Of a DNA stretch of 64,000 nt, positions 1 to 64,000 are shown one piece after another. This DNA is from Arctopsyche grandis. Taxonomy: Eukaryota; Arthropoda; Insecta; Trichoptera; Hydropsychidae. Made by a program: the position numbers and the translations under genes. The notes below the pieces were generated by a model, which saw only the letters and a list, made by a program, of their open reading frames with translations, had not been told where the DNA came from and did no database searches. Position 1 is the stretch's first letter. Every line of letters begins with the position of its first letter. The stretch lies in assembly GCF_051622035.1 (NCBI RefSeq), contig NC_135357.1, positions 20,636,256 through 20,700,255 of the forward strand, in the 5' to 3' direction.

Positions 1-207
1 TGGAATAATTCTGACAACAGTAATTCATATGCTTGAGCTATGGAGGTACGTTTCTTAGAATTCGTTGCCACACAATATGTCACCTTATTAATTATTAAGT
101 GGACATTTCGACTTATGTATGGTACATACACGTTCCGCCTTAAAATATAAATGACAAACACTTTGCCAAGAATTGTGTGAATCAAGAGACGTTTCCGACA
201 CGTAGTT

Positions 208-293
208 GGTAGCGTTAATATTAGCAGTATCTACCGCGGTATTTGATAGATCTATCAAATACCGCGGTAGATACCGCTAGTGTTAACGCTACC
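208..293. repeat. 86-bp near-perfect palindrome
   Basis: The two 43-base arms (208-250 and 251-293) are reverse complements with about three mismatches. The inner 48 bases (227-274) are a perfect palindrome centred on AGATCT, with no spacer. Each arm contains TACCGCGGTA. No gene is attached. It could be a fold-back element or a locally templated inversion. Confidence 0.9.
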
Positions 294-391
294 ATTGTCA
301 TGAATCGTGATATTTATTTTTTCTGCGTTTTAATGGAACAACGAAGCCGACGAAGGAGTCGTGTAAATATAATATATTCACCGTACTGTAC

Positions 392-417
392 AATTACCGC
401 ACAAAAGTGCGGTAATT
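392..417. repeat. Short hairpin (11-bp stem, AAAA loop)
   Basis: AATTACCGCAC at 392-402 pairs with GTGCGGTAATT at 407-417 across a 4-base loop. The small frame reading through it has no recognisable domain. It shares the TTACCGC theme with the palindrome 100 bases upstream. Confidence 0.6.
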
Positions 418-2400
418 TTTACCGAAAGCGAAGATATACGACCGTCGTAAAGTCGGATAAATAACACTTTCAGGGGCAAACAGGGCGGCGTTTCTTCTGA
501 AAAATGCACAAACAAAAAAATGATAAGATAAACGAACGACAAGAACAATAAAATAAAAACATTGTGATTTTGTAAAAGCCCAGGACTTTTACAACAATGC
601 CGAAATGCTTCGTGGAATTTAGTCTCGGACCAATATTACAAACGGCAAAAACAAGTATCGATCACAGAACGTTCCTCTCGCTGCGGATGAACTTTATATT
701 GCACGCTGTCATCCGGTGAAGTATTAGCACTAGCGTCTCGAGTGTCTGCATTCACACACGGATACATATGCACATTATACAGGTGTGTTCTTATTCAATT
801 GTACACGTGAAGGTTCGCCCTCGTCGGCCCTTTGATGAGTCTTATCGGCGTCTGCTATCTCTGGAGAGAGGCGTCTCTTTGACCCAGCTGCTGCAATTCA
901 CCGTTATTAGCTCTCTTGTGCGCTTCTCTGCTTCTTTCTACCTGAGAGCAATAAATAAATAAATCCGAAAAGCCCATGAAACACCTTCGCCGCAACACAA
1001 ACACATTAAATACATATTTGTATGCATTTTACACAGAATATACAGATTTGTATCATTGTCGGCACGACGAGGTATGTAGATTATCATTTGCGCCTCGATG
1101 CAAACGTGTAATAAGATTATCGCTGGCATTTAAATGGCAAATCAAACACTTCGAATTGTGAATTTTAATGTGGCGTACAAATGCTATGCAATGTAATGGA
1201 TTCAATTGTAAATATAACTCCAGAGCAAATGAAAATATAATTAAATGTTTCAACTCTGTGTTTAAAATAATTCCGAAAAGGTTATCGCACTTTGCAATAT
1301 TCAAATTCAGCGCACGTCTATACTTATTTGAAAGCAATATTTTCATTGACTATTAGCAACTCTTTGACGATTGTCAAATCGCACAAAATAATTTACACCT
1401 GTAATTCAAATTTCAAATACACACACTTCAGGCTAATACATACATATATAAATAAAACGAGATAAGTTTCTCGAGGTGTCGCGGAGTGTTGCATTAATAA
1501 ATTCAAAATATTACGTAAATACGATACATATTTTGAAAAAAAAATCTTAACATCATACAATAATGAGAAGAAAATTCACATAATTATGTGATCAACCATA
1601 AGGCATTCATTAGAAATACCCATAGAACATCACCCGTTATACTTTCAAGAGACTTTTGAAAAGTCAGCGCCCTATTCCTAGGGCACAAAGTTGACCCAAT
1701 TCACTCACCTACATAATGCTCTTAGACAACACCTGCAAAATATTTCTTTCAAAGTTCCTAGGATTAATTTTTTTATATTTTAATTGATAAACATCTATAG
1801 ATCAATCACGAACCCGCGATTTTTTACAACGCATATTTTAGATTTTTTTTTATTGACATGTCTCGATTTGTGATCTCATCAATACCTATTGAAAATTAAA
1901 CATGAAGGTCGATTAAAGCGGCCGGTCGATGAACACACAAACATTAGGTTGCTAATGTTTAGTTGGCTGCATATATAATATTTCGATACACACCCACGTA
2001 CAATCGAGATAAATTTTAAGCGATATAGGATATATAATATCATCTTTCGGGTCACATTGCTTTTTGCTCAATACAATACCAGCTTGCTTCAATGGCTACT
2101 AAGAACAATAAGAAGCATCGTATGTAATTATAGACGATTTCTCAACATTGATGTTTTTAACCATCACATGTGGGAATTGTGCGCAGTTGAACTGTGAATT
2201 TTTTATCAGCTGCTTGGCAGCTGTTAACTGAGTATCATAATTACGCATATCAATTTTTGAATGATATCTATACACTTGAGACGGCAGACAGTTAAGCCGT
2301 TGAATAGTTTCAAAAATTATCATTATACAAACTAACGACTACCCGTTGACAATTAACTTTTGATTCAGAACTCTAGCACCCAAATCATACTCCAATAATA
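418..2400. other. Gene-less AT-rich stretch
   Basis: I see no supported gene, repeat boundary or RNA here. The short open frames have no domain and no plausible splice context. Confidence 0.6.
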
Positions 2401-2428
2401 ATCACATATATAATATCGCTATTCCGTC

Positions 2429-2458
2429 AGTCTGTCTGTCTGTCTGTCTGTCTGTCTG
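2429..2458. repeat. (TCTG)n microsatellite
   Basis: About seven and a half units of TCTG. It directly abuts a dispersed repeat that recurs near 43.87 kb. Confidence 0.85.
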
Positions 2459-2545
2459 AGATAACGCTCGCCGTACTAGTCGTTTCGATTCGACATACAT
2501 ATGTACATTGCCAAAATGTATATACGAATACAATAACAAAAGAAA
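2459..2545 (+). repeat. Dispersed repeat, copy 1
   Basis: This segment (GATAACGCTCGCCGTACTA, then a CGACATACATATGTAC block, then a TATACGAATACAATAACAAA block) matches 43873-43976 in the same order. Its family is not recognised. The upstream TATCGCTATTCCGTC piece also has a weak match near 41.44 kb. Confidence 0.65.
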
Positions 2546-4615
2546 AAAACTTCTATATATACTGATCGCTCCTAATTTTTCCGCTTGGCAGATAATTTGC
2601 TGTCATCTATTTAAAATTTATTCAATTAATTAATTATTGGTGTTTTATAATGTTTACATGTAAGTAGGTAGGTAGTTTTTACCATTTTTTTCATATTAAA
2701 CAATTAAATATATTTAAAAGGTATTTTAAATATATTTAACCACCTAGGGATCGAACACATGACCGAAAACACATTACTTTTAATATTTTTTTATTTAATA
2801 AATTAATACACCAACACCCATGCGATGATATGTCATCGGATACAACACTAGTATAATATATATAAAAACGGACAGGGTGTATATATGTAAATATGTATGT
2901 GCAAGTGCATCAACACGTGTCAAAATCAAAATTTTTGCTGCTACATATCAATTATACGATCATGTATATGAAGCCTACGGAAAGAAATGAAATCAAAATA
3001 TGATTAGATCTTGAAGTTATTCAAATTTGAAAAGCTATCCTGATCAAAGCACTGAAAAATTCAATACAAGGATTGGGACGGTACATGTTTATATGAATTG
3101 TAATGCAGTACAGATTATACAGAGTCATGCGTAGCGATGATGTTGTTAATGATCCAATGTTAAGTGATTTCTAAAAAAAATCTATAAAAGCATGGCACGG
3201 AACCACGTGTACGACAATTATAATAATAAATAACCGTATCCATGGACCACCAACAAAGCCACACACGTAAAGGAAAACCTACCAATACATACATACATAA
3301 AAAACCATACCGTAATTACATACACCGATATTATACAATGTAAACGGGTGGATGTAACATTGGAAAGCCTCAGGGATCCTATTAGGACTACCTGAGTACT
3401 AAAAAAATACACAGTAAAATGTTATTAGAGCGTCAACGTGTCTATAAAAGAATAAAACAAATTTATTAATGGATAGTCAATTCGCCGTCAATCTAGGTAA
3501 TTCTAAAATAGTGGGTATGCTTGTTTAAATCGATATTTTTATATTCAAACGGGTGATTAATCGAGGTGAAAACTAATACGTTTTTTATTCTGTCAACACA
3601 CGAGTAAAGAATTTCACATGGAGCACTTTGAAAAGATAGGCGGTCGCCCACGTTCTTTCGTTGTTGTAGGAATTCGGAGATCTTTGATTGAGTGTCATCT
3701 ACTTCATCTGATCACTCACCGTTCATTAGATACAGTGCCTGTATCCGAATACCAAAGGCACACTACTTTACAAATGACGGATGTTAATTGGTTGAAATGT
3801 AGACCGATGTAGATAAAGAAGACTGAGAAAAATATGTACTTGTATAAATGTATATTCTAATAAAAACTACGATGGTATTATCAAAATTGAAGAAGGAATT
3901 CTTTGAGGCGACTCAATCTGTTCGACCCCGAATAAAAATTGTTTCATTGTAGATAATCTTCCAAATTTGAAGATGGCACACCACACACTCTAGAAAAGGC
4001 TAGAAACAAGGACCGCAGGCTTAATAACGCGCAGAGGTGGTAATGGCAGCGGTTTTCTTTGCGGTTTTGTTTTCTTGCAGTTCCTCAAAGAGCGCGGTAA
4101 GGCGTGGGAGTAGCCGCCGGTCAAAGCACAAAAGAAATAAAAAGAACGCATACAAAATATTAAAACGATAATATCGATTTGGAAACAGGACGCATTAGAT
4201 ATGAAAGAAGATTTTCGATTTTGCCGATAAGTGGTGTCATCCGCTTCGGTCGCTACCTTTTGAGATGTCGCTCGCTTGCTTTCCAAGAATTTAACGGGTT
4301 GCGTATGGTTATGGTAACTTTTCAAAAACCAGTAAGGCATGTACTTCAAGTCAAACGATCGATTCCTGTAAGTACTCACAGTAAAATTAACTCTAGTAAT
4401 CAATTACATTTTTATTTAATGAAAACATCGCTTATCATATTTATTTTTTTATTTTCTGATGTTTATGATGGGTGACCGTCACCGCACCGAATGTTATTCT
4501 CCTCACTTAATTTGCGCGAGCAGGATACAACAGGAACAAGAGGAACAGGCTTTTCCTCCCGTAACCTGCGCGCGTACATTAAACAAGGCTTTATGACAAT
4601 AGATAATTTCACCGC
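2546..4615. other. Gene-less stretch
   Basis: AT-rich sequence with low-complexity runs. The open frames at 3990-4475 on both strands have no recognisable motifs and overlap each other, so none is called. Confidence 0.55.
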
Positions 4616-4619
4616 ATGC

Positions 4620-4729
<110 letters not shown>

Positions 4730-5054
4730 TCACACGTACGTATGCGCGAGGGACTCGGTATGAACATCCTTGTATCCTGCTCACGCACACGTAAGTAAGG
4801 CTGTGTGACAAAAACAGGGAGAATTTCACGACACGGCACGGCACTGGTTTTTTTTTTTTTTTTATTCACAATTTTGCAATAGTGATCAATTGCTCTAAGT
4901 CAACACTAAAGATCGGCGTTGGGACGATGCTTTTGGCACAAAAAATAGCTCACTATTGTCAACCATGCTTTTTTGCTATCTTTTTTTGTATACTAATGGA
5001 GCGGTCTATTGTTATTGGACGAGTACCCAGCCAACGCCAAAGACTAGTCATTAC

Positions 5055-5156
5055 TAGTCACCGGAGTCTGAGGGGGCCGTGTATTGTTCAAAGGTTGTAA
5101 ATGCATTGTTAAAGGTTTGCCGAACAAAGGATAGCACTGTGACTATCCTACCTCTA
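5055..5156. mobile_element. hAT-type MITE, copy A (102 bp)
   Basis: Flanked by a perfect 8-bp direct repeat GTCATTAC (5047-5054 and 5157-5164), the target-site length of hAT transposons. It starts TAGTCACCGG and ends CCTACCTCTA, and the core contains GTAAATGCATTGTTAAAGG. Same family as the copies at 17872, 43640, 47235 and 49896. It has no coding capacity, so it would depend on a transposase supplied in trans. Confidence 0.9.
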
Positions 5157-5436
5157 GTCATTACCCTAGCCGAGTCTTATCGAGTTGTGCGATAAAAACA
5201 GGAAGATTTCCAAGGCATGTCACTGAAACGTACATATGACGCATCTCAATTATTCGTTAAATCTACTAATACAGCATAAAGTTTCATGCGACACATGGTG
5301 GAAATCTATTTGAAGATAGCTTTTGACTTTACCTTAAAACCTACATAGAATTCGAGTATGAACAAAATATGTTCATGACCGAAACGGAGAGAATATTTCA
5401 ACTGTATCATTAAAATTTATTAATGATTACATAAAA

Positions 5437-5765
5437 CAGTGTCTCGAAGCTTTTTTGAACCGTGACCCAAATTAGGGTGATAGTTTTTTTAATTCAAGAC
5501 CCAAGAAAAAAAAACAACGACTAAATTAATAAAATGTATGTACTTCGGTAGCAATGTGAAACTTGGTTTTGAAGTTTTGAAAACCTATAATATTGGTGTT
5601 CTTGGATTGTCTCCACCTTAGTCACCTAGTCTACGTCACACACTGGTTTTTGTTATGATAATTGCATGTCATCTCAAAGAGATTTTTTTGTTGAAAGAAT
5701 TCGCGACCCATAAATATTCTAATCGATCCCATTTTGGGTCGTGACCCATAGGTTAAGAGCCTCTG
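5437..5765. mobile_element. hAT-type MITE, second family (329 bp)
   Basis: The ends are inverted: CAGTGTCTCGAAG at the left, and the reverse complement of the right end begins CAGAGGCTCTTAACC. Both run into a TGACCCA/TGGGTCA motif. Flanks ACATAAAA (5429-5436) and ACATAAAC (5766-5773) form an 8-bp TSD with one mismatch. The CAGNGGNTCTNAACC ends resemble the hAT 'CAGGGGTTCTCAACC' class. It is non-coding. Confidence 0.75.
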
Positions 5766-5773
5766 ACATAAAC

Positions 5774-6310
5774 TATTAGATCATTGTTGTAAAATCGGCG
5801 TTTACCGAATGCTTTCGAGGTACATCTCTCGTCGAACCCAATGAACGTATAACGAGCGTACGAAAAGCGTCAATCAATACCGACGGATAATTATAACTAT
5901 TGCAATACGACATTGAATCAATACCGACAGTCGTAATTACGGACATAAATATAAATAAATGCCTAAGATACATTATTATGTATTGACAAAAGCGGTATGT
6001 ATTCTAAAAACCAGTCGGCGGAGAGGCATCAAATTGAAACTTCGTGTTGTACAAGCATAGCAGTCGAATTAATAGCTCTATTTAAAACAACCCAAATTTT
6101 ATTACTGCTAACGAAAGCAATAATCAAATGTAAATCGATGTCACAAAGTGTAATGATGACATCATACATGCATAAATAATATATTTTGCCATAAAAACCA
6201 TACAAGATTAAAAAAAAATTATACGCTAAAAAGCTTATTTGTTTATTGGTCTAGTATTGTAAAACCTATTAAATATATGTATAACGTAATATATACGTAA
6301 CTTCCCCCAG
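5774..6310. other. Gene-less stretch
   Basis: Short open frames on both strands without domains. Nothing is supported. Confidence 0.5.
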
Positions 6311-6399
6311 ATTAGTGGGGATAAAATCGGCATTTATATTTTTTATTTTTGCAAAATTTTAACTGGTTTTTGATTGTCGGTTCCAATACTTGGTATAAT

Positions 6400-6790
6400 G
6401 TGTCTGAAACACCCTGTAAAGCCGTCCGGGAATGCAGGTGAGACAATAACCTTCGGAAGCGTTCAGGTGAGTTTGTGTGCGGAGTGGAGGGAGGGATTTC
6501 GCTGCAATGCAAGATCGTCTGCGTCCGCGTTGGACAGACCGGCATTCCATAACCAGTATATCGAGAGAGATGAAGTGGTGAGATAATGATGAGAGAGGAG
6601 TCTCGAGATCGCCCTCATATGGTCACAACACCATGGACGCCTCAGGCCCGTCGTCTCTTTACCTACAAACACCATGACGATTAATTCGGCTGCTAACGCG
6701 TGGGCTGGATGATATTATGTGACGCAACCGGGATTAGAACCCGGGACGAAGGCTTTGAAAGTCGCGTGGGACTACCGATCAACCATAAAA
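6400..6790 (-). repeat. Probable tRNA-derived SINE
   Basis: On the minus strand, 6790-6715 has a tRNA-like head: an A-box-like TTGATCGGTAGTCC and a B-box-like GGTTCTAATCC inside a CCGGG/CCCGG arm. A unique-looking body runs down to about 6400. The 3' end and TSD were not identified. As a SINE it would be transcribed by RNA polymerase III and mobilised by a LINE. The cloverleaf is too degenerate for a functional tRNA. Confidence 0.5.
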
Positions 6791-6799
6791 TCCACCATG

Positions 6800-7647
6800 G
6801 TAAAATATAGTACATACAATAAAGATGGATTAAAATCATTAGTGTATTTTACTAAAATATTTTTTTTTTTAATATAATACATGTTTTAAATAAATTGATA
6901 ATGCGTAGATATTGTGTGTATATATTTATGGGGGATACAGACTGTTATTATCAACGATAAATTAGCGATATGTGGCGTAGGTGGCGAACGAAGGAAAAAC
7001 CTGACCGTAATGGGAAGTCAATCAGGTTGTGCGAAAGACTTTGAAAATCGTGACGCGAAAAGCTTAAGCAATCTCATCAACCCAAAAAGTAACAGAAAGA
7101 AGTATGTATGTACATAGATACACACATTAGTGTCCAGAGCACTATAAACAATATAAACCACAGCGTATTAGACTCGACGCAGATAACTAATGAGGATGTC
7201 ATCGCATCACGTAAAAGTACAATACGTTAAATAAAAATTAGATCTCAACATTTAAATGGTACGGTGGGAATTATAACGAAAGGGGATAACGACCGGTCCG
7301 ACTTGATTGAGGATCTCATCAAAATTCAGGAGGCCACACTGCAGGACGACACTTCCAATGTTCCAAAGGGAACAAAGTGCCATTGGTAGGCTTTAATGGG
7401 AAGGCAGATAAATTATTTCAACGGTGCTCTGTGTGTCTGTCACCGGTCCAATTTAATTAATAGGTTGTGTGATTCGGACACAGCGAGGCGGCCACTAATG
7501 GACGCTCGTTCCTCTAACATTGATAACTTTTATCACACGGTGGAGAAAAGTGTAGACAGACGAGATTAAAACAAAATTAGGGCACAACTAAGACGGCAAC
7601 TAAGTAAATTTATTTTTTTTTGAAAAATATGTATGTACATATGTATG
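6800..7647. other. Gene-less stretch
   Basis: No supported gene. The GC-richer patch near 7.26-7.56 kb has no open frame of note. Confidence 0.5.
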
Positions 7648-7649
7648 TA

Positions 7650-9300
7650 CAGTCGTATGACAACGAATTACTAACACCCGCGTATTTACCCTATTTTGTG
7701 TACCTGCGCCGTCTTAAGTAACATTTTGGGTTGGTTTTTTTTGTAGACCATTCATTGTATCCTATTCTATGTATTTAGAGAAGGATAGGATGAGTAGTGT
7801 TTATACAAATAGTTTAAAAACCGAACAAGTGCAAATACACAGTTTGGCTTTGAAATTCGTTTGGTGTAGACGTGTGCTTTCACTGGGAGAAAAGTTAGTT
7901 TTGAAGAGATTTTTGCTTTCCTGTATATTATCGATATCATTGAAGTAAGTTAAAGTGTTTAAATTTTTTAAATGTGACTTAATTATTTGTTTAAATTGCT
8001 TGTGAAAAAAACCCCTTTCCTTTTTAGATGGGAAGAAATAAAGATTTATCTATGGAGAAAATCGCCAATATTTCCACATTATTAAATACTGGGAAGTATT
8101 CTATACGATATATTGCTAAAGATTAGGGGGTTAGAGTTTTCAGTGTGCATAAAATTAGCACCCAACTAAAAAGAGGTGAAAATCCTACGGTCACCAAGCG
8201 TAAGAATTGTTGTGGCACTCGAAAATACGGTCCTCGAGTCGATCGATATATTATAAATACTGTTGAGAAGGATCGGTTTGCCACAAATAAAAAAATCCAG
8301 ACAAATTTACGGGAGCGGAACCGAAATATCGACTCGGACAATACAACGCCGTTTCGCAGACGCGGGGATGAATGGCAGACAACTACTTAAAAAAACGCTT
8401 TTGACGCCAAAAATGAAGAAAGCCAGGCTCAATTTGGCTAATGAGCATCGCCACTTCACCCTCGACGATTGGAAAGGGGTAATTTAATTGAAATTAAATT
8501 ATTTGTCTAATTTTTTTTGAATGAATTGAATTAATCGATGTTTTTAACATTTTTAAGGTTCACTTCTCTGACGAGTCGTCAATTCAATTGATGACACCGA
8601 CTCACCAATACGTACGTAGGCGAGTCGGCAAGCGGTATAATGAGTCCTGTGTCATAAAAAATGTGAAACACCCGCTGTCACTCATGATTTGGGGCTCAAT
8701 TAGAGCGGAAGGTCGGGGGCCATTGTATTTTGTAGAAGGGATGATGAATGCTTCGCAATATATAACGGTATTGCGATACACCCTATTGCACTCTATACAA
8801 AACAAAATTGACAAAAGGGATCGCCTGCACTTAATGCAATATTTTTGCACCCTGCCATAAAGCCAAAATTGTGAAAAAAATCATGTCCAACCACAATTTA
8901 CCGCTCCTTCACTGGCCCGGTAATTCTCCCGATCTAAATCCTAAAGAAAATGTCCGGCATACCCTTAAAATGAAATTAAATAAGCTCCAATGTACCAATA
9001 AAAATATCCTAAAACAAAACATAATTTCTGTGTGGCAGGGAGATCCTGAGATAAAGTCAACCATTGCGTCTTGTATCGAGAGTATGCCCAAAAGAATAGC
9101 ATCGTGTCTCCGAAATAAGGGTGGACATACAAAATATTAATAATATATATATATGTTGTATTAATATTGTAAATAAACTATGTATAATCATTATAAACAC
9201 ATCTTTGTTTTAATTTTACGAACCTACTCTTCAATATATAGCTCTAAACATAGAATTTGCAAAATCCGCATGGTGTTAGTAATTCGCTGTCATGGGACTG
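7650..9300 (+). mobile_element. Tc1-like DNA transposon (1651 bp)
   Basis: Terminal inverted repeats begin CAGTCGTATGACAACGAATT at the left and CAGTCCCATGACAGCGAATT at the right (reverse complement), and the match extends through ACTAACACC. The element is flanked by TA on both sides (7648-7649, 9301-9302), the duplicated target of Tc1/mariner elements. It contains one decayed transposase gene. Confidence 0.93.
8028..9140 (+). pseudogene. Tc1-like transposase, inactivated
   Basis: Start ATG at 8028, just after a TTTTTAG acceptor-like site. The N-terminal helix-turn-helix (..SIRYIAKD) is followed by a stop near 8124, and frame changes occur near 8310 and 8810. A second DNA-binding half (TIQRRFADAG) precedes the DDW motif. 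A 79-base GT...AAG intron appears to lie at 8479-8557, giving WKG then VHFSDES. The first catalytic Asp (FSDES) is present. The second, expected before APCHKAK, is changed. The third-position Glu (SPDLNPKEN) survives. The family normally has a single ~340-aa frame. The protein is clearly not functional. Confidence 0.88.
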
Positions 9301-9302
9301 TA

Positions 9303-12300
9303 TGTTTCACACCAATACCCGCACCAGTAAAAAGTACCGCAACGAACTGATCACAATTGACATACGATACAGAGTCGAACGCGATCGATTTATCATGTCA
9401 CTTTTAAAAAGAAAAAAAATGGAACAGTCAAACAAAAAGACCGAAACCGAGTCGCTGGTTATTAATTAGAAACGTGAATAATTAATTACAATCGAAGAGA
9501 ACGAGACGAAATAAATTGACAAGTATTTGCACTAAATCACCCGCGACATCGACTAATAAACGACCGAGTCGAATTATGAATTAATAAAAAATTTAACATT
9601 TTTATTACTGTGTGCAAAAAAAAACCCCACTCACCATTTTTTTGTGAATATAAAACGAGGCGTCGCACATCTCGAAGATAACATAATAAACGCAACAGGG
9701 AAAAAATTTTGTAAAAAGCTAAGATGCAAGATGGCGCCATTAAAATTCAATTTTAGTTGATTTTTTACTGCAAAAAAAAGTGTCGATGTTTTTACACCCG
9801 TGAAAATGTGGGGTCAAGATGTCGTTATTGAGACAAGCGATGTGACTCGTGCCCACTTATTAAACGCAAAGCCATACGTACCATTAAGAGTGGTAAAGTA
9901 GGTAAATATGCATAATAAAATAAATTTACAAACAACTTGATGCAAATTGTTATGTGACTTACAAGCCAAAATTCCGAAATGGAAAAATATCATTCAATTT
10001 ATTAATACAACTAATATTAAATAAATTATTCGCACCAACTTATCTTCATATGTATTTGGAAATGTTAGTATGTACATATACATATAGCAAATTATTACAT
10101 TTTTCCTTGTCTACCATTAAAAGATGATTCAATTCCATTCCGAGAAGTAGCACCTTCAAACAAAATATAACTATACATATGTACATACATATCAAAACGT
10201 AATCAGAACACATTTCGTATACATAATTGAGTCATCTAGCCATTCTAGCGAGAAGGGTTAAGCTTTTCCACTACATTTTTTTTATTTTTATTTATTTCAA
10301 TGAAGATGAGCGGGTTCTATGTGAGACCGCCGGCTAAACTACCTTGAACGCACACACGCATTTTAAAAACGACTCAATAAAATAACAAACAGTCGAATGA
10401 ATAATGCCATTAACGTCATTTGAAACACGCACCCGCCACAATAAAAAAAGACAAGAGGCGACCAGACATAAATAAAATACGACGCGTTGCACAAATAGAG
10501 GGATGCGAAGACGCGAATGTGTGTGGCGTGGAGTGAATCGAATCACGAAGGGGATGATTGGAAATCGACAAAAAAGTTCGACATATGTACATAAGTATAA
10601 ATCACATAGTCGTATAGTATACGTAATATACTATCGCTAATCCATGCTGAAGGGTGGCACATCCTCACATTGAGGTAGATTGAATCGTAAGAATCTGATA
10701 TATCCTTTTCCGCCTATGTCACATATTAAATAGAACAAGCATTGTTTATATTCAGAGAAAGTAGAAAGAGGGGGCATGTGTGTGTTTGCGTCCCGCGGCG
10801 GGGTACACAATTGAAAGGCGGCATACACACAGCTTCAACAGGTATCACACGCGAGCTGTGTGGCCGGGAATGCCAAATAAAATGAAATTAAAAAAAATAG
10901 TAATAACATTAAAAAATGGACGAGCCAGAACAAACAGAGAGGGCGAGAGGGGAACACCAGAGTGGAAGCGAGACAAACGGGTGCAACGCTCTATGGGGGA
11001 ATGCGACCCAGCATGCAAGTTCAACTGCATCAACGCGTTCGAAGATTCAACAAAAAACGAAACGACATCAAATCGAAGTGCTTAGTACCAGTCTAAATGA
11101 TAATCAAGCGTCGGCAATGATTGTCCTTTCGCACGAAAGCGTTCTAGTGCATTCGTGCTGAACTCGAAAGCTGGCGATGCAAAAGCTACTGTTTTCAAAC
11201 GAGATGCTTTCATTTTGGTCAATGGTATGTATGTAGATGTACATTCTGCCACTTCCAGACATCAAATGCATTTTATAAATACACGCGGGTACAAAAAATA
11301 AATAAAAATCAGATTGCGCCCGTCGATTTAGAAGGCCGCGTGAGACAAGATCGAGCAGATCCAGGCATCCGACCCACTCTGATGGTACACTCGTCGTCAG
11401 GTGCTTCGATATGGTGGTCGATACTCCATAATGATAAATTCTTACGTAGTCAAAGAATCAAATATTACACCGATGTGTTTATTTCAGAAGAAGTATTAAC
11501 AAGTGGATTAGAATGCGAATTCTATTCGAGCACTGCACGATATACGAGTATGTATGTAGTTTCCGTGAGGAAAATCAGTGCCAAAGAATATACATAATGT
11601 AAATTTGCAAAATAGATTTAATTGTTTATTCACGTGCGCAAACGTGTGCGTGTGTTTATCGTGAGATTCTTCAAACCAGATGCTGAACGTGCTGAAACTG
11701 GCATCAATCTCAATGAAAGCAATGAAATCATGACCCAAACCAGGGGGTTAAACGAAGCACTCCTCACAATTAAGTCGTAGTTATTCGAGTAGACGTGGAG
11801 TTGATGTCAAAAGAAGACGTGATTGACGGCTTTCGACAATAAATTGTGATGATAAAACTCTTCTCGACAGCTTCCTCAATTGAACCGTATCGTGGAGATA
11901 TCGTTATTAGAATAGATGGACAAATAATAAATGAAATAAACACACGTATATATGAAGATACCATTTCGGATATCCCACGAATACAATGTAAGATTTAACG
12001 ATCGTTAACTTTTTTGACGGTTATTTATTTAAATAATTGACTATTATTTAATCAACGATAACTTTACATGACTAACGTCTCAAAAAAAGCAATGAACTTA
12101 ATCAACTCCCTATAAAATGAAGTCGTTTCAACCATTGCTAAAAGTTTCTCCCATTTAAACTATCAAACTAAATATTTACCCAAAATTTAAGACAAAATAT
12201 ACCAACTAATGTACTATCATATGAAGATTTTACTAAAAATACATTTGAGAATTTTAATTAGGAAACGTTTCAAATGGTAATAAAAATTTTCCTGCGACAT

Positions 12301-15300
12301 AGCGTCAGATTGATGCAACACGTCTAATAAGCATTGTCCGGAAAATAGTTGGCAGCCCTATTTAAAGGGCTAAGGTTAACTTACACTGAACTGAGAATAT
12401 CTATAAGCTACTTACGGAAACACAGCAAGTATTCAAATGCTGAAACTCACCTCCTAGAAACAAACAAAATAAAACAAGTTAATATACGAGAGGTATGTAT
12501 GTACATACATATGTAAGTAGAGAAACAAGTCAAAACACTACAAAGGAAATATGTTTCGTATCGTTAGGTCATCGCAACGATTGGTGAACATTGTGGTCAC
12601 GGATTTATTTGCATTAATTGATGTTGTTCCAACAACACGGTATTGTTAATTCGAAAAGCTTTTCGAGATCAAGGGGGTCAGGCCGTTGCGAGAGAGCGTG
12701 GGCGTGCAGTACCCCGGGGGCCCTGCACCGGTTATACCCATACGAAACACGCGACAAAATATCAACCGATTAATTACACGGCAATTCAATGTGATTAATT
12801 ACACGTTGAGATTACATCACTATCTGTTCTGATATATATTATAAATAAACACTTTCCTTAGAAATGGATTTACTTCCGAGAGAAGCTTTCACAGACAAAA
12901 AGTTTATCTGTAAGGATTAAAGTGAATCAATCAGTGCCAAATCGACACATGTATGTATGTAGATCATTAACCCTTTGTAGGTACGCCAACGACTCACGGG
13001 CGAGTCGCATCGATTTCTCCTTTGAAACGTACGATATTTAACGCTTAAAATGGCTTTACTTGCACCGTCTATAGTCGTACTTGGGATACAAAAATAAAAT
13101 AAAATCCCGAGTACGAATGATCACAAAAATCTATTGTTACTGCATAGATAAAGTAAAAATGACAGTGAAACACGTAACGTTTACCACTGTTTAATTGAGT
13201 TACAAAAGGGCGGTAGAAAGCCGCGTATATATATAGCTAGCTGTCATCGCTTCGATCTAATACAATATTCAGATGTAAATTTAATGATTAAACTCCTCTA
13301 GCTTCATAGTGGAAACAATAGCTTACTTCAATGTTAGCTAACCCCCCCGTATGTCGGTAAAATATCAAAGCAAGCTGAAGAGTGGAAGTGATACAAAATC
13401 AGATCCTAATTTTTTGACGGGCAGGAATGTCACTGAAATAACAGAGTGAAGCTTATAAAGAGCTTGTAAAAATATAAATGACTTGAGTTTTTTGGTACTC
13501 TTCTAACATAAATGTAACAGATGTCATTAGGGCTGCCACTTAATCAATTATATTGAGAAATTTGAAACGTCCATAAATTGCCACGCCAAAAGTCACACCA
13601 AACCTCTGGGAGCGTCGAATTATGTGAGTCAAGTCATTTTTTTAAATAATCATAAAAAAGCTATCAAATAATTTTTGACTTATTTAAAAATTGCTGGCGT
13701 ACATAGAAAGATCAAATATTTCGCGGGGGGCAATGAACTGGTTAAATAATTTATAGGCCGAATGAAAAGGAGCTAAATTTTGAACGTAAATCATTATTTT
13801 GCAGTAATTTCGTAAGAGCAATTATATGGCAGAAGATAAAGTTTCACTTCCAAAGCACGGCATAAGTACATATATAATTAATTCCAAAACGGAGAATATA
13901 GAAATAGCGACGGGTAAGCTAGCTACCTGCAATCATTGACAATACACTTGATCCTCACCGTATTCGACAGGAAAATCAGCAACGGCGACATGTTGACATA
14001 ATTGCTTTTATATATGTACATACTTATGTATGTATTAAAATCACATTAACAAAATATTACCGTGATTTTCTATACAACAGGGACAGTCAAGGCGTCACCA
14101 AAAAAAAAATGCATACATAGTAGTTTCACGATGAAAAATGATTAGGCTGTATTAGGTTTTCACTTTTCGGTAATAATACATGGAATACAATAGTGTCGGA
14201 TATAAAATTGCTATTTGAAACAGGTATCGCATTCAAACCGGAATGCCATTCATGTTGTTTAAGCGGAGGTAAAGGTTAATAAAAAAAAGGCGCCACATGC
14301 TGATCGAATTAACTATTAGCCAGACATATTGAAAAACGCATTAAGGCTCGCACAGCCATAAACACACGTTTCAATTAGCAAAAATAAAACCTACCGAAAA
14401 AAGCGGTCTCTTTTTATTATAATTATTTTTACATCGAGACGTTGCGTTTTTAAATTTTAACAATAATATAATCGTCGAACCGGTCATGGTTCGGCGAAAA
14501 AGATAATAAAAATACGCACGGGATGCACCGGTCGACGTTAGCGAAAAATTTTCAAGAATGTTAACATCGTATTTTTTCATTCGTTTTAACGACTATGAAG
14601 ATCCTTTGATGTTTTTGCACCATTCACATAGGATAGAATGAAGATTCATTAGCCTTTTTCACGGGGCAGATAGAGAAGAGGGGAATGCGGTGAGTACACT
14701 CGGTATTATACATAAATATGTAGGTGTATATTATGGTGTTAATTTAGATGTAAAATGCCTCGTCTTTGGGCGAGCGAGCATGCTGGGTTAATTACTAAAA
14801 TGAATCGTATATTAGAAAAGAGGTGGCGTCTCAGATATATTCAAGCAAAAGAGGCGAAATTTTATTTTCACGTAAATAAACACAAAAATACATATACACT
14901 AAACAAATCTTACATCAAATGTTTATCAACAATCAAATTTAATTAAAAAAAAGTCAATCAAAATAAATATTTTGGTGGAAATAGTCAAGACGCGTTTTCA
15001 ATTGAGCAGTGTTGAATAAATTTTGAAGCAAGTCAAGTGTGCGAAATTGCTCCGATAAAAATCTACAATAAATCAGACACGTAATAATGTAGCGTTCGCA
15101 GAGTTTACAAGCCCTGCAACGGCATCACAGTATAGCGGACACTGAGAAGGATCTCTTTACCCAGCTTTCAAAAATATTCAGGCGTGAGTTATGGCCGTCG
15201 GTAAATTATTGCAAGGCAATTTATTAAAACAGGCAGACAGAACCAACGCCGAAACACGAAACCCATATATGAACGTAAAACGAACGCGCTATACATACAT

Positions 15301-15670
15301 ATGTATGTATATTATAGATGTACTTTTTAGTGTGAAATTTCATCAATTCCGAAAAAACGCCAAGTTGGCTATGCACTTTGCTAATGGATTTCATTTTTTT
15401 TTATTTGAAGCACGTCTATGCACAAACCCACCGTCAAAAAACAACTGAAAAGTTTCACTTCTACCGCGTGCGTCTTTAAAAACCAAAGATCTTTTTGAAA
15501 CATCTCTCAAAACCCTCTATTGTATTGTGCCATGGAGTTAGTCAAATAAACTACGATCTTAGTCAAATAAACGGATCGACTCAGGACCATCATACTGCTA
15601 GTTATCAAGCAAACCTAAATATGAACATAAAATAGGTAAGTACATCATCATCTACAGCCATTCACCATCC
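9303..15670. other. Long gene-less stretch
   Basis: About 6.4 kb with no supported gene. Short frames at 10.3-11.7 kb overlap on both strands and show no domain. A small GC-rich patch (about 12665-12735, ending near CCCCGGGGGCCC) stands out from its AT-rich surroundings. It could be a regulatory element or a missed exon, but nothing identifies it. Confidence 0.5.
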
Positions 15671-15679
15671 TATTATTTA

Positions 15680-15860
15680 TTATACATATTTCTAATTTCA
15701 TCTACCTATTTTCATTTTGACTTACCTTTCACAATTTTACCAATCTAGCACTTCTTTTGTCCACCTTTCATCCATTCTTCTAGCTACATGAACCGCCCAT
15801 TACCATTTCAATATCTTCACTCTTTCCACTACCCATGTCACACTTCTCACCCACGTATTT
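15680..15860 (-). repeat. LINE reverse-transcriptase tail relic, copy 1
   Basis: On the minus strand it aligns with the relic at 22205-22350: both read an 'ARRM..W....(V/C)L.W' segment followed by a degenerate RWVDEI-type segment, typical of the C-terminal end of non-LTR retrotransposon pol proteins. This copy has several stops and is shorter. Confidence 0.45.
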
Positions 15861-15904
15861 CGTTTTTCACTACTCATTGCATTGGAATTTGAGTAGAATA
15901 TTGA

Positions 15905-15970
15905 CGTTCAGTGTCCAGGTTACATATCATATAGAGGTCGTGGGTTCAAATCCCAATCGGTACGATTATT
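15905..15970 (+). repeat. Possible tRNA-like (B-box) fragment
   Basis: GGGTTCAAATCCC matches a pol III B box within a small hairpin (GTGGG...CCCAAT). No convincing A box or cloverleaf is present. It is most likely a SINE fragment. Confidence 0.3.
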
Positions 15971-16170
15971 AGCTGCAGATCAGCCGTCACCTATTAGAAT
16001 TCGCCAATTTATCTAACCCCTCCCTTCCCCCACATTCCTCACAAAATTTGTTGAGAAATAGAACTGGAAATATGCTTACCTACATATGTACATTTGCAGA
16101 ACGTGTTTGGCTATAGATCTCGTTATTGTAATGTTTTTGCAATTTTTTAAGTACTTACGTACAAAATTTG

Positions 16171-16214
16171 ACCATAGGTGTCGCCTTGGGGCAACCTGTC
16201 GTAGCACCTATGGT
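16171..16214. repeat. Inverted repeat hairpin
   Basis: ACCATAGGTG (16171-16180) and CACCTATGGT (16205-16214) form a 10-bp stem with a 24-base GC-rich loop. Function unknown. Confidence 0.5.
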
Positions 16215-17863
16215 AAAAATATATATGAAGAGATAATTATCAAGTTTCACACCAACTTAATTTTGATCTACATATAGGTAAGCATAGGCATCGGTATAAC
16301 AAAGCCAAAATGTTATTTTCCTACTACGATCAAACGACTTTTATCCTATCCAATGAAGAATTTCCACATGGGCGAGATAAATTAGTAAAACAACATGCTC
16401 CAGTGAAATGGTGAATCAGGCGAGAAACGCAGAACGGAACATCCCTCCTATGAAGCACATCAGAGCGTTCAAGTGGCATTTGAGGCACACACCCCTTGAT
16501 TTTTCCAAAGCCTCACTCGTGATGATTCATCAACGCAAACTCCTCTATATGTAGTTTATGCCGTCTTGCATTTGAGGTTGATTAAAATGTTGATTAAACC
16601 CGAACAGAAATAAAGGTTGCGTAATTATTGCAACACGGAAGCGTTGCTTCGCGACCGACCGGTTTCGTCCTACGCCATTTCAAGTTTCTTGCACTTCATT
16701 TAGCGCTTCAGAAAAAGCGACGGTCCTTAAACGAAGACCACTGGAAGAAGACGGGGTAAAAACGAGCCCAGTTCGAACCGTATTCGTTACATCGGGTTTA
16801 AGCGATACATCGAGTACTTATATGGAAGCTCGCCCAGTTGTGTGCAACGAACCAGTTGGTACATTGGACAGATTTAGCTTGCACATCCAAAGCGAAATTG
16901 AAAACGTGTCGCATAATTGTTCTGTATTCGAAAGAAGCCCTGCACTGATTGCAGTGGAGGTAAACCACCTAGCAACAGACAACAAGTACCAGTCTCAAGA
17001 TGAATAATTTCGATACATATCTGAGCATACTAATTAAATTCATTATTCCACTTACATACAGAATTGATATAAAAGAAATAGGGTATTGCCCAACAAATTA
17101 TAACATTTTTACTGAGAAGATGGATGAAACCCTATTTGGACATTATATTTCCGAAAAAAAAAATGATATTTGTAGTAAAATTTCATTGAGTAGCCAAATT
17201 TTATTGAAGTGTAAACTTTCGTGACTTCGATTCGGCGTAAAACCGTTACGGAAGTATTTAGTGGCAAAAACCGTGTGCTGTTTCCTTTTAACATGTGTAA
17301 AAGGTCATCAACTGACGCTGCGTTCATTCACATGAACTTCACGTCTCCCCCTGTCCAAGGTAGGGCTCCGCCCCTGTCTAGTCGTGTTTCATTTTCTAAT
17401 CGCAAGTTACATTTATTGAGTACATATATCTAGGGAAACATTTTAACAAGGTACTGGTTGGTTTGGTGAGCAATTTTCAAATTCTTGCAGAATTCAGCTT
17501 CAATGTTCCCGACCAATTCAGGTACATTGGATGCCGCAGTTTGTTCTCTTCTCCTGTGGCACGTACCTATTTGATGTGTCCGTTGGCTGTTACAAGGGGC
17601 ACACGCTCTTCAACCAGATTTCTGTAAGCTTGAATTGCTTAATCTATGCTGCTTTCATTGAGGGATTGTTCAATTTGAGGTCGTAAACGCATTCTAAGAT
17701 TGTATTTTTTTTATATATTGATATATTTGTTATATATTATATCTTATGTTTGTTTTCACATCAACGTTATTCTTGTATCATTTTTTAATGACAAATTGGA
17801 GCAATGTTATGGCAAAAATGTGTGAGTGAGTGACGGCAGAATATAGCCCAAAAACTGATGATC
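16215..17863. other. Gene-less stretch
   Basis: Includes a CpG-richer patch at about 16620-16990 with a 61-codon frame (16822-17007) that has no recognisable domain. Frames on both strands at 17.0-17.4 kb overlap. Nothing is called. Confidence 0.45.
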
Positions 17864-17871
17864 ATCATCAG

Positions 17872-18015
17872 TAGAGGTCGGAATCTGAAGGGGCCGGAAT
17901 CGCGCCGCCTATTGTTCCTTTGTTGTAAATCCTTTGTAAAAAAGGTTCGGCAAACCTTTAACAATGCATTTACAATCTTTGAACAATAAACAGCCCCTTC
18001 AGATTCCGGTCTCTA
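17872..18015. mobile_element. hAT-type MITE, copy B (144 bp)
   Basis: The best-preserved member of the family. The inverted ends are TAGAGGTCGGAATCTGAAGG and, in reverse complement, TAGAGACCGGAATCTGAAGG. The perfect 8-bp TSD is ATCATCAG (17864-17871, 18016-18023). The core again has AACCTTTAACAATGCATTTA. Non-coding. Confidence 0.93.
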
Positions 18016-18041
18016 ATCATCAGTGATGATGATGAAAGTTA

Positions 18042-18516
18042 AGGTCTATTTATATTGGCACAGCACAGGCCGTTAACTACACGTAACCAGCAGTACGAAA
18101 AGTATTTTTAGTTAATTCATGTTTCATTGGCGCATGCGCATTCATATGCCAGCAGTAATGCTCAGTGGTAGCGCGTATGTTTAGCAGCAAGTGATTATTG
18201 GGTTCGATCCCAATACTGCTGGTTAGACTTGGATATTTGTGACTCCAAGTCGATCGTTTCATATCAAAGTTTGCCAACTTCATCTGATCATTGTTGAAAC
18301 GGTTCCTCGAAATTGGCAAAAAAATCATCCTACCTGCCGTCACAAATCTTCTGTATTTAATTTATGTACAATTTGTAAAAATATGTACAAATCTAAATCC
18401 ATTGATGTCTCAATGGATTAATTATTAATTTTGTGTTCTTCAACTTCTCGAAATACAGTGATTTATGCGTGTTACGTTCAGTTGCCGGTCTATGCCGAGC
18501 CAATATGAATAGACCT
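18042..18516. mobile_element. Harbinger-type MITE (about 475 bp)
   Basis: Inverted ends AGGTCTATTTATATTGGC and, in reverse complement, AGGTCTATTCATATTGGC, about 30 bp each. The AGGTCT(A/G)TT(T/C)ATA terminus and the subterminal GTACGAAAAGTATT are shared with the Harbinger element at 24627. The flanks give no clean 3-bp TSD (TTA versus TAT). It contains a tRNA-like segment. Confidence 0.75.
18150..18223 (+). repeat. tRNA-like segment inside the MITE
   Basis: A 7-bp acceptor-like stem (CCAGCAG/CTGCTGG), an A-box-like GCTCAGTGGTAGCGC and a B-box-like GGTTCGATCCC are in tRNA order. The spacing between acceptor and D-stem (4 bases), a 6-base T loop and a poor anticodon arm argue against a working tRNA. 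It may be a captured pseudo-tRNA or SINE head. Confidence 0.5.
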
Positions 18517-21500
18517 TATAGCGTGGTGTTGACAAACACGCATCATATTGTTGTGGAGCTTATTGCTTTCTTGCGGTTTCACCAGCAGATCTAGAGAATT
18601 TGCTATATTTTCGGTACACATGTGTAATATTGTATTTAAATTTGCGTTTTACGCAATGCAACGATACGATTACAGTGCAGCAAATTAATATATAAGTGAT
18701 TGTAGGTCGACTGAAGCCGATTCGGCCGCGAGGAAAAGGGTTAAAAGGGTCGTGTCCATTGTGTGTCCGGTCTCATTATTCGCGAGGCGGATTCCTTCGG
18801 TCCTGCAGAACCCGAACCCGGTCTGCAGGAATGCGGCCACCTTTCCCACGGTCAAGTGCATATTCAATCGCCAGCATATAAATAATACCGGCCGAATCGA
18901 AAAATGCTTTCATACGTTCACATTATAATATGGGTGTGTGCGTGCGTGTGAGAGGGCTTTTTCTCCTTTATAGCGTTTTCTTATCCCCTTTTTTGGTGCG
19001 TAATTGAATGGGAAGCTGCATTCTTGCAATCCAATTGCGGAGATAAGCCAGGCTGAGAGACCTCATCAAAGAGGGGAAATGGCCAATAAAGAGGTGAGTG
19101 AGTACCTTATAAACATTTTTCCAGGTATTCAATAAGGAGATGAGATAATCTTACATTGGATTTCGACGCAATAACGACAAAATAACAAATTTTGAGACTA
19201 TTTACATATGTACATATTTCTATATTAATCAAATGCATCTATGAAAGCGATTTGGAAATTGACGTGTTAAAACCAGGGCTGTGAAGTCGCTCCAAAATTA
19301 ACCGACTCCGACTTAAACTTCAACTCTAACGAATTTAGTGAGATTAACTTTTATTGTGAGCAATAAAGAAACCACTAAAAATTAACATATAATCTAATTC
19401 ATTGAATAATAGTGTTTTTACCCGGCTTCGCTCGGTATTTGTAATATAAACCGCTGAAACATGGCCAATCTAATGGTAAAAATTTTAATAAATTTATTTG
19501 AATAGTTTTATTTCATTTAAATATTCATTTGTTTTTTTATTAAATTGAACGTCACGGACTCTACGAACCAAATAAACAAACATACATACATAAAAAGTCA
19601 CTTTCAAAATTATATATTAGATTAGATAATGGTAATGAAATTAATTTACTTCAATAAAGTAGGAGACTCTAGTTGACACATACCATATTATGTACCATTA
19701 ATTAAAGAAAATAATAAAAAGGAGCGAGTCGGTTGATTTTTTTACGACTCAACTCCGGTCGAAATGCTACGACTACGCGACTCTGACTCCACAGACCTGG
19801 TAAAATCTCACCTGAGACTACGTTAATTATAAAAATGAGTATTTTATTTAATAATATGTAGATATGAGATATGAAACGACAACGAAATCAGCGAAATGTG
19901 AAATAGTGCGATAGCTTTACATACACACATATTTTTAAAATATGTACAAAGTCAACAAAATTCTAATCCGACACCAAAATTTTACAAGCATATAAAGTAA
20001 TTCGACCTGACTAAATAAAGGATAATTCACGCTTCGGTGATCAAAGAATACCGTGACACAAAATGGCATAAAGTTGCACAAAATGTCGGCCGATTGTCAA
20101 CCCATTCGTGTCATTATTTAGATGCACACAGTAGCTCCGACACGAGAGAAAGACACAGAACACAAAAGAGCCGGTGCATAGAACACATACTCATTCATTG
20201 TTTATGCATTATTTTTTCTGTGCGTGTGTCGGCGATGTTACGAGCCATAAATTTAGTTTATGGTCATTTTAGTGGCCTGTCAATTCAATGAACGGAACTA
20301 TGCATCCAACATTTAAGAGGAGGATGAAGGCGGAACACCTCCAGAACATCGCTTCATTAAGTTGCATTCGTTCGGTGCACTTATGATAACCAACACCTGC
20401 AGCAGAATATGTAATAGAATTAATACGGATCGGTTTTTTTTCGTCTTCTTAAAAATGTTGAGAACCCGATAAAGTAGCTTAGAGTGTTGTGTTTGCTTTA
20501 GTCGTCGCTGTAAACATGGACCAGTTCTAGTCGACAGGCGACAACAGTTCAGAAGACTGGACCAACAAACACATAAAGGCTGTTTAGTCTACTTTGACCA
20601 TTGTGCCCGCATAACTGCACCGGAAAAAGAAACAAACCAGATGCATAATATCGTTTTTGTATGTGTACGAAAATAAATAGAGGATGCATCGAGGATGGGA
20701 GACTGGCTTTGAGAAATACAAGACAAAATTCAATAGAAAAATATTTTTCGAACCGCCGAAACACCATCATTCATCAATTTAATTTACTTGAATCAGAAAT
20801 TCATATTGTAAGTGAGTAAATAATAAAAAAAAAGTTGATGCAACCCTAGCAGGGTTTCCGGGAATTTAGCTCTGAACAAAAACCGACCCACAGACGAAAG
20901 GAATGTGACGACAAACACCGGCAGAAACGCACCCTGAGGATACTATGCAAGTAGGTAGACATGTAGATAGGCATATTTATCTACACTGAATTGTATGGTG
21001 GTTTAAAACTTATTAAAATTTTACCAAACTATAGATTAAATGCCGAAATAGTTTGTGAAGACATATGAATGCATGTCACTTCAAATCCCATTTTGTGATC
21101 AAGTCCGGTTTTCCAGTTGAACGAGATGGGAATCAGCTACGCGCCTATGTACTTCCATACTACTTCTGATTCTTAAGAAGTTTGATAGCTAAATATTACT
21201 GTCAGATTCAGATATAAATCCATTCTAAATATTATTTATGTGCCGATTTAATTGTGTTGTGCATTCCATTTGGCGAGTTAAATCGTAAATTTACAGCGTA
21301 AAAACCGATTTAAATAAACGAGCGGACATTGATTTAAACGAGCCGCGACATATCGTTATTGAATTGTCAGCGAATTAATGGCCGGCACCGCATCGCATTC
21401 GGCCAATAAATTAATTAAATGCCCGTACAAATATGGCGATTAGCATTCTTGATTTAATTCTGCAGATAGGAAAAAATGTATCGAAAAAAGACGCACGCAG

Positions 21501-22200
21501 ACAGGTGACATGGACGGAATAAAAAAACCGGTCGTTTTGACATTTCCTCGAATATTTCCACAATTTTAGTATGCACCGACCGTTTTTAAACGGTCGAAGA
21601 TGATCATCACGATCGCTGAAAAACAAAAAAACATGAGATGCTACTACATACATATACATATAAGGACATACAAACGTGAGACAAATACAATTCTGTTCAC
21701 AGAATTTTACGAAATATTTCAACAGTGTGAATTATTCAGACTACGTCGAAGCAAATGCAAGAGGATACATAAGTAAAAAAAATCGGATTCATTTTCAGGT
21801 AAACCATTGCATATACGCATTACGTTTGTGATATATTATATTATAGATATTTCAAGAAAATCAAACACCCATTCATTGCCTGATATGAAGTTTCAGCTTC
21901 CTGTTGATATTTAAGAATTTCCCATATACGAACTCCTCACATATCAATATTTACACATTTATCAGATAGACATATCGATCATAAATTGACATTGTCATCA
22001 GTTCTGATATCCTACGTAAACGGTAGTCGGCATCTTTTACAAAGTCACACAATGATGGGAAAACTGAAATACTTACCTATAACGGTCGCGTGTATTTAAA
22101 AAAAAAAGAGGAATTGGGATATACATATCAACTTCATCCTCATAATTTACATCCACCGCGGAATTAAGGCATTCGTATCTGTTTTGCGAAACTCTGGTCC
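18517..22200. other. Gene-less stretch
   Basis: No supported gene. Near 19412 the phrase ACCCGGCTTCGCTCGG resembles the start of the dispersed 'CCCGGC' repeat seen at 29717, but the boundaries are unclear. Short frames at 20.0 and 21.4-21.7 kb have no domains. Confidence 0.45.
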
Positions 22201-22204
22201 ATCT

Positions 22205-22350
22205 CAACCCATACATGCATATTTCTAATTTCGTCTACCCATCTTCCTTGCGGGCTTCCATTCTCTCGGGTACCATTCCAGCACTTCTTTTGCCCACCTA
22301 GCCACCCACCGTTCATTCTTCTAGCTACGTGACCCAGCCTATAGCCATTT
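22205..22350 (-). pseudogene. LINE reverse-transcriptase C-terminal relic, copy 2
   Basis: On the minus strand it reads ...RRMNGGW..., then NGTRENGSPQGRWVDEI. This resembles the conserved tail ('GRP..RW.DEI') of non-LTR retrotransposon endonuclease-reverse transcriptases. It is only about 50 codons long and has lost the polymerase core. It matches the relic at 15680. Confidence 0.55.
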
Positions 22351-22359
22351 CAATCTCAT

Positions 22360-23780
22360 TGAATATGTTGTGTTTTTATCTTACAAAAGTGTATTTTTTT
22401 TCATTCTAAAATATGAATGCATACATTGCAACTGTATTAGTGACCAATAATTGAGCCGTTATATTTGAAAGTGGTATAAGTCCACTTTTCTTCATTTCGA
22501 GAAATATTTCGCACAACATTAAATATGATGTTTCGCGCTTAACAATATTTAAAAACGTAAAGGAGGTTTGTAAAAATACTGGTGGCCTGTAATACGTTGA
22601 TTCTGCTTTTCCGAGATTCTGGACATATCGAATTAAAATAAGTAATAACTATTTGTGAATTAAGTCAAACAGAAACAAATAGTGTTTTTGGAGCTGAAAT
22701 ATAACAGCTCAATTGTAAAAAAATTATCAATGGAGACTTTTAGCGATGGGGGAAAGCACCTTGAAAATTGTTAAATAAAACACTACATGTGTCTACAATT
22801 CTCGGTGACTTTCGTAGTTAAGACCTGGAAAAGGTGGTTTAAAGTTATCAAGGAAAAAAATCAACAATTTATAGACATATTAATACAGGTACAACAAATG
22901 AAAACAATTGACAATTCCCAAAATTTTTGATATTTGTGTGGAAACATTGATTTTTCAATGCGATTTGCTTTTTAAACCAAAACCGGACAATGTTGAAAAA
23001 ATCACGATTCTTCCTTTCATTGAATTTCTGAATCTCTCGTTTTAAATGAAAAAAACACCACATTGAGAATTCTATGAATCGCTGATTTAGCACAATAGTG
23101 ACTAAACGAATTTGATGAGATTGATCACATTGGTTTAATTAGGTAAATTGAATTAAATTAAATTTTAAATAAACGTTTCATACGGTCCAACATTTCAGTT
23201 AGATCTCTGACATACCACCAGCAGCATCTCTTGATATGTGACTGGTTTTAAAAGAGGTAGAAACGGTTAGTCCATCATGTTAATAGACAGACGGATACGA
23301 AAGAAGGCGTGCCACTAAAGAAAACCGAGGGTTGTGGAGACGACATTTTTTCCACAATCTGATTCCGATTGTAGAAATGTAAATCATTTACTTTTAATTG
23401 AACTTTTTGTATATACATATACTATTAATGTTTTATTTGTGAAACTATGAATGAACGCATTTGTCAAATATCAGACCCCTCCTCAATATAATCTAAACAT
23501 GAGAAAGAGGTAAAGATAGAAACCCTGTCTCAGATCTACGTACATATCTTTGAGTGAGTTAGTAATTCAATATTCATATACCAACATTTTTAAGTAAAAA
23601 AAAAAGGTGATTTAAACACATAATATGAGTAAGGTTCCACTACTCCACGAGCCTGGAAAACCCATCATCACAGATGATACTTTCCCGATCGGGAAATTGT
23701 ATCGCTTCTAAACGAACAATGGAAATGTGAACGAAAACAAATGAAACAGTGGATAATAGGAAATGATAAATTTGAATGAG
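22360..23780. other. Gene-less stretch
   Basis: AT-rich sequence, no supported gene or repeat boundary. Confidence 0.5.
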
Positions 23781-23783
23781 TAC

Positions 23784-24051
23784 CGTTGTTGATCGGTTGA
23801 TGAAGCAGATCAGTGTTTGTGGAAGTGGAGAGCAGCGGTCGCAGAAGGGTGGCCGCCCCCTCGCAAGGCCCGGCCTGAGACTGGGGCAGTTGTTGAGGCA
23901 GAGGCTGAGACTGGGGCTGGGGCTGTGGCTGGGACTGGGCCTGGGACTGGGGCAGAGACTGGTGCGATTGCTGGCCCTGCGACAGAGACAGCGGCAGCAC
24001 CGACCACACCAACGCCAATGACAGCAGCGGAAAACACACGCGGCGCCGCAT
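23784..24051 (-). CDS. Putative first coding exon of a secreted or membrane protein
   Basis: Minus-strand frame starting at ATG 24051. About residues 1-24 form a classic signal peptide (MRRRVCFPLLSLALVW..., with Arg residues then a hydrophobic core). A low-complexity Q/P/S-rich stretch follows at about residues 26-60, then GPCEGAATLLRPLL. A GT donor (CAACG|GTACTC) after 23784 would end the exon at 89 codons plus one base. No partner exon was recognised in the window, and a lower-coordinate exon would be expected. The coding strand is a (CTGGGA)-like simple repeat, so a chance frame is possible. The family is not recognised. Confidence 0.4.
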
Positions 24052-24916
24052 CACGGCTCACTCGAACACGCACCAAAACACATGACACGAGCCGCACCAC
24101 CGTCCGACAACACCACCGCTTGACGACTGATCGGGGTTTGCTACTCACTACACCACACACCACTACACCACTACACTACCACTCGACACTCGGTATCTTA
24201 ATCTACTTATTATCGGCCATGTCACTGATGCGTTCAAAAACGCGTTGACATAGACGAAAAAGGATAGCAAATTAACATATATATGAATTTTTCTAATTGT
24301 TTTAAATTCATTTATAAATTAAGTCCGTACAGGAATCATTAAAGAATGGACCACCAATTGCCAACCGATCTGGATGAATGAATTCTAATACAATTAATAA
24401 ATGTATGCATTTCATAATGTTGAGGACATTTAAAACATTTAACTATACTATTATTATCGGTTCGGTGATTACATTTGGGATGTAACCCGCTACCATTATA
24501 ATCGTGATGAAATTGTTCGATTGTATACGATTTATTTTAGAATGGGAACCACGAGCAAGATACAAGGGGACTCGGTACAACGTCACCTAGTCCTCTTGTA
24601 TCCTTGAAAATATAAAGAACGGTTAAAGGTCTGTTCATACCTAGTCAGCACGCACCGACTTCAGCAGGTATCCGGCCGTACGAAAAGTATTCTTTGGTAC
24701 ATTTTGTATAGGTATATTCATATCAACCGTCACGTTTACGCCACGGCACGCTTACAGCAGTACCCGAAATTTCCTGTTCATACCTTACAGCAACATCCGT
24801 CAACGTATCGTATCCGTTTTTTTGGCCATCGTGGAAATATACACACGAATTACGTGCCATGAGTCTGCCGCTTTGCTGTTTTGGACCAATTATCGATAGT
24901 GACAGTTGACAGCTGT

Positions 24917-25273
24917 TCAATCTTTCGACATGGTTTTGGCACAAATATTTAAAAAAAAAATAATTTTTTTACGGAAATATTTAAAAAATATTTGTCCATC
25001 ATCCACAAGCTCCTTATACAGTGTCCAAAACTCTCCTTCGGTTTTTCTATTTTTTAACATGGGATGCACATCAAAACGCCTCCGTGCTTTTTTATTGCCT
25101 TCTCGAGCTTCTTTTTCCAACAACAGCGCAATTATACATAATTTTTCGTTCGATAAACGTCGAAACATTTTTGGTGACTTGTATTCTGACGCGTAGCTAC
25201 GAATGCACGTGTATGCATTCATATTGCAAGTACTCGACAATACGACGTAAGCAATATTGTGCCGTATCGTCAT
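24917..25273 (-). pseudogene. Harbinger (HARBI1/ALP1-like) transposase N-terminal fragment
   Basis: Minus-strand frame from about 25273. The diagnostic segment RRRFDVHPMLKNR, then EGEFWTLYKELV and a FFKYFRK-like end, resembles the N-terminal region of HARBI1/ALP1-like nucleases (typical form: VHP...R...GEF..L..EL..D...F..YFR). The DDE catalytic domain is missing, so this cannot act as a nuclease. It lies inside defined Harbinger ends, next to the inserted LTR. Confidence 0.75.
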
Positions 25274-25279
25274 GGCCTT

Positions 25280-26034
25280 TGTAGGAATCTCGTCGTCGTC
25301 ATCGTCATCGAAACCTTCGAGAATATTCCGCAACAACAAAATACATCGAGCGGAACAGCATCAAGCATTCCAGAAAATTCGACGCCTCGACGAAAACAAA
25401 ATTCCTCTCGTACGCGTCAATAACCACTTCCATCAAGCATTCCAGAAAATTCGACGCCTCGACGAAAACAAAATTCCTTTCGTACGCATCAATAAACTAA
25501 ATGCTCGTACGACCACTTCCATCAAGCATTCCAGAAAATTCGACGCCTCGACGAAAACAAAATTCCTCTCGTACGCGTCAATAACCACTTCCACCAAGCA
25601 TTCCAAAAACACTATAAAAGGAGGTACAACCCAAACAAGACCAGTCGACCCACAACAGCAAGCGTCGACACACAGCACCAGACCAGTCGACCCAGAGCAG
25701 CAAGAGTCGACACACAGCAGCAGACCAGTCAACATCCAGCTCCTGACCAGCGACTTGCCGAACATAGCTGAACGCCGAGCCAGCGACACTCTACCATATC
25801 CAGCGACTTGCCGAACATAGCTGAATGCCGAGCCAGCGACACTCTACCATATCCAGAGACCGCTGAACGACAAACTTTTGCCAACAATTAATCATACTTG
25901 TGTATACGTGTTACTACCAAATAAATACCATATTGAACATAGCTGTATTTAATATCGAACACAGACGAACCTGTCTATAATACATGGCGGACTGGTGGTG
26001 AAGAAGACCTTCACAACAAGACTAGATCCCCATA
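25280..26034 (+). mobile_element. Solo LTR, copy 1 (about 755 bp)
   Basis: Starts TGTAGGAATCTCG like the LTR at 47650 and is flanked by CCTT (25276-25279, 26035-26038), a 4-bp TSD of the same length as that copy. It contains a TATA-box-like ACTATAAAAGG near 25611, AATAAATA poly(A)-type signals near 25920, and about 3.3 copies of a 72-90-bp tandem repeat (25360-25610). The 187-codon frame across it is a fortuitous reading of these repeats. An alternative reading is an LTR ending at 25984 followed by a TGGCGG primer-binding site. Confidence 0.7.
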
Positions 26035-26430
26035 CCTTTAATGTATAAGTAAGCCGATTTTGCCTTGCACTCGGCCAAATTGCTGTAAACGTTACGTGAC
26101 CGCGACGTGTAGGTAGATATGAATAGAAATGTAATAAAATGACATATTTGAAACGGAGTCGTGCAGTGCTGAAGCCGTGCAGTGCTGTTAAGTATGAACA
26201 GACCTTAAATCAAGTAATAAATATTTTTAAAAAAATTTTTTAGTCAAGTTCAAGACTGTAATTAAATAACTTAAACCGGTTTATGAAAATAAAACGAGCA
26301 AAATAGAATAGCATAACGAAATGGTTGAAAATGATACTTGGAACACAATGAGAACAAAAACGATCGCGAAATGTATTTGTATAAATAAATATATAATTTC
26401 TGAATGCGGTATTATATAACAGCCAGAGAA

Positions 26431-26571
26431 TGGCGCTGTCCACACACACGATATCTACTACCGATATTTTCAATATTTTCCATATCCAGTTCCTAAATAG
26501 CAACCACAGGTTGCAATATTGGAACTGGATATGGAAATCGTATGTAGATATCGTGTGTGTGGACGGCGCCA
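26431..26571. mobile_element. Fold-back element (141 bp)
   Basis: 28-bp inverted arms with one mismatch (TGGCGCTGTCCACACACACG... at the left, its complement at the right), plus a second inner inverted pair TTCCATATCCAGTTCC (26478-26493) and GGAACTGGATATGGAA. A possible imperfect 8-bp TSD is AATGGCGC/AATGGCAC. It sits about 350 bases upstream of the GS1-like gene. Confidence 0.7.
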
Positions 26572-26918
26572 ATGGCACTGCTCAAAGTGAGAACCTCAGC
26601 ATTCTCTATTACTATGATTTTCATTTAGGTTTTCATTCCAATCAACGTAATCCTATAAAATACTAAAAACAAAAGAATGTTTACAGATGAATGTAGTTCT
26701 GTAATTACTTGGAGATGCTATGCGTCGTGGAGAAAGTTATCAATTCAAATTGGAATTTAAAAGAGAATGTAGGCCAAGGACGTAGTTTGAACTGTTTAGT
26801 TGAATGCGAATCAAAACAATGCGAGTGACGTTAGTGTGAATAGTTGCCGACCAGCGATCGTCGGTGGTGGTAGTGGTTTGTTAGGCAGTAGTGAGCTAAA
26901 ACGGTTCCAATTTCGAAA

Positions 26919-28691
26919 ATGGGTTTGTGGCGCGGCATCCGATGGACGGCTTCAGCAGCCACAACACGCTTCCGACCCGTTTCACACGTCTTATTTGACA
27001 TGGATGGAGTAATTATAGGTCTTCGGGCGATCTTACTTCTCGCTCCTTTTCCAACTCCGTTCTGAAAACTCGAACAACTGTTATTGTACGATTGCTTACA
27101 TAATCTGATTGTTGTACAATTCTACAATGTCACATTCGAACTTACTAAATTGCCATTGATGTCTATCCACTATATCTAGCTCGTTGCGAATAACTTTCAC
27201 TTTACCCAAAAATCCTTGCATATTTATCAATCATATTTTACCATATACATATTGTTCAAGTCGCGTTAATTGTCGAATTTCTTTAAATATTTCAACTTTG
27301 GTTTTACGGTACTCTCATTATGCATACCTTTCGTGTCAGCCAATTATATGTGCTAAAAATTGCACTAGTGAAAGTGGGTTTCGAGAAATTAGCATAAGGC
27401 AGAAAGAGTTCGATTGATGACGATTTTATCGAATGTAGATAATTTCGCAAGCGATTATTCGTTATCTACATGTTGTATCTTTTTTCGACAGTTTATTTTG
27501 CGGATATGCCATAGTAACTGCAGTAATTCATTGAAGGCAAAATTTTGTGGTATTCAGATTTGATCAAACTGTAATAATTTGTTACAATGATGTAGAGTTG
27601 ATGAACTTGAACCAATTATTTATTTTTAGACGAGAGTAGAATAATCAGCCAAATATTGTATAACAAACTTTATATAATGTGCATATGTCTGCATTTTAAT
27701 TTAATCACTTTTGATTACTATATACATATTTCAGAACTTCTGTTCAGAATTATTCACACATAATCCTCGAGTTGTTGAGAATTGTTTACAGGTTATTATA
27801 ATCTTACTATTTTAATTTTAATGTTACAGATACAGAACATATTTATGAAAAAATTGTTGCAACAATTGCTAATAAATATGGCAAGTCATATCCGCGGGAT
27901 GTTAGACTTCAAATTATGGGTACAACTGAACAAAGAACTTCCGAAATCGCTTGTAAAGAATTGAAATTGCCAATAACTCCTCAGCAATTTCACATTCAAA
28001 TGAAAGAACTGGGTAATCAAATGTTAAGGGATGCGCCACTAATGAAAGGTAATTCATATATGCACTATGAAAAATTTATTGATATATGCAATACTCGTTG
28101 TTTGTTTTCGATATTCCTTTGTGATAAAATTTATAATGAAATGTTAGTGAATTTTTTTAATGAATGTATGTATAAGAATAAATATTGGTTATTTTTTCAA
28201 TTACAGGTTCCAAACGATTAATAGAACACTTGTATGCAAGTAATGTACCAATAGCTCTGGCAACAAGCTCTGGAAAGGAAAGTGTAGAAGCAAAAACTTT
28301 AAATTATTTAAAACTTTTCGATTCCTTTCATCACAAAGTAATGGGCAGTTCGGACTCTGAAGTTAAATTTGGCAAACCTCATCCTGATATATTTTTAATC
28401 TGTGCATCAAGGTTTCCTGAAAATCCAAATCCAGAAAACGTAGGTTTTTACTCAATGCTACACTATTATAATATTGTATTTAATTCGATATTAACGTAAT
28501 GATGGTTTCAGTGTCTAGTTTTTGAGGATGCGCCTAATGGAGTGGAGGCTGCATTGGCTGCTGGCATGCAAGTTGTAATGGTACCCGATCCTACATTAGA
28601 AAAGTCTTTAACAAAAAGGGCAACTCTTTTACTCAACACTTTGGAAGAATTCAAACCTGAAGAATTTGGTTTACCGCCGTTTAAGTCATAG
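26919..28691 (+). CDS. GS1-like / pseudouridine-5'-phosphatase (HAD family), 4 exons
   Basis: Exons 26919-27018, 27830-28048, 28207-28439 and 28512-28691. All introns are GT...AG and the phases join cleanly, giving 243 aa. The HAD hydrolase motifs are complete: nucleophile FDMDGVI (about residues 26-32), the ATSSG Ser motif, the Lys in GKPHPD, and FEDAPNG with the metal-binding Asp. The segment [12 protein letters not shown] and the end PEEFGLPPF are hallmarks of the PUDP/GS1-like subfamily, which dephosphorylates pseudouridine 5'-phosphate or similar small phosphates in the cytosol. The start at 26919 is chosen because an in-frame TGA lies 27 bases upstream. The N-terminal extension (about 24 aa, rich in Arg/Thr/Ala) is longer than in human PUDP (228 aa). 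An AATAAA lies just after the stop. The substrate is inferred from family. Confidence 0.93.
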
Positions 28692-29394
28692 TTATAAATA
28701 AAATTTTCAAATTTCCTTTCAAGTGACAAGTTTCGTGAATATTTTCAATTTCATAAAACGCTAAGTTTTATTTTCTTTGACATTTTTAGTATATTTATCA
28801 AACTTTTTGACATTGGATACAAGGTGTCTGTACAAAATCTAGAATTTGAGAATATCTATATATAGATTTATACATATTGAAATTATGAAGAATCCTTATT
28901 TTTAAGATTTTGTGAACATATTTGATATGAATTTACAGTTTTGCTGTATTAAATGTATAATTTTTTTTATATTCTGACTAGTCATATGTTAAAAATTTTG
29001 CATAAAATTGTAGTTTTTTAGTAGAAAACCAAGTCTAAGTTTTTATTTTTTATCAAAATTTTTAAATCTCGGTGAAATTAAGTGCATATGTACATAAATT
29101 TACGTTTCGTGATCTTTTTTAAAATATGTATGTATATATGAAGACATCATGTAAAATTTACTAAGCGGAGTTCATGTCTAATAACTTAAAACAAGGACCA
29201 TATATTTTGAGTACTTAGAAGATGGGACTGACCCAGATTCCAGGTTTTATTCAGAAATTCTATAAATTTAATTGAGTTCATATTTACCATTTATAGTTTT
29301 GTAAATTTTTGCGATTTGAGATTTGTTTGCAGGCCACATGTTGGGTGGCGAGCATAGATTATGGATCAATAATATATTTTTATTTTTAAAAATC
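28692..29394. other. 3' flank of the GS1-like gene, no further gene
   Basis: An AATAAA a few bases past the stop probably ends the transcript. The rest is AT-rich without a supported feature. Confidence 0.5.
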
Positions 29395-29465
29395 AGTCAA
29401 AATCTCGAGGTAGAATTTTTGCATGGTCACAAATTTTCATCTATTGTTACTACATACATACATAT
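29395..29465 (+). repeat. Dispersed repeat 3' module, copy 1
   Basis: The segment GTCAAAATCTCGA... through ATCTATTGTTACTACATAC matches 37447-37511 in order (CATGATCATAAAACTTCATC there, CATGGTCACAAATTTTCATC here). It looks like a shared 3' end of a repeat family. Confidence 0.6.
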
Positions 29466-29716
29466 GTACATATGTATGTACGTAGATCAAGTAAATGCCA
29501 AGCTAAAATTGTCCATGTGAACTTACCTAGATGATTTAAAAATATTACAATTGGAAATTATTAAAATAAAAATAATGCTTTATAAAGCAAAATATTATCA
29601 TGGCAGCTGATAATACAAGTACAAATAAAAACAAAGCAAAAAACTTGTAACTTTGAAATACAATAAACGTTTGTCTAGTTATTTATGTGTAATTCATATT
29701 TTATTTTATTTTAAAC

Positions 29717-30030
29717 TAGCTGAACCCGGCATGCGTTGCAATGCCACAATAACGCATGAAATTCCCGTTCCCGTTCCCATGTGTCGGAAAAACGCAGGCA
29801 GCGAACACATGTAAAACAATTCAATTGTTTGTTTATTTTACCTTAACAACGCAACAATGCGTTGCAATGACACTCATTCCCATTTTTCCCGTTTTTGGGC
29901 GATTTTTTTTCACAATAATCTTCCCAGACATGCATACAACAAATCCTGAAAGTTCCGTCGTAATCGGTTGAGTAGTTTAGGAGCCTATTCGAGACAGACA
30001 GACATTCATTTATATATACATATGTATATA
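29717..30030 (+). repeat. Dispersed 'CCCGGC' insect repeat
   Basis: Begins CTAGCTGAACCCGGCATGCG and ends GTCGTAATCGGTTGAGTAG, then TTTAGGAGCCTATTCGAGAC, then a GACAGACA and TATATA tail. This organisation resembles widespread insect repeats often linked to RTE-type LINE 3' ends. The family call is inference. The 71-codon frame inside is not a gene. Confidence 0.55.
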
Positions 30031-30066
30031 GATTATATTATACCTTAATTTTTCATTTTATGTGTT

Positions 30067-30305
30067 GTTATAGTTTATTGTTGTATTTAATTAATTTCAC
30101 TGTAGTGTATTTATGTATATAAATTAATATGAAATATATTTTTATTAATTAGCAACGATATCAATTGGAATAACGTCATCACTTTTATTTACTTTATTTT
30201 TTACATATTTTGAATTTTTTTTTTTTTACTAAAATGAGTCAAGGGGGGGGGGGCGGATTTTCAAATTTGCACCGGGGCCCGAATTTTCTCTCTACGGCCC
30301 TGTAC
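30067..30305 (+). repeat. Dispersed repeat, intact (no LTR) copy
   Basis: Matches the sequence on both sides of the solo LTR at 47650-48686: TTTATTGTTGTATTTAATTA on one side, GTATTTATGTATATAAATTA on the other. Further on, CGGGGCCCGAATTTTCTCTC corresponds to 48753. This copy carries no LTR and serves as a pre-insertion reference. Confidence 0.75.
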
Positions 30306-30545
30306 ACACATACATATGTATATCCTTATAATTATAATTTTGATTCATAAAAATTAATAGATTGTGTTTAGAATTAGTAACAATGAAAGCATTTTTATGA
30401 AGGAATTTTTTTGTTATGATCAAATAAATTTGATAAAGTGATAATAATTCGAATGTAATTATGGATATTTTTTATTTACAAAGTAAAACATTAACTTCAT
30501 TTCAGTTTCAAAACATAAATAATTTGGATTCATTCTACAGATTAT

Positions 30546-31692
30546 CTATTTAACGGCTAAGGCTTTCACTTGATCAAACACTTCCTGTGCAGTTTTGTTT
30601 GTGAGTGATGCGCTCGATTCTTTTCCCATTTCTGCAATCATAAATATATAATTCGTGAAATTCTACATTATAAGTTCATTGAATTTAAAACATATTAAGT
30701 ATATTAACTTACCATATCTAGCCCAAACGCGAGGCTGCACTCCTGAACACTCCCTGATGAGAATCGGGAACTTCGGATTGGCTTTCTTCAATTCTACATA
30801 GTGTTTCGTTATGAATTCTCTGCAAATTTCAATACGGAAGATATTACGATTTTCGTATGTAAATCACTAAAAAATGACAGTAAATTTATCTAAATAAATT
30901 TGATCATAATGACCACATGAATGTTGATTTCTCAGCTAAATTCTATCCACCCAAAGTATTATAATTAATATTTATTTATTTATTTTAAACAGACCATTGT
31001 GGCATAACAGGAATTCCTAAAGCGCCACAATGGTCAAAAAATGTAATGTAATGTTGTGTCAGTGTCAACAGAGTATAGTTACACTACACTGGTTAGTGGC
31101 GCTTTGTCTACTTGCTGGGACCATGATTTCAAATTTTGACAGAAACCGAAAATTGAATGTTTAGTTTTCTCAATGACCATGTTTAAGTATCTAGCTACTG
31201 ATGAAATCTTATAAAATATTATATCATTTTTAAATTAAGATCAACTGTCGGAATTTGCCGATTTTTTCTGTTAGAAGTTAAGGCGGCTCATTCACCTTAA
31301 CCTAAAAAAGGCCTTGTAATGATTCTTTCTTTCATTGCCATTACCTTTTAAAAATATTTGCCATGATAAAGTAACTATATAACTAATATATAATTAAAAA
31401 AACCTATATTATAATAGCATTGGATATTCGCATTTTTCTTGTCCAAAGATTGAGGATTATCAATCAAAAACGTAAAATCGACTATGTAAGATTTTAGTTT
31501 GGTTTTGGTTTTTAAATATTTATTACAATTAATATTGTTAAAGCAATATATTGATATGTAAATAGCCATCGGCAAAGAAAATGTTTAAATATATGATTAA
31601 TTTTATGAAAATGAGTACCTAACTCCAGCAGAATGAGGACCCGTTTGACAAAGATGAAGCCTTAATTCGCGCAGTGGACCTGAGAACCGCAT
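30546..31692 (-). CDS. NDUFA2: NADH dehydrogenase [ubiquinone] 1 alpha subcomplex subunit 2 (complex I B8), 3 exons
   Basis: Minus-strand exons 31692-31619, 30819-30713 and 30631-30546 with GT...AG introns and matching phases give 88 aa. The product is a small accessory subunit of mitochondrial complex I with a thioredoxin-like fold, on the matrix arm. The family signature is clear: [19 protein letters not shown], then [20 protein letters not shown], then QPRVWARY. The two Cys residues known as a redox pair in this family are present at positions 15 and 49. The length is slightly below the usual ~99 aa because the N-terminus starts close to the domain. It is convergent with the GS1-like gene, about 1.9 kb apart. 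Confidence 0.95.
31000..31600. other. Inside NDUFA2 intron 1 (800 bases), no internal gene
   Basis: AT-rich intron sequence. A local inverted pair (CCATTGTGGC near 31003, GCCACAATGG near 31024) forms a small hairpin. Confidence 0.5.
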
Positions 31693-32239
31693 ATTGTCGA
31701 AACTTTTGACGTATAACTATAACTATACGATCAAAAGCGCACTTTACATAACAAACTGACACTCAGTCTTACCAACTTATAACCTATGCTACTGTGGATC
31801 TAATCTTGGTCTAAATCACTTTTTATTGAACTAGTAATAAAAGAGATTACCGAGTCAAAAGTATATTTCTGTCGCACACATTATAATAAAATAGGGACAA
31901 TGGCTTTTAATTACGTAATAAATAAAACGCTAAAAATATTTTCATTACATATTTAATCTATTATTTTATCACTCAGTCGACTATGTCCATTAGAAGAGGG
32001 GACATTTAAAAAAATGCCTTTTGGAAGTGAATGCAGGGCAGTCTCTATTACACAAAATACAAATATTATATGACCAGTTTATGACTACATATATACAGAC
32101 CCACGACTGGAAGTTCTTACCACTAGCGTAAAACTCGTTTTTTGTCGATTTTGTTAAATTTTAGAACAGGAAATGAAACAAAACTTCTTATTATACACGC
32201 ATAATATATTCATCAATAATATTTACAAAAAAAAAACTG

Positions 32240-32533
32240 TAATTAACTTAATATTTAGTTGTCCCTCCCCTATTTGTTATAACAGCCCGAATTGATCTCT
32301 ATGCATGACTGTATTGTTTTTTGATTTTTGAATTATTTTTCCATGTATTTATTATTTTTTCTTTTAAATTATCTAACGTAGTATTAGGGCTGTTATAAAA
32401 AATACTTTTTAATACCCCCAACAAATTTCAATCGGATTTAAATCCGGTGAATTACCTGGCCATAACAAAATTCGAATATTTTTTGTGGTCAGGTAGTTGT
32501 TAATTGTTTTGGCCGTGTGACATCTTGCATAAA
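32240..32533 (-). pseudogene. Tc1-like transposase, C-terminal part
   Basis: Minus-strand reading with frame breaks shows a recognisable 'WPGNSPDLNPIE' equivalent (the segment holding the third catalytic position), complementary to 32430-32465. It is the downstream half of the gene whose N-terminus lies at 35667. The TRIM insertion at 32539-34881 falls just before the second catalytic region. Stops show it was also degraded by point mutation. Confidence 0.75.
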
Positions 32534-32667
32534 AATGTTGTGGCGGCTCGCTTATACGACATGGTCGAGTTTGGTTGCCTTCCTGCGAGTGGGGACCAAC
32601 CCGGCTGGGTTCGGAGAGCCGCTACTCACTCTGTCTTCAGCTGTCATATAATAAACACGTGCATTAA

Positions 32668-33953
32668 CACATAGGATACCACGGGCTATTGCTAAAGAAA
32701 CAGGCGTGCGGCGGGGAGAATTTGCGCTAATCTTTGCATAAAACTGTAACTGTTTAAAATGTCATATCTCTTTTACCAGTAAACGTATAAAAGTGAAATT
32801 TGAAATGCAGTTTCGTATGGACTATCTTAAAATTTCGTAATTGTAAAATCAGTAAAAGTCAAACTGTGAGTCGCGTACTAATAAAATAAATAATTAAAAT
32901 GTGTATAAATATGGCAAATATACATATTTTATAAATAAACAAAAAAAATGTAGCAGCAGTGAACCTTTGTGTAACAAAAACAACAAATGTCGTTATTTGA
33001 AACCTATAAATACAATGCAGTCAGATGCAATTCCATATGCGCTTTGGAATTGCCGACATCGAACAAGGTTAATCCTCTTTCGTCATAAATAACAATATCA
33101 GTGAGAGAATTTTAGGACATCGGCAAAATCTAAGAGGAACATAAAACAGATGTGAGAAAAAAAAAGGTCCCCCCAAAATGTGTTTATTACCTAGTGCAGT
33201 GGTTAGTAACCAGGAGTCAAGTGTAGGCAATAAATTACCGAAGAAATATAAAAGGGCACATAGTAAACAATGGTGATATTTTCTTCAGAACATGAATATA
33301 AAAAAAAATCAAACATATTTATTCAACTAAAAACACAAAAAAAGCATTCACCCAGCAAACTGCACCCCTTATGTAGATATTCACATTTGATTGATTGGTA
33401 GATATTTCCACAATATTTATTTAAAAGTTTCCTTTATATTATAATATATTATCGATAAACTCACTTAATGGTTTTTGATAGTATTACATATTTTTATTAT
33501 TTACACACACACACGTTATTTAAACACAATATGAAATTCATACACTAATGAAATTTTCGCTGGTTTCGAACCTCTGAGAAGGTCGATGACGATCTGTTCT
33601 ATTATTTTTACAAACCTCCTATACGCTTTAGTTAAATAAAATAAAATTTGAGACATCTTCGGCATAACCAAAGAAATATTTTGTAAATTTAAAGAAATAT
33701 TTGGTACATTTCCTATAGTCCAGTTTCTAACCTTCTAAATTTTTCAATATCGACTTTTTTTAAATTATTTTAGTTAAATATCACCAACGACATCTTTTAC
33801 TAAGCCCCGATATGAATAAATTACAAGAAGTACGAGGTTCAACGTGTTTTTTCTTTATATGAAGTAGGAGTGACGCAACGCACAAATTTGTGCGCACGGT
33901 AGCCAAAGGAAGTTTTTCAAACGCACAAATTTGTGCGCACGGTATCCTGTGTG
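32668..33953. mobile_element. piggyBac-like non-autonomous element (1286 bp)
   Basis: Flanked by TTAA on both sides (32664-32667, 33954-33957), with inverted ends CACATAGGATACC and GGTATCCTGTGTG (one mismatch). Two copies of the 16-bp palindrome CGCACAAATTTGTGCG (33879-33894, 33922-33937), each followed by CACGGTA, form subterminal repeats at the right end. TTAA targeting is characteristic of piggyBac-type transposons. No transposase was seen inside. Confidence 0.88.
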
Positions 33954-34124
33954 TTAACATGCCAGTCGTCTCATTCGTTCATCCTCCATACTGGTGACCC
34001 CCGACATCGAGCCACGCAGCCTCGATCAATTTCAACATGCCGCTCATCCCTGCCTCGCCGCGCCCCCATCGCCATCAACACAGCACGCCGCGGCCCACGG
34101 GTGACAATAAACGAGCAGACACGG

Positions 34125-34149
34125 CTACCTACCTACCTACCTACCTACC
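34125..34149. repeat. (CTAC)n microsatellite
   Basis: Six CTAC units inside the internal region of the TRIM-like element. Confidence 0.8.
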
Positions 34150-34214
34150 GACGTCCAGCCACAACGTCGATGACAGATGCTTAAAAAAATGGGGGAGCGA
34201 ATGAGACGACGATC

Positions 34215-34568
34215 TTGACAGCTGGATGTGGAGTCATGCGCGATCCACTACACATAGAACGGTCATCCAGCACCACAAGACATACACCACCTCAGCACCA
34301 TCATCATCATCAAGGCCCCGTCCGTCCCCACGAGCGTCGTCACGCCGAGACGGCCGGTAGCGCTACAACACCTCCACGAGCCACAACGACTCACAGTCCA
34401 GCTCGGAGTATCATCAACCACATCGATGCCCCTGCCGCCCCCGCCGCCCCACCAACCGACATCAGCCTCGGAAGAGCGGCGCCGCCGCAGCATCGCATCG
34501 GCGCGACCATCGGACCACCCACCGTCCTGCTCGCGACGTCACCGCCCTCGAATCTACCGACCATTTAG
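34215..34568 (+). other. 117-codon open frame in the TRIM internal region
   Basis: An open frame rich in His, Pro, Ala, Thr and Arg, with an HHHH run. It has no CCHC knuckle, protease or polymerase motif. The GC-rich composition contrasts with the surroundings. It is probably a chance frame in element sequence. Confidence 0.3.
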
Positions 34569-34889
34569 GGCGGTACACCTACACAGCGGATGACCCACGT
34601 TAACAATTTTTTTCTCCCCACTCAATAATTTTTTTTCTCTTTGTGTAACAATAATTTTTTTCTTTTGTAAAATTTGTTTCTTTGTAATTTTGGTATCGCT
34701 GATGCTGGGGGGGGGAGTGATGTGGCGGCTCGCTTATACGACATGGTCGAGTTTGGTTGCCTTCCTGCGAGTGGGGACCAACCCGGCTGGGTTCGGAGAG
34801 CCGCTACTCACTCTGTCTTCAGCTGACATATAATAAACACGTGCATTAACATGCCAGTCGTCTCATTCGTTCATCCTCCATAATGTAAT

Positions 34890-35667
34890 TATGTGCATCC
34901 ATCCCTTCTGATTCAAAATAAGGCAAAAGTAAGTTCAACAAATTTTTTTTTGTATTGATTCTGCCCCAATGTACGGGTCTATCCCCTTATGGGTTCAGCC
35001 CCTTTTCCGCTAATAACGGACCACACCATACAGATGCATTATATTTTGTTGTTTGAATGGTGCATTCGTCGCTCAGCTTCTCGGAAGGTAGTCTTCTGAT
35101 GTATTGGACAACATCTGTCATTGTCCTTAGAATTGTTTCATTAGAGAAACAAACCTAAAATGAATGAAAAATTAGTACATAGGAGGTTATCAAGTATTTT
35201 TTAGTTTAATATTAATATTTAAACAATACCTTTTTCCAATCATCAGCAGTCCATTGCTGATGTTCCTGAGCTTTTTTTCATCGTTGGTGTCAATTTTGGC
35301 TTATTTATGGGAGTTCGGCTCTTGACGTTAACTTCACGAAATCTACGTTACACCGTCCTTGTGGAAATATCGATACTCTCTTGGTTCAGAATAGCTTGAA
35401 TACCTTTATTAGGCACCTTACGGTTCTCCAAAGCTATGATGATGATTTTTCGATCCGTTCGCGGTGTGGTTTTTCGTTTTCTCCCACATTTGTCGTATAA
35501 TGTAGCAGTTGGATAAACTCCCGATTGCACCAATTGTGCAATATGGGCTACCGTAGGGTGAGAAACATGAAATTTTTTTGCAATTTGTCTGTAACTATAT
35601 GTCTTTTCACTAATAAGTGTGGCAATGGCCACTTTCACATCTTCTGAAATGGTTTTTTTGGAGCCAT
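34890..35667 (-). pseudogene. Tc1-like transposase, N-terminal and middle part
   Basis: The minus-strand start MAPKKTISEDVKVAIATLI is followed by a helix-turn-helix region (YSYRQIAKKFHVSHPTVAHI) and a GRKRKTTPRTDRKI linker, the two-part DNA-binding region of Tc1 transposases. After about residue 106 there is a stop, then further homologous pieces (VNVKSRTPINKPKLTP and, near 35085, RRLPSEKLSDECT) with frame changes. It is broken and non-functional. Confidence 0.8.
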
Positions 35668-36237
35668 TTAAAAAAAAAAGTTTTTGATTAAAAAATCAAA
35701 AAATATATTAAAGCGAACGTAAAAACACAATAAATTATACACAACAATATTAATTTACAACTTATATTTAAAATATTTAAAAATAATTAAACCTTAAGTC
35801 TATTTTTAAGTCAATAATTGTTAATTTACGCAGCGTGTTAACAGGGCGAAAACTGACCGTGAACTGATTCTTTGTTTCTTTCATCCCCAGTTTCAAAATT
35901 TTCGGTTTTTTTCACCACGACATGTGGATTGCTATTCAATCTATCTACCAGTGTTAAAATAAATACGTGTTTCCCACATGTTTGTCAAATTTGTCACAAG
36001 TTTCGCAACCTGTCATGGGTCTGTACATACATATTCAGTAATCAAAAAGCAAAAACATACATAAGTGTTCAGTAATCAAAGAGTATCAAAAGCAAGACTT
36101 GCTTTGTATTTATGAAGGTATATATGACTTGCTTTGTGTTTCATGTGAGCGCTTCCACAAATTTTGAATTTGAGTATATACGAAAAAAATCATACTTTTG
36201 GTTCTTTGATTTCCTGTCAATGCTTTAACTCGGTGGT

Positions 36238-36300
36238 TCTTAGCCTTTTCGAAGTCACGGTGCACTTTTGATCATGAGAAAAAATGGCGGTGCACCAGAA
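36238..36300 (+). repeat. hAT-like terminal fragment
   Basis: CGGTGGTTCTTAGCCTTTTC with a repeated CGGTGCAC resembles the CAGNGGTTCTCAACC-type ends of hAT elements. No matching right end or TSD was found. Confidence 0.35.
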
Positions 36301-36569
36301 TTAAATGGTCGAAAAATGAATATGCGCACATATTTTTTATTTCAAATTAAACAAATTACATAACAGTTAAAGAATAAAAACGGATATGATCAACCCATGA
36401 CTTTATCTATGTATTTGAGGAATATAAGAAGGTCACAAACCAAAATTCGATATTGAACCGTACAGACACATTCACACATACCGGCAGCATTATGAAATAC
36501 TAATAGCTCTGACAATATTTTCTATACAAATTGAGCGCAAATGTATGGAAACTTGCACAAGACAAAAGT

Positions 36570-37511
36570 TATACTTCCGGTTGTCGGATTTTGTTCAAAT
36601 TTTTTTTATTACTTAAAATTATTATCATTATTATAGACATTAAATATCAAGAAAATAAAAATAATTTAAAAGGTCCAAATAAAATAATGAAATATAGTTT
36701 TTTTTAAAAAATACTACTTCCGCTCTACGAATTCTAACCAAAACCTTATGAGCTATAAGAATACAAATATAAATTTTCAGCTTGATACGTTCAGGGATGT
36801 GGACAGACAAGTGGCCACAACATTTTTGACCTATTTAAGAGGAAAAAAACCCACTTCCGGTTTATTAAATTTAGTGATTGTTTTATTTTCATCACAATGA
36901 TACCAGAATTATACTTTATTTTTTTCGTGAAGAACACACATGTTGAAGGGGTCGAAAAAAAATAGTGGAAGAAAATTCGAGCAAGAGTTAACTGTCACTT
37001 CCGATAGACGGATGATTACCAACTTTTATACATAACTTGTTACTAAGCTTTAACTTTTAGACATGAAATTTAAGTTCAATAAACTAAAAGGTTTCTGAGA
37101 AAAACATAAAAAATCGATTCTCTAGAATAAAAGTACTACTTCCGGATAAGGAAAAAATATTAGGTTATAAAATTTATAATTTCTACTACATGTAAAAATA
37201 TTTCAGTCCAATTCAATTAGCGGTTTGGGAGATAATTGAATTCAAAAACTAAAGAGGACACATATAAGGGGAGGTACCATTTCCATTCAACTTAAAAATT
37301 TGAAAAAATCCACGTTGTGTCGATAGGAATTTTAGTAACCTATACCAAGTTTCATTTCGATAGGACTAACGTTGTCGAAAAATCCCTAAAATACAAACAT
37401 TTTTTCTAGACCATGAAAACGTGATCAGTGATCGATTCTGAGTTCGAATAGTCAAAATCTCGAATTCAAATTTTCGCATGATCATAAAACTTCATCAATT
37501 GTTACTACGTA
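36570..37511 (+). repeat. Degenerate tandem repeat, period about 140 bp
   Basis: An (A)CTTCCG-type word recurs at about 36575, 36717, 36853, 37003 and 37137, at intervals of 134-150 bases, each followed by AT-rich sequence ending in a 'TTTCA' phrase. The array ends in the same module found at 29395-29465. It may be the non-coding tail of an unidentified mobile element. Confidence 0.5.
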
Positions 37512-37888
37512 CTAGATAAAGTAAAAATAGATAAAGAAAAAATATATATGTACATACATATACAAAAAACTGTAACTAAAATTACCCTTAACAAAATGGA
37601 ATTTATTTGATGAAAAAAATCAACTAATGTGATACGGAAATCCAAACTCGATGTATCAATCAGCAAATGGATTTCGTATACAGTCACTTTTTTCTATATT
37701 TAAGGAAGGAAAATAATGTGCAATCTTTTCGACTAAGCAACTAAGTTCGGACTCAGTGAATATTCGTATAGCATGCTGTCACACTGCATTCAATAATAAA
37801 AATACGCTCCGTCCCTTTCGCGCGCTTTTGTGCGAGTACGAGAACGCGCCAACTCTCAGTAACAGACCTGTGTGTATAAATGTATATA

Positions 37889-37895
<7 letters not shown>

Positions 37896-37972
<77 letters not shown>
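37896..37972. repeat. (TA)n microsatellite
   Basis: About 77 bases of pure TA. The overlapping Tyr-Ile frames are artefacts. Confidence 0.95.
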
Positions 37973-37974
<2 letters not shown>

Positions 37975-37975
<1 letters not shown>

Positions 37976-39420
37976 GTAAAATACCAGGGATTTGATAAAC
38001 ACATTAAATAAAACCAGATACAAAATAATTTCTTTAGTTATAATTACACAAAAAAACCTTGTGAAATACAGTAAAATATATCCTATTTACAATATTTACA
38101 ATGACTGAAAAATCAATTAAAATATGACTTTCCCTTTATACAATGAAAATGTCATTAGATAAAAAGTGACAAAAATCATCAATAAACCAACAATTTGTTC
38201 TGATCGATGATACCAACACAAATATGACTTAATATATAAATTTCAAATTGCTTTTATGCTAAATTTCATTTACAAAATGAATTGTTTAGTAATCAACAGT
38301 GAAGTTTAAACAAAATTTAAATTAGAACCTTTTGGTATGATTGCACATCATATAAAATTTGGAATAAAAAGGAAGCCTTATTGCATATTTTTACAATGTT
38401 CAATTTTTGAATCAGAAAAATTATTAAAAACATTGTTATTCGGTGTGCAACACTTAAAATGTGACGTTTAACCAAGAGATGTTTCGATACCATATCATTC
38501 TATAGCTACATTTTCATTTCTTCAAATCACCATTCATAATGGCGAAATGTGTGTTTTATTTGTATAGCAATACATGCGAATTAACAATACGTTACCTCTT
38601 TCTTAAACAGTTTGTTCAAGTAAAATTTGCAATGTTGCATGCAGAACAACAATGTCACAATCCAAATACACCTGAAGCAGTCACTATAATATAAATTAAT
38701 TCATTAAAAATTTAAACAATTGCATTAGTGAATTTACGTATAAAAAAAAGGGATGATTTTTGTTCGAGAACGAATGTTAAAAAAAGCGGTATAAATTTCA
38801 ATGTCAAGAATCAAATACATATGTAGCTTACCCGAAGAAACGGGCAATATTTAATAATTAAAGAGTGCCACACGAGAGAATCGTTTTAAATTAAATACGT
38901 TTTATTAAGGCAGTGTGTGAAACTATTTATTTATTTTACAATAAAAGTATTACGACGAGTGAAAATCTCCAAAAGAGAATATCCTTATCCATTTAAAATG
39001 ATCGAGTATTATCTTTATAAACATACACATGCATAATATGTATATTTATTATTACGATAATTAATAATGAATATAAAAACCGACGACTTTTGGGAAAAGA
39101 TAGCACTTAATTAATTCGTATTACAAAAATTCAAAACTTCAGTAATAAACAACGAATACATATTATCAATAATAAAATAGGAAATCACTGAGCACAAGGT
39201 ATCTAAATTTTTATAACTGGATTTACATGCTTTTAGAAAAATTACTGTAAAGGTAAAATTACAAATAAAAAGTGTTACCAGTAGAACAAGTTCGAATATT
39301 AAGGATTTATGAATAAAAATGTAAAATAAAAATGGTAGCATATGTATATATAGTTCTAAAAGCATGTAAACCAGTCTTCAATAAAGACTATGCAGGCAAC
39401 TGGTGCTGAGTTCATCAGAA
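37975..39420. other. Gene-less stretch 3' of the DCN1-like gene
   Basis: AT-rich sequence. The 84-codon minus frame at 39111-39365 is low-complexity hydrophobic and has no domain. Part may be 3' UTR of the DCN1-like gene. Nothing else is supported. Confidence 0.5.
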
Positions 39421-39429
39421 AAGAATTGT

Positions 39430-41299
39430 TTAACTAGCCGGTGCACCAATTCGGCCTTCCTGCTTTAAACACCATTCAACAAAATCGTCAATAAGCACCG
39501 GCCAAGCACCTTCGGCGTCATAGTTACTCATGTCGTCGTCTATGTGGGTAGCAAAATCCAGTAGAAGATTCCATGTATCTTTAGGAATCGATCGCTTATG
39601 ATGTTCCTTAAAATTGAAAAAAAAAATTGTAATAGAATTTTAACAATCATTACTTAACAAAATCATATATATGTAAGTATTTGGATCATGAATATCGTTC
39701 TCATATTGATTAGGTTGAATATTTCAATCGTATATCAAAGCTGTTCAATTGTGTAAGACTCGCTAACTGTCGGTTGTCATTCATAAAAATATAATATAAA
39801 CATGTATTAGAAATTTAAATCCTATTACCGATCGATAATCTCAATATTTTAGATTTTATTTGGTGTGCAATGTTTAATGCAGCTCTCACGTTACCTAAGT
39901 TTGAACAGCTTTGGTTTACGTAAACATAATCTTAAGTTAAAATAATGAGTAATGTAAACTTACCACTAAAAATTTACACCATTCATCCAGGAATTTAAAT
40001 CGCCCTCTAAGTACTATTTCCCAATACGCTATAGCCATGTCTAGTTCGAGACCTTTTTGGCCAGGATTTTTGGCGTAATTAAAAGTAAAATGATAAAATT
40101 CTTTAAATCTTAAGAAATCTTTGATTTCATTTTCTAATAAGGGCAATTTCGCTCTAAGTTTATCAACCGAATCGGCGCCCAGTTCCTGCATACCCATGAG
40201 AAATTCTTCACGTGTAAATTCGCACTGAACTGCCGCTTTACATTTCCACGCTATTATTAATACTAAAATAGATTCTGCACTAAGATTAAGGTCATCCAAA
40301 AACTTTGTTACACCATCAACAGTAATTTTATCGCTCTCTTGAGGGTCTCTATATTTCGAAAAGAAGACTTCTAATTTTTTTCTGTCTATGGAAGTTTTCG
40401 TAGGTTCCTTACAATATGCAGCGGGGTTTTGAAAATAATTGTCACTCGCCAACTCCAATTTCCAATCATTTTGAGACAAGCAATATATCGCTACAGTTTC
40501 AGTAGTCTGTGTACACGCTATAAATTTTTTAACTTTGTCTTTTTGAGTAGACTTGAGCTTGTGCTGAAACAAAAGATTAAACCAATATAGTATAGTAATT
40601 GCAAACGGGGTAGAAATATTTTGCTTTTATTTATACTAGGTGGAGACATTTCACATAATTGAAAACTACACATTCATATGTACATTTAAAAAAAGATTGA
40701 TTATTTTCATTCAATGACGTCTGTAATTACAGGGCAAAATTCGTAAACATTTTAGTTGAATCACTAAGCAAACTTTTTCAATTGAGTGAACATTAAAAAA
40801 GTTTATCAGAAATTCATCTAGTATAATGTTCTATACAAATTGTCGATTTTATACGTATATTTGAAGTTTTGAAAAGTTGGTCAAATTGGTTTGCATTAGG
40901 GTGGGAATATAGTTATCATATAATGAATGTCAGAATGTGTGCGAAAGATGGTGAAAGCTAACAGGCACATAACTAAAAGTCGGTCTCGATTGATGCGAGT
41001 CGCGTCAAATATCCATTTGAAGTTCAAAAAGTGAAAACGTAACTGGGGATGGTGTCGTAAATTTGATTGTATTGCGCGCGAACGTTTGCACAAACGGATG
41101 CAGCGTTCTTTGGAAAGAGCACTGTCGCAACAACCGGATATGATACGTCACATTGGAAAGGCGGGAGCGAAAATTAGAGGTGGTTCTTGTAGTTTTGTGG
41201 GGGCGAGGGGCGCACCACCCTTTCAGCAGGCTCCTCCGACCGCCCCGCGGAGGACGGGGGCGCCGACGGGGGCGGACGCCTGCGACGATCACTCACCAT
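39430..41299 (-). CDS. DCN1-like protein (DCUN1D1/2-type), 3 coding exons
   Basis: Exons on the minus strand are 41299-41297 (ATG only), 40563-39964 (600 nt) and 39606-39430 (177 nt including the stop), 259 aa in total, equal to human DCUN1D1. DCN1-like proteins are scaffold E3s that help UBC12 attach NEDD8 to cullins. Visible parts: a UBA-like N-terminus ([14 protein letters not shown] to about residue 45), [16 protein letters not shown], then the PONY/DCUN1 domain with [33 protein letters not shown] and, after the last intron, [18 protein letters not shown] and [13 protein letters not shown]. The ATG exon is assigned from a strong donor (AACATG|GTGAGT) and from TTTCAG|CAC at the next exon. 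A GC-rich block upstream fits a promoter. Confidence 0.94.
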
Positions 41300-41420
41300 G
41301 TTGAGGTCGGCTAAACCCGCTCTGACAGCCAACGCCGCCAACCGCACGGACCATCGCGCACACACACACACACACGCACGCACCTCCGCCAACGTTCACT
41401 ACTGTACACTTTATTATCAA
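41300..41420 (-). promoter_or_regulatory. Likely 5' UTR/promoter of the DCN1-like gene
   Basis: A CpG-containing, GC-richer block directly upstream of the ATG, with a short (CA)n tract (41361-41376). The GC-rich character continues into the first intron (41170-41290). No TATA box was identified. The assignment is by position. Confidence 0.4.
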
Positions 41421-41832
41421 CATTCAAATATTATAATACCGCTATTCTGTCGGTGTGTCTTCCTAACAAAAGTATCGCTTAAAAGCGAGCCATCGAAGAG
41501 AGAGACGGAAAGTCAGAAGAGAGACAAAAGAGTGAGGAAAAAAAAATCATGGAAGTGATCGTCCCTTATCGTCCCTTGACGTTCAGGGTGGTGGCATTGG
41601 GCATATTTTTATTTTATCTATTTACGAAGTATCAATAGATAAAATATTAATTTTAATTCAATTTAAAAATACAAAATATCACTTTTTATCTCTATTAACA
41701 GCTTTTGACCCATAGGAAGTTGTGTTTCCACCTCTTTCCCACCCTTGTATCAGTGGTCCATAAGGGTACTCCACTATAACCAAGGGGACTCAAGTTATCT
41801 TTAATTTAAACAATTTTCACGATAGTTACAAT

Positions 41833-43538
41833 CAGTGGCGGCTCGTCCTAATGGGCTGCCGGGCTGCAGCCCCTCCTATAAAATTCTAAGATATATGTTT
41901 AATAATACATTTAATATTTTATTTATTAATGATATTTTTTTTATTAGTTGGATGGACGAACTATTGGGGCCTTCGACAGAGTAAATATTACTTACAATAT
42001 CACCCATATCCAAAAGGGTGATATTGTAAGTAATGTTGACCGTTTCGAAGACCCCACTAACTTGTATGGTGACAGATGAATTAAAATGTTGCTAAAAAAC
42101 GAGAAAGAGAAAGAGCTATTTGCAACTGCAGATAGCTCTTTCTCTTTCACTCACTCTGCCATTTTGGGCTGGATAGTCGGCAGACTTCGCCTGTTAAACG
42201 ACATTCATCTGTCAGTTTGTTTAAGATTTCGCGCGCTTGATCTTACATTTGATTAGTTGAATCGCACGATCACAGCTTTATTCGTTTTCGTTACTCTTAA
42301 TTGGTTGTGTACGAGCCCTCATCAAATCTTCGGTGAGTCGTTTTCATTTTGATAACAGCAAACTTTTTTCAAATCTGATAAACTTTTTCTCGTAATTTTT
42401 ATTTAAATATATTAAGATTTTTTTTCTTTTAAAAATGGGAGAACAAAAGAATTCAGTAAAATATTCACAAAATTTGCACTTTTCGCGACTAGATCTTACC
42501 GAAAAAGTCGCTATAAAGGCATTAGGCTGCCTCACGCCCAATTTAATTATTTCACAGCCTGCAACTAGTAGATCTTTTAGTTACTCGCGAAAATTTAATC
42601 CAGACATTTATAAAAAATACAATTGGTTAACGAGATGTACAGAAAAAAACGCGTTATTTTGTTATCCGTGTCTTTTGTTTGGAGGCGAGTCGCCAGGCGA
42701 AGCATCTTGGACGAAAACAGGAGTTATTGACTTAAAACATTTAAACGATAAATTTAAAAACACGAGGGAAGTGTCGAACACTTAAAAAATTTGTGTAATC
42801 TCACGATTTTGGGAGATTACACAAATCTCACGATTTTCTAAGCATAACGAAAACATCAAAAAAAATCGGGATATTTTATTTAAAATTATTGATTGCGTTA
42901 AATTTTGCGGTGAATTTGAAATGCCAATGAGGGGACACGATGAAACAGATAATTCAAAAAATCCAGGAGTTTTTCGGGGGCTTTTAGAATATTCACAAAA
43001 TTTCGACGATTCTTTAAAAAAATATTTTCAAACTTCTTCGGTTTTTAAAGGGACATCAAAAACTATTCAAAATGAACTTTTAGATTGTATTTTGAACGTG
43101 TGTAGGGAACAAATAAGTGCTGAAATAAAAAAAGCAACTTATCTAGCTGTTATGGCAGATGAAACAACCGATGTATCGATGCATTGTCAACAGGTTAATG
43201 TTTTTCGTTACGAATTAGGGGGTTAAGTTTTTGAATTGTTTTGGGGTTTTTTTTAATCCGCGTCGCGAAACCAGCAAGAACGAATTTTTTTTAGCAATCT
43301 TACTGGAGTACCAGCGTATTTTTCGAAATCTTCATCGCGTTTGGACGCACCCCTTTAATGGGTGGTGAATTTTGCTAGTTTTTTTTTCAATAATACTTAA
43401 ATCCATATGTAAGTGGTCGTACGCCAAAAATTGTGCTTATTTTGTCCTGTTATGACATGATAGAATAATTATGGTGACATTTTTTAGACATCTTTTCAGT
43501 GCAGCCCCGCCACTAAAAATTATCACGAGCCGACACTG
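41833..43538 (+). mobile_element. hAT transposon relic (1706 bp)
   Basis: Ends CAGTGGCGGCTCGT and, in reverse complement, CAGTGTCGGCTCGT. The perfect 8-bp TSD is GTTACAAT (41825-41832, 43539-43546). It carries a broken ZMYM1-like transposase. Several fold-back structures lie inside, including a perfect 19-bp stem at 41987-42005/42016-42034 and a perfect 17-bp stem at 42103-42119/42132-42148. Confidence 0.95.
42435..43226 (+). pseudogene. hAT transposase (ZMYM1/DUF4371-like), N-terminal half
   Basis: The first frame (42435-42785) contains the TTF-type/MYM zinc-finger region: WLTRCTEKNALFCYPCLLFG then W...GVIDLKHL. The frame is lost at about 42785 and resumes at 42921 (MPMRGHDE...), ending near MADETTDVSMHCQQVNVF, which holds the first catalytic Asp region of this family. 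The C-terminal dimerisation half is absent, so the gene is truncated as well as frameshifted. The frame break coincides with a small inverted plus direct repeat at 42789-42837. Confidence 0.85.
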
Positions 43539-43639
43539 GTTACAATACATATAAAGAAATAAGAAAGGCGTTTACGCGAAATTAAGTGAAAAATTTAAAT
43601 AGCTGCCCAAGAGGATTCCTTCCTTGGGAGTGTTATCAG

Positions 43640-43741
43640 TAGTCACCGGAGCCTGAGGGGGCCGTGTATGGTTCAAAGGTTGTAAATGCATTGTTAAAGG
43701 TTTGCCAAACAATGGATAGCACTGTGACTATCCTACCTCTA
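43640..43741. mobile_element. hAT-type MITE, copy C (102 bp)
   Basis: Perfect 8-bp TSD GTTATCAG (43632-43639, 43742-43749). Nearly identical to copy A: starts TAGTCACCGGAG and ends ATCCTACCTCTA. Confidence 0.92.
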
Positions 43742-43872
43742 GTTATCAGTCCCCAAAAGTGGAAGCCTCCTAGTCGCGAGAATTTAGTTGAATTAGAAAT
43801 ATATAAATATACAAATATGACATATCAATCAGAATGACATATTATAAATTCTACCCCATTCTACTTCAATGG

Positions 43873-43985
43873 AGATAACGCTCGCCGTACTATAATAGAA
43901 GTTTTTGATTCGACATACATATGTACGTCACAGCTAAGCCACTGCCAAAACGTATATACGAATACAATAACAAAATAATAAGTGC
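43873..43985 (+). repeat. Dispersed repeat, copy 2
   Basis: Repeats the order seen at 2459-2545, with an extra GTCACAGCTAAGCCACTGCC block. It is followed by imperfect TTCGTAA-type tandem units (about 44010-44060). Confidence 0.65.
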
Positions 43986-44365
43986 CGGAGGCGTCGGCGA
44001 TGCACAAAATGTAATTCGTAATTCGTAATCACTTCGTAATTTGTCATTCGTAATTCGTGCATCAATTTCTTTCCGAAACCAGTCGATTCAATATCTTTAA
44101 CTTTATTTTTATTCGAGTTTCAATTCCTTTTCGAAACCACCCGTTGAAATCAACGGGTCCAACACTAGTCCTTAATCATACCTGTAAAAAAAATATCAAA
44201 ACATTAATATATTAAACATAAAATGATGCATATCAAAAATTGTGGGTTGACAAAAATTGTGATTATATTTCACCAATTTTTTTTAAAAATTACATACAAA
44301 GAGATGACATGACATTGTCATCATTAATTTATACATACATTATATATTAAATTTATTTTAATTAA

Positions 44366-45324
44366 CCCTTTGGCTGCTACGAGGTTTTTCAATGTCCAAG
44401 CGAAAAATGCTAACATTTGTAATTATTTTGAAAAAAAAAAAATATAATATTTTTTTTTACATACTTACTTTGCCGAACGCTCGTAATTTTTATAATACTT
44501 TATATACATTTTTAAGAAGCAGTTGTGGACTCGTGCTCTCTCTTTCTGTCTTGCTTTTACATGCGTGCGTGCGAAAGAGATACCCACATATATACACTAA
44601 ATAAGTTTTGACGATTGTTTTCCGACGCTTTATTTTTTTCAATAATCTATTTTTAGACATCGATGTATCCTTACAACATGCGATATATTCGAAACATGTA
44701 GCGGTCTTTCTCTCTTTCTTTCTTGGTTTTAATTGTGTACGTGTGAGCAAGACACACAAGGATGCGAAGTTTCTAATAATCAAATAATTTTTCAACATGT
44801 ATCATAAACATTTTGTATGCATTTCAGTTGCATTTGATTGATTGCACGAATTCGTGACGTCTCGTGACCTATATAATTGAAAGCGGATTTCTATTGTTTT
44901 TTGCCATTAATTTTAACTCTGCAAAATGATATCGGACAGTGAAAGTGATGAAAGCGAAATAATAGCTCCTCGCCGAGGAACTCGACAAATCAGCAGCTCT
45001 ACTGATTCTGAAAATGAATTTATCGACAATAATCAATTCCCAAGTAATAACTCCTTATATGACATTGACAACGAACCCGAAATTTACTTTGATGATGAAC
45101 CCGAAATTGAAGAGCTTTTATTTAAAAAATTGATAAATATTTATAAAGCTTGATTGAAAAATAAATATAAATACGTATATAAAAAAAATGTTTCGTGCCA
45201 CTGATGTGCTGGCGGCTCAAAAAAAGTATTGAAATACGACAATTAATGACGACAACAACGATCGTCGTAGCAATCTTCGCCGATTTCAAAACAACGATTT
45301 ATCGTTGTTGTAGCAGTCAAAGGG
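44366..45324 (+). mobile_element. piggyBac-type element, internally deleted (959 bp)
   Basis: Flanked by TTAA (44362-44365, 45325-45328), with inverted ends CCCTTTGGCTGCTACGA and, in reverse complement, CCCTTTGACTGCTACAA. CCC-starting ends and TTAA targets are piggyBac hallmarks. It holds a short acidic ORF. Confidence 0.93.
44926..45153 (+). CDS. Acidic N-terminal remnant of a piggyBac-like transposase
   Basis: A 75-codon frame starting MISDSESDESEIIAPRRGTR and continuing with many Asp/Glu/Ser residues. Such acidic N-termini are usual in piggyBac/PGBD proteins, and its position inside TTAA-flanked piggyBac ends supports this. The DDD catalytic core is deleted. Whether the short frame is expressed is unknown. 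Confidence 0.6.
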   Translation: MISDSESDESEIIAPRRGTRQISSSTDSENEFIDNNQFPSNNSLYDIDNEPEIYFDDEPEIEELLFKKLINIYKA

Positions 45325-45329
45325 TTAAT

Positions 45330-45825
45330 ATAAATTTTATATTCAGAGTGAAATAAAATAGCTTCAAAATGAGTGACAAAGTAGCACTAATAAAATAATA
45401 TAAAAGTGGCACTAAGGACCAAAATAAAAAAATAAAAAAAGATTCCTCTATCATTTCACTCTTTTCTTCTGTAGGATCCTCGGGTTCAGTAATGAGATTA
45501 TTATAAAAATTATGGTAGATGGCTGGTATATAAGGGAACAGTGTTAAAATGTCTTTTACCTTTTTTACTATTAATTTTTCGAGGTGCGCTGTATTTAGGA
45601 ATTAAATTTACATTTTGGACAGATCGCCCTTTTTTTTTAATTTTACTTCAGTAAAAATTGCATTTTCCCTATATTTAATTTTCATTTGCAGAGGAAAATC
45701 TTTCGAAAACAACAACTTAAAAGATTTCCATCTTCACAAACTTTCTTATAAGTATTAATATTATTTTTAAGGTTTTGAAAGGCTGAAAAAATCGTACATT
45801 TCAATTTTCGTCACAATACTACACT
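45330..45825. other. Gene-less AT-rich stretch
   Basis: No supported gene or repeat. Confidence 0.45.
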
Positions 45826-45827
45826 AT

Positions 45828-45871
45828 CTGTACATAAAGTGTACTTTTTTTTTACTACACTTTATGTACAG
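45828..45871. repeat. Hairpin (16-bp perfect stem)
   Basis: CTGTACATAAAGTGTA (45828-45843) and its reverse complement (45856-45871) with a 12-base T-rich loop. Immediately downstream is CAGGGGTTCTCAATC, a hAT-end-like motif. Confidence 0.8.
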
Positions 45872-45879
45872 ACGCCAGG

Positions 45880-46560
45880 GGTTCTCAATCGAGAAGCCAC
45901 TTGGACGTGATGTTTGTAGAATTGCTCAGCGGTAAGCGTAGCGTGGCTTTCCTCACGGTGTCTTCCTTCGTCGTCTGTGGTCTGGTCTCTGGTCTCTGCT
46001 GATGGCTGCTCTGCTCTCTGTCTCCCTCTCTCGTACAGTGTGCGTATGTGAGCGTGTGATGCGGGGAGACGGAAAATGGTGGGAGATTTATATAATGAAA
46101 ACAGGTTGTAAATCTGTATGTGAGCAACTGTATTTTAAGTTTAAATGTACAGAGAGCAAGCGGGGGGGAAGGGGGACAGTTCGTATACAAAGAACACGTG
46201 TTGTGTGGCTTGAGGTTTTGCACCAAGCACGCGTGTCTGAGTTGTCTGCCTTCGGGACGAAGACAGACCAGGCTTCCTCAATACACCCCGGACGAATACT
46301 GGAGCTGGTCTCCAAGTATCGTCAAACATCACCAGTCTCGAACTGGTGATTCGGGATCGAGGAAGCGCGTCGCTTAGAAGCAGTGTTCAAGCGGCGACGG
46401 TTGAAACGGGAGTGTCTCTGGCTGCGTCTCAGGGTGGTCAGCACAAAAAACATCAGCTCGTGGGTCGTAAGGCCACGAAAGCTGACCAGCAGACAATTGG
46501 TCTGAACACTTTACGATAACCTCTCTCCAGTGATCTGGTGAATAAATGTTTGGTTCTCGT
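45880..46560 (+). repeat. GC-richer block, possible solo LTR
   Basis: Composition differs from both sides. It contains a TCTCTG-rich part, a hairpin CACCAGT...ACTGGTG near 46330, and AATAAATG about 20 bases before the apparent end. Overlapping frames on both strands lack domains. No TSD or partner LTR was found, so this is tentative. Confidence 0.3.
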
Positions 46561-47226
46561 GCCCTATGGTATTTTTAGATTTTTCCGAAATCTCTGTTAG
46601 ACGGCAAGTGTGTATGTCCTGTCCTGTCTATTAAAACATTGTGTTCAATTTCATCAAAATTTCCCGAAGAAGCTAAATATGTCCATAGAGATGTTATATT
46701 CCCATTTTTATTCAGAACACCACAGTTATCAGAAAATATTATATAATTAATCGTTTCTCATTTTCGTCTTAATTGGAAATGGAAGAGACAGTCTCAATGG
46801 TTGATGTAATTTATTATCATTAACCGCATTTTGAAAAAATGAACACTTTGAAATCAAAATCTAAATCATTATCGAGTTTGACATCAAAACGATTTTGTCT
46901 CAAATTCTTGCAGTAAAATAATGTCAACCCACAAATTTATTTTTCATCCTAGTTTCTATGCCCTTTCAGTAACTGCATAAATTGTTCAGAGCTATTGTGC
47001 TGTATATGTACATGAAAGTACAATATGATGAATTGATTATTTTTTAAACTATTAAACATTTGCTCAAAAAGTGAAAAAAAAACTAAACCTCAAAAATCTT
47101 TTGTTTAAATATTGGAGAATATAGTGTCGAGCTACATACCTCATTTTCACTTTCTGAAAAGTTACAAGACATCGGAACATAATCTGGATCAAGTACAGAA
47201 TCATTAGAATCCTCAGCAATAATGAT
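46561..47226. other. Gene-less stretch
   Basis: AT-rich sequence. Nothing supported. Confidence 0.45.
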
Positions 47227-47234
47227 GTTATCAC

Positions 47235-47367
47235 TAGAGGTAGGATAGTCACAGCGCTATCCATTGTTCCATTGTTGTAAATCCTTTGTAATAAAGGTTC
47301 GGCAAACCTTTAACAATGCATTTACAACCTTTGAACAATACGCGGCACCTTCTGGGTCCGGTGACTA
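47235..47367. mobile_element. hAT-type MITE, copy D (133 bp)
   Basis: Perfect 8-bp TSD GTTATCAC (47227-47234, 47368-47375). It starts TAGAGGTAGGATAGTCAC, and the reverse complement of its end starts TAGTCACCGGACCC. Inverted relative to copies A and C. Confidence 0.92.
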
Positions 47368-47649
47368 GTTATCACAACCAAGTCTTCTTGTCATTTTGTC
47401 AGTTTATTTATTGAGGTTAACACTATTTTGCCGCAAGTTATTCATTAAACTTTCTTTCCGTAAAAAAATGCAAAGAGGCTATGTCATCTATTGGTCAAAA
47501 ATGAAATATTTTTGGATCAAAGTATAGCTTATGATTAATTTACATATATGGCATATTCAGTTCAATTTTGACCAAAATGAGGGTTGACACTATCTTGCCC
47601 CGAGGCCTTCAGTTTATTGTTGTATTTAATTAATTTCATTTGTTTCACT

Positions 47650-48686
47650 TGTAGGAATCTCGTAATCGTCACCGCCATCAAGACATTTACTGCGACGCAG
47701 AATACATTTCCCACGCTCAACCATTGACGTCACCCGAAGTCGAAGAACACCTGCAGCCATTAAACTAAATCGAGTGGAACGGTGCCAAACATTCTAGCAT
47801 ATTCCACCCCTACAAGCCGAGCGGAACGACACGAAGTCGAAGAACACCTGCAGCCATTAAACTAAATCGAGTGGAACGGCGCCAAACATTCTAGCATGTT
47901 CCACCCCTACAAGCCGAGCGGAACGACACGAAGTCGAAGAACACCTGCAGCCAGTAAAAACTAAATCGAGTGGAACGTCGCCAAACGTTCGAGAAACGTC
48001 CACCCTAATCGACAAAAACACATTCATCGCACACGCATAAACACCATCTGCGACGAGTCACGTGATGCCCAAAAACAATATAAAAGAAGGTCCACCCCAA
48101 ACAACTTCAGTCGACCCACAGCAACAAGCGTCGACACACAGCAGCAGACCAGTCGACTCACATCAACAAGAGTCGACACACAGCAGCGGATCAGTCGACA
48201 TCCAGAGACCTTCTGAACATAGCCGAATGCCGAGCCAGCAACACTCTACCGTATCCAGAGACCTGCTGAACATAGCCGAACGCCGAGCCAGCAACACACT
48301 GCCATATCCAGAGACATCTGAACATAGCCGAATGCCGAGCCAGCAACACACTGCCATATCCAGAGACCTTCTGAACATAGCCGAATGCCGAGCCAGCAAC
48401 ACACTGCCATATCCAGAGACCTTCTGAACATAGCCGAATGCCGAGCCAGCAACACACTGCCATATCCAGAGACATCTGAACATAGCCGGATCCAGAGCGA
48501 CGACACATTGCAGATCCAGCGGCCATCACGACACCAAGTCAACAGCCAATAGCCGCTTCAAGAAAACTTCCCCAAATATTCTAATACACTTGTACAATAT
48601 TTAGGCAAACAATAAAACAACTTAAAACAAGCACAACAGTGTTTCGTTAGGCTGGGATACGGTAAACACTTCCTACCCCGCCTACA
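47650..48686 (+). mobile_element. Solo LTR, copy 2 (1037 bp)
   Basis: Starts TGTAGGAATCTCG and ends CCTACA. The 4-bp TSD is CACT (47646-47649, 48687-48690). A TATA-like CAATATAAAAG lies near 48074. Two internal tandem arrays are present: about 97-bp units (roughly 47733-47990, 2.5 copies) and about 52-bp units (roughly 48215-48490, six copies, each with GAACATAGCCGAATGCCGAG). The flanks match the uninterrupted repeat at 30067. The 121-codon frame inside is repeat sequence. Confidence 0.88.
48215..48490 (+). repeat. Tandem repeat, about 52 bp x 6
   Basis: Units begin near 48215, 48268, 48321, 48375, 48428 and 48478 and contain CCGAGCCAGCAACAC and ATATCCAGAGAC. The copy-1 LTR has only about two such units. 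Confidence 0.85.
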
Positions 48687-49128
48687 CACTGTATTGTATT
48701 TATGTATATAAATTAATATTAAATATATTTTTATTTATTAGCAACAATATTACGGGGCCCGGATTTTCTCTCTACGGCCCTTAGTATGTGTGCTGTGCAA
48801 CCTGCTCCAATTATTGGACGATTTAGTTGGTTATTTAATCGCCAAAATACATTGTTTATTCCTTTATATTAACACCTCCGTAATATTTTTGTGCAATAGT
48901 TGCTGTCCAGGGTTGTAGAATAGCTGGTACGCGCCAGTACGGCGTCCCGCCACCTTTTATCGGCACCGGGCCGCGACCCGGCATAAAAATTTCAAAAATC
49001 AAAATAGTATAAACTTTAATTTTGTTGAAAAATTTTACCACTTTAGCAATATCTTTCATCCAAGCTCAGGATAAAATGATACCACCAGGCTTTATGTGAG
49101 GCACCAGATGTGTCTTTAGCACATTTAA

Positions 49129-49738
49129 GGGGGTGTTCTAGTCCAGAAATTTAAAAAAAATTGTTTTTTTTTCTTTCATATTTAAACCTCTAAGAATATG
49201 TCCTTAAGAAGATTTTTCAAAATTCAGATTATTTTCGGAGATATAGCTGCTTTAGTGCATCTGACCGGCGCGTAAATTTACCCGAAACTATAAACGCGTT
49301 TTTCTCGAAACTACTTTTTTCGATACAGTTGACATGATATCTCAAGTTCTACTGGCCCAATTTACTTGAAATTTGGTGTGAGTCTTTTCTATACATTCCT
49401 CTATCGCATGAACTAGAACTATGACAAAATTCCAACTTTTTACTATTTTTAAAATATTCGGAAAAGCCAAAAAAACTGGTAAAAAAAGACGTTTTATTTC
49501 AAACAGCCGCTATTTTGCGAAAAAAAATTTCTTTGACTTTTCCGTAGTTCATGCCATAGCAGCATTTGTTTGAATTAAGAATTAATTTGCTTTTTTGATT
49601 TTGGATTACTAGGAGGGCTGGGATCGTGTCAACAAGGGCGTACCATTTTTTTGAGACGACTCACTTCATCAGCCTGAAACTTTTTGAATTTTGAATTGTA
49701 TTCTTCAAACATTAATAATTATTTGGTAAAATAATGCC

Positions 49739-49818
<80 letters not shown>

Positions 49819-49876
49819 TTTTTTATTGCACCTGAAAAAATACCTAAAATTCATGCCTCTAGACTAGAATACCCCC
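49129..49876. mobile_element. TTAA-flanked non-autonomous element (748 bp)
   Basis: TTAA on both sides (49125-49128, 49877-49880). Inverted ends GGGGGTGTTCTAGTCCAGA and, in reverse complement, GGGGGTATTCTAGTCTAGA. A (TA)n tract lies near the right end. No coding sequence. TTAA points to the piggyBac superfamily, but no transposase confirms it. Confidence 0.85.
49743..49814. repeat. (TA)n microsatellite
   Basis: About 72 bases of TA inside the TTAA element. Confidence 0.95.
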
Positions 49877-49895
49877 TTAAATATTCGCTTATGAC

Positions 49896-50052
49896 TAGAG
49901 AGCGGTTAGAGCGTGCTTTTTTCAGGAATCGGGGCGGTTTGACTCTATTTATAAAGTTAGAGTGAAAAAAAAAAAACGGTTTGGCGAACCTTTAACAAAG
50001 CATTTACGATAATTGAACAATGAACGGCGCGCTCTGGGTCCACTCTTTACAA
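49896..50052. mobile_element. hAT-type MITE, copy E (157 bp, degenerate)
   Basis: Flanks CTTATGAC (49888-49895) and GTTATGAC (50053-50060) form an 8-bp TSD with one mismatch. It shares GGCGAACCTTTAACAAAGC and the final GCTCTGGGTCC with copies B and D. Its left end is diverged. Confidence 0.7.
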
Positions 50053-50255
50053 GTTATGACAACTCAAACCATTGTCTAGGGCGGCATGTGTCACGAACTA
50101 AAAGATACATTTTTTTTTTTTTTTTTTGGTGCCATCTTATCGATTTCCGATAAATCATCACCAGCGATATCGTTGCTCTTCAGATCATGTACGGGCACTA
50201 CGGAATCATCACTCCGTCCCCAAAATTGTGAATTGGGCTTCTGAATCTCTCACAT

Positions 50256-52917
50256 TCAGAACACCAATTCGTGAGGCTTTTTTCGCTTTAAACGCCTCTG
50301 CTGGTGAGTTGTGTCTAACAGCTGCAACGCTTCTATGTTAGGGTGACGGTGCAGTCTCAACTCGTGCCTCCCGGCGCATTCTCGGATGACTTCTTTTACT
50401 TTTTTGATTTTAAGGTCCTTGTGGATCTCTTCATTTGTGACGAAGCGATATGCATCGGTGATAATCCTCAAAAACTGGTTTTGACATCTTTGCATTTTTT
50501 CGATATTGGATGGCTTACTGCATCCCCATAGTTGTATGCCATATGTCCATATTGGCTTCACGATTGCCTGGTATATCAGTTTTTTGCATTGTAGGTCTAA
50601 TTTGGAGTGTCTTCCTATTAGACAATGCATTTCTCTTTGTTTAATTCGAATCTGTTCTATTTTTTTTTTTAATGTGATGCCTCCACGTAAGCCTTGAGTC
50701 AAGATGCAGTCCTAAATATTTAGCTGACAAAGCTTGTGGAACTTGGATTCCGTTTATGAAAGTCTGAGTGCTGACACTATTTCGTCGCAGTGCAAATGTG
50801 AACTGCATTGATTTTAGCTCGTTGAGTTTCATTTTCCAGTCCTTGGTCCATTTGCTGATCTTGTCCAGTGCACGCTGCAGGCGTTCAAATGCTTCCTCCT
50901 GTGACTCGCTCGATGACATAATGACTGTGTCATCTGCAAATGTTCCAATGAATGTCTCTTCGCTTGTCGGGATGTCAGCAGTGTATATCAGGTACAGTAT
51001 AGGCCCTATTACGCTTCCCTGTGGTACTCCTGCAGAGGCTGTGAAAAAGTTAGAGAATGCCTCCTCATGAGCAACTCTGAATTTGCGTCCGGATAAGTAT
51101 GATTCCAGTAATTTGACATAATTTCCAGGTAATGACTTGCTGATTTTGTGGATAAGTCCTTCGTGCCATACCCTGTCGAAGGCCTGTGAGACATCAAGAA
51201 ATACAGCTGGACAATACTTTTTTTCCTCTAGCGATTGCTCTATTTTTGAAATAACACGGTGCACTTGATCGATGGTAGAATGTTTCGACCTAAATCCAAA
51301 TTGGAAGTCGGGAACATCGATTAAGGGCTTGAGTCTTTTTAATAATAGTTTTTCGAATAGCTTAGAGATCGCAGGCAACAAGGATATTGGTCTGTATGAT
51401 GTTACTTGTTCGGGTAACTTTTCTGGTTTCTTCAACATTATGATTTGAGCAGTTTTGAAGCACTCTGGCACATGCCTGAGCCAGAAACATGCATTGTATA
51501 AGTATGTTAGCATGATAATAGCCTTTTTCGAAAGTTCCTTGAATAGTCCCGGTGAGATTTCGTCAATTCCAGGTGCCTTTTTAGGATTTATGTTGTCATC
51601 TATTTCTTTAGCTACTTCCATAGGGGTGACAGTTTTGATTAGTTCCTGTGGTTGATACATTGGTGTATAATCAGCATCAGATTGAATATTGTGTGGTTGG
51701 ATTACTGTCTCTAAGTGTTTTGCAAACAGCTCAGCTTTTTCTTTGTTGCTTCTTATCCACTCTCCTTGCGCATTTTTCAGAGGTGGTATTTGTAGAATTG
51801 GTCGTTTGAATTTCCTAGTTGCTTTCCATAGTGAATGATTTTTATCAGCTGCAGGGCCCAAACCTTCCAAATATTTTTCAAAACAATTTTGTTTGTGCTC
51901 TTTAATAAGTCGGTTAACTTTGTTACTTATGTGGTTAAATTCTCTTTTGTCTGCAATATTTCGGGTTCTATGCCTTATTCGTCTTGTTCTACGTCTTTCT
52001 TTAATCAATTGTCTAATTTCCATGGGGTAATTAATGATTTGGTCTGGTTTTTCTTTTGGTACAGGTGTAGCTTCTTTCGCAGCCTCTCGTACAGAGTCAA
52101 TAAAATTTTGAGTGTGTAGTTCGAGATCTTCTATAGTTTTAAGTTTCACTATTAAATTTATTGATTGGTCTAGTTTTTTTCTGAACATATCCCAGTTAGT
52201 GCGTTTATTTGTCAGGTTCTGTCTCCTTATTCTTTTAATTACCAGTGTGCTCAGTGTCATCAGCACTGGTGTGTGATCAGAAGTAAGGTCCTCTATTCCT
52301 TCGACCTCAATGTGGTTTGGGGCTATTCCTTTGGATATAAAAAAGTCAATTAAATCTGGTACCTTTTTACTGTCGGTCGGCCAGAAGGTTGGTTTTTGTG
52401 AGGAATGATACTCGCACGAAGAGCTCTGAATCGCGTATAGAAGGTTGTTTCCTTTACCAGGAGTTATAAGTCGTGATCCCCAAGCTGTATGTTTAACGTT
52501 GTAGTCTCCTCCAATAATAAATCTTGGCCCAAGGGAATTAAAGATGTTTATAAATTGGTATTTTGTGATAGTATGCTTTGGAGGACAATATGCTGCAGCA
52601 ATATTTAAGTCAGCATTGCCATATTTAATTGTGATGATAGTAGCTTGCATGAATGGTTCTCTGATATATTTTTGTTCGAAGTGCTGGATATTTTTTTTGA
52701 TTAAAATAGCAGTACCACCGCGAGCTCGTTCACTAGGATGTGTTGTCCAATAAGCTGAGTATCCATTTATCTTTATGTAACTTCTTTGTGAAAAGTGTGT
52801 TTCTGATATTAGTGCTAGATCGATGTTGTTTGTCTTTAAAAACACTTCAAGTTCATGGACTCTCTGATTGAGTCCGTTTGCATTCCATGTTAATATGCGT
52901 AGGGAATTATCTGTCAT
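50256..52917 (-). pseudogene. LINE ORF2: AP endonuclease + reverse transcriptase, one frameshift
   Basis: Start ATG 52917 (MTDNSLRILTWNANGL), overlapping the ORF1 stop by 11 bases. The endonuclease part shows WNANGL, ISETHF, GGDYNVKHTAW and SDHTPVL. The reverse transcriptase shows YRPISLLPAISKLFEKLL, FGFRSKHSTIDQ, FLDVSQAFDRVWHEGL, GVPQGSVIGPILYL and the catalytic FADD, then KYLGLHLD. The main frame fails at an A-run (T10 at 50659-50668). The C-terminal part (TYGIQLWGCSKPSN, about 120 codons) continues in another frame down to 50256. Total about 890 codons, close to full length. One homopolymer slip is the only visible lesion and could even be a sequencing error. Confidence 0.9.
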
Positions 52918-53579
52918 TTTTATTATGTTTACTTGGTGATTTCCAATGATTTTCAATTTTTTCCACTCTGGTTATGAGCCAGTTGAATTGTTGTTTTATT
53001 TCAGTTTGAAAGTCACATAGCAACTGCATCATGCCACCGATGGTAGGTTCAGTTGATTTATTTTTCTGCCCGATATCTTGTTTGCTTTTGTCTGCTTGGG
53101 ACTTAGCTGCTTCACTATATGTTTTGTCCGCAGTTGTTTGTTTATCAACAACTTCAATTTTATTTTGTTGTACGCGTTGCGTTACTGTTACCTTTTTGGG
53201 TTGTGATGATTTTATCTTTTTTTTATAGACCTCACACCCCTTGTAGCTAGCTGGATGTCCTTGCTGGCCACACAGGGCACAAGTTGGGGGAACATTTTTC
53301 TGCTTGTTGCATTTTGTTGTGTGATGGTCTGCGGCACATTTGACGCATTTAGGTTGTCGATTGCAAAAATTTTTTGTATGCCCAAGTTGTTGACAGTTTG
53401 TACACTGAGGGATGTCTTTTACTTTCATTGGTGGTTCAATTGTTACTCTGCAATGTAGAAGTTCTTTAATACATTGATGCATTTTACAATAAGATACATT
53501 CATAGCTAGAAGATTGCTTTGAGGATACATTGATGCATTTTTTGAAAATGCAAAAAAATGGGTCTGATCTTTTTGTATG
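52907..53579 (-). pseudogene. LINE ORF1 (gag-like) with CCHC zinc knuckles, N-terminally truncated
   Basis: Minus-strand frame ending at TAA 52907. Three zinc-knuckle-type clusters follow one another: CTNCQQLGHTKNFC, CVKCAADHHTTKC and CALCGQQGHPASYKGC. They are followed by a Lys/Gln-rich tail and a final coiled-coil-like segment. ORF1 of Jockey elements binds the element RNA. The usual N-terminal half is missing because the copy is 5'-truncated. Confidence 0.85.
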
Positions 53580-53599
53580 GTCACGAAAAGTTACGCAAT

Positions 53600-54660
53600 A
53601 AATTAAGCAGTAATGGGTGCGTATAAAAAAAAACATTCAGTAGATGTTGATCATGTTTAGTCATTGAGTAATTTAAACATATGTTGAATAGTGATTTTTA
53701 CTGCATTATACATTTACAATATACTTATTTAATTTTGATTTAAAATTATGAAAATAGTTTTTCTTAAATAAAAATGGCTTCAAAACAAAAGCAATGTTCG
53801 ACACAAAATATTTTTGCGAAACGAAGTAAATTAAATTAATCTGAAAACAGTGTTGCGTCTGTAAAATCAAATGAAGAAAATAACATGAATTTAGAATCTA
53901 TTAGTATAAATATAATAAATGATAGTAGTGATAGTGTTGCGATATGTGTGTCTTCCTCGCCAGATGTTTGGAGTACGGAGATGTGGGAAGAAAAAAAAAC
54001 GCAAATATCTCTGGTTAATATGTAAGTCTAATAATATTGGATGTTATATTTGTTGTAATGTAAATTATAGTAAGTTCGAAAGAGCACCCTTTTGAAAAGA
54101 TTTTAGATATTATGAATGACTCGGAAATTGTATCAACCAGTAAAGTTTTTAGAACTGCATATTTTATAGCTAAACATGATAGACCATATTCTGATTGTTT
54201 TGATCTATTACTTTTACAAGAATTAAATGGATTATAAATTAGCCATAGTTTGCATTCGTGTTATAATGCAACAAATATAATTAATCATGTCGGTCAGAAC
54301 ATGAAATCTCGGGTATGCGAAAAATTTATAGAATTGAATTGAAAAAAAAAAGTGCAAAATCGAGTGTACTGGCACCTCAAAATTTAGCTCTACACCACTG
54401 TTGCTGTCGCGTGAAAAACCGAAAATCGCATGTGCGTTTGGGGCCTTAGGCTGAAGCCAATTTAGTACATATGTAGGTAAATCCGACTTGCGTTTAAGGT
54501 GAAGTAGATGAGATCATCAACCTAGATTCGGGATAGTAAAAATTGTGCTATATTCCTACAAATATTTCGCTTCAAATTCTTCTACAAGCATATCTTAAGT
54601 AAACGTTTAAAATACAAGTTCAGGACTCCCTGCATATATATAGATACGACTGAATGGGAG
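53600..54660. other. Gene-less AT-rich stretch
   Basis: AT-rich sequence. A phrase near 54061-54240 (SSKEHPFEKILDIMNDSEIV-like, then TAYFIAKHDRPYSD) resembles the region after the zinc finger in hAT/ZMYM-type transposases ('A..IA....PF...'), but it is too short and broken for a firm call. Confidence 0.35.
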
Positions 54661-54669
54661 TCACTATTC

Positions 54670-55200
54670 AATTTAGTGGTGAACGTGAAAAGATTCAGCG
54701 AGAAAAAAGCGTGCAGGGTATGCATGAAATGGAACCAACGGAAGCGGAAGTGTGGTGGAGAGGAGGGCCGTTGGATGGGGCAGGGAGAGCAATTGGCGCG
54801 CAAAACAGCCCCAATGGCCGTTGAGAAAGGTTGTGCGTGCGGTGGTGGTGTCGGCCATTTCACTTGCTCTGAAGCTTTTCACGCTGCTCGCTGCTCACCA
54901 ACCTTCACTCTTCGTTCATCTTCACCCTCATCTTTGTTGGGTATTCTTCATTACCGTCGTCTACCTGCTACCAGGTATCCTCGATTACCATGTCGAGTAA
55001 GCATGTACATTATTCTATTTATTTGTATTTATAATATGTATGTTGTCGTTAGCCTTCTAGGGACTTCCAGATTATGGCGTCGTATAAAAGACGATTTTCA
55101 CCCGCCAGAAGCCGCCCTCAAATTTACGCGCATTTGCATCTGTCCTTCGTCTGACCTCCATTTGACCTGCATCCAACCTTGACTTGACCCATAGTTTCAG
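54670..55200 (+). other. GC-richer block with overlapping open frames, unassigned
   Basis: A local rise in GC with open frames in several frames on both strands. One plus frame (54752-55000) ends in a hydrophobic segment (LHPHLCWVFFITVVYLLPGI). No domain, splice pattern or start context decides between them. It could be a promoter and first exon of a gene outside the window. Confidence 0.3.
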
Positions 55201-56450
55201 CGTACTTCTATTTCCTCCCCCCACACTACAGGTACTTATTCTTATTTATGTTTAAAAACTTGTTGCTTTTGTGTATTTTGTTTTTTTATCGTTTTTCATA
55301 AAGTGCGATATTTTCAAACTTTTTTGCTACCACTAATTTGATTTGATCTAATGGCTGGCTATAGATGTGAAGTAATGTAATGTTTGGTAACGATGAACGA
55401 TGACTATTACTTTTTACGATTCGACTCGGACTCCAACTTGAACGATTTTAGTAAAATCTTCTTTTCTCGCCAACATGTAATGTACCCCAACTTATTATAT
55501 TATTGGTAATTAAATAAGTATAAATAAAAAGTATATGAACACTACAAAATAAACAAATCAAAATATGTGCAAATCAACGATTTTATTTATAATGTAATTT
55601 CAATTCATGATTTTTATAAAGAAATTATTGAATTCAATTTATTAGTGGATTTACTTTAATATATGTATAATTGGAGACTCTAGTTGACACGTCTATCTTC
55701 TAATATATAATTTCGAAAGAGACTAAGTTTTGGTTCGTATAATCCGTGAAGTTCCGTACAGTTCCGGAACACGATTCCTTTTTTTTTTTCAGTTTCTTAT
55801 TCGGATTCCTTTTTCATATCTGGATTCCTATACCTGTTTCAGTTCCATTTGTGTCATTTCAATTCAAATAAATTTAATAAAAAAAACAAGAATGTTTACT
55901 ATCAGATTAGCCATATTTAACACTTTGCACTCTTATTGGAATTTCTCTTCACCACTAGTCTACTCTAGGATGGAAAAAATTATATGATTTTTTTTTAATT
56001 TTATTTGTTTATATTATTAAATTATGTCGAAGATCAAATTGGTGAATTCATTTTAACAAAAAATACGCGATTTTTTTTTTTTTAGATAAAAACTAAATTT
56101 TATTCTCAGTTATTTTGGGACTATCTGTTCGTCTCCAATTATGACCATAATAACATGATGTTGAATTGGGATAGCATTTTTCGAATATAGTCACTAAATT
56201 CAATTATTTCAAACTATCATAATTACCAAATCGAACTAAATGATGAGTTTTACATTTATTGTATTATTTATGACAGCAGTTTTGTATAATAAATGAGTTT
56301 TATTACTAGAAACTTTTAAAATATGCCTATAGAAATGTTTTCATACCTACCCTATAGTTCGTTAGGCAGTTTGGGTCCAAGGATGCAAAGCTATTGTCTG
56401 TTTACTCATTGTATTTTAATGCGTACCCACCCTCATAAAGTGTCTATTGG
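55200..56450. other. Gene-less AT-rich stretch
   Basis: Poly(T) and AT runs. Near 55.67 kb the phrase GGAGACTCTAGTTGACAC also occurs at 19.66 kb, indicating another dispersed repeat of unknown family. Confidence 0.4.
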
Positions 56451-56452
56451 TT

Positions 56453-56500
56453 AGTTTTTAAACTGTTAGTTAAAATCATATTTTCTATTCGTTACCTACT
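56453..56500. repeat. 48-bp inverted repeat, left arm
   Basis: Reverse complement of 57052-57099 with one mismatch. The pair is about 550 bases apart and encloses a piggyBac transposase fragment. Confidence 0.9.
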
Positions 56501-56591
56501 TGTAGGACACATCGAAAAAAAGCTGGATCATCCCAGAAGGCGGGCAAAGACGAAAATATTAGATTTAACAGATACACGGTGTTTTTGATCA

Positions 56592-57164
56592 CTATTTTTT
56601 TACACTTTTCAAACAAATCTTGCCTCTGAAGTTCACGACGGACTCATCGACCACTATGTCTCTGCATGGTATAATTAATTGTCTGCATTTAGCATCTAAA
56701 TGATTCAAAAAGCCATTGTGTTCTACATTATTATTTTTGAGTTGTAATATCCGAAATATTTGTAGAAAACGATCTCTTTTGAAGACACTTTTAAAACATA
56801 TTTTCAACCGAAAAATAATTTTTTTTTGGTTGAAAATATGATTACTTAAAATCGACCAATTATCACTGTTTGTATCTCTGATATCATCTTCACTATCGCT
56901 TAACGGTATCAACATAGCGCTTTTTTTTTTTTTACTTGGTTGGGGTTGAATGCCACTTCCACTGTCAAAATTTTCTACATTATCAAATACAAAATAATTA
57001 TCATCACTATCACAATCATTTTGGAAGTCTTCTAGGTTTTGGAAGTTTTCTAGTAGGTAACGAATAGAAAATGTGATTTTAACTAACAGTTTAAAAACTG
57101 AAATTTCAATGGTGCCAACACTTGTATTTATTATTTCACCATATGCACTAATATTGCCGAGCAC
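56592..57164 (-). pseudogene. piggyBac-like (PGBD) transposase fragment
   Basis: Minus-strand open frame. Acidic region (FQNDCDSDDNYFVFDN and LIPLSDSEDDIRD), then SVFKRDRFLQIFRILQLKNN, then CRDIVVDESVVNFRGK. The DES...FRGK motif holds the first catalytic Asp of piggyBac transposases, and 'RDRF..I.R.L....N' is the segment before it. The remaining ~300 residues are missing. The first ~40 codons read through the inverted-repeat arm and are probably not original protein. Confidence 0.82.
57052..57099. repeat. 48-bp inverted repeat, right arm
   Basis: Partner of 56453-56500. It overlaps the start of the piggyBac-like open frame. Confidence 0.9.
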
Positions 57165-57169
57165 GTCAT

Positions 57170-59090
57170 TATCACATCATATGTATATTCCGTACAACTT
57201 TTATTAAATTGATTCATGGTGCAAAATATATTTCACGTTTTTATCATTATGTAAAATTATGGTCAACCCACCGAAAATAGCTTCTTAGAGCACAATGTAT
57301 CGATACCGACAGCCCAAATAAAACGGCGCACTCAAATGTAGAAGCAGGTAAAGAATGCAAATATTCTTAGAAACAATATAGACGCTAGCCCTTTACTGTA
57401 ATTATCCCATTTATACATTTTCTAGCATCTCGTATCCTTTAAGTACACTATTGTAAAATAAAACCTTCAAAAATTTGCCAATGAATATTAAAAATAAAGC
57501 TCCAAAGTAGCCGCTTAACAAAGCCACTATACTGGCTTTCTGAGCTGGCAGCCGAATATCCGAAATCCACATAGTGGCTTTCAGAGTTCAAGACGTTAAG
57601 TGGTTTGTATTAAAAATACTGAGCAAAACCAGGTACAACCACCAGTACTGTAATAAAGAAAATAATAAAGAGCCCGAGTTTTTGATTTTTTACAACTGAC
57701 TGCTTGAATGCTCCGACTCCACATCCCTGGATAATGTATTATTTCAATCCAAAATGTCCAACGACTAATGAAAGATTACTATAGTATGTCTATTCTTTAC
57801 CCCAAAGATGAATACGGATATACATTTTAGATTTCACTGTTTTTCAGATATGACTGTTAGAACCTGAGAGTTGATCTGCGCCAAATCTAGATGAGCAGTG
57901 ATGTGCAACTACAACGAGAGCGGCGACCTGGTGGTGGGTCATAGCTACCTGCCAAAGCAGTCTCCACATAAATCCCTATTGTCTTGAAAGAATTTCTTTA
58001 CATGACTAAATATTTGAGCTTTGTGCGTGAGTATCGAGCTTTGCGTCGCCCTGGTGTTTCAGCTGCTCTTCCGACATGTGCAGTCTCGCCTTTTCTTCTG
58101 GTATTTTTGCCTTGCTCCAATGCTTGAGATGGTTCTAGAAAATTTTATTGTATTTCCCATTTTAAACTCTGCATTGGGGCTTGGTGACGCCTTCGTCACC
58201 GGTTAGAACAAACATAAACTAATGTAATGTATGATTATTTTAATTATGATACACATACATGCATCAAGTGAGTATAGACTGCTCAGTAAAACATGCACAT
58301 CTGTATGAACGTGTTTTATGAAACAATGGTATTCTTAATTAAAAGTTTCATGTGTCCATGCCATGACACTTGGTGCGAAAAGCTGTCTTCATACCTGGAC
58401 TTTGGCTGTAACACATCTATAAATGCACATTTCATAACTAACTATTTAACTATGTAACATGTGAAGTTTGTGGGCGATGCTAGTTTACTGTAATATACCA
58501 AATGTCATTTCTGATTTAATTTGAAATGATTTGGTTTATGATTGATAAATTCCTCTATTGTCATGCCATAGGCATACAAATATTGTATTATCAACTAGCC
58601 CCCTGTATGTCTGAAATTTATTGGAAATGTGGTAGTGGTTTGAAATGAAAGGTACTGATAAAAAACTAACATGAACCTAAATATTATAAAATCTGGTAAA
58701 TAACAAAAACATGCTGTTCAATATGGCTTGTTGTACAGGCGTATCACTGCATGGGAAAAACAGTACATCAAATTTTCGCTGAATCTTCACATTGCTTCTG
58801 AGTAAGGTTGACAGATTTTCAAAATTACAGATCATAAAATAACCCCGTGTATACCTCTCTTTATACGGCTTTTCGCTATAACTTATTGTGATCCTATAAG
58901 TCGGTACATAATTAACATGTCAAAGGAGAATATTTCTTAGTATGTGCAGCTTGCCGCTGGTGCACTGCGGAATAGTGGGCAGATTCTGATATAGACAAAA
59001 TACTTTTTTTTTAATTTATACTTGCATATTTGACTTTCTCTAGACTTAACAACATTCATCGGGCCCTGCTTTTAGGAAAAAAAGTGCGAC
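57170..59090. other. Stretch without a supported gene
   Basis: A coding-like patch at about 57900-58200 has higher GC and an open frame on the plus strand (FVREYRALRRPGVSAALP), but stops interrupt it and no family is recognised. It may be a decayed retrocopy. Confidence 0.35.
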
Positions 59091-59096
59091 AACAGT

Positions 59097-59522
59097 TTAG
59101 AAATAATCTAGTAGTTTTTTTATTCTAGAAGTATGGGTGTATCTGTTTTTTAAGTTTTGTAGTTTCAATTTTGATTGAATCCAAATCCCGTAAAAATCAC
59201 TCAACGTCGTTTGCTCGCTTTGACTTTCTGATGTATAGAAAGTAGTTAAGGTTAATTTAGTAGCAAGGTGAGCCGTGGTATGCCACCACAGCATTTCTCT
59301 ATTTTTCGGTAGCTGTAACCTACAATATACGGCTTCCGAAGTACCTAAAATATATAACTGGCCATATTTTCGGCTTGAATTTTCCGAGATGTATACACGA
59401 TGCGGAACATGAATTCTAAAACAATAAGGCCCCATTCCCGGCAGTGGATTGATCTTTGCACCCATGGAAGCCAACGATATTGAACTATTTATTGAATGGA
59501 TATTTTTCTTTAAAAATTTCAC
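59097..59522 (-). pseudogene. Helitron helicase-like (N-terminal domain) fragment
   Basis: Minus-strand 141-codon frame. MGAKINPLPGMGPYCFRIHV, then SRKYGQLYILGTSEAVYCRL, matches the conserved 'GA.......G.G.Y.FRIHG......YGQLYI.DT..A...R' block of the Helitron Rep/helicase-like N-terminal domain. The Rep HUH core and the helicase are not visible. The end of the frame appears unrelated. Neither Helitron terminus was located. Confidence 0.72.
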
Positions 59523-59559
59523 ATTTAATGTTATTTATGTTTGTCATTGAATCACGAAA

Positions 59560-59690
59560 TTCGGAAGGAAATTTATCTCTAGCTCTACTCATACTCGGTC
59601 TTTCGTGAATTTCTCTCAACCTAACATTTCGTTCTTATGTCTCTTCCGCTCTACTCGTATTTACACTTTCACGTTTACTTTTGAAAGGAA
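59560..59690 (+). repeat. Short dispersed repeat, copy 1
   Basis: TCTCTCAACC(T)AACATTTCG... and CTCTACTCGTA, then CTTTCAC, recur at 61028-61110 in the same order. Confidence 0.5.
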
Positions 59691-60209
59691 CCTTTTTTTT
59701 CTTAAACGTTATGAAGAGATCAGATCTTCCATGATTTCTAACATAAGTCATAGCATCGTACGTTTATTCATGCATATGACGGGGACATCCAGTAAAGGTC
59801 GAGAGCTATATAGTTAACTGACCGGTCTCCTTCACGTTAGCTTCATTTGCCATTGCATTTTGTGGGTTAATGTAGCTTTCAACCAGAAGCTTGTCGACTG
59901 CTGCTAACGATTTCAAATTGATTAAAAAGCTGCTGTTGCTTCTCTTTTTAAAACGATATCGCGATTGTCACATTCGTTGCCGACATTGAAACGACGGCGA
60001 ATTGAAACAACGTTCATGATCCGACGACCGTCTCTTATGTGCCCTAATTACTAAATTGTAGTTTTCAGACAGCGTTTCATCGTCTTGTGCTGCTTTGCAA
60101 TCCACATATAATATCTTGTGATAAATCGGGAAATTACCGCATCATTTATTTATAATTCGGCAACCTTGTCTGTGTTGAAATATATTTGAAAAATACGATG
60201 ATCTTCATT

Positions 60210-60402
60210 TGGTGGTGGTAATAATGATAAATTTTGCTCTGATTTTTTAAGTGGGGAGGAAACCGGCTTCGTGGGAAATGTTTTAATTGTGGTGTTGTGC
60301 CAATCATTAATGATTTGAGCGGTTCGGGTGGTGATTCGTTTGTTGGCTTTTCATTGGCACAATATATGGACTCACGTTTCTGATGCTCATTTTTTTGGTG
60401 GA
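60210..60402. repeat. Duplicated block A, copy 1
   Basis: About 190 bases matching 61763-61945 (shared words GGAAACCGGCTT, GTGGTGTTGTGC and GGCTTTTCATTGGCAC). Confidence 0.85.
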
Positions 60403-60849
60403 AGTCGGGACCGTTTTAAAGGTCTCGTCCATTATCCAAAACTCGCCCTCTGACAGATGGCGTATATTGGTGGAAGTTGAGAAGACCAATATTCCCGTGC
60501 TGTTGGCCAAAGTCACGTCAACGATCAAAAAATTATCACCTTTTAACGTGACCCTATAAGTGGGTAAGACGTTGATATCAGACAATGTCCGCGGCTCGGT
60601 GGGTCGATTTTCTTGTCTAATATTATGTATCATGCATCGTAAGGCATTCATAGATGACAAGTAAGGGCAATCAATTTCCGATGTGGAAGCCATCGCGGTT
60701 TGGATGACTCGACACGGCAAATCGTTCGTGTGTTTGGCAGTTGTCTTCACTACATTCACAAATTTAATTGTTTCAATACTGTGGGGCGAAGCCGGATGAT
60801 TGTGATCCAGAAACTTCTGGATTACGTGGTTCCCCTCACAATGTGTCAT
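60307..60849 (-). pseudogene. MULE transposase fragment with FLYWCH-like end
   Basis: Minus-strand 180-codon frame. It begins with what looks like the end of a FLYWCH zinc finger (CEGNHVIQKFLDHNHPASP). Then comes RVIQTAMASTSEID, PTYRVTLKGDNFLI, LVFSTSTNIRHLSEGEFWIM and DETFKTVPT. The 'W.MD.TF...P' phrase is the first catalytic Asp region of Mutator-like (MULE) transposases found with FLYWCH domains in insects. The rest of the DDE domain is missing, and the last ~25 codons come from duplicated block A. Confidence 0.78.
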
Positions 60850-61027
60850 TACTCGTCCTGGGCAATGGAGGTTTCTCTTCTGATTTCAGTGTCATCCTAG
60901 ACTCTTTGTATTTTGATCTCTTTTTTCCAATCGTTTGGGTTCGCTTATCTTCTAATACAAGATCGTTTTTACTGCATTTATGTTATTTAATCATAATAAT
61001 CTAATCGCAAACCTTTTTTTACGATTA

Positions 61028-61110
61028 TCTCTCAACCCGACATTTCGCTCGGCTTCCGTCTGCTCCACTCTACTCGTAATTGTTCTTTCACTAACATTTC
61101 ACATATTAAG
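61028..61110 (+). repeat. Short dispersed repeat, copy 2
   Basis: Partner of 59560-59690 (TCTCTCAACCCGACATTTCG, CTACTCGTAATTGTTCTTTC). Confidence 0.5.
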
Positions 61111-61350
61111 AAATTGCAACAATATTCGATAGGCTTTCGAGATCATTTAATCTCGCCATATTCAACTAAAAGCAGCCATTCGTTGAAATTATTTTGACTA
61201 GAACTTCTCATTCATAGAAAGTTTAAATACTTTTTTTGTAGAACGGCAGCGATACGGTGCGGCATACTTTCTATACAAGAAACAGTGCATTGTTTTATTT
61301 CAACTTCACCATGCCACACTTTTTTTTATATTTTCTATAAGGGAATCTTT

Positions 61351-61720
61351 TTACACTGGGAGATGACTTATTTTAACTTTTAAAAGTTTCCAGACGTTTT
61401 CAATGGAATTTAGGTCTAGTGAATTGTCTGACCAAGGAAGTAACGGGATGTCACAGAAGGCCATGAAGTTTTTTTTACTTTTTTGGTAGTTTAGCATGGT
61501 GCATTGTTTTGAATAAAATGGTATGCTGTACTTGCAGTCGTAATGTCTGTTATTGAAAGGCAAAAACACATTTTAATGAGCATTCAGGTACTGATCCTCA
61601 CAAATTCTCCCATTTGTGGAGAAATTACGACGCTTGATTCATCTGACAAATGTACTTAAAAATATATAAAAATGGTTAAAAACTCAATATGAATTTACCA
61701 ATTTGTTTAAGGGTAAATTC
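61351..61720 (-). pseudogene. Tc1-like transposase C-terminal fragment, copy 1 (block B)
   Basis: Minus-strand frame with PLLPWSDNSLDLNSIENVWK, the decayed 'WP..SPDLNPIEN.W' motif that holds the last catalytic Glu of Tc1 transposases. Block B (about 61420-61720) recurs at 62170-62475. Confidence 0.75.
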
Positions 61721-61762
61721 TGAGCAATAACAGGGTAAGTTACCATTTGTTGACACCAAAAC

Positions 61763-61945
61763 ATTGGTGGTGGTAATAATGATCTGCTCTGATTTATTAA
61801 GTGGGCAGGAAACCGGCTTAATGGGTGATGCTTTGATTGTGGTGTTGTGCATTAATGATTTTAGTGGTACGGGTGGTAATTCGATTGGTGGCTTTTCATT
61901 GGCACATCACATGGACTCACATTTCTGATACATTTTTTTGGCGGG
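61763..61945. repeat. Duplicated block A, copy 2
   Basis: Second copy of block A, followed by about 200 unmatched bases, then by block B copy 2. In copy 1, the MULE fragment and other sequence separate A from B. Confidence 0.85.
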
Positions 61946-62169
61946 TAACGTGGTGGAATTCTTGTGACAGTGCCGTCTGGGCGAATATTTTCTTTTCCGT
62001 TCACATAGAGCTCATCACCACCACGGGCATGGTAGGTCTTAGCACTACGGCAGCCGGAATACCGCTGCCAGAACAAAAGCAAGAGCCGTCAGCTGCCTTA
62101 GCTTCAGCGCAAAAACTGTCGGTTTTGATAATTGTTGGCCAGTCCGGATGTCTGTATATTGCGCCACAC

Positions 62170-62475
62170 GACTGGTGAATTGACTGACCAAGGAAGTAAC
62201 GGGATATTACTGAAGGCCATTTTACTTTTTTGGTAGTGTAGCATGGTGCATTGTTTTGCGTAAAATGGTACGCTGTACTTGCAGTCGTAATGTCTGTTAT
62301 TGAAGGCAAAAACACATTTTAATGAGCATTCAGGTATTGATGATTCACCTCACGCATTGGCCCTTCTGCGAACAAATTCTCTCATTTGTGGAGAAATTAC
62401 GACGCTTGATTCATCTGACAAATGCACTTAAAAATATATAAAAATGGTTAAAAAGTCAATATGAATTTAGCAATT
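62170..62475 (-). pseudogene. Tc1-like transposase fragment, copy 2 (block B)
   Basis: Repeats block B. The minus strand reads QNNAPCYTTKKVKWPSVISR, keeping a 'NAPCH..K'-like motif (second catalytic region) that is weaker in copy 1. Broken by stops. Confidence 0.7.
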
Positions 62476-62507
62476 TGTTTAAGGGTACATTTTTATTATA
62501 TCATCTT

Positions 62508-62936
62508 TCAGTCATCAAAGATGAATGTCCGATGACTTTTGGCCCAATTGGGCCGCTGTGCTTTTAGTCCAATTTCGTTGAAACAACGTTGTATTGTTTT
62601 GGTGGATTTATTCACCCCATCGCCAATTAATTGCTCTTTCATACCTTTTTTTTTTAGTGATGAAGCGGTTTTGGAGCACAAGTTTGACAATTTTCCGTTA
62701 AGTCCTGGGGATGGTTTTTTTTTTACCCCATACATACTTATGTATTGTAATGGGTTGTGAACATATCTTTGTTTATATATTTCTAGAAGATTGGTGTTTA
62801 ATTTATTCACCGACTTGTACTTAATGGCAAGGATGGCAACTCTATGAGACCTTCCACTGAACGTATTGGTCCTTTCACCGATATTTAATAAAGTTTGTGC
62901 AAATTCCCTTGCTAATGTTGCACACAGGATTGTCAT
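62508..62936 (-). pseudogene. Tc1-like transposase DNA-binding part (probable)
   Basis: The minus-strand frame ends with STKTIQRCFNEIGLKAQRPN, then KSHRTFIFDD. This resembles the 'S..TI.R.L...GL.A..P..K' linker before the catalytic core of Tc1 transposases. The N-terminal half has no match I recognise. It lies in line with block B copy 2, so the two may be one decayed element. Confidence 0.6.
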
Positions 62937-62939
62937 GAC

Positions 62940-64000
62940 GTGTGATGTCTAATGGCAATTTAAAAGCGGAATAGGCCGTTTTACCGCCTTGAAGTAATTT
63001 AGCAGCGATTCTCGATAAAGCTACTGCAATGGTTATTTTGGATAGAAGTAAATTTAAAATTAAGGTTTTCCTTTATCGCCTGTAGCGTCCCAGTTGATTC
63101 GAATTAACGCAATCCAAAAAAATATTGTAGACCATCTTTTGATTGGCAATCAAACACGATTCGTCATTATTTACGAAATATGCTAATTTGTCGCAGTTAT
63201 AATTAGTTTCCTGATCTAACTCGTTGTCAATTCCTCTTTTCTGCCGTTTTATCAGAATAGTTTTTTTTTTGTTGAATATGTAGCAGCTTAGTCCACGAGT
63301 GTTATATTTTCAAGCGATTGCGGCTTATTCGTATTCTCAGAGTCAGAGTTTGCAATATTAAAATTAAAACAAAATTTTTTCCTATTTTCTTGAACTGAAC
63401 ATTCGAGGTATGATTTTAATTCCCATTTTTTGCTTTTTTCCCAAACAAGACTTGGATTTAAAACATATTTATTCGGTATTTCAGTATAATTAAAGGGTCA
63501 GGTCTCGAGATCTAATGAATTTAACTAAAACCATGTAATTAAAGACATATCTTGATGTTCTGCGCGCTCTAAAGTTTCGCAATCCTTCCCTTTCGTCAGA
63601 ATATACGGATTGTTCGAATGGTAAATGGACAGTTAAATAACATGTCGCATGCGATCGATCGTGCATTTTATACTCTAAAAAAAATACGCCACATTCCCTC
63701 CAATGCGCTGATATATCTGCAATCTAAAAAGTCTACTTCTGCCCCCTCATTTACCACCCTCCACAATAACGTTTGCGCCATCAAACCCCTTGAATATACG
63801 TATGTTTAAAAATGTATTTTACCGCACTGATCGAAGTACAAATTTCTACATTAATATGTGCATCAAATTTCAAAGTTAGATATTGATTATACGGCACGAT
63901 AAATTATTATCGATTATTGTGACGAACAGATACTTAGCAGGTAAACTGCACCTGTACGTTGGGACAAATGTAACCCATGGTTCCCACGGGCCCGACTTTG
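62940..64000. other. Gene-less stretch to the window end
   Basis: AT-rich sequence. Near 63.0-63.42 kb on the minus strand some phrases resemble piggyBac transposase fragments (around the CAATCAAAAGATGG complement), but they are too broken for a call. Confidence 0.35.

Follow-up and report, generated by a model that had tools for sequence, protein, structure and literature searches.

The window analysed here, a stretch of 64,000 nucleotides of the Arctopsyche grandis genome (C3:20636256-20700255; genome of 475.7 Mb in 189 contigs), contains a locus at which transposable elements of three kinds appear to lie one within another, and the question it raises is whether they entered one after the other, and in which order. 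A sequence-only reading had proposed a three-level nest, with a TTAA-flanked element in the 5' LTR of a miniature LTR retrotransposon (TRIM) that is itself placed in a Tc1-like transposase gene, and had ordered the arrivals as Tc1-like element, TRIM and TTAA element. Our analysis confirmed the nest and supported the order, as each inner joint has an empty-site counterpart, and we are highly confident that the locus (Table 1) arose by three successive insertions, of a Tc1-like element, then of the TRIM and then of a piggyBat-like element.

Table 1. Features of the nested locus, with positions counted from the first nucleotide of the window.
Feature	Position	Strand	Basis
Tc1-like element with TA duplication	32094-36025	-	alignment with 6 paralogs, HTH domain, frames
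TRIM target duplication ATGT, left copy	32535-32538	.	family comparison, sequence
TRIM 5' LTR, first part, 129 bp, TTAA at its end	32539-32667	+	sequence
Non-autonomous piggyBat-like element, 1286 bp, CACATAGGATACC...GGTATCCTGTGTG	32668-33953	+	
Two perfect palindromes CGCACAAATTTGTGCG	33879-33894, 33922-33937 (unit region 33879-33947)	-	sequence
TRIM 5' LTR, second part, 33 bp with final A	33958-33990	+	sequence, family comparison
Primer-binding-site-like CTGGTGACCCCCGAC	33991-34005	+	sequence; kept in other full-length copies
TRIM internal region, non-coding, 730 bp, polypurine tract at 3' end	33991-34720	+	
TRIM 3' LTR, intact, 162 bp	34721-34882	+	sequence, family comparison
TRIM target duplication ATGT, right copy	34883-34886	.	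family comparison, sequence

Boundaries and order of the insertions

The inner boundaries were observed directly. The 1286-bp insert of the earlier description stands, occupying 32668-33953 between TTAA copies at 32664-32667 and 33954-33957, and the 3' LTR contains a single TTAA, exactly at the point where the 5' LTR is broken. The 5' LTR parts had been given as 129 and 32 bp, matching a 3' LTR of 161 bp; the match holds at 160 of 161 positions when the joined 5' LTR (32539-32667 plus 33958-33989) is set against 34721-34881, with a single T/A mismatch at position 106, but the length does not, the LTR really being 162 bp long. In all 24 distinct TRIM insertions that could be read in the genome the base following LTR position 161 is A, and the fifth base to the left of these insertions varies (T8 G8 A7 C1, n=24); therefore, the final A belongs to a 162-bp LTR, and the target duplication of the window TRIM, proposed as AATGT, is the 4-bp ATGT, while the proposed TTAA duplication was right. 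The ATGT site is uninterrupted and without a TRIM in all six Tc1 paralogs fetched. Because both inner insertions thus have empty-site counterparts, one in the 3' LTR and the other in the six Tc1 paralogs, both seen directly, the insertion order is supported and can itself be counted as observed.

Other histories can be imagined for such a locus. That the TTAA element is a fixed part of a TRIM subfamily, and that both moved jointly, is exceedingly improbable, given that the window's own 3' LTR is without the element and that, among the 30 element loci fetched, an LTR adjoins the element only in the window copy (L030), so that in the copies sampled it is not a constant part of the LTR. No support for joint movement was found, although the LTR search prefers uninterrupted LTRs and could overlook such copies; since an interrupted LTR would score lower in that search, the absence of further cases rests mainly on the 30 loci fetched out of the 43 places of the element. 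Genome searches with the TRIM and with the TTAA element showed that both families occur apart from each other in the sampled copies. An assembly artefact, which the repetitive nature of both inserted families might favor, deserves hardly any credence either, because a mis-join would not be expected to leave the inner joints with exact target duplications, the outer ends with TA and the two LTRs with a single difference between them.

Under three successive insertions the Tc1-like element is the oldest layer, and its outer limits, too, needed correction. They had been set at 32103-35855; alignment with six paralogs, judged by eye, places the ends at 32096, where CAGACCCACG follows TA, and at 36023, where CATGGGTCTG precedes TA, giving an element of 1580 bp without its inserts. 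The left end is common to five of the six paralogs and the right end to three (L068, L071 and L072, again by eye), and it is on these three that the right outer boundary of the nest depends; compared with them, the right inverted repeat of the window copy is about 20 bp short. The paralogs come from a genome query with the right part of the element, which gave 42 matches (99 candidates, 40 scored), six of which were fetched and aligned to the joined flanks. The window copy diverges from them by 1.9-7.2%, the top value (L070) including a poorly aligning stretch. It was the paralogs that solved the ends; inverted repeats taken from guessed ends had given nothing, with an alignment score of 48 where shuffled sequences averaged 42.7 and reached up to 74.

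The TA duplication, the inverted repeats, of which the right one is partly deleted in the window copy, and a transposase with an HTH domain (HTH_23, above the Pfam cut-off) are those of Tc1/mariner elements (IS630-Tc1), from which nothing notable differs here apart from the broken state of the copy. The transposase gene lies on the minus strand, is interrupted and contains stop codons; its DDE part, known from the reading frames only, is divided by the TRIM, and one stretch of the gene, read by eye on the minus strand, is intron-like (GT...AG). Three Tc1 copies on C2 (11741854, 11830222 and 11903239) neighbour one another with nearly equal scores, and in the pairs L026/L027 and L056/L057 copies with the same flanks stand at nearby places, which suggests recent local duplications in the genome. 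A second Tc1-like piece (DDE_3, below the cut-off) lies at 8525-8860 of the window.

The Pfam survey of the window comprised 10 proteins out of 72 frames. A frame at 39937-40626 (minus strand) with UBA_4 and Cullin_binding domains, a pairing that we take to be DCN1-like, is likely a host gene, and a DUF4371 frame at 42786-43226 is presumably hAT-like. Pieces of a non-LTR retrotransposon at 50256-53590 (minus strand) include an endonuclease and reverse transcriptase frame and, upstream of it, a zinc-knuckle-like frame recognised by eye. Two composite minisatellites at 25359-25885 and 47732-48498, 22.4 kb apart, have units of about 42 and 53 nt in common and look as if they were parts of one repeat-bearing element.

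The TRIM family and its possible helper

Without its insert the window TRIM measures 1054 bp, with two short LTRs, a short non-coding interior whose two longest plus-strand frames gave no Pfam match, and both TRIM signals in place, the primer-binding stretch CTGGTGACCCCCGAC after the 5' LTR and the polypurine tract GGGGGGGGGAGTGA before the 3' LTR. An LTR query of the genome returned 1482 first-look candidates, the best 40 of which were scored and proved 99-100% identical throughout, and 28 loci from among these places were read (8 cut out by the search and 20 fetched). The 24 distinct insertions obtained from them comprise 13 full-length elements and 11 solo LTRs, leaving out the interrupted window copy (L002), a copy whose interior is broken (L013), an incomplete LTR in L004 and repeats of insertions in the count (L005, L007 and L026). 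In the full-length elements the paired LTRs differ at 0 or 1 of 162 bp and the interior is 721-798 bp long; aligned blocks of the interior are 81.6-97.0% identical between the window TRIM and other copies. The primer site is constant in full-length copies save for its first base in one insertion (L026/L027), and the tract varies in L005/L006. A 4-bp duplication accompanies 23 of the 24 insertions, L020 being the one without a matching duplication, and six of the 24 show a 5-bp one. Twenty-nine of the 39 distinct LTRs with intact ends are identical, and position 106 is T in 37 of them and A in two, one being the 3' LTR of the window and the other the solo LTR L001; since all these counts were drawn from the best matches (40 of 1482), the youth of the family is overstated.

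L001 equals the window 3' LTR exactly, the rare A at position 106 included, and it may descend from the window TRIM or share a common source with it. The window copy itself has probably ceased to act as a source, because the last insertion split its 5' LTR. Viral contigs contained 0 matches to the exact LTR pattern and 0 to the primer-site pattern. As described in PMC3532108, PbTRIM of the ant Pogonomyrmex barbatus is similar in being small and non-coding, with a primer-binding site, a polypurine tract, 4-bp duplications, recent copies and numerous solo LTRs, and its LTRs of 152-184 bp are near the 162 bp found here; its length of 480-781 bp, in contrast, is below our 1054 bp, a leucine-tRNA primer site is reported for it, and the comparison is one of described features.

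A Helenus-type TRIM, with a tRNA-like LTR, was also considered but not supported: an Rfam scan of 32000-36000, taken up to E 5, gave no tRNA, and ARAGORN found none across the whole window. The sole Rfam row in 32000-36000 is a miRNA family, far under its gathering score, over the palindromes of the TTAA element. Scanning the LTR for bacterial promoters was set aside as irrelevant for an animal element.

The helper of the TRIM was possibly a Gypsy element of the CsRn1 lineage, to which both the 4-bp duplication and the start TGGTGACCCC of the primer site point, a start that we take to be typical of a tRNA-Trp-type primer site and of this lineage. That a helper of another kind mobilised the TRIM is somewhat less likely than not: the primer-binding stretch is one C longer than the tRNA-Trp-type site, whereas its typical start and the 4-bp duplications fit the CsRn1 lineage. 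According to PMC3630058, CsRn1 elements are primed by tRNA-Trp and their duplication is typically of 4 bp.

Copies, transposase, ends and target sites of the piggyBat-like family

A genome query with the TTAA element, whose ends read inward are CACATAGGATACC and CACACAGGATACC, gave 54 first-look candidates, of which 40 were scored, and placed the element at 43 sites; 30 loci were fetched. On C4, at an unrelated site, there is a copy with 100% identity to the window element over 1290 bp, and in some copies the match to the window element is interrupted by about 2.1 kb. Six long copies were read complete and thus observed directly (L059-L062, L066 and L067); they are 3410-3413 bp long, pairwise 99.82-99.97% identical, and each carries a 584-codon open frame (in L059, 572 aa when counted from the first methionine). 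Other long copies, for instance on C3 and C6, are outside these six, and in one of them, L063, the match stops early on the right side. The window element has no long reading frame, so it encodes no transposase itself; it equals the long form except that about 2.1 kb, the whole frame included, is missing, with TTT shared at the joint. Judged by this comparison of sequences, it is a transposase-deleted derivative of the 3.41-kb piggyBat-like element.

The L059 protein, from the one long copy given to Pfam, matches DDE_Tnp_1_7 (7.3e-80), with zf-Tnp_2 below the cut-off. Its best solved relative is piggyBat of Myotis lucifugus (9c0f, E 8.3e-150), followed by the chain 6x67 (2.5e-35), named "Transposase" and presumably piggyBac. 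It can be aligned with piggyBat from residue 13 to the end and has seven C-terminal cysteines and histidines in common with it (by eye), although one histidine of piggyBat in this region is not present here. Aspartates 236, 308 and 414 align with piggyBat aspartates and are, we assume, the catalytic triad; for piggyBat D237 this role has the backing of PMC11707139, where its mutant is used. As candidate relatives of the transposase, a peptide pattern matched 6 viral-contig and 43 genome-contig stretches, none of them confirmed. The window also holds a remnant of another piggyBac-type transposase at 56592-57176, on the minus strand (Pfam DDE_Tnp_1_7, 2.1e-5).

In L059 the palindromes CGCACAAATTTGTGCG occupy bp 17-32 and 60-75, each preceded by GG(A/C)TACC, with the units 43 bp apart, and within 400 bp of the opposite end no palindrome 10-18 bp long is perfect. 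The window copy retains both palindromes at the end corresponding to the transposase-start side of the long copies, and there each adjoins a minus-strand GG(A/C)TACC. For piggyBat, PMC11707139 places GCGGGA at bp 11-16, 55-60 and 99-104 of the left end only, each followed by an imperfect palindrome. In both elements one end carries motif-plus-palindrome units, spaced by about 44 bp, and the other end is without them; they differ in the number of units (two here, three in piggyBat), in the palindromes, perfect here and imperfect there, and in the motif itself, GG(A/C)TACC against GCGGGA (PMC11707139). The units are putative transposase-binding sites.

All 27 two-ended insertions have matching 4-bp duplications (23 read directly and 4 via end regions), namely 22 TTAA, 2 TTAC, 2 TTAG and 1 TTGA. 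Each insertion was counted once, and the one-ended copies were omitted (L081, L079, L063, L084 with L045, and L047); the expected other end of L079 was absent in L080, and the left end in L084/L045 is irregular. These five omitted copies have TTAA at whichever end was read. L056 was also omitted, its left flank TTAC being that of an insertion already counted. The non-TTAA share is thus 19% (5/27; 95% interval 6-38%). PMC3849761 tabulates a non-TTAA rate of about 12% for Pokey and gives piggyBac elements rates of 7.2% (bat cells) and 2.4% (human cells), with alternates that retain the middle T and A. Since the chance of at least five such sites among 27 would be 0.21 at 11.9%, 0.04 at 7.2% and 0.0004 at 2.4%, the share clearly exceeds the human-cell rate and shows no clear excess over that of Pokey. 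The TTGA site is the one non-TTAA case without the central TA, and all five altered sites retain the first two T in the orientation of the window, which, with n=5, may be chance.

Pokey of Daphnia and its short form mPok, as presented in PMC3849761, also belong to the piggyBac superfamily and combine short deletion derivatives with non-TTAA duplications, although those duplications are TTAT, ATAA and CTAA, unlike the TTAC, TTAG and TTGA found here. A young family as such is unsurprising, since intact copies with very recent insertions occur in many beetles, where few elements lie off the canonical TTAA, according to PMC12732532. We suggest, tentatively and at a little short of an even chance, that the long copies and their derivatives form a young family of piggyBat type that may still be mobile, that chooses its targets in a markedly relaxed way and whose one-sided palindromes, in two units, are cleaner.

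Proposed mechanism and significance

We propose that a Tc1-like DNA transposon would have entered a TA site and that the 1054-bp TRIM would then have integrated at ATGT inside its transposase gene, presumably by means of the reverse transcriptase and integrase of a Ty3/Gypsy element that may belong to the CsRn1 lineage. The 1286-bp piggyBat-like element, its transposase gene already lost, would finally have been pasted into the TTAA of the TRIM 5' LTR, and the likeliest source of the transposase for this step is the set of 3.41-kb full-length copies at other genomic sites; present-day activity of any of these enzymes is something that we infer. As cut-and-paste at TA, LTR-type integration with a 4-bp duplication and TTAA cut-and-paste in trans explain the three layers, no new mechanism is needed. 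The nest is correct but ordinary, such nests being common in animal genomes; it is a clean example of dating by layers, and its chief use is as a check on annotation. The piggyBat-like family is the most useful by-product of the analysis and matters more than the nest, as near-identical full-length copies, deletion derivatives and non-TTAA insertions together offer a natural set for questions about target choice and the role of the palindromes in the superfamily.
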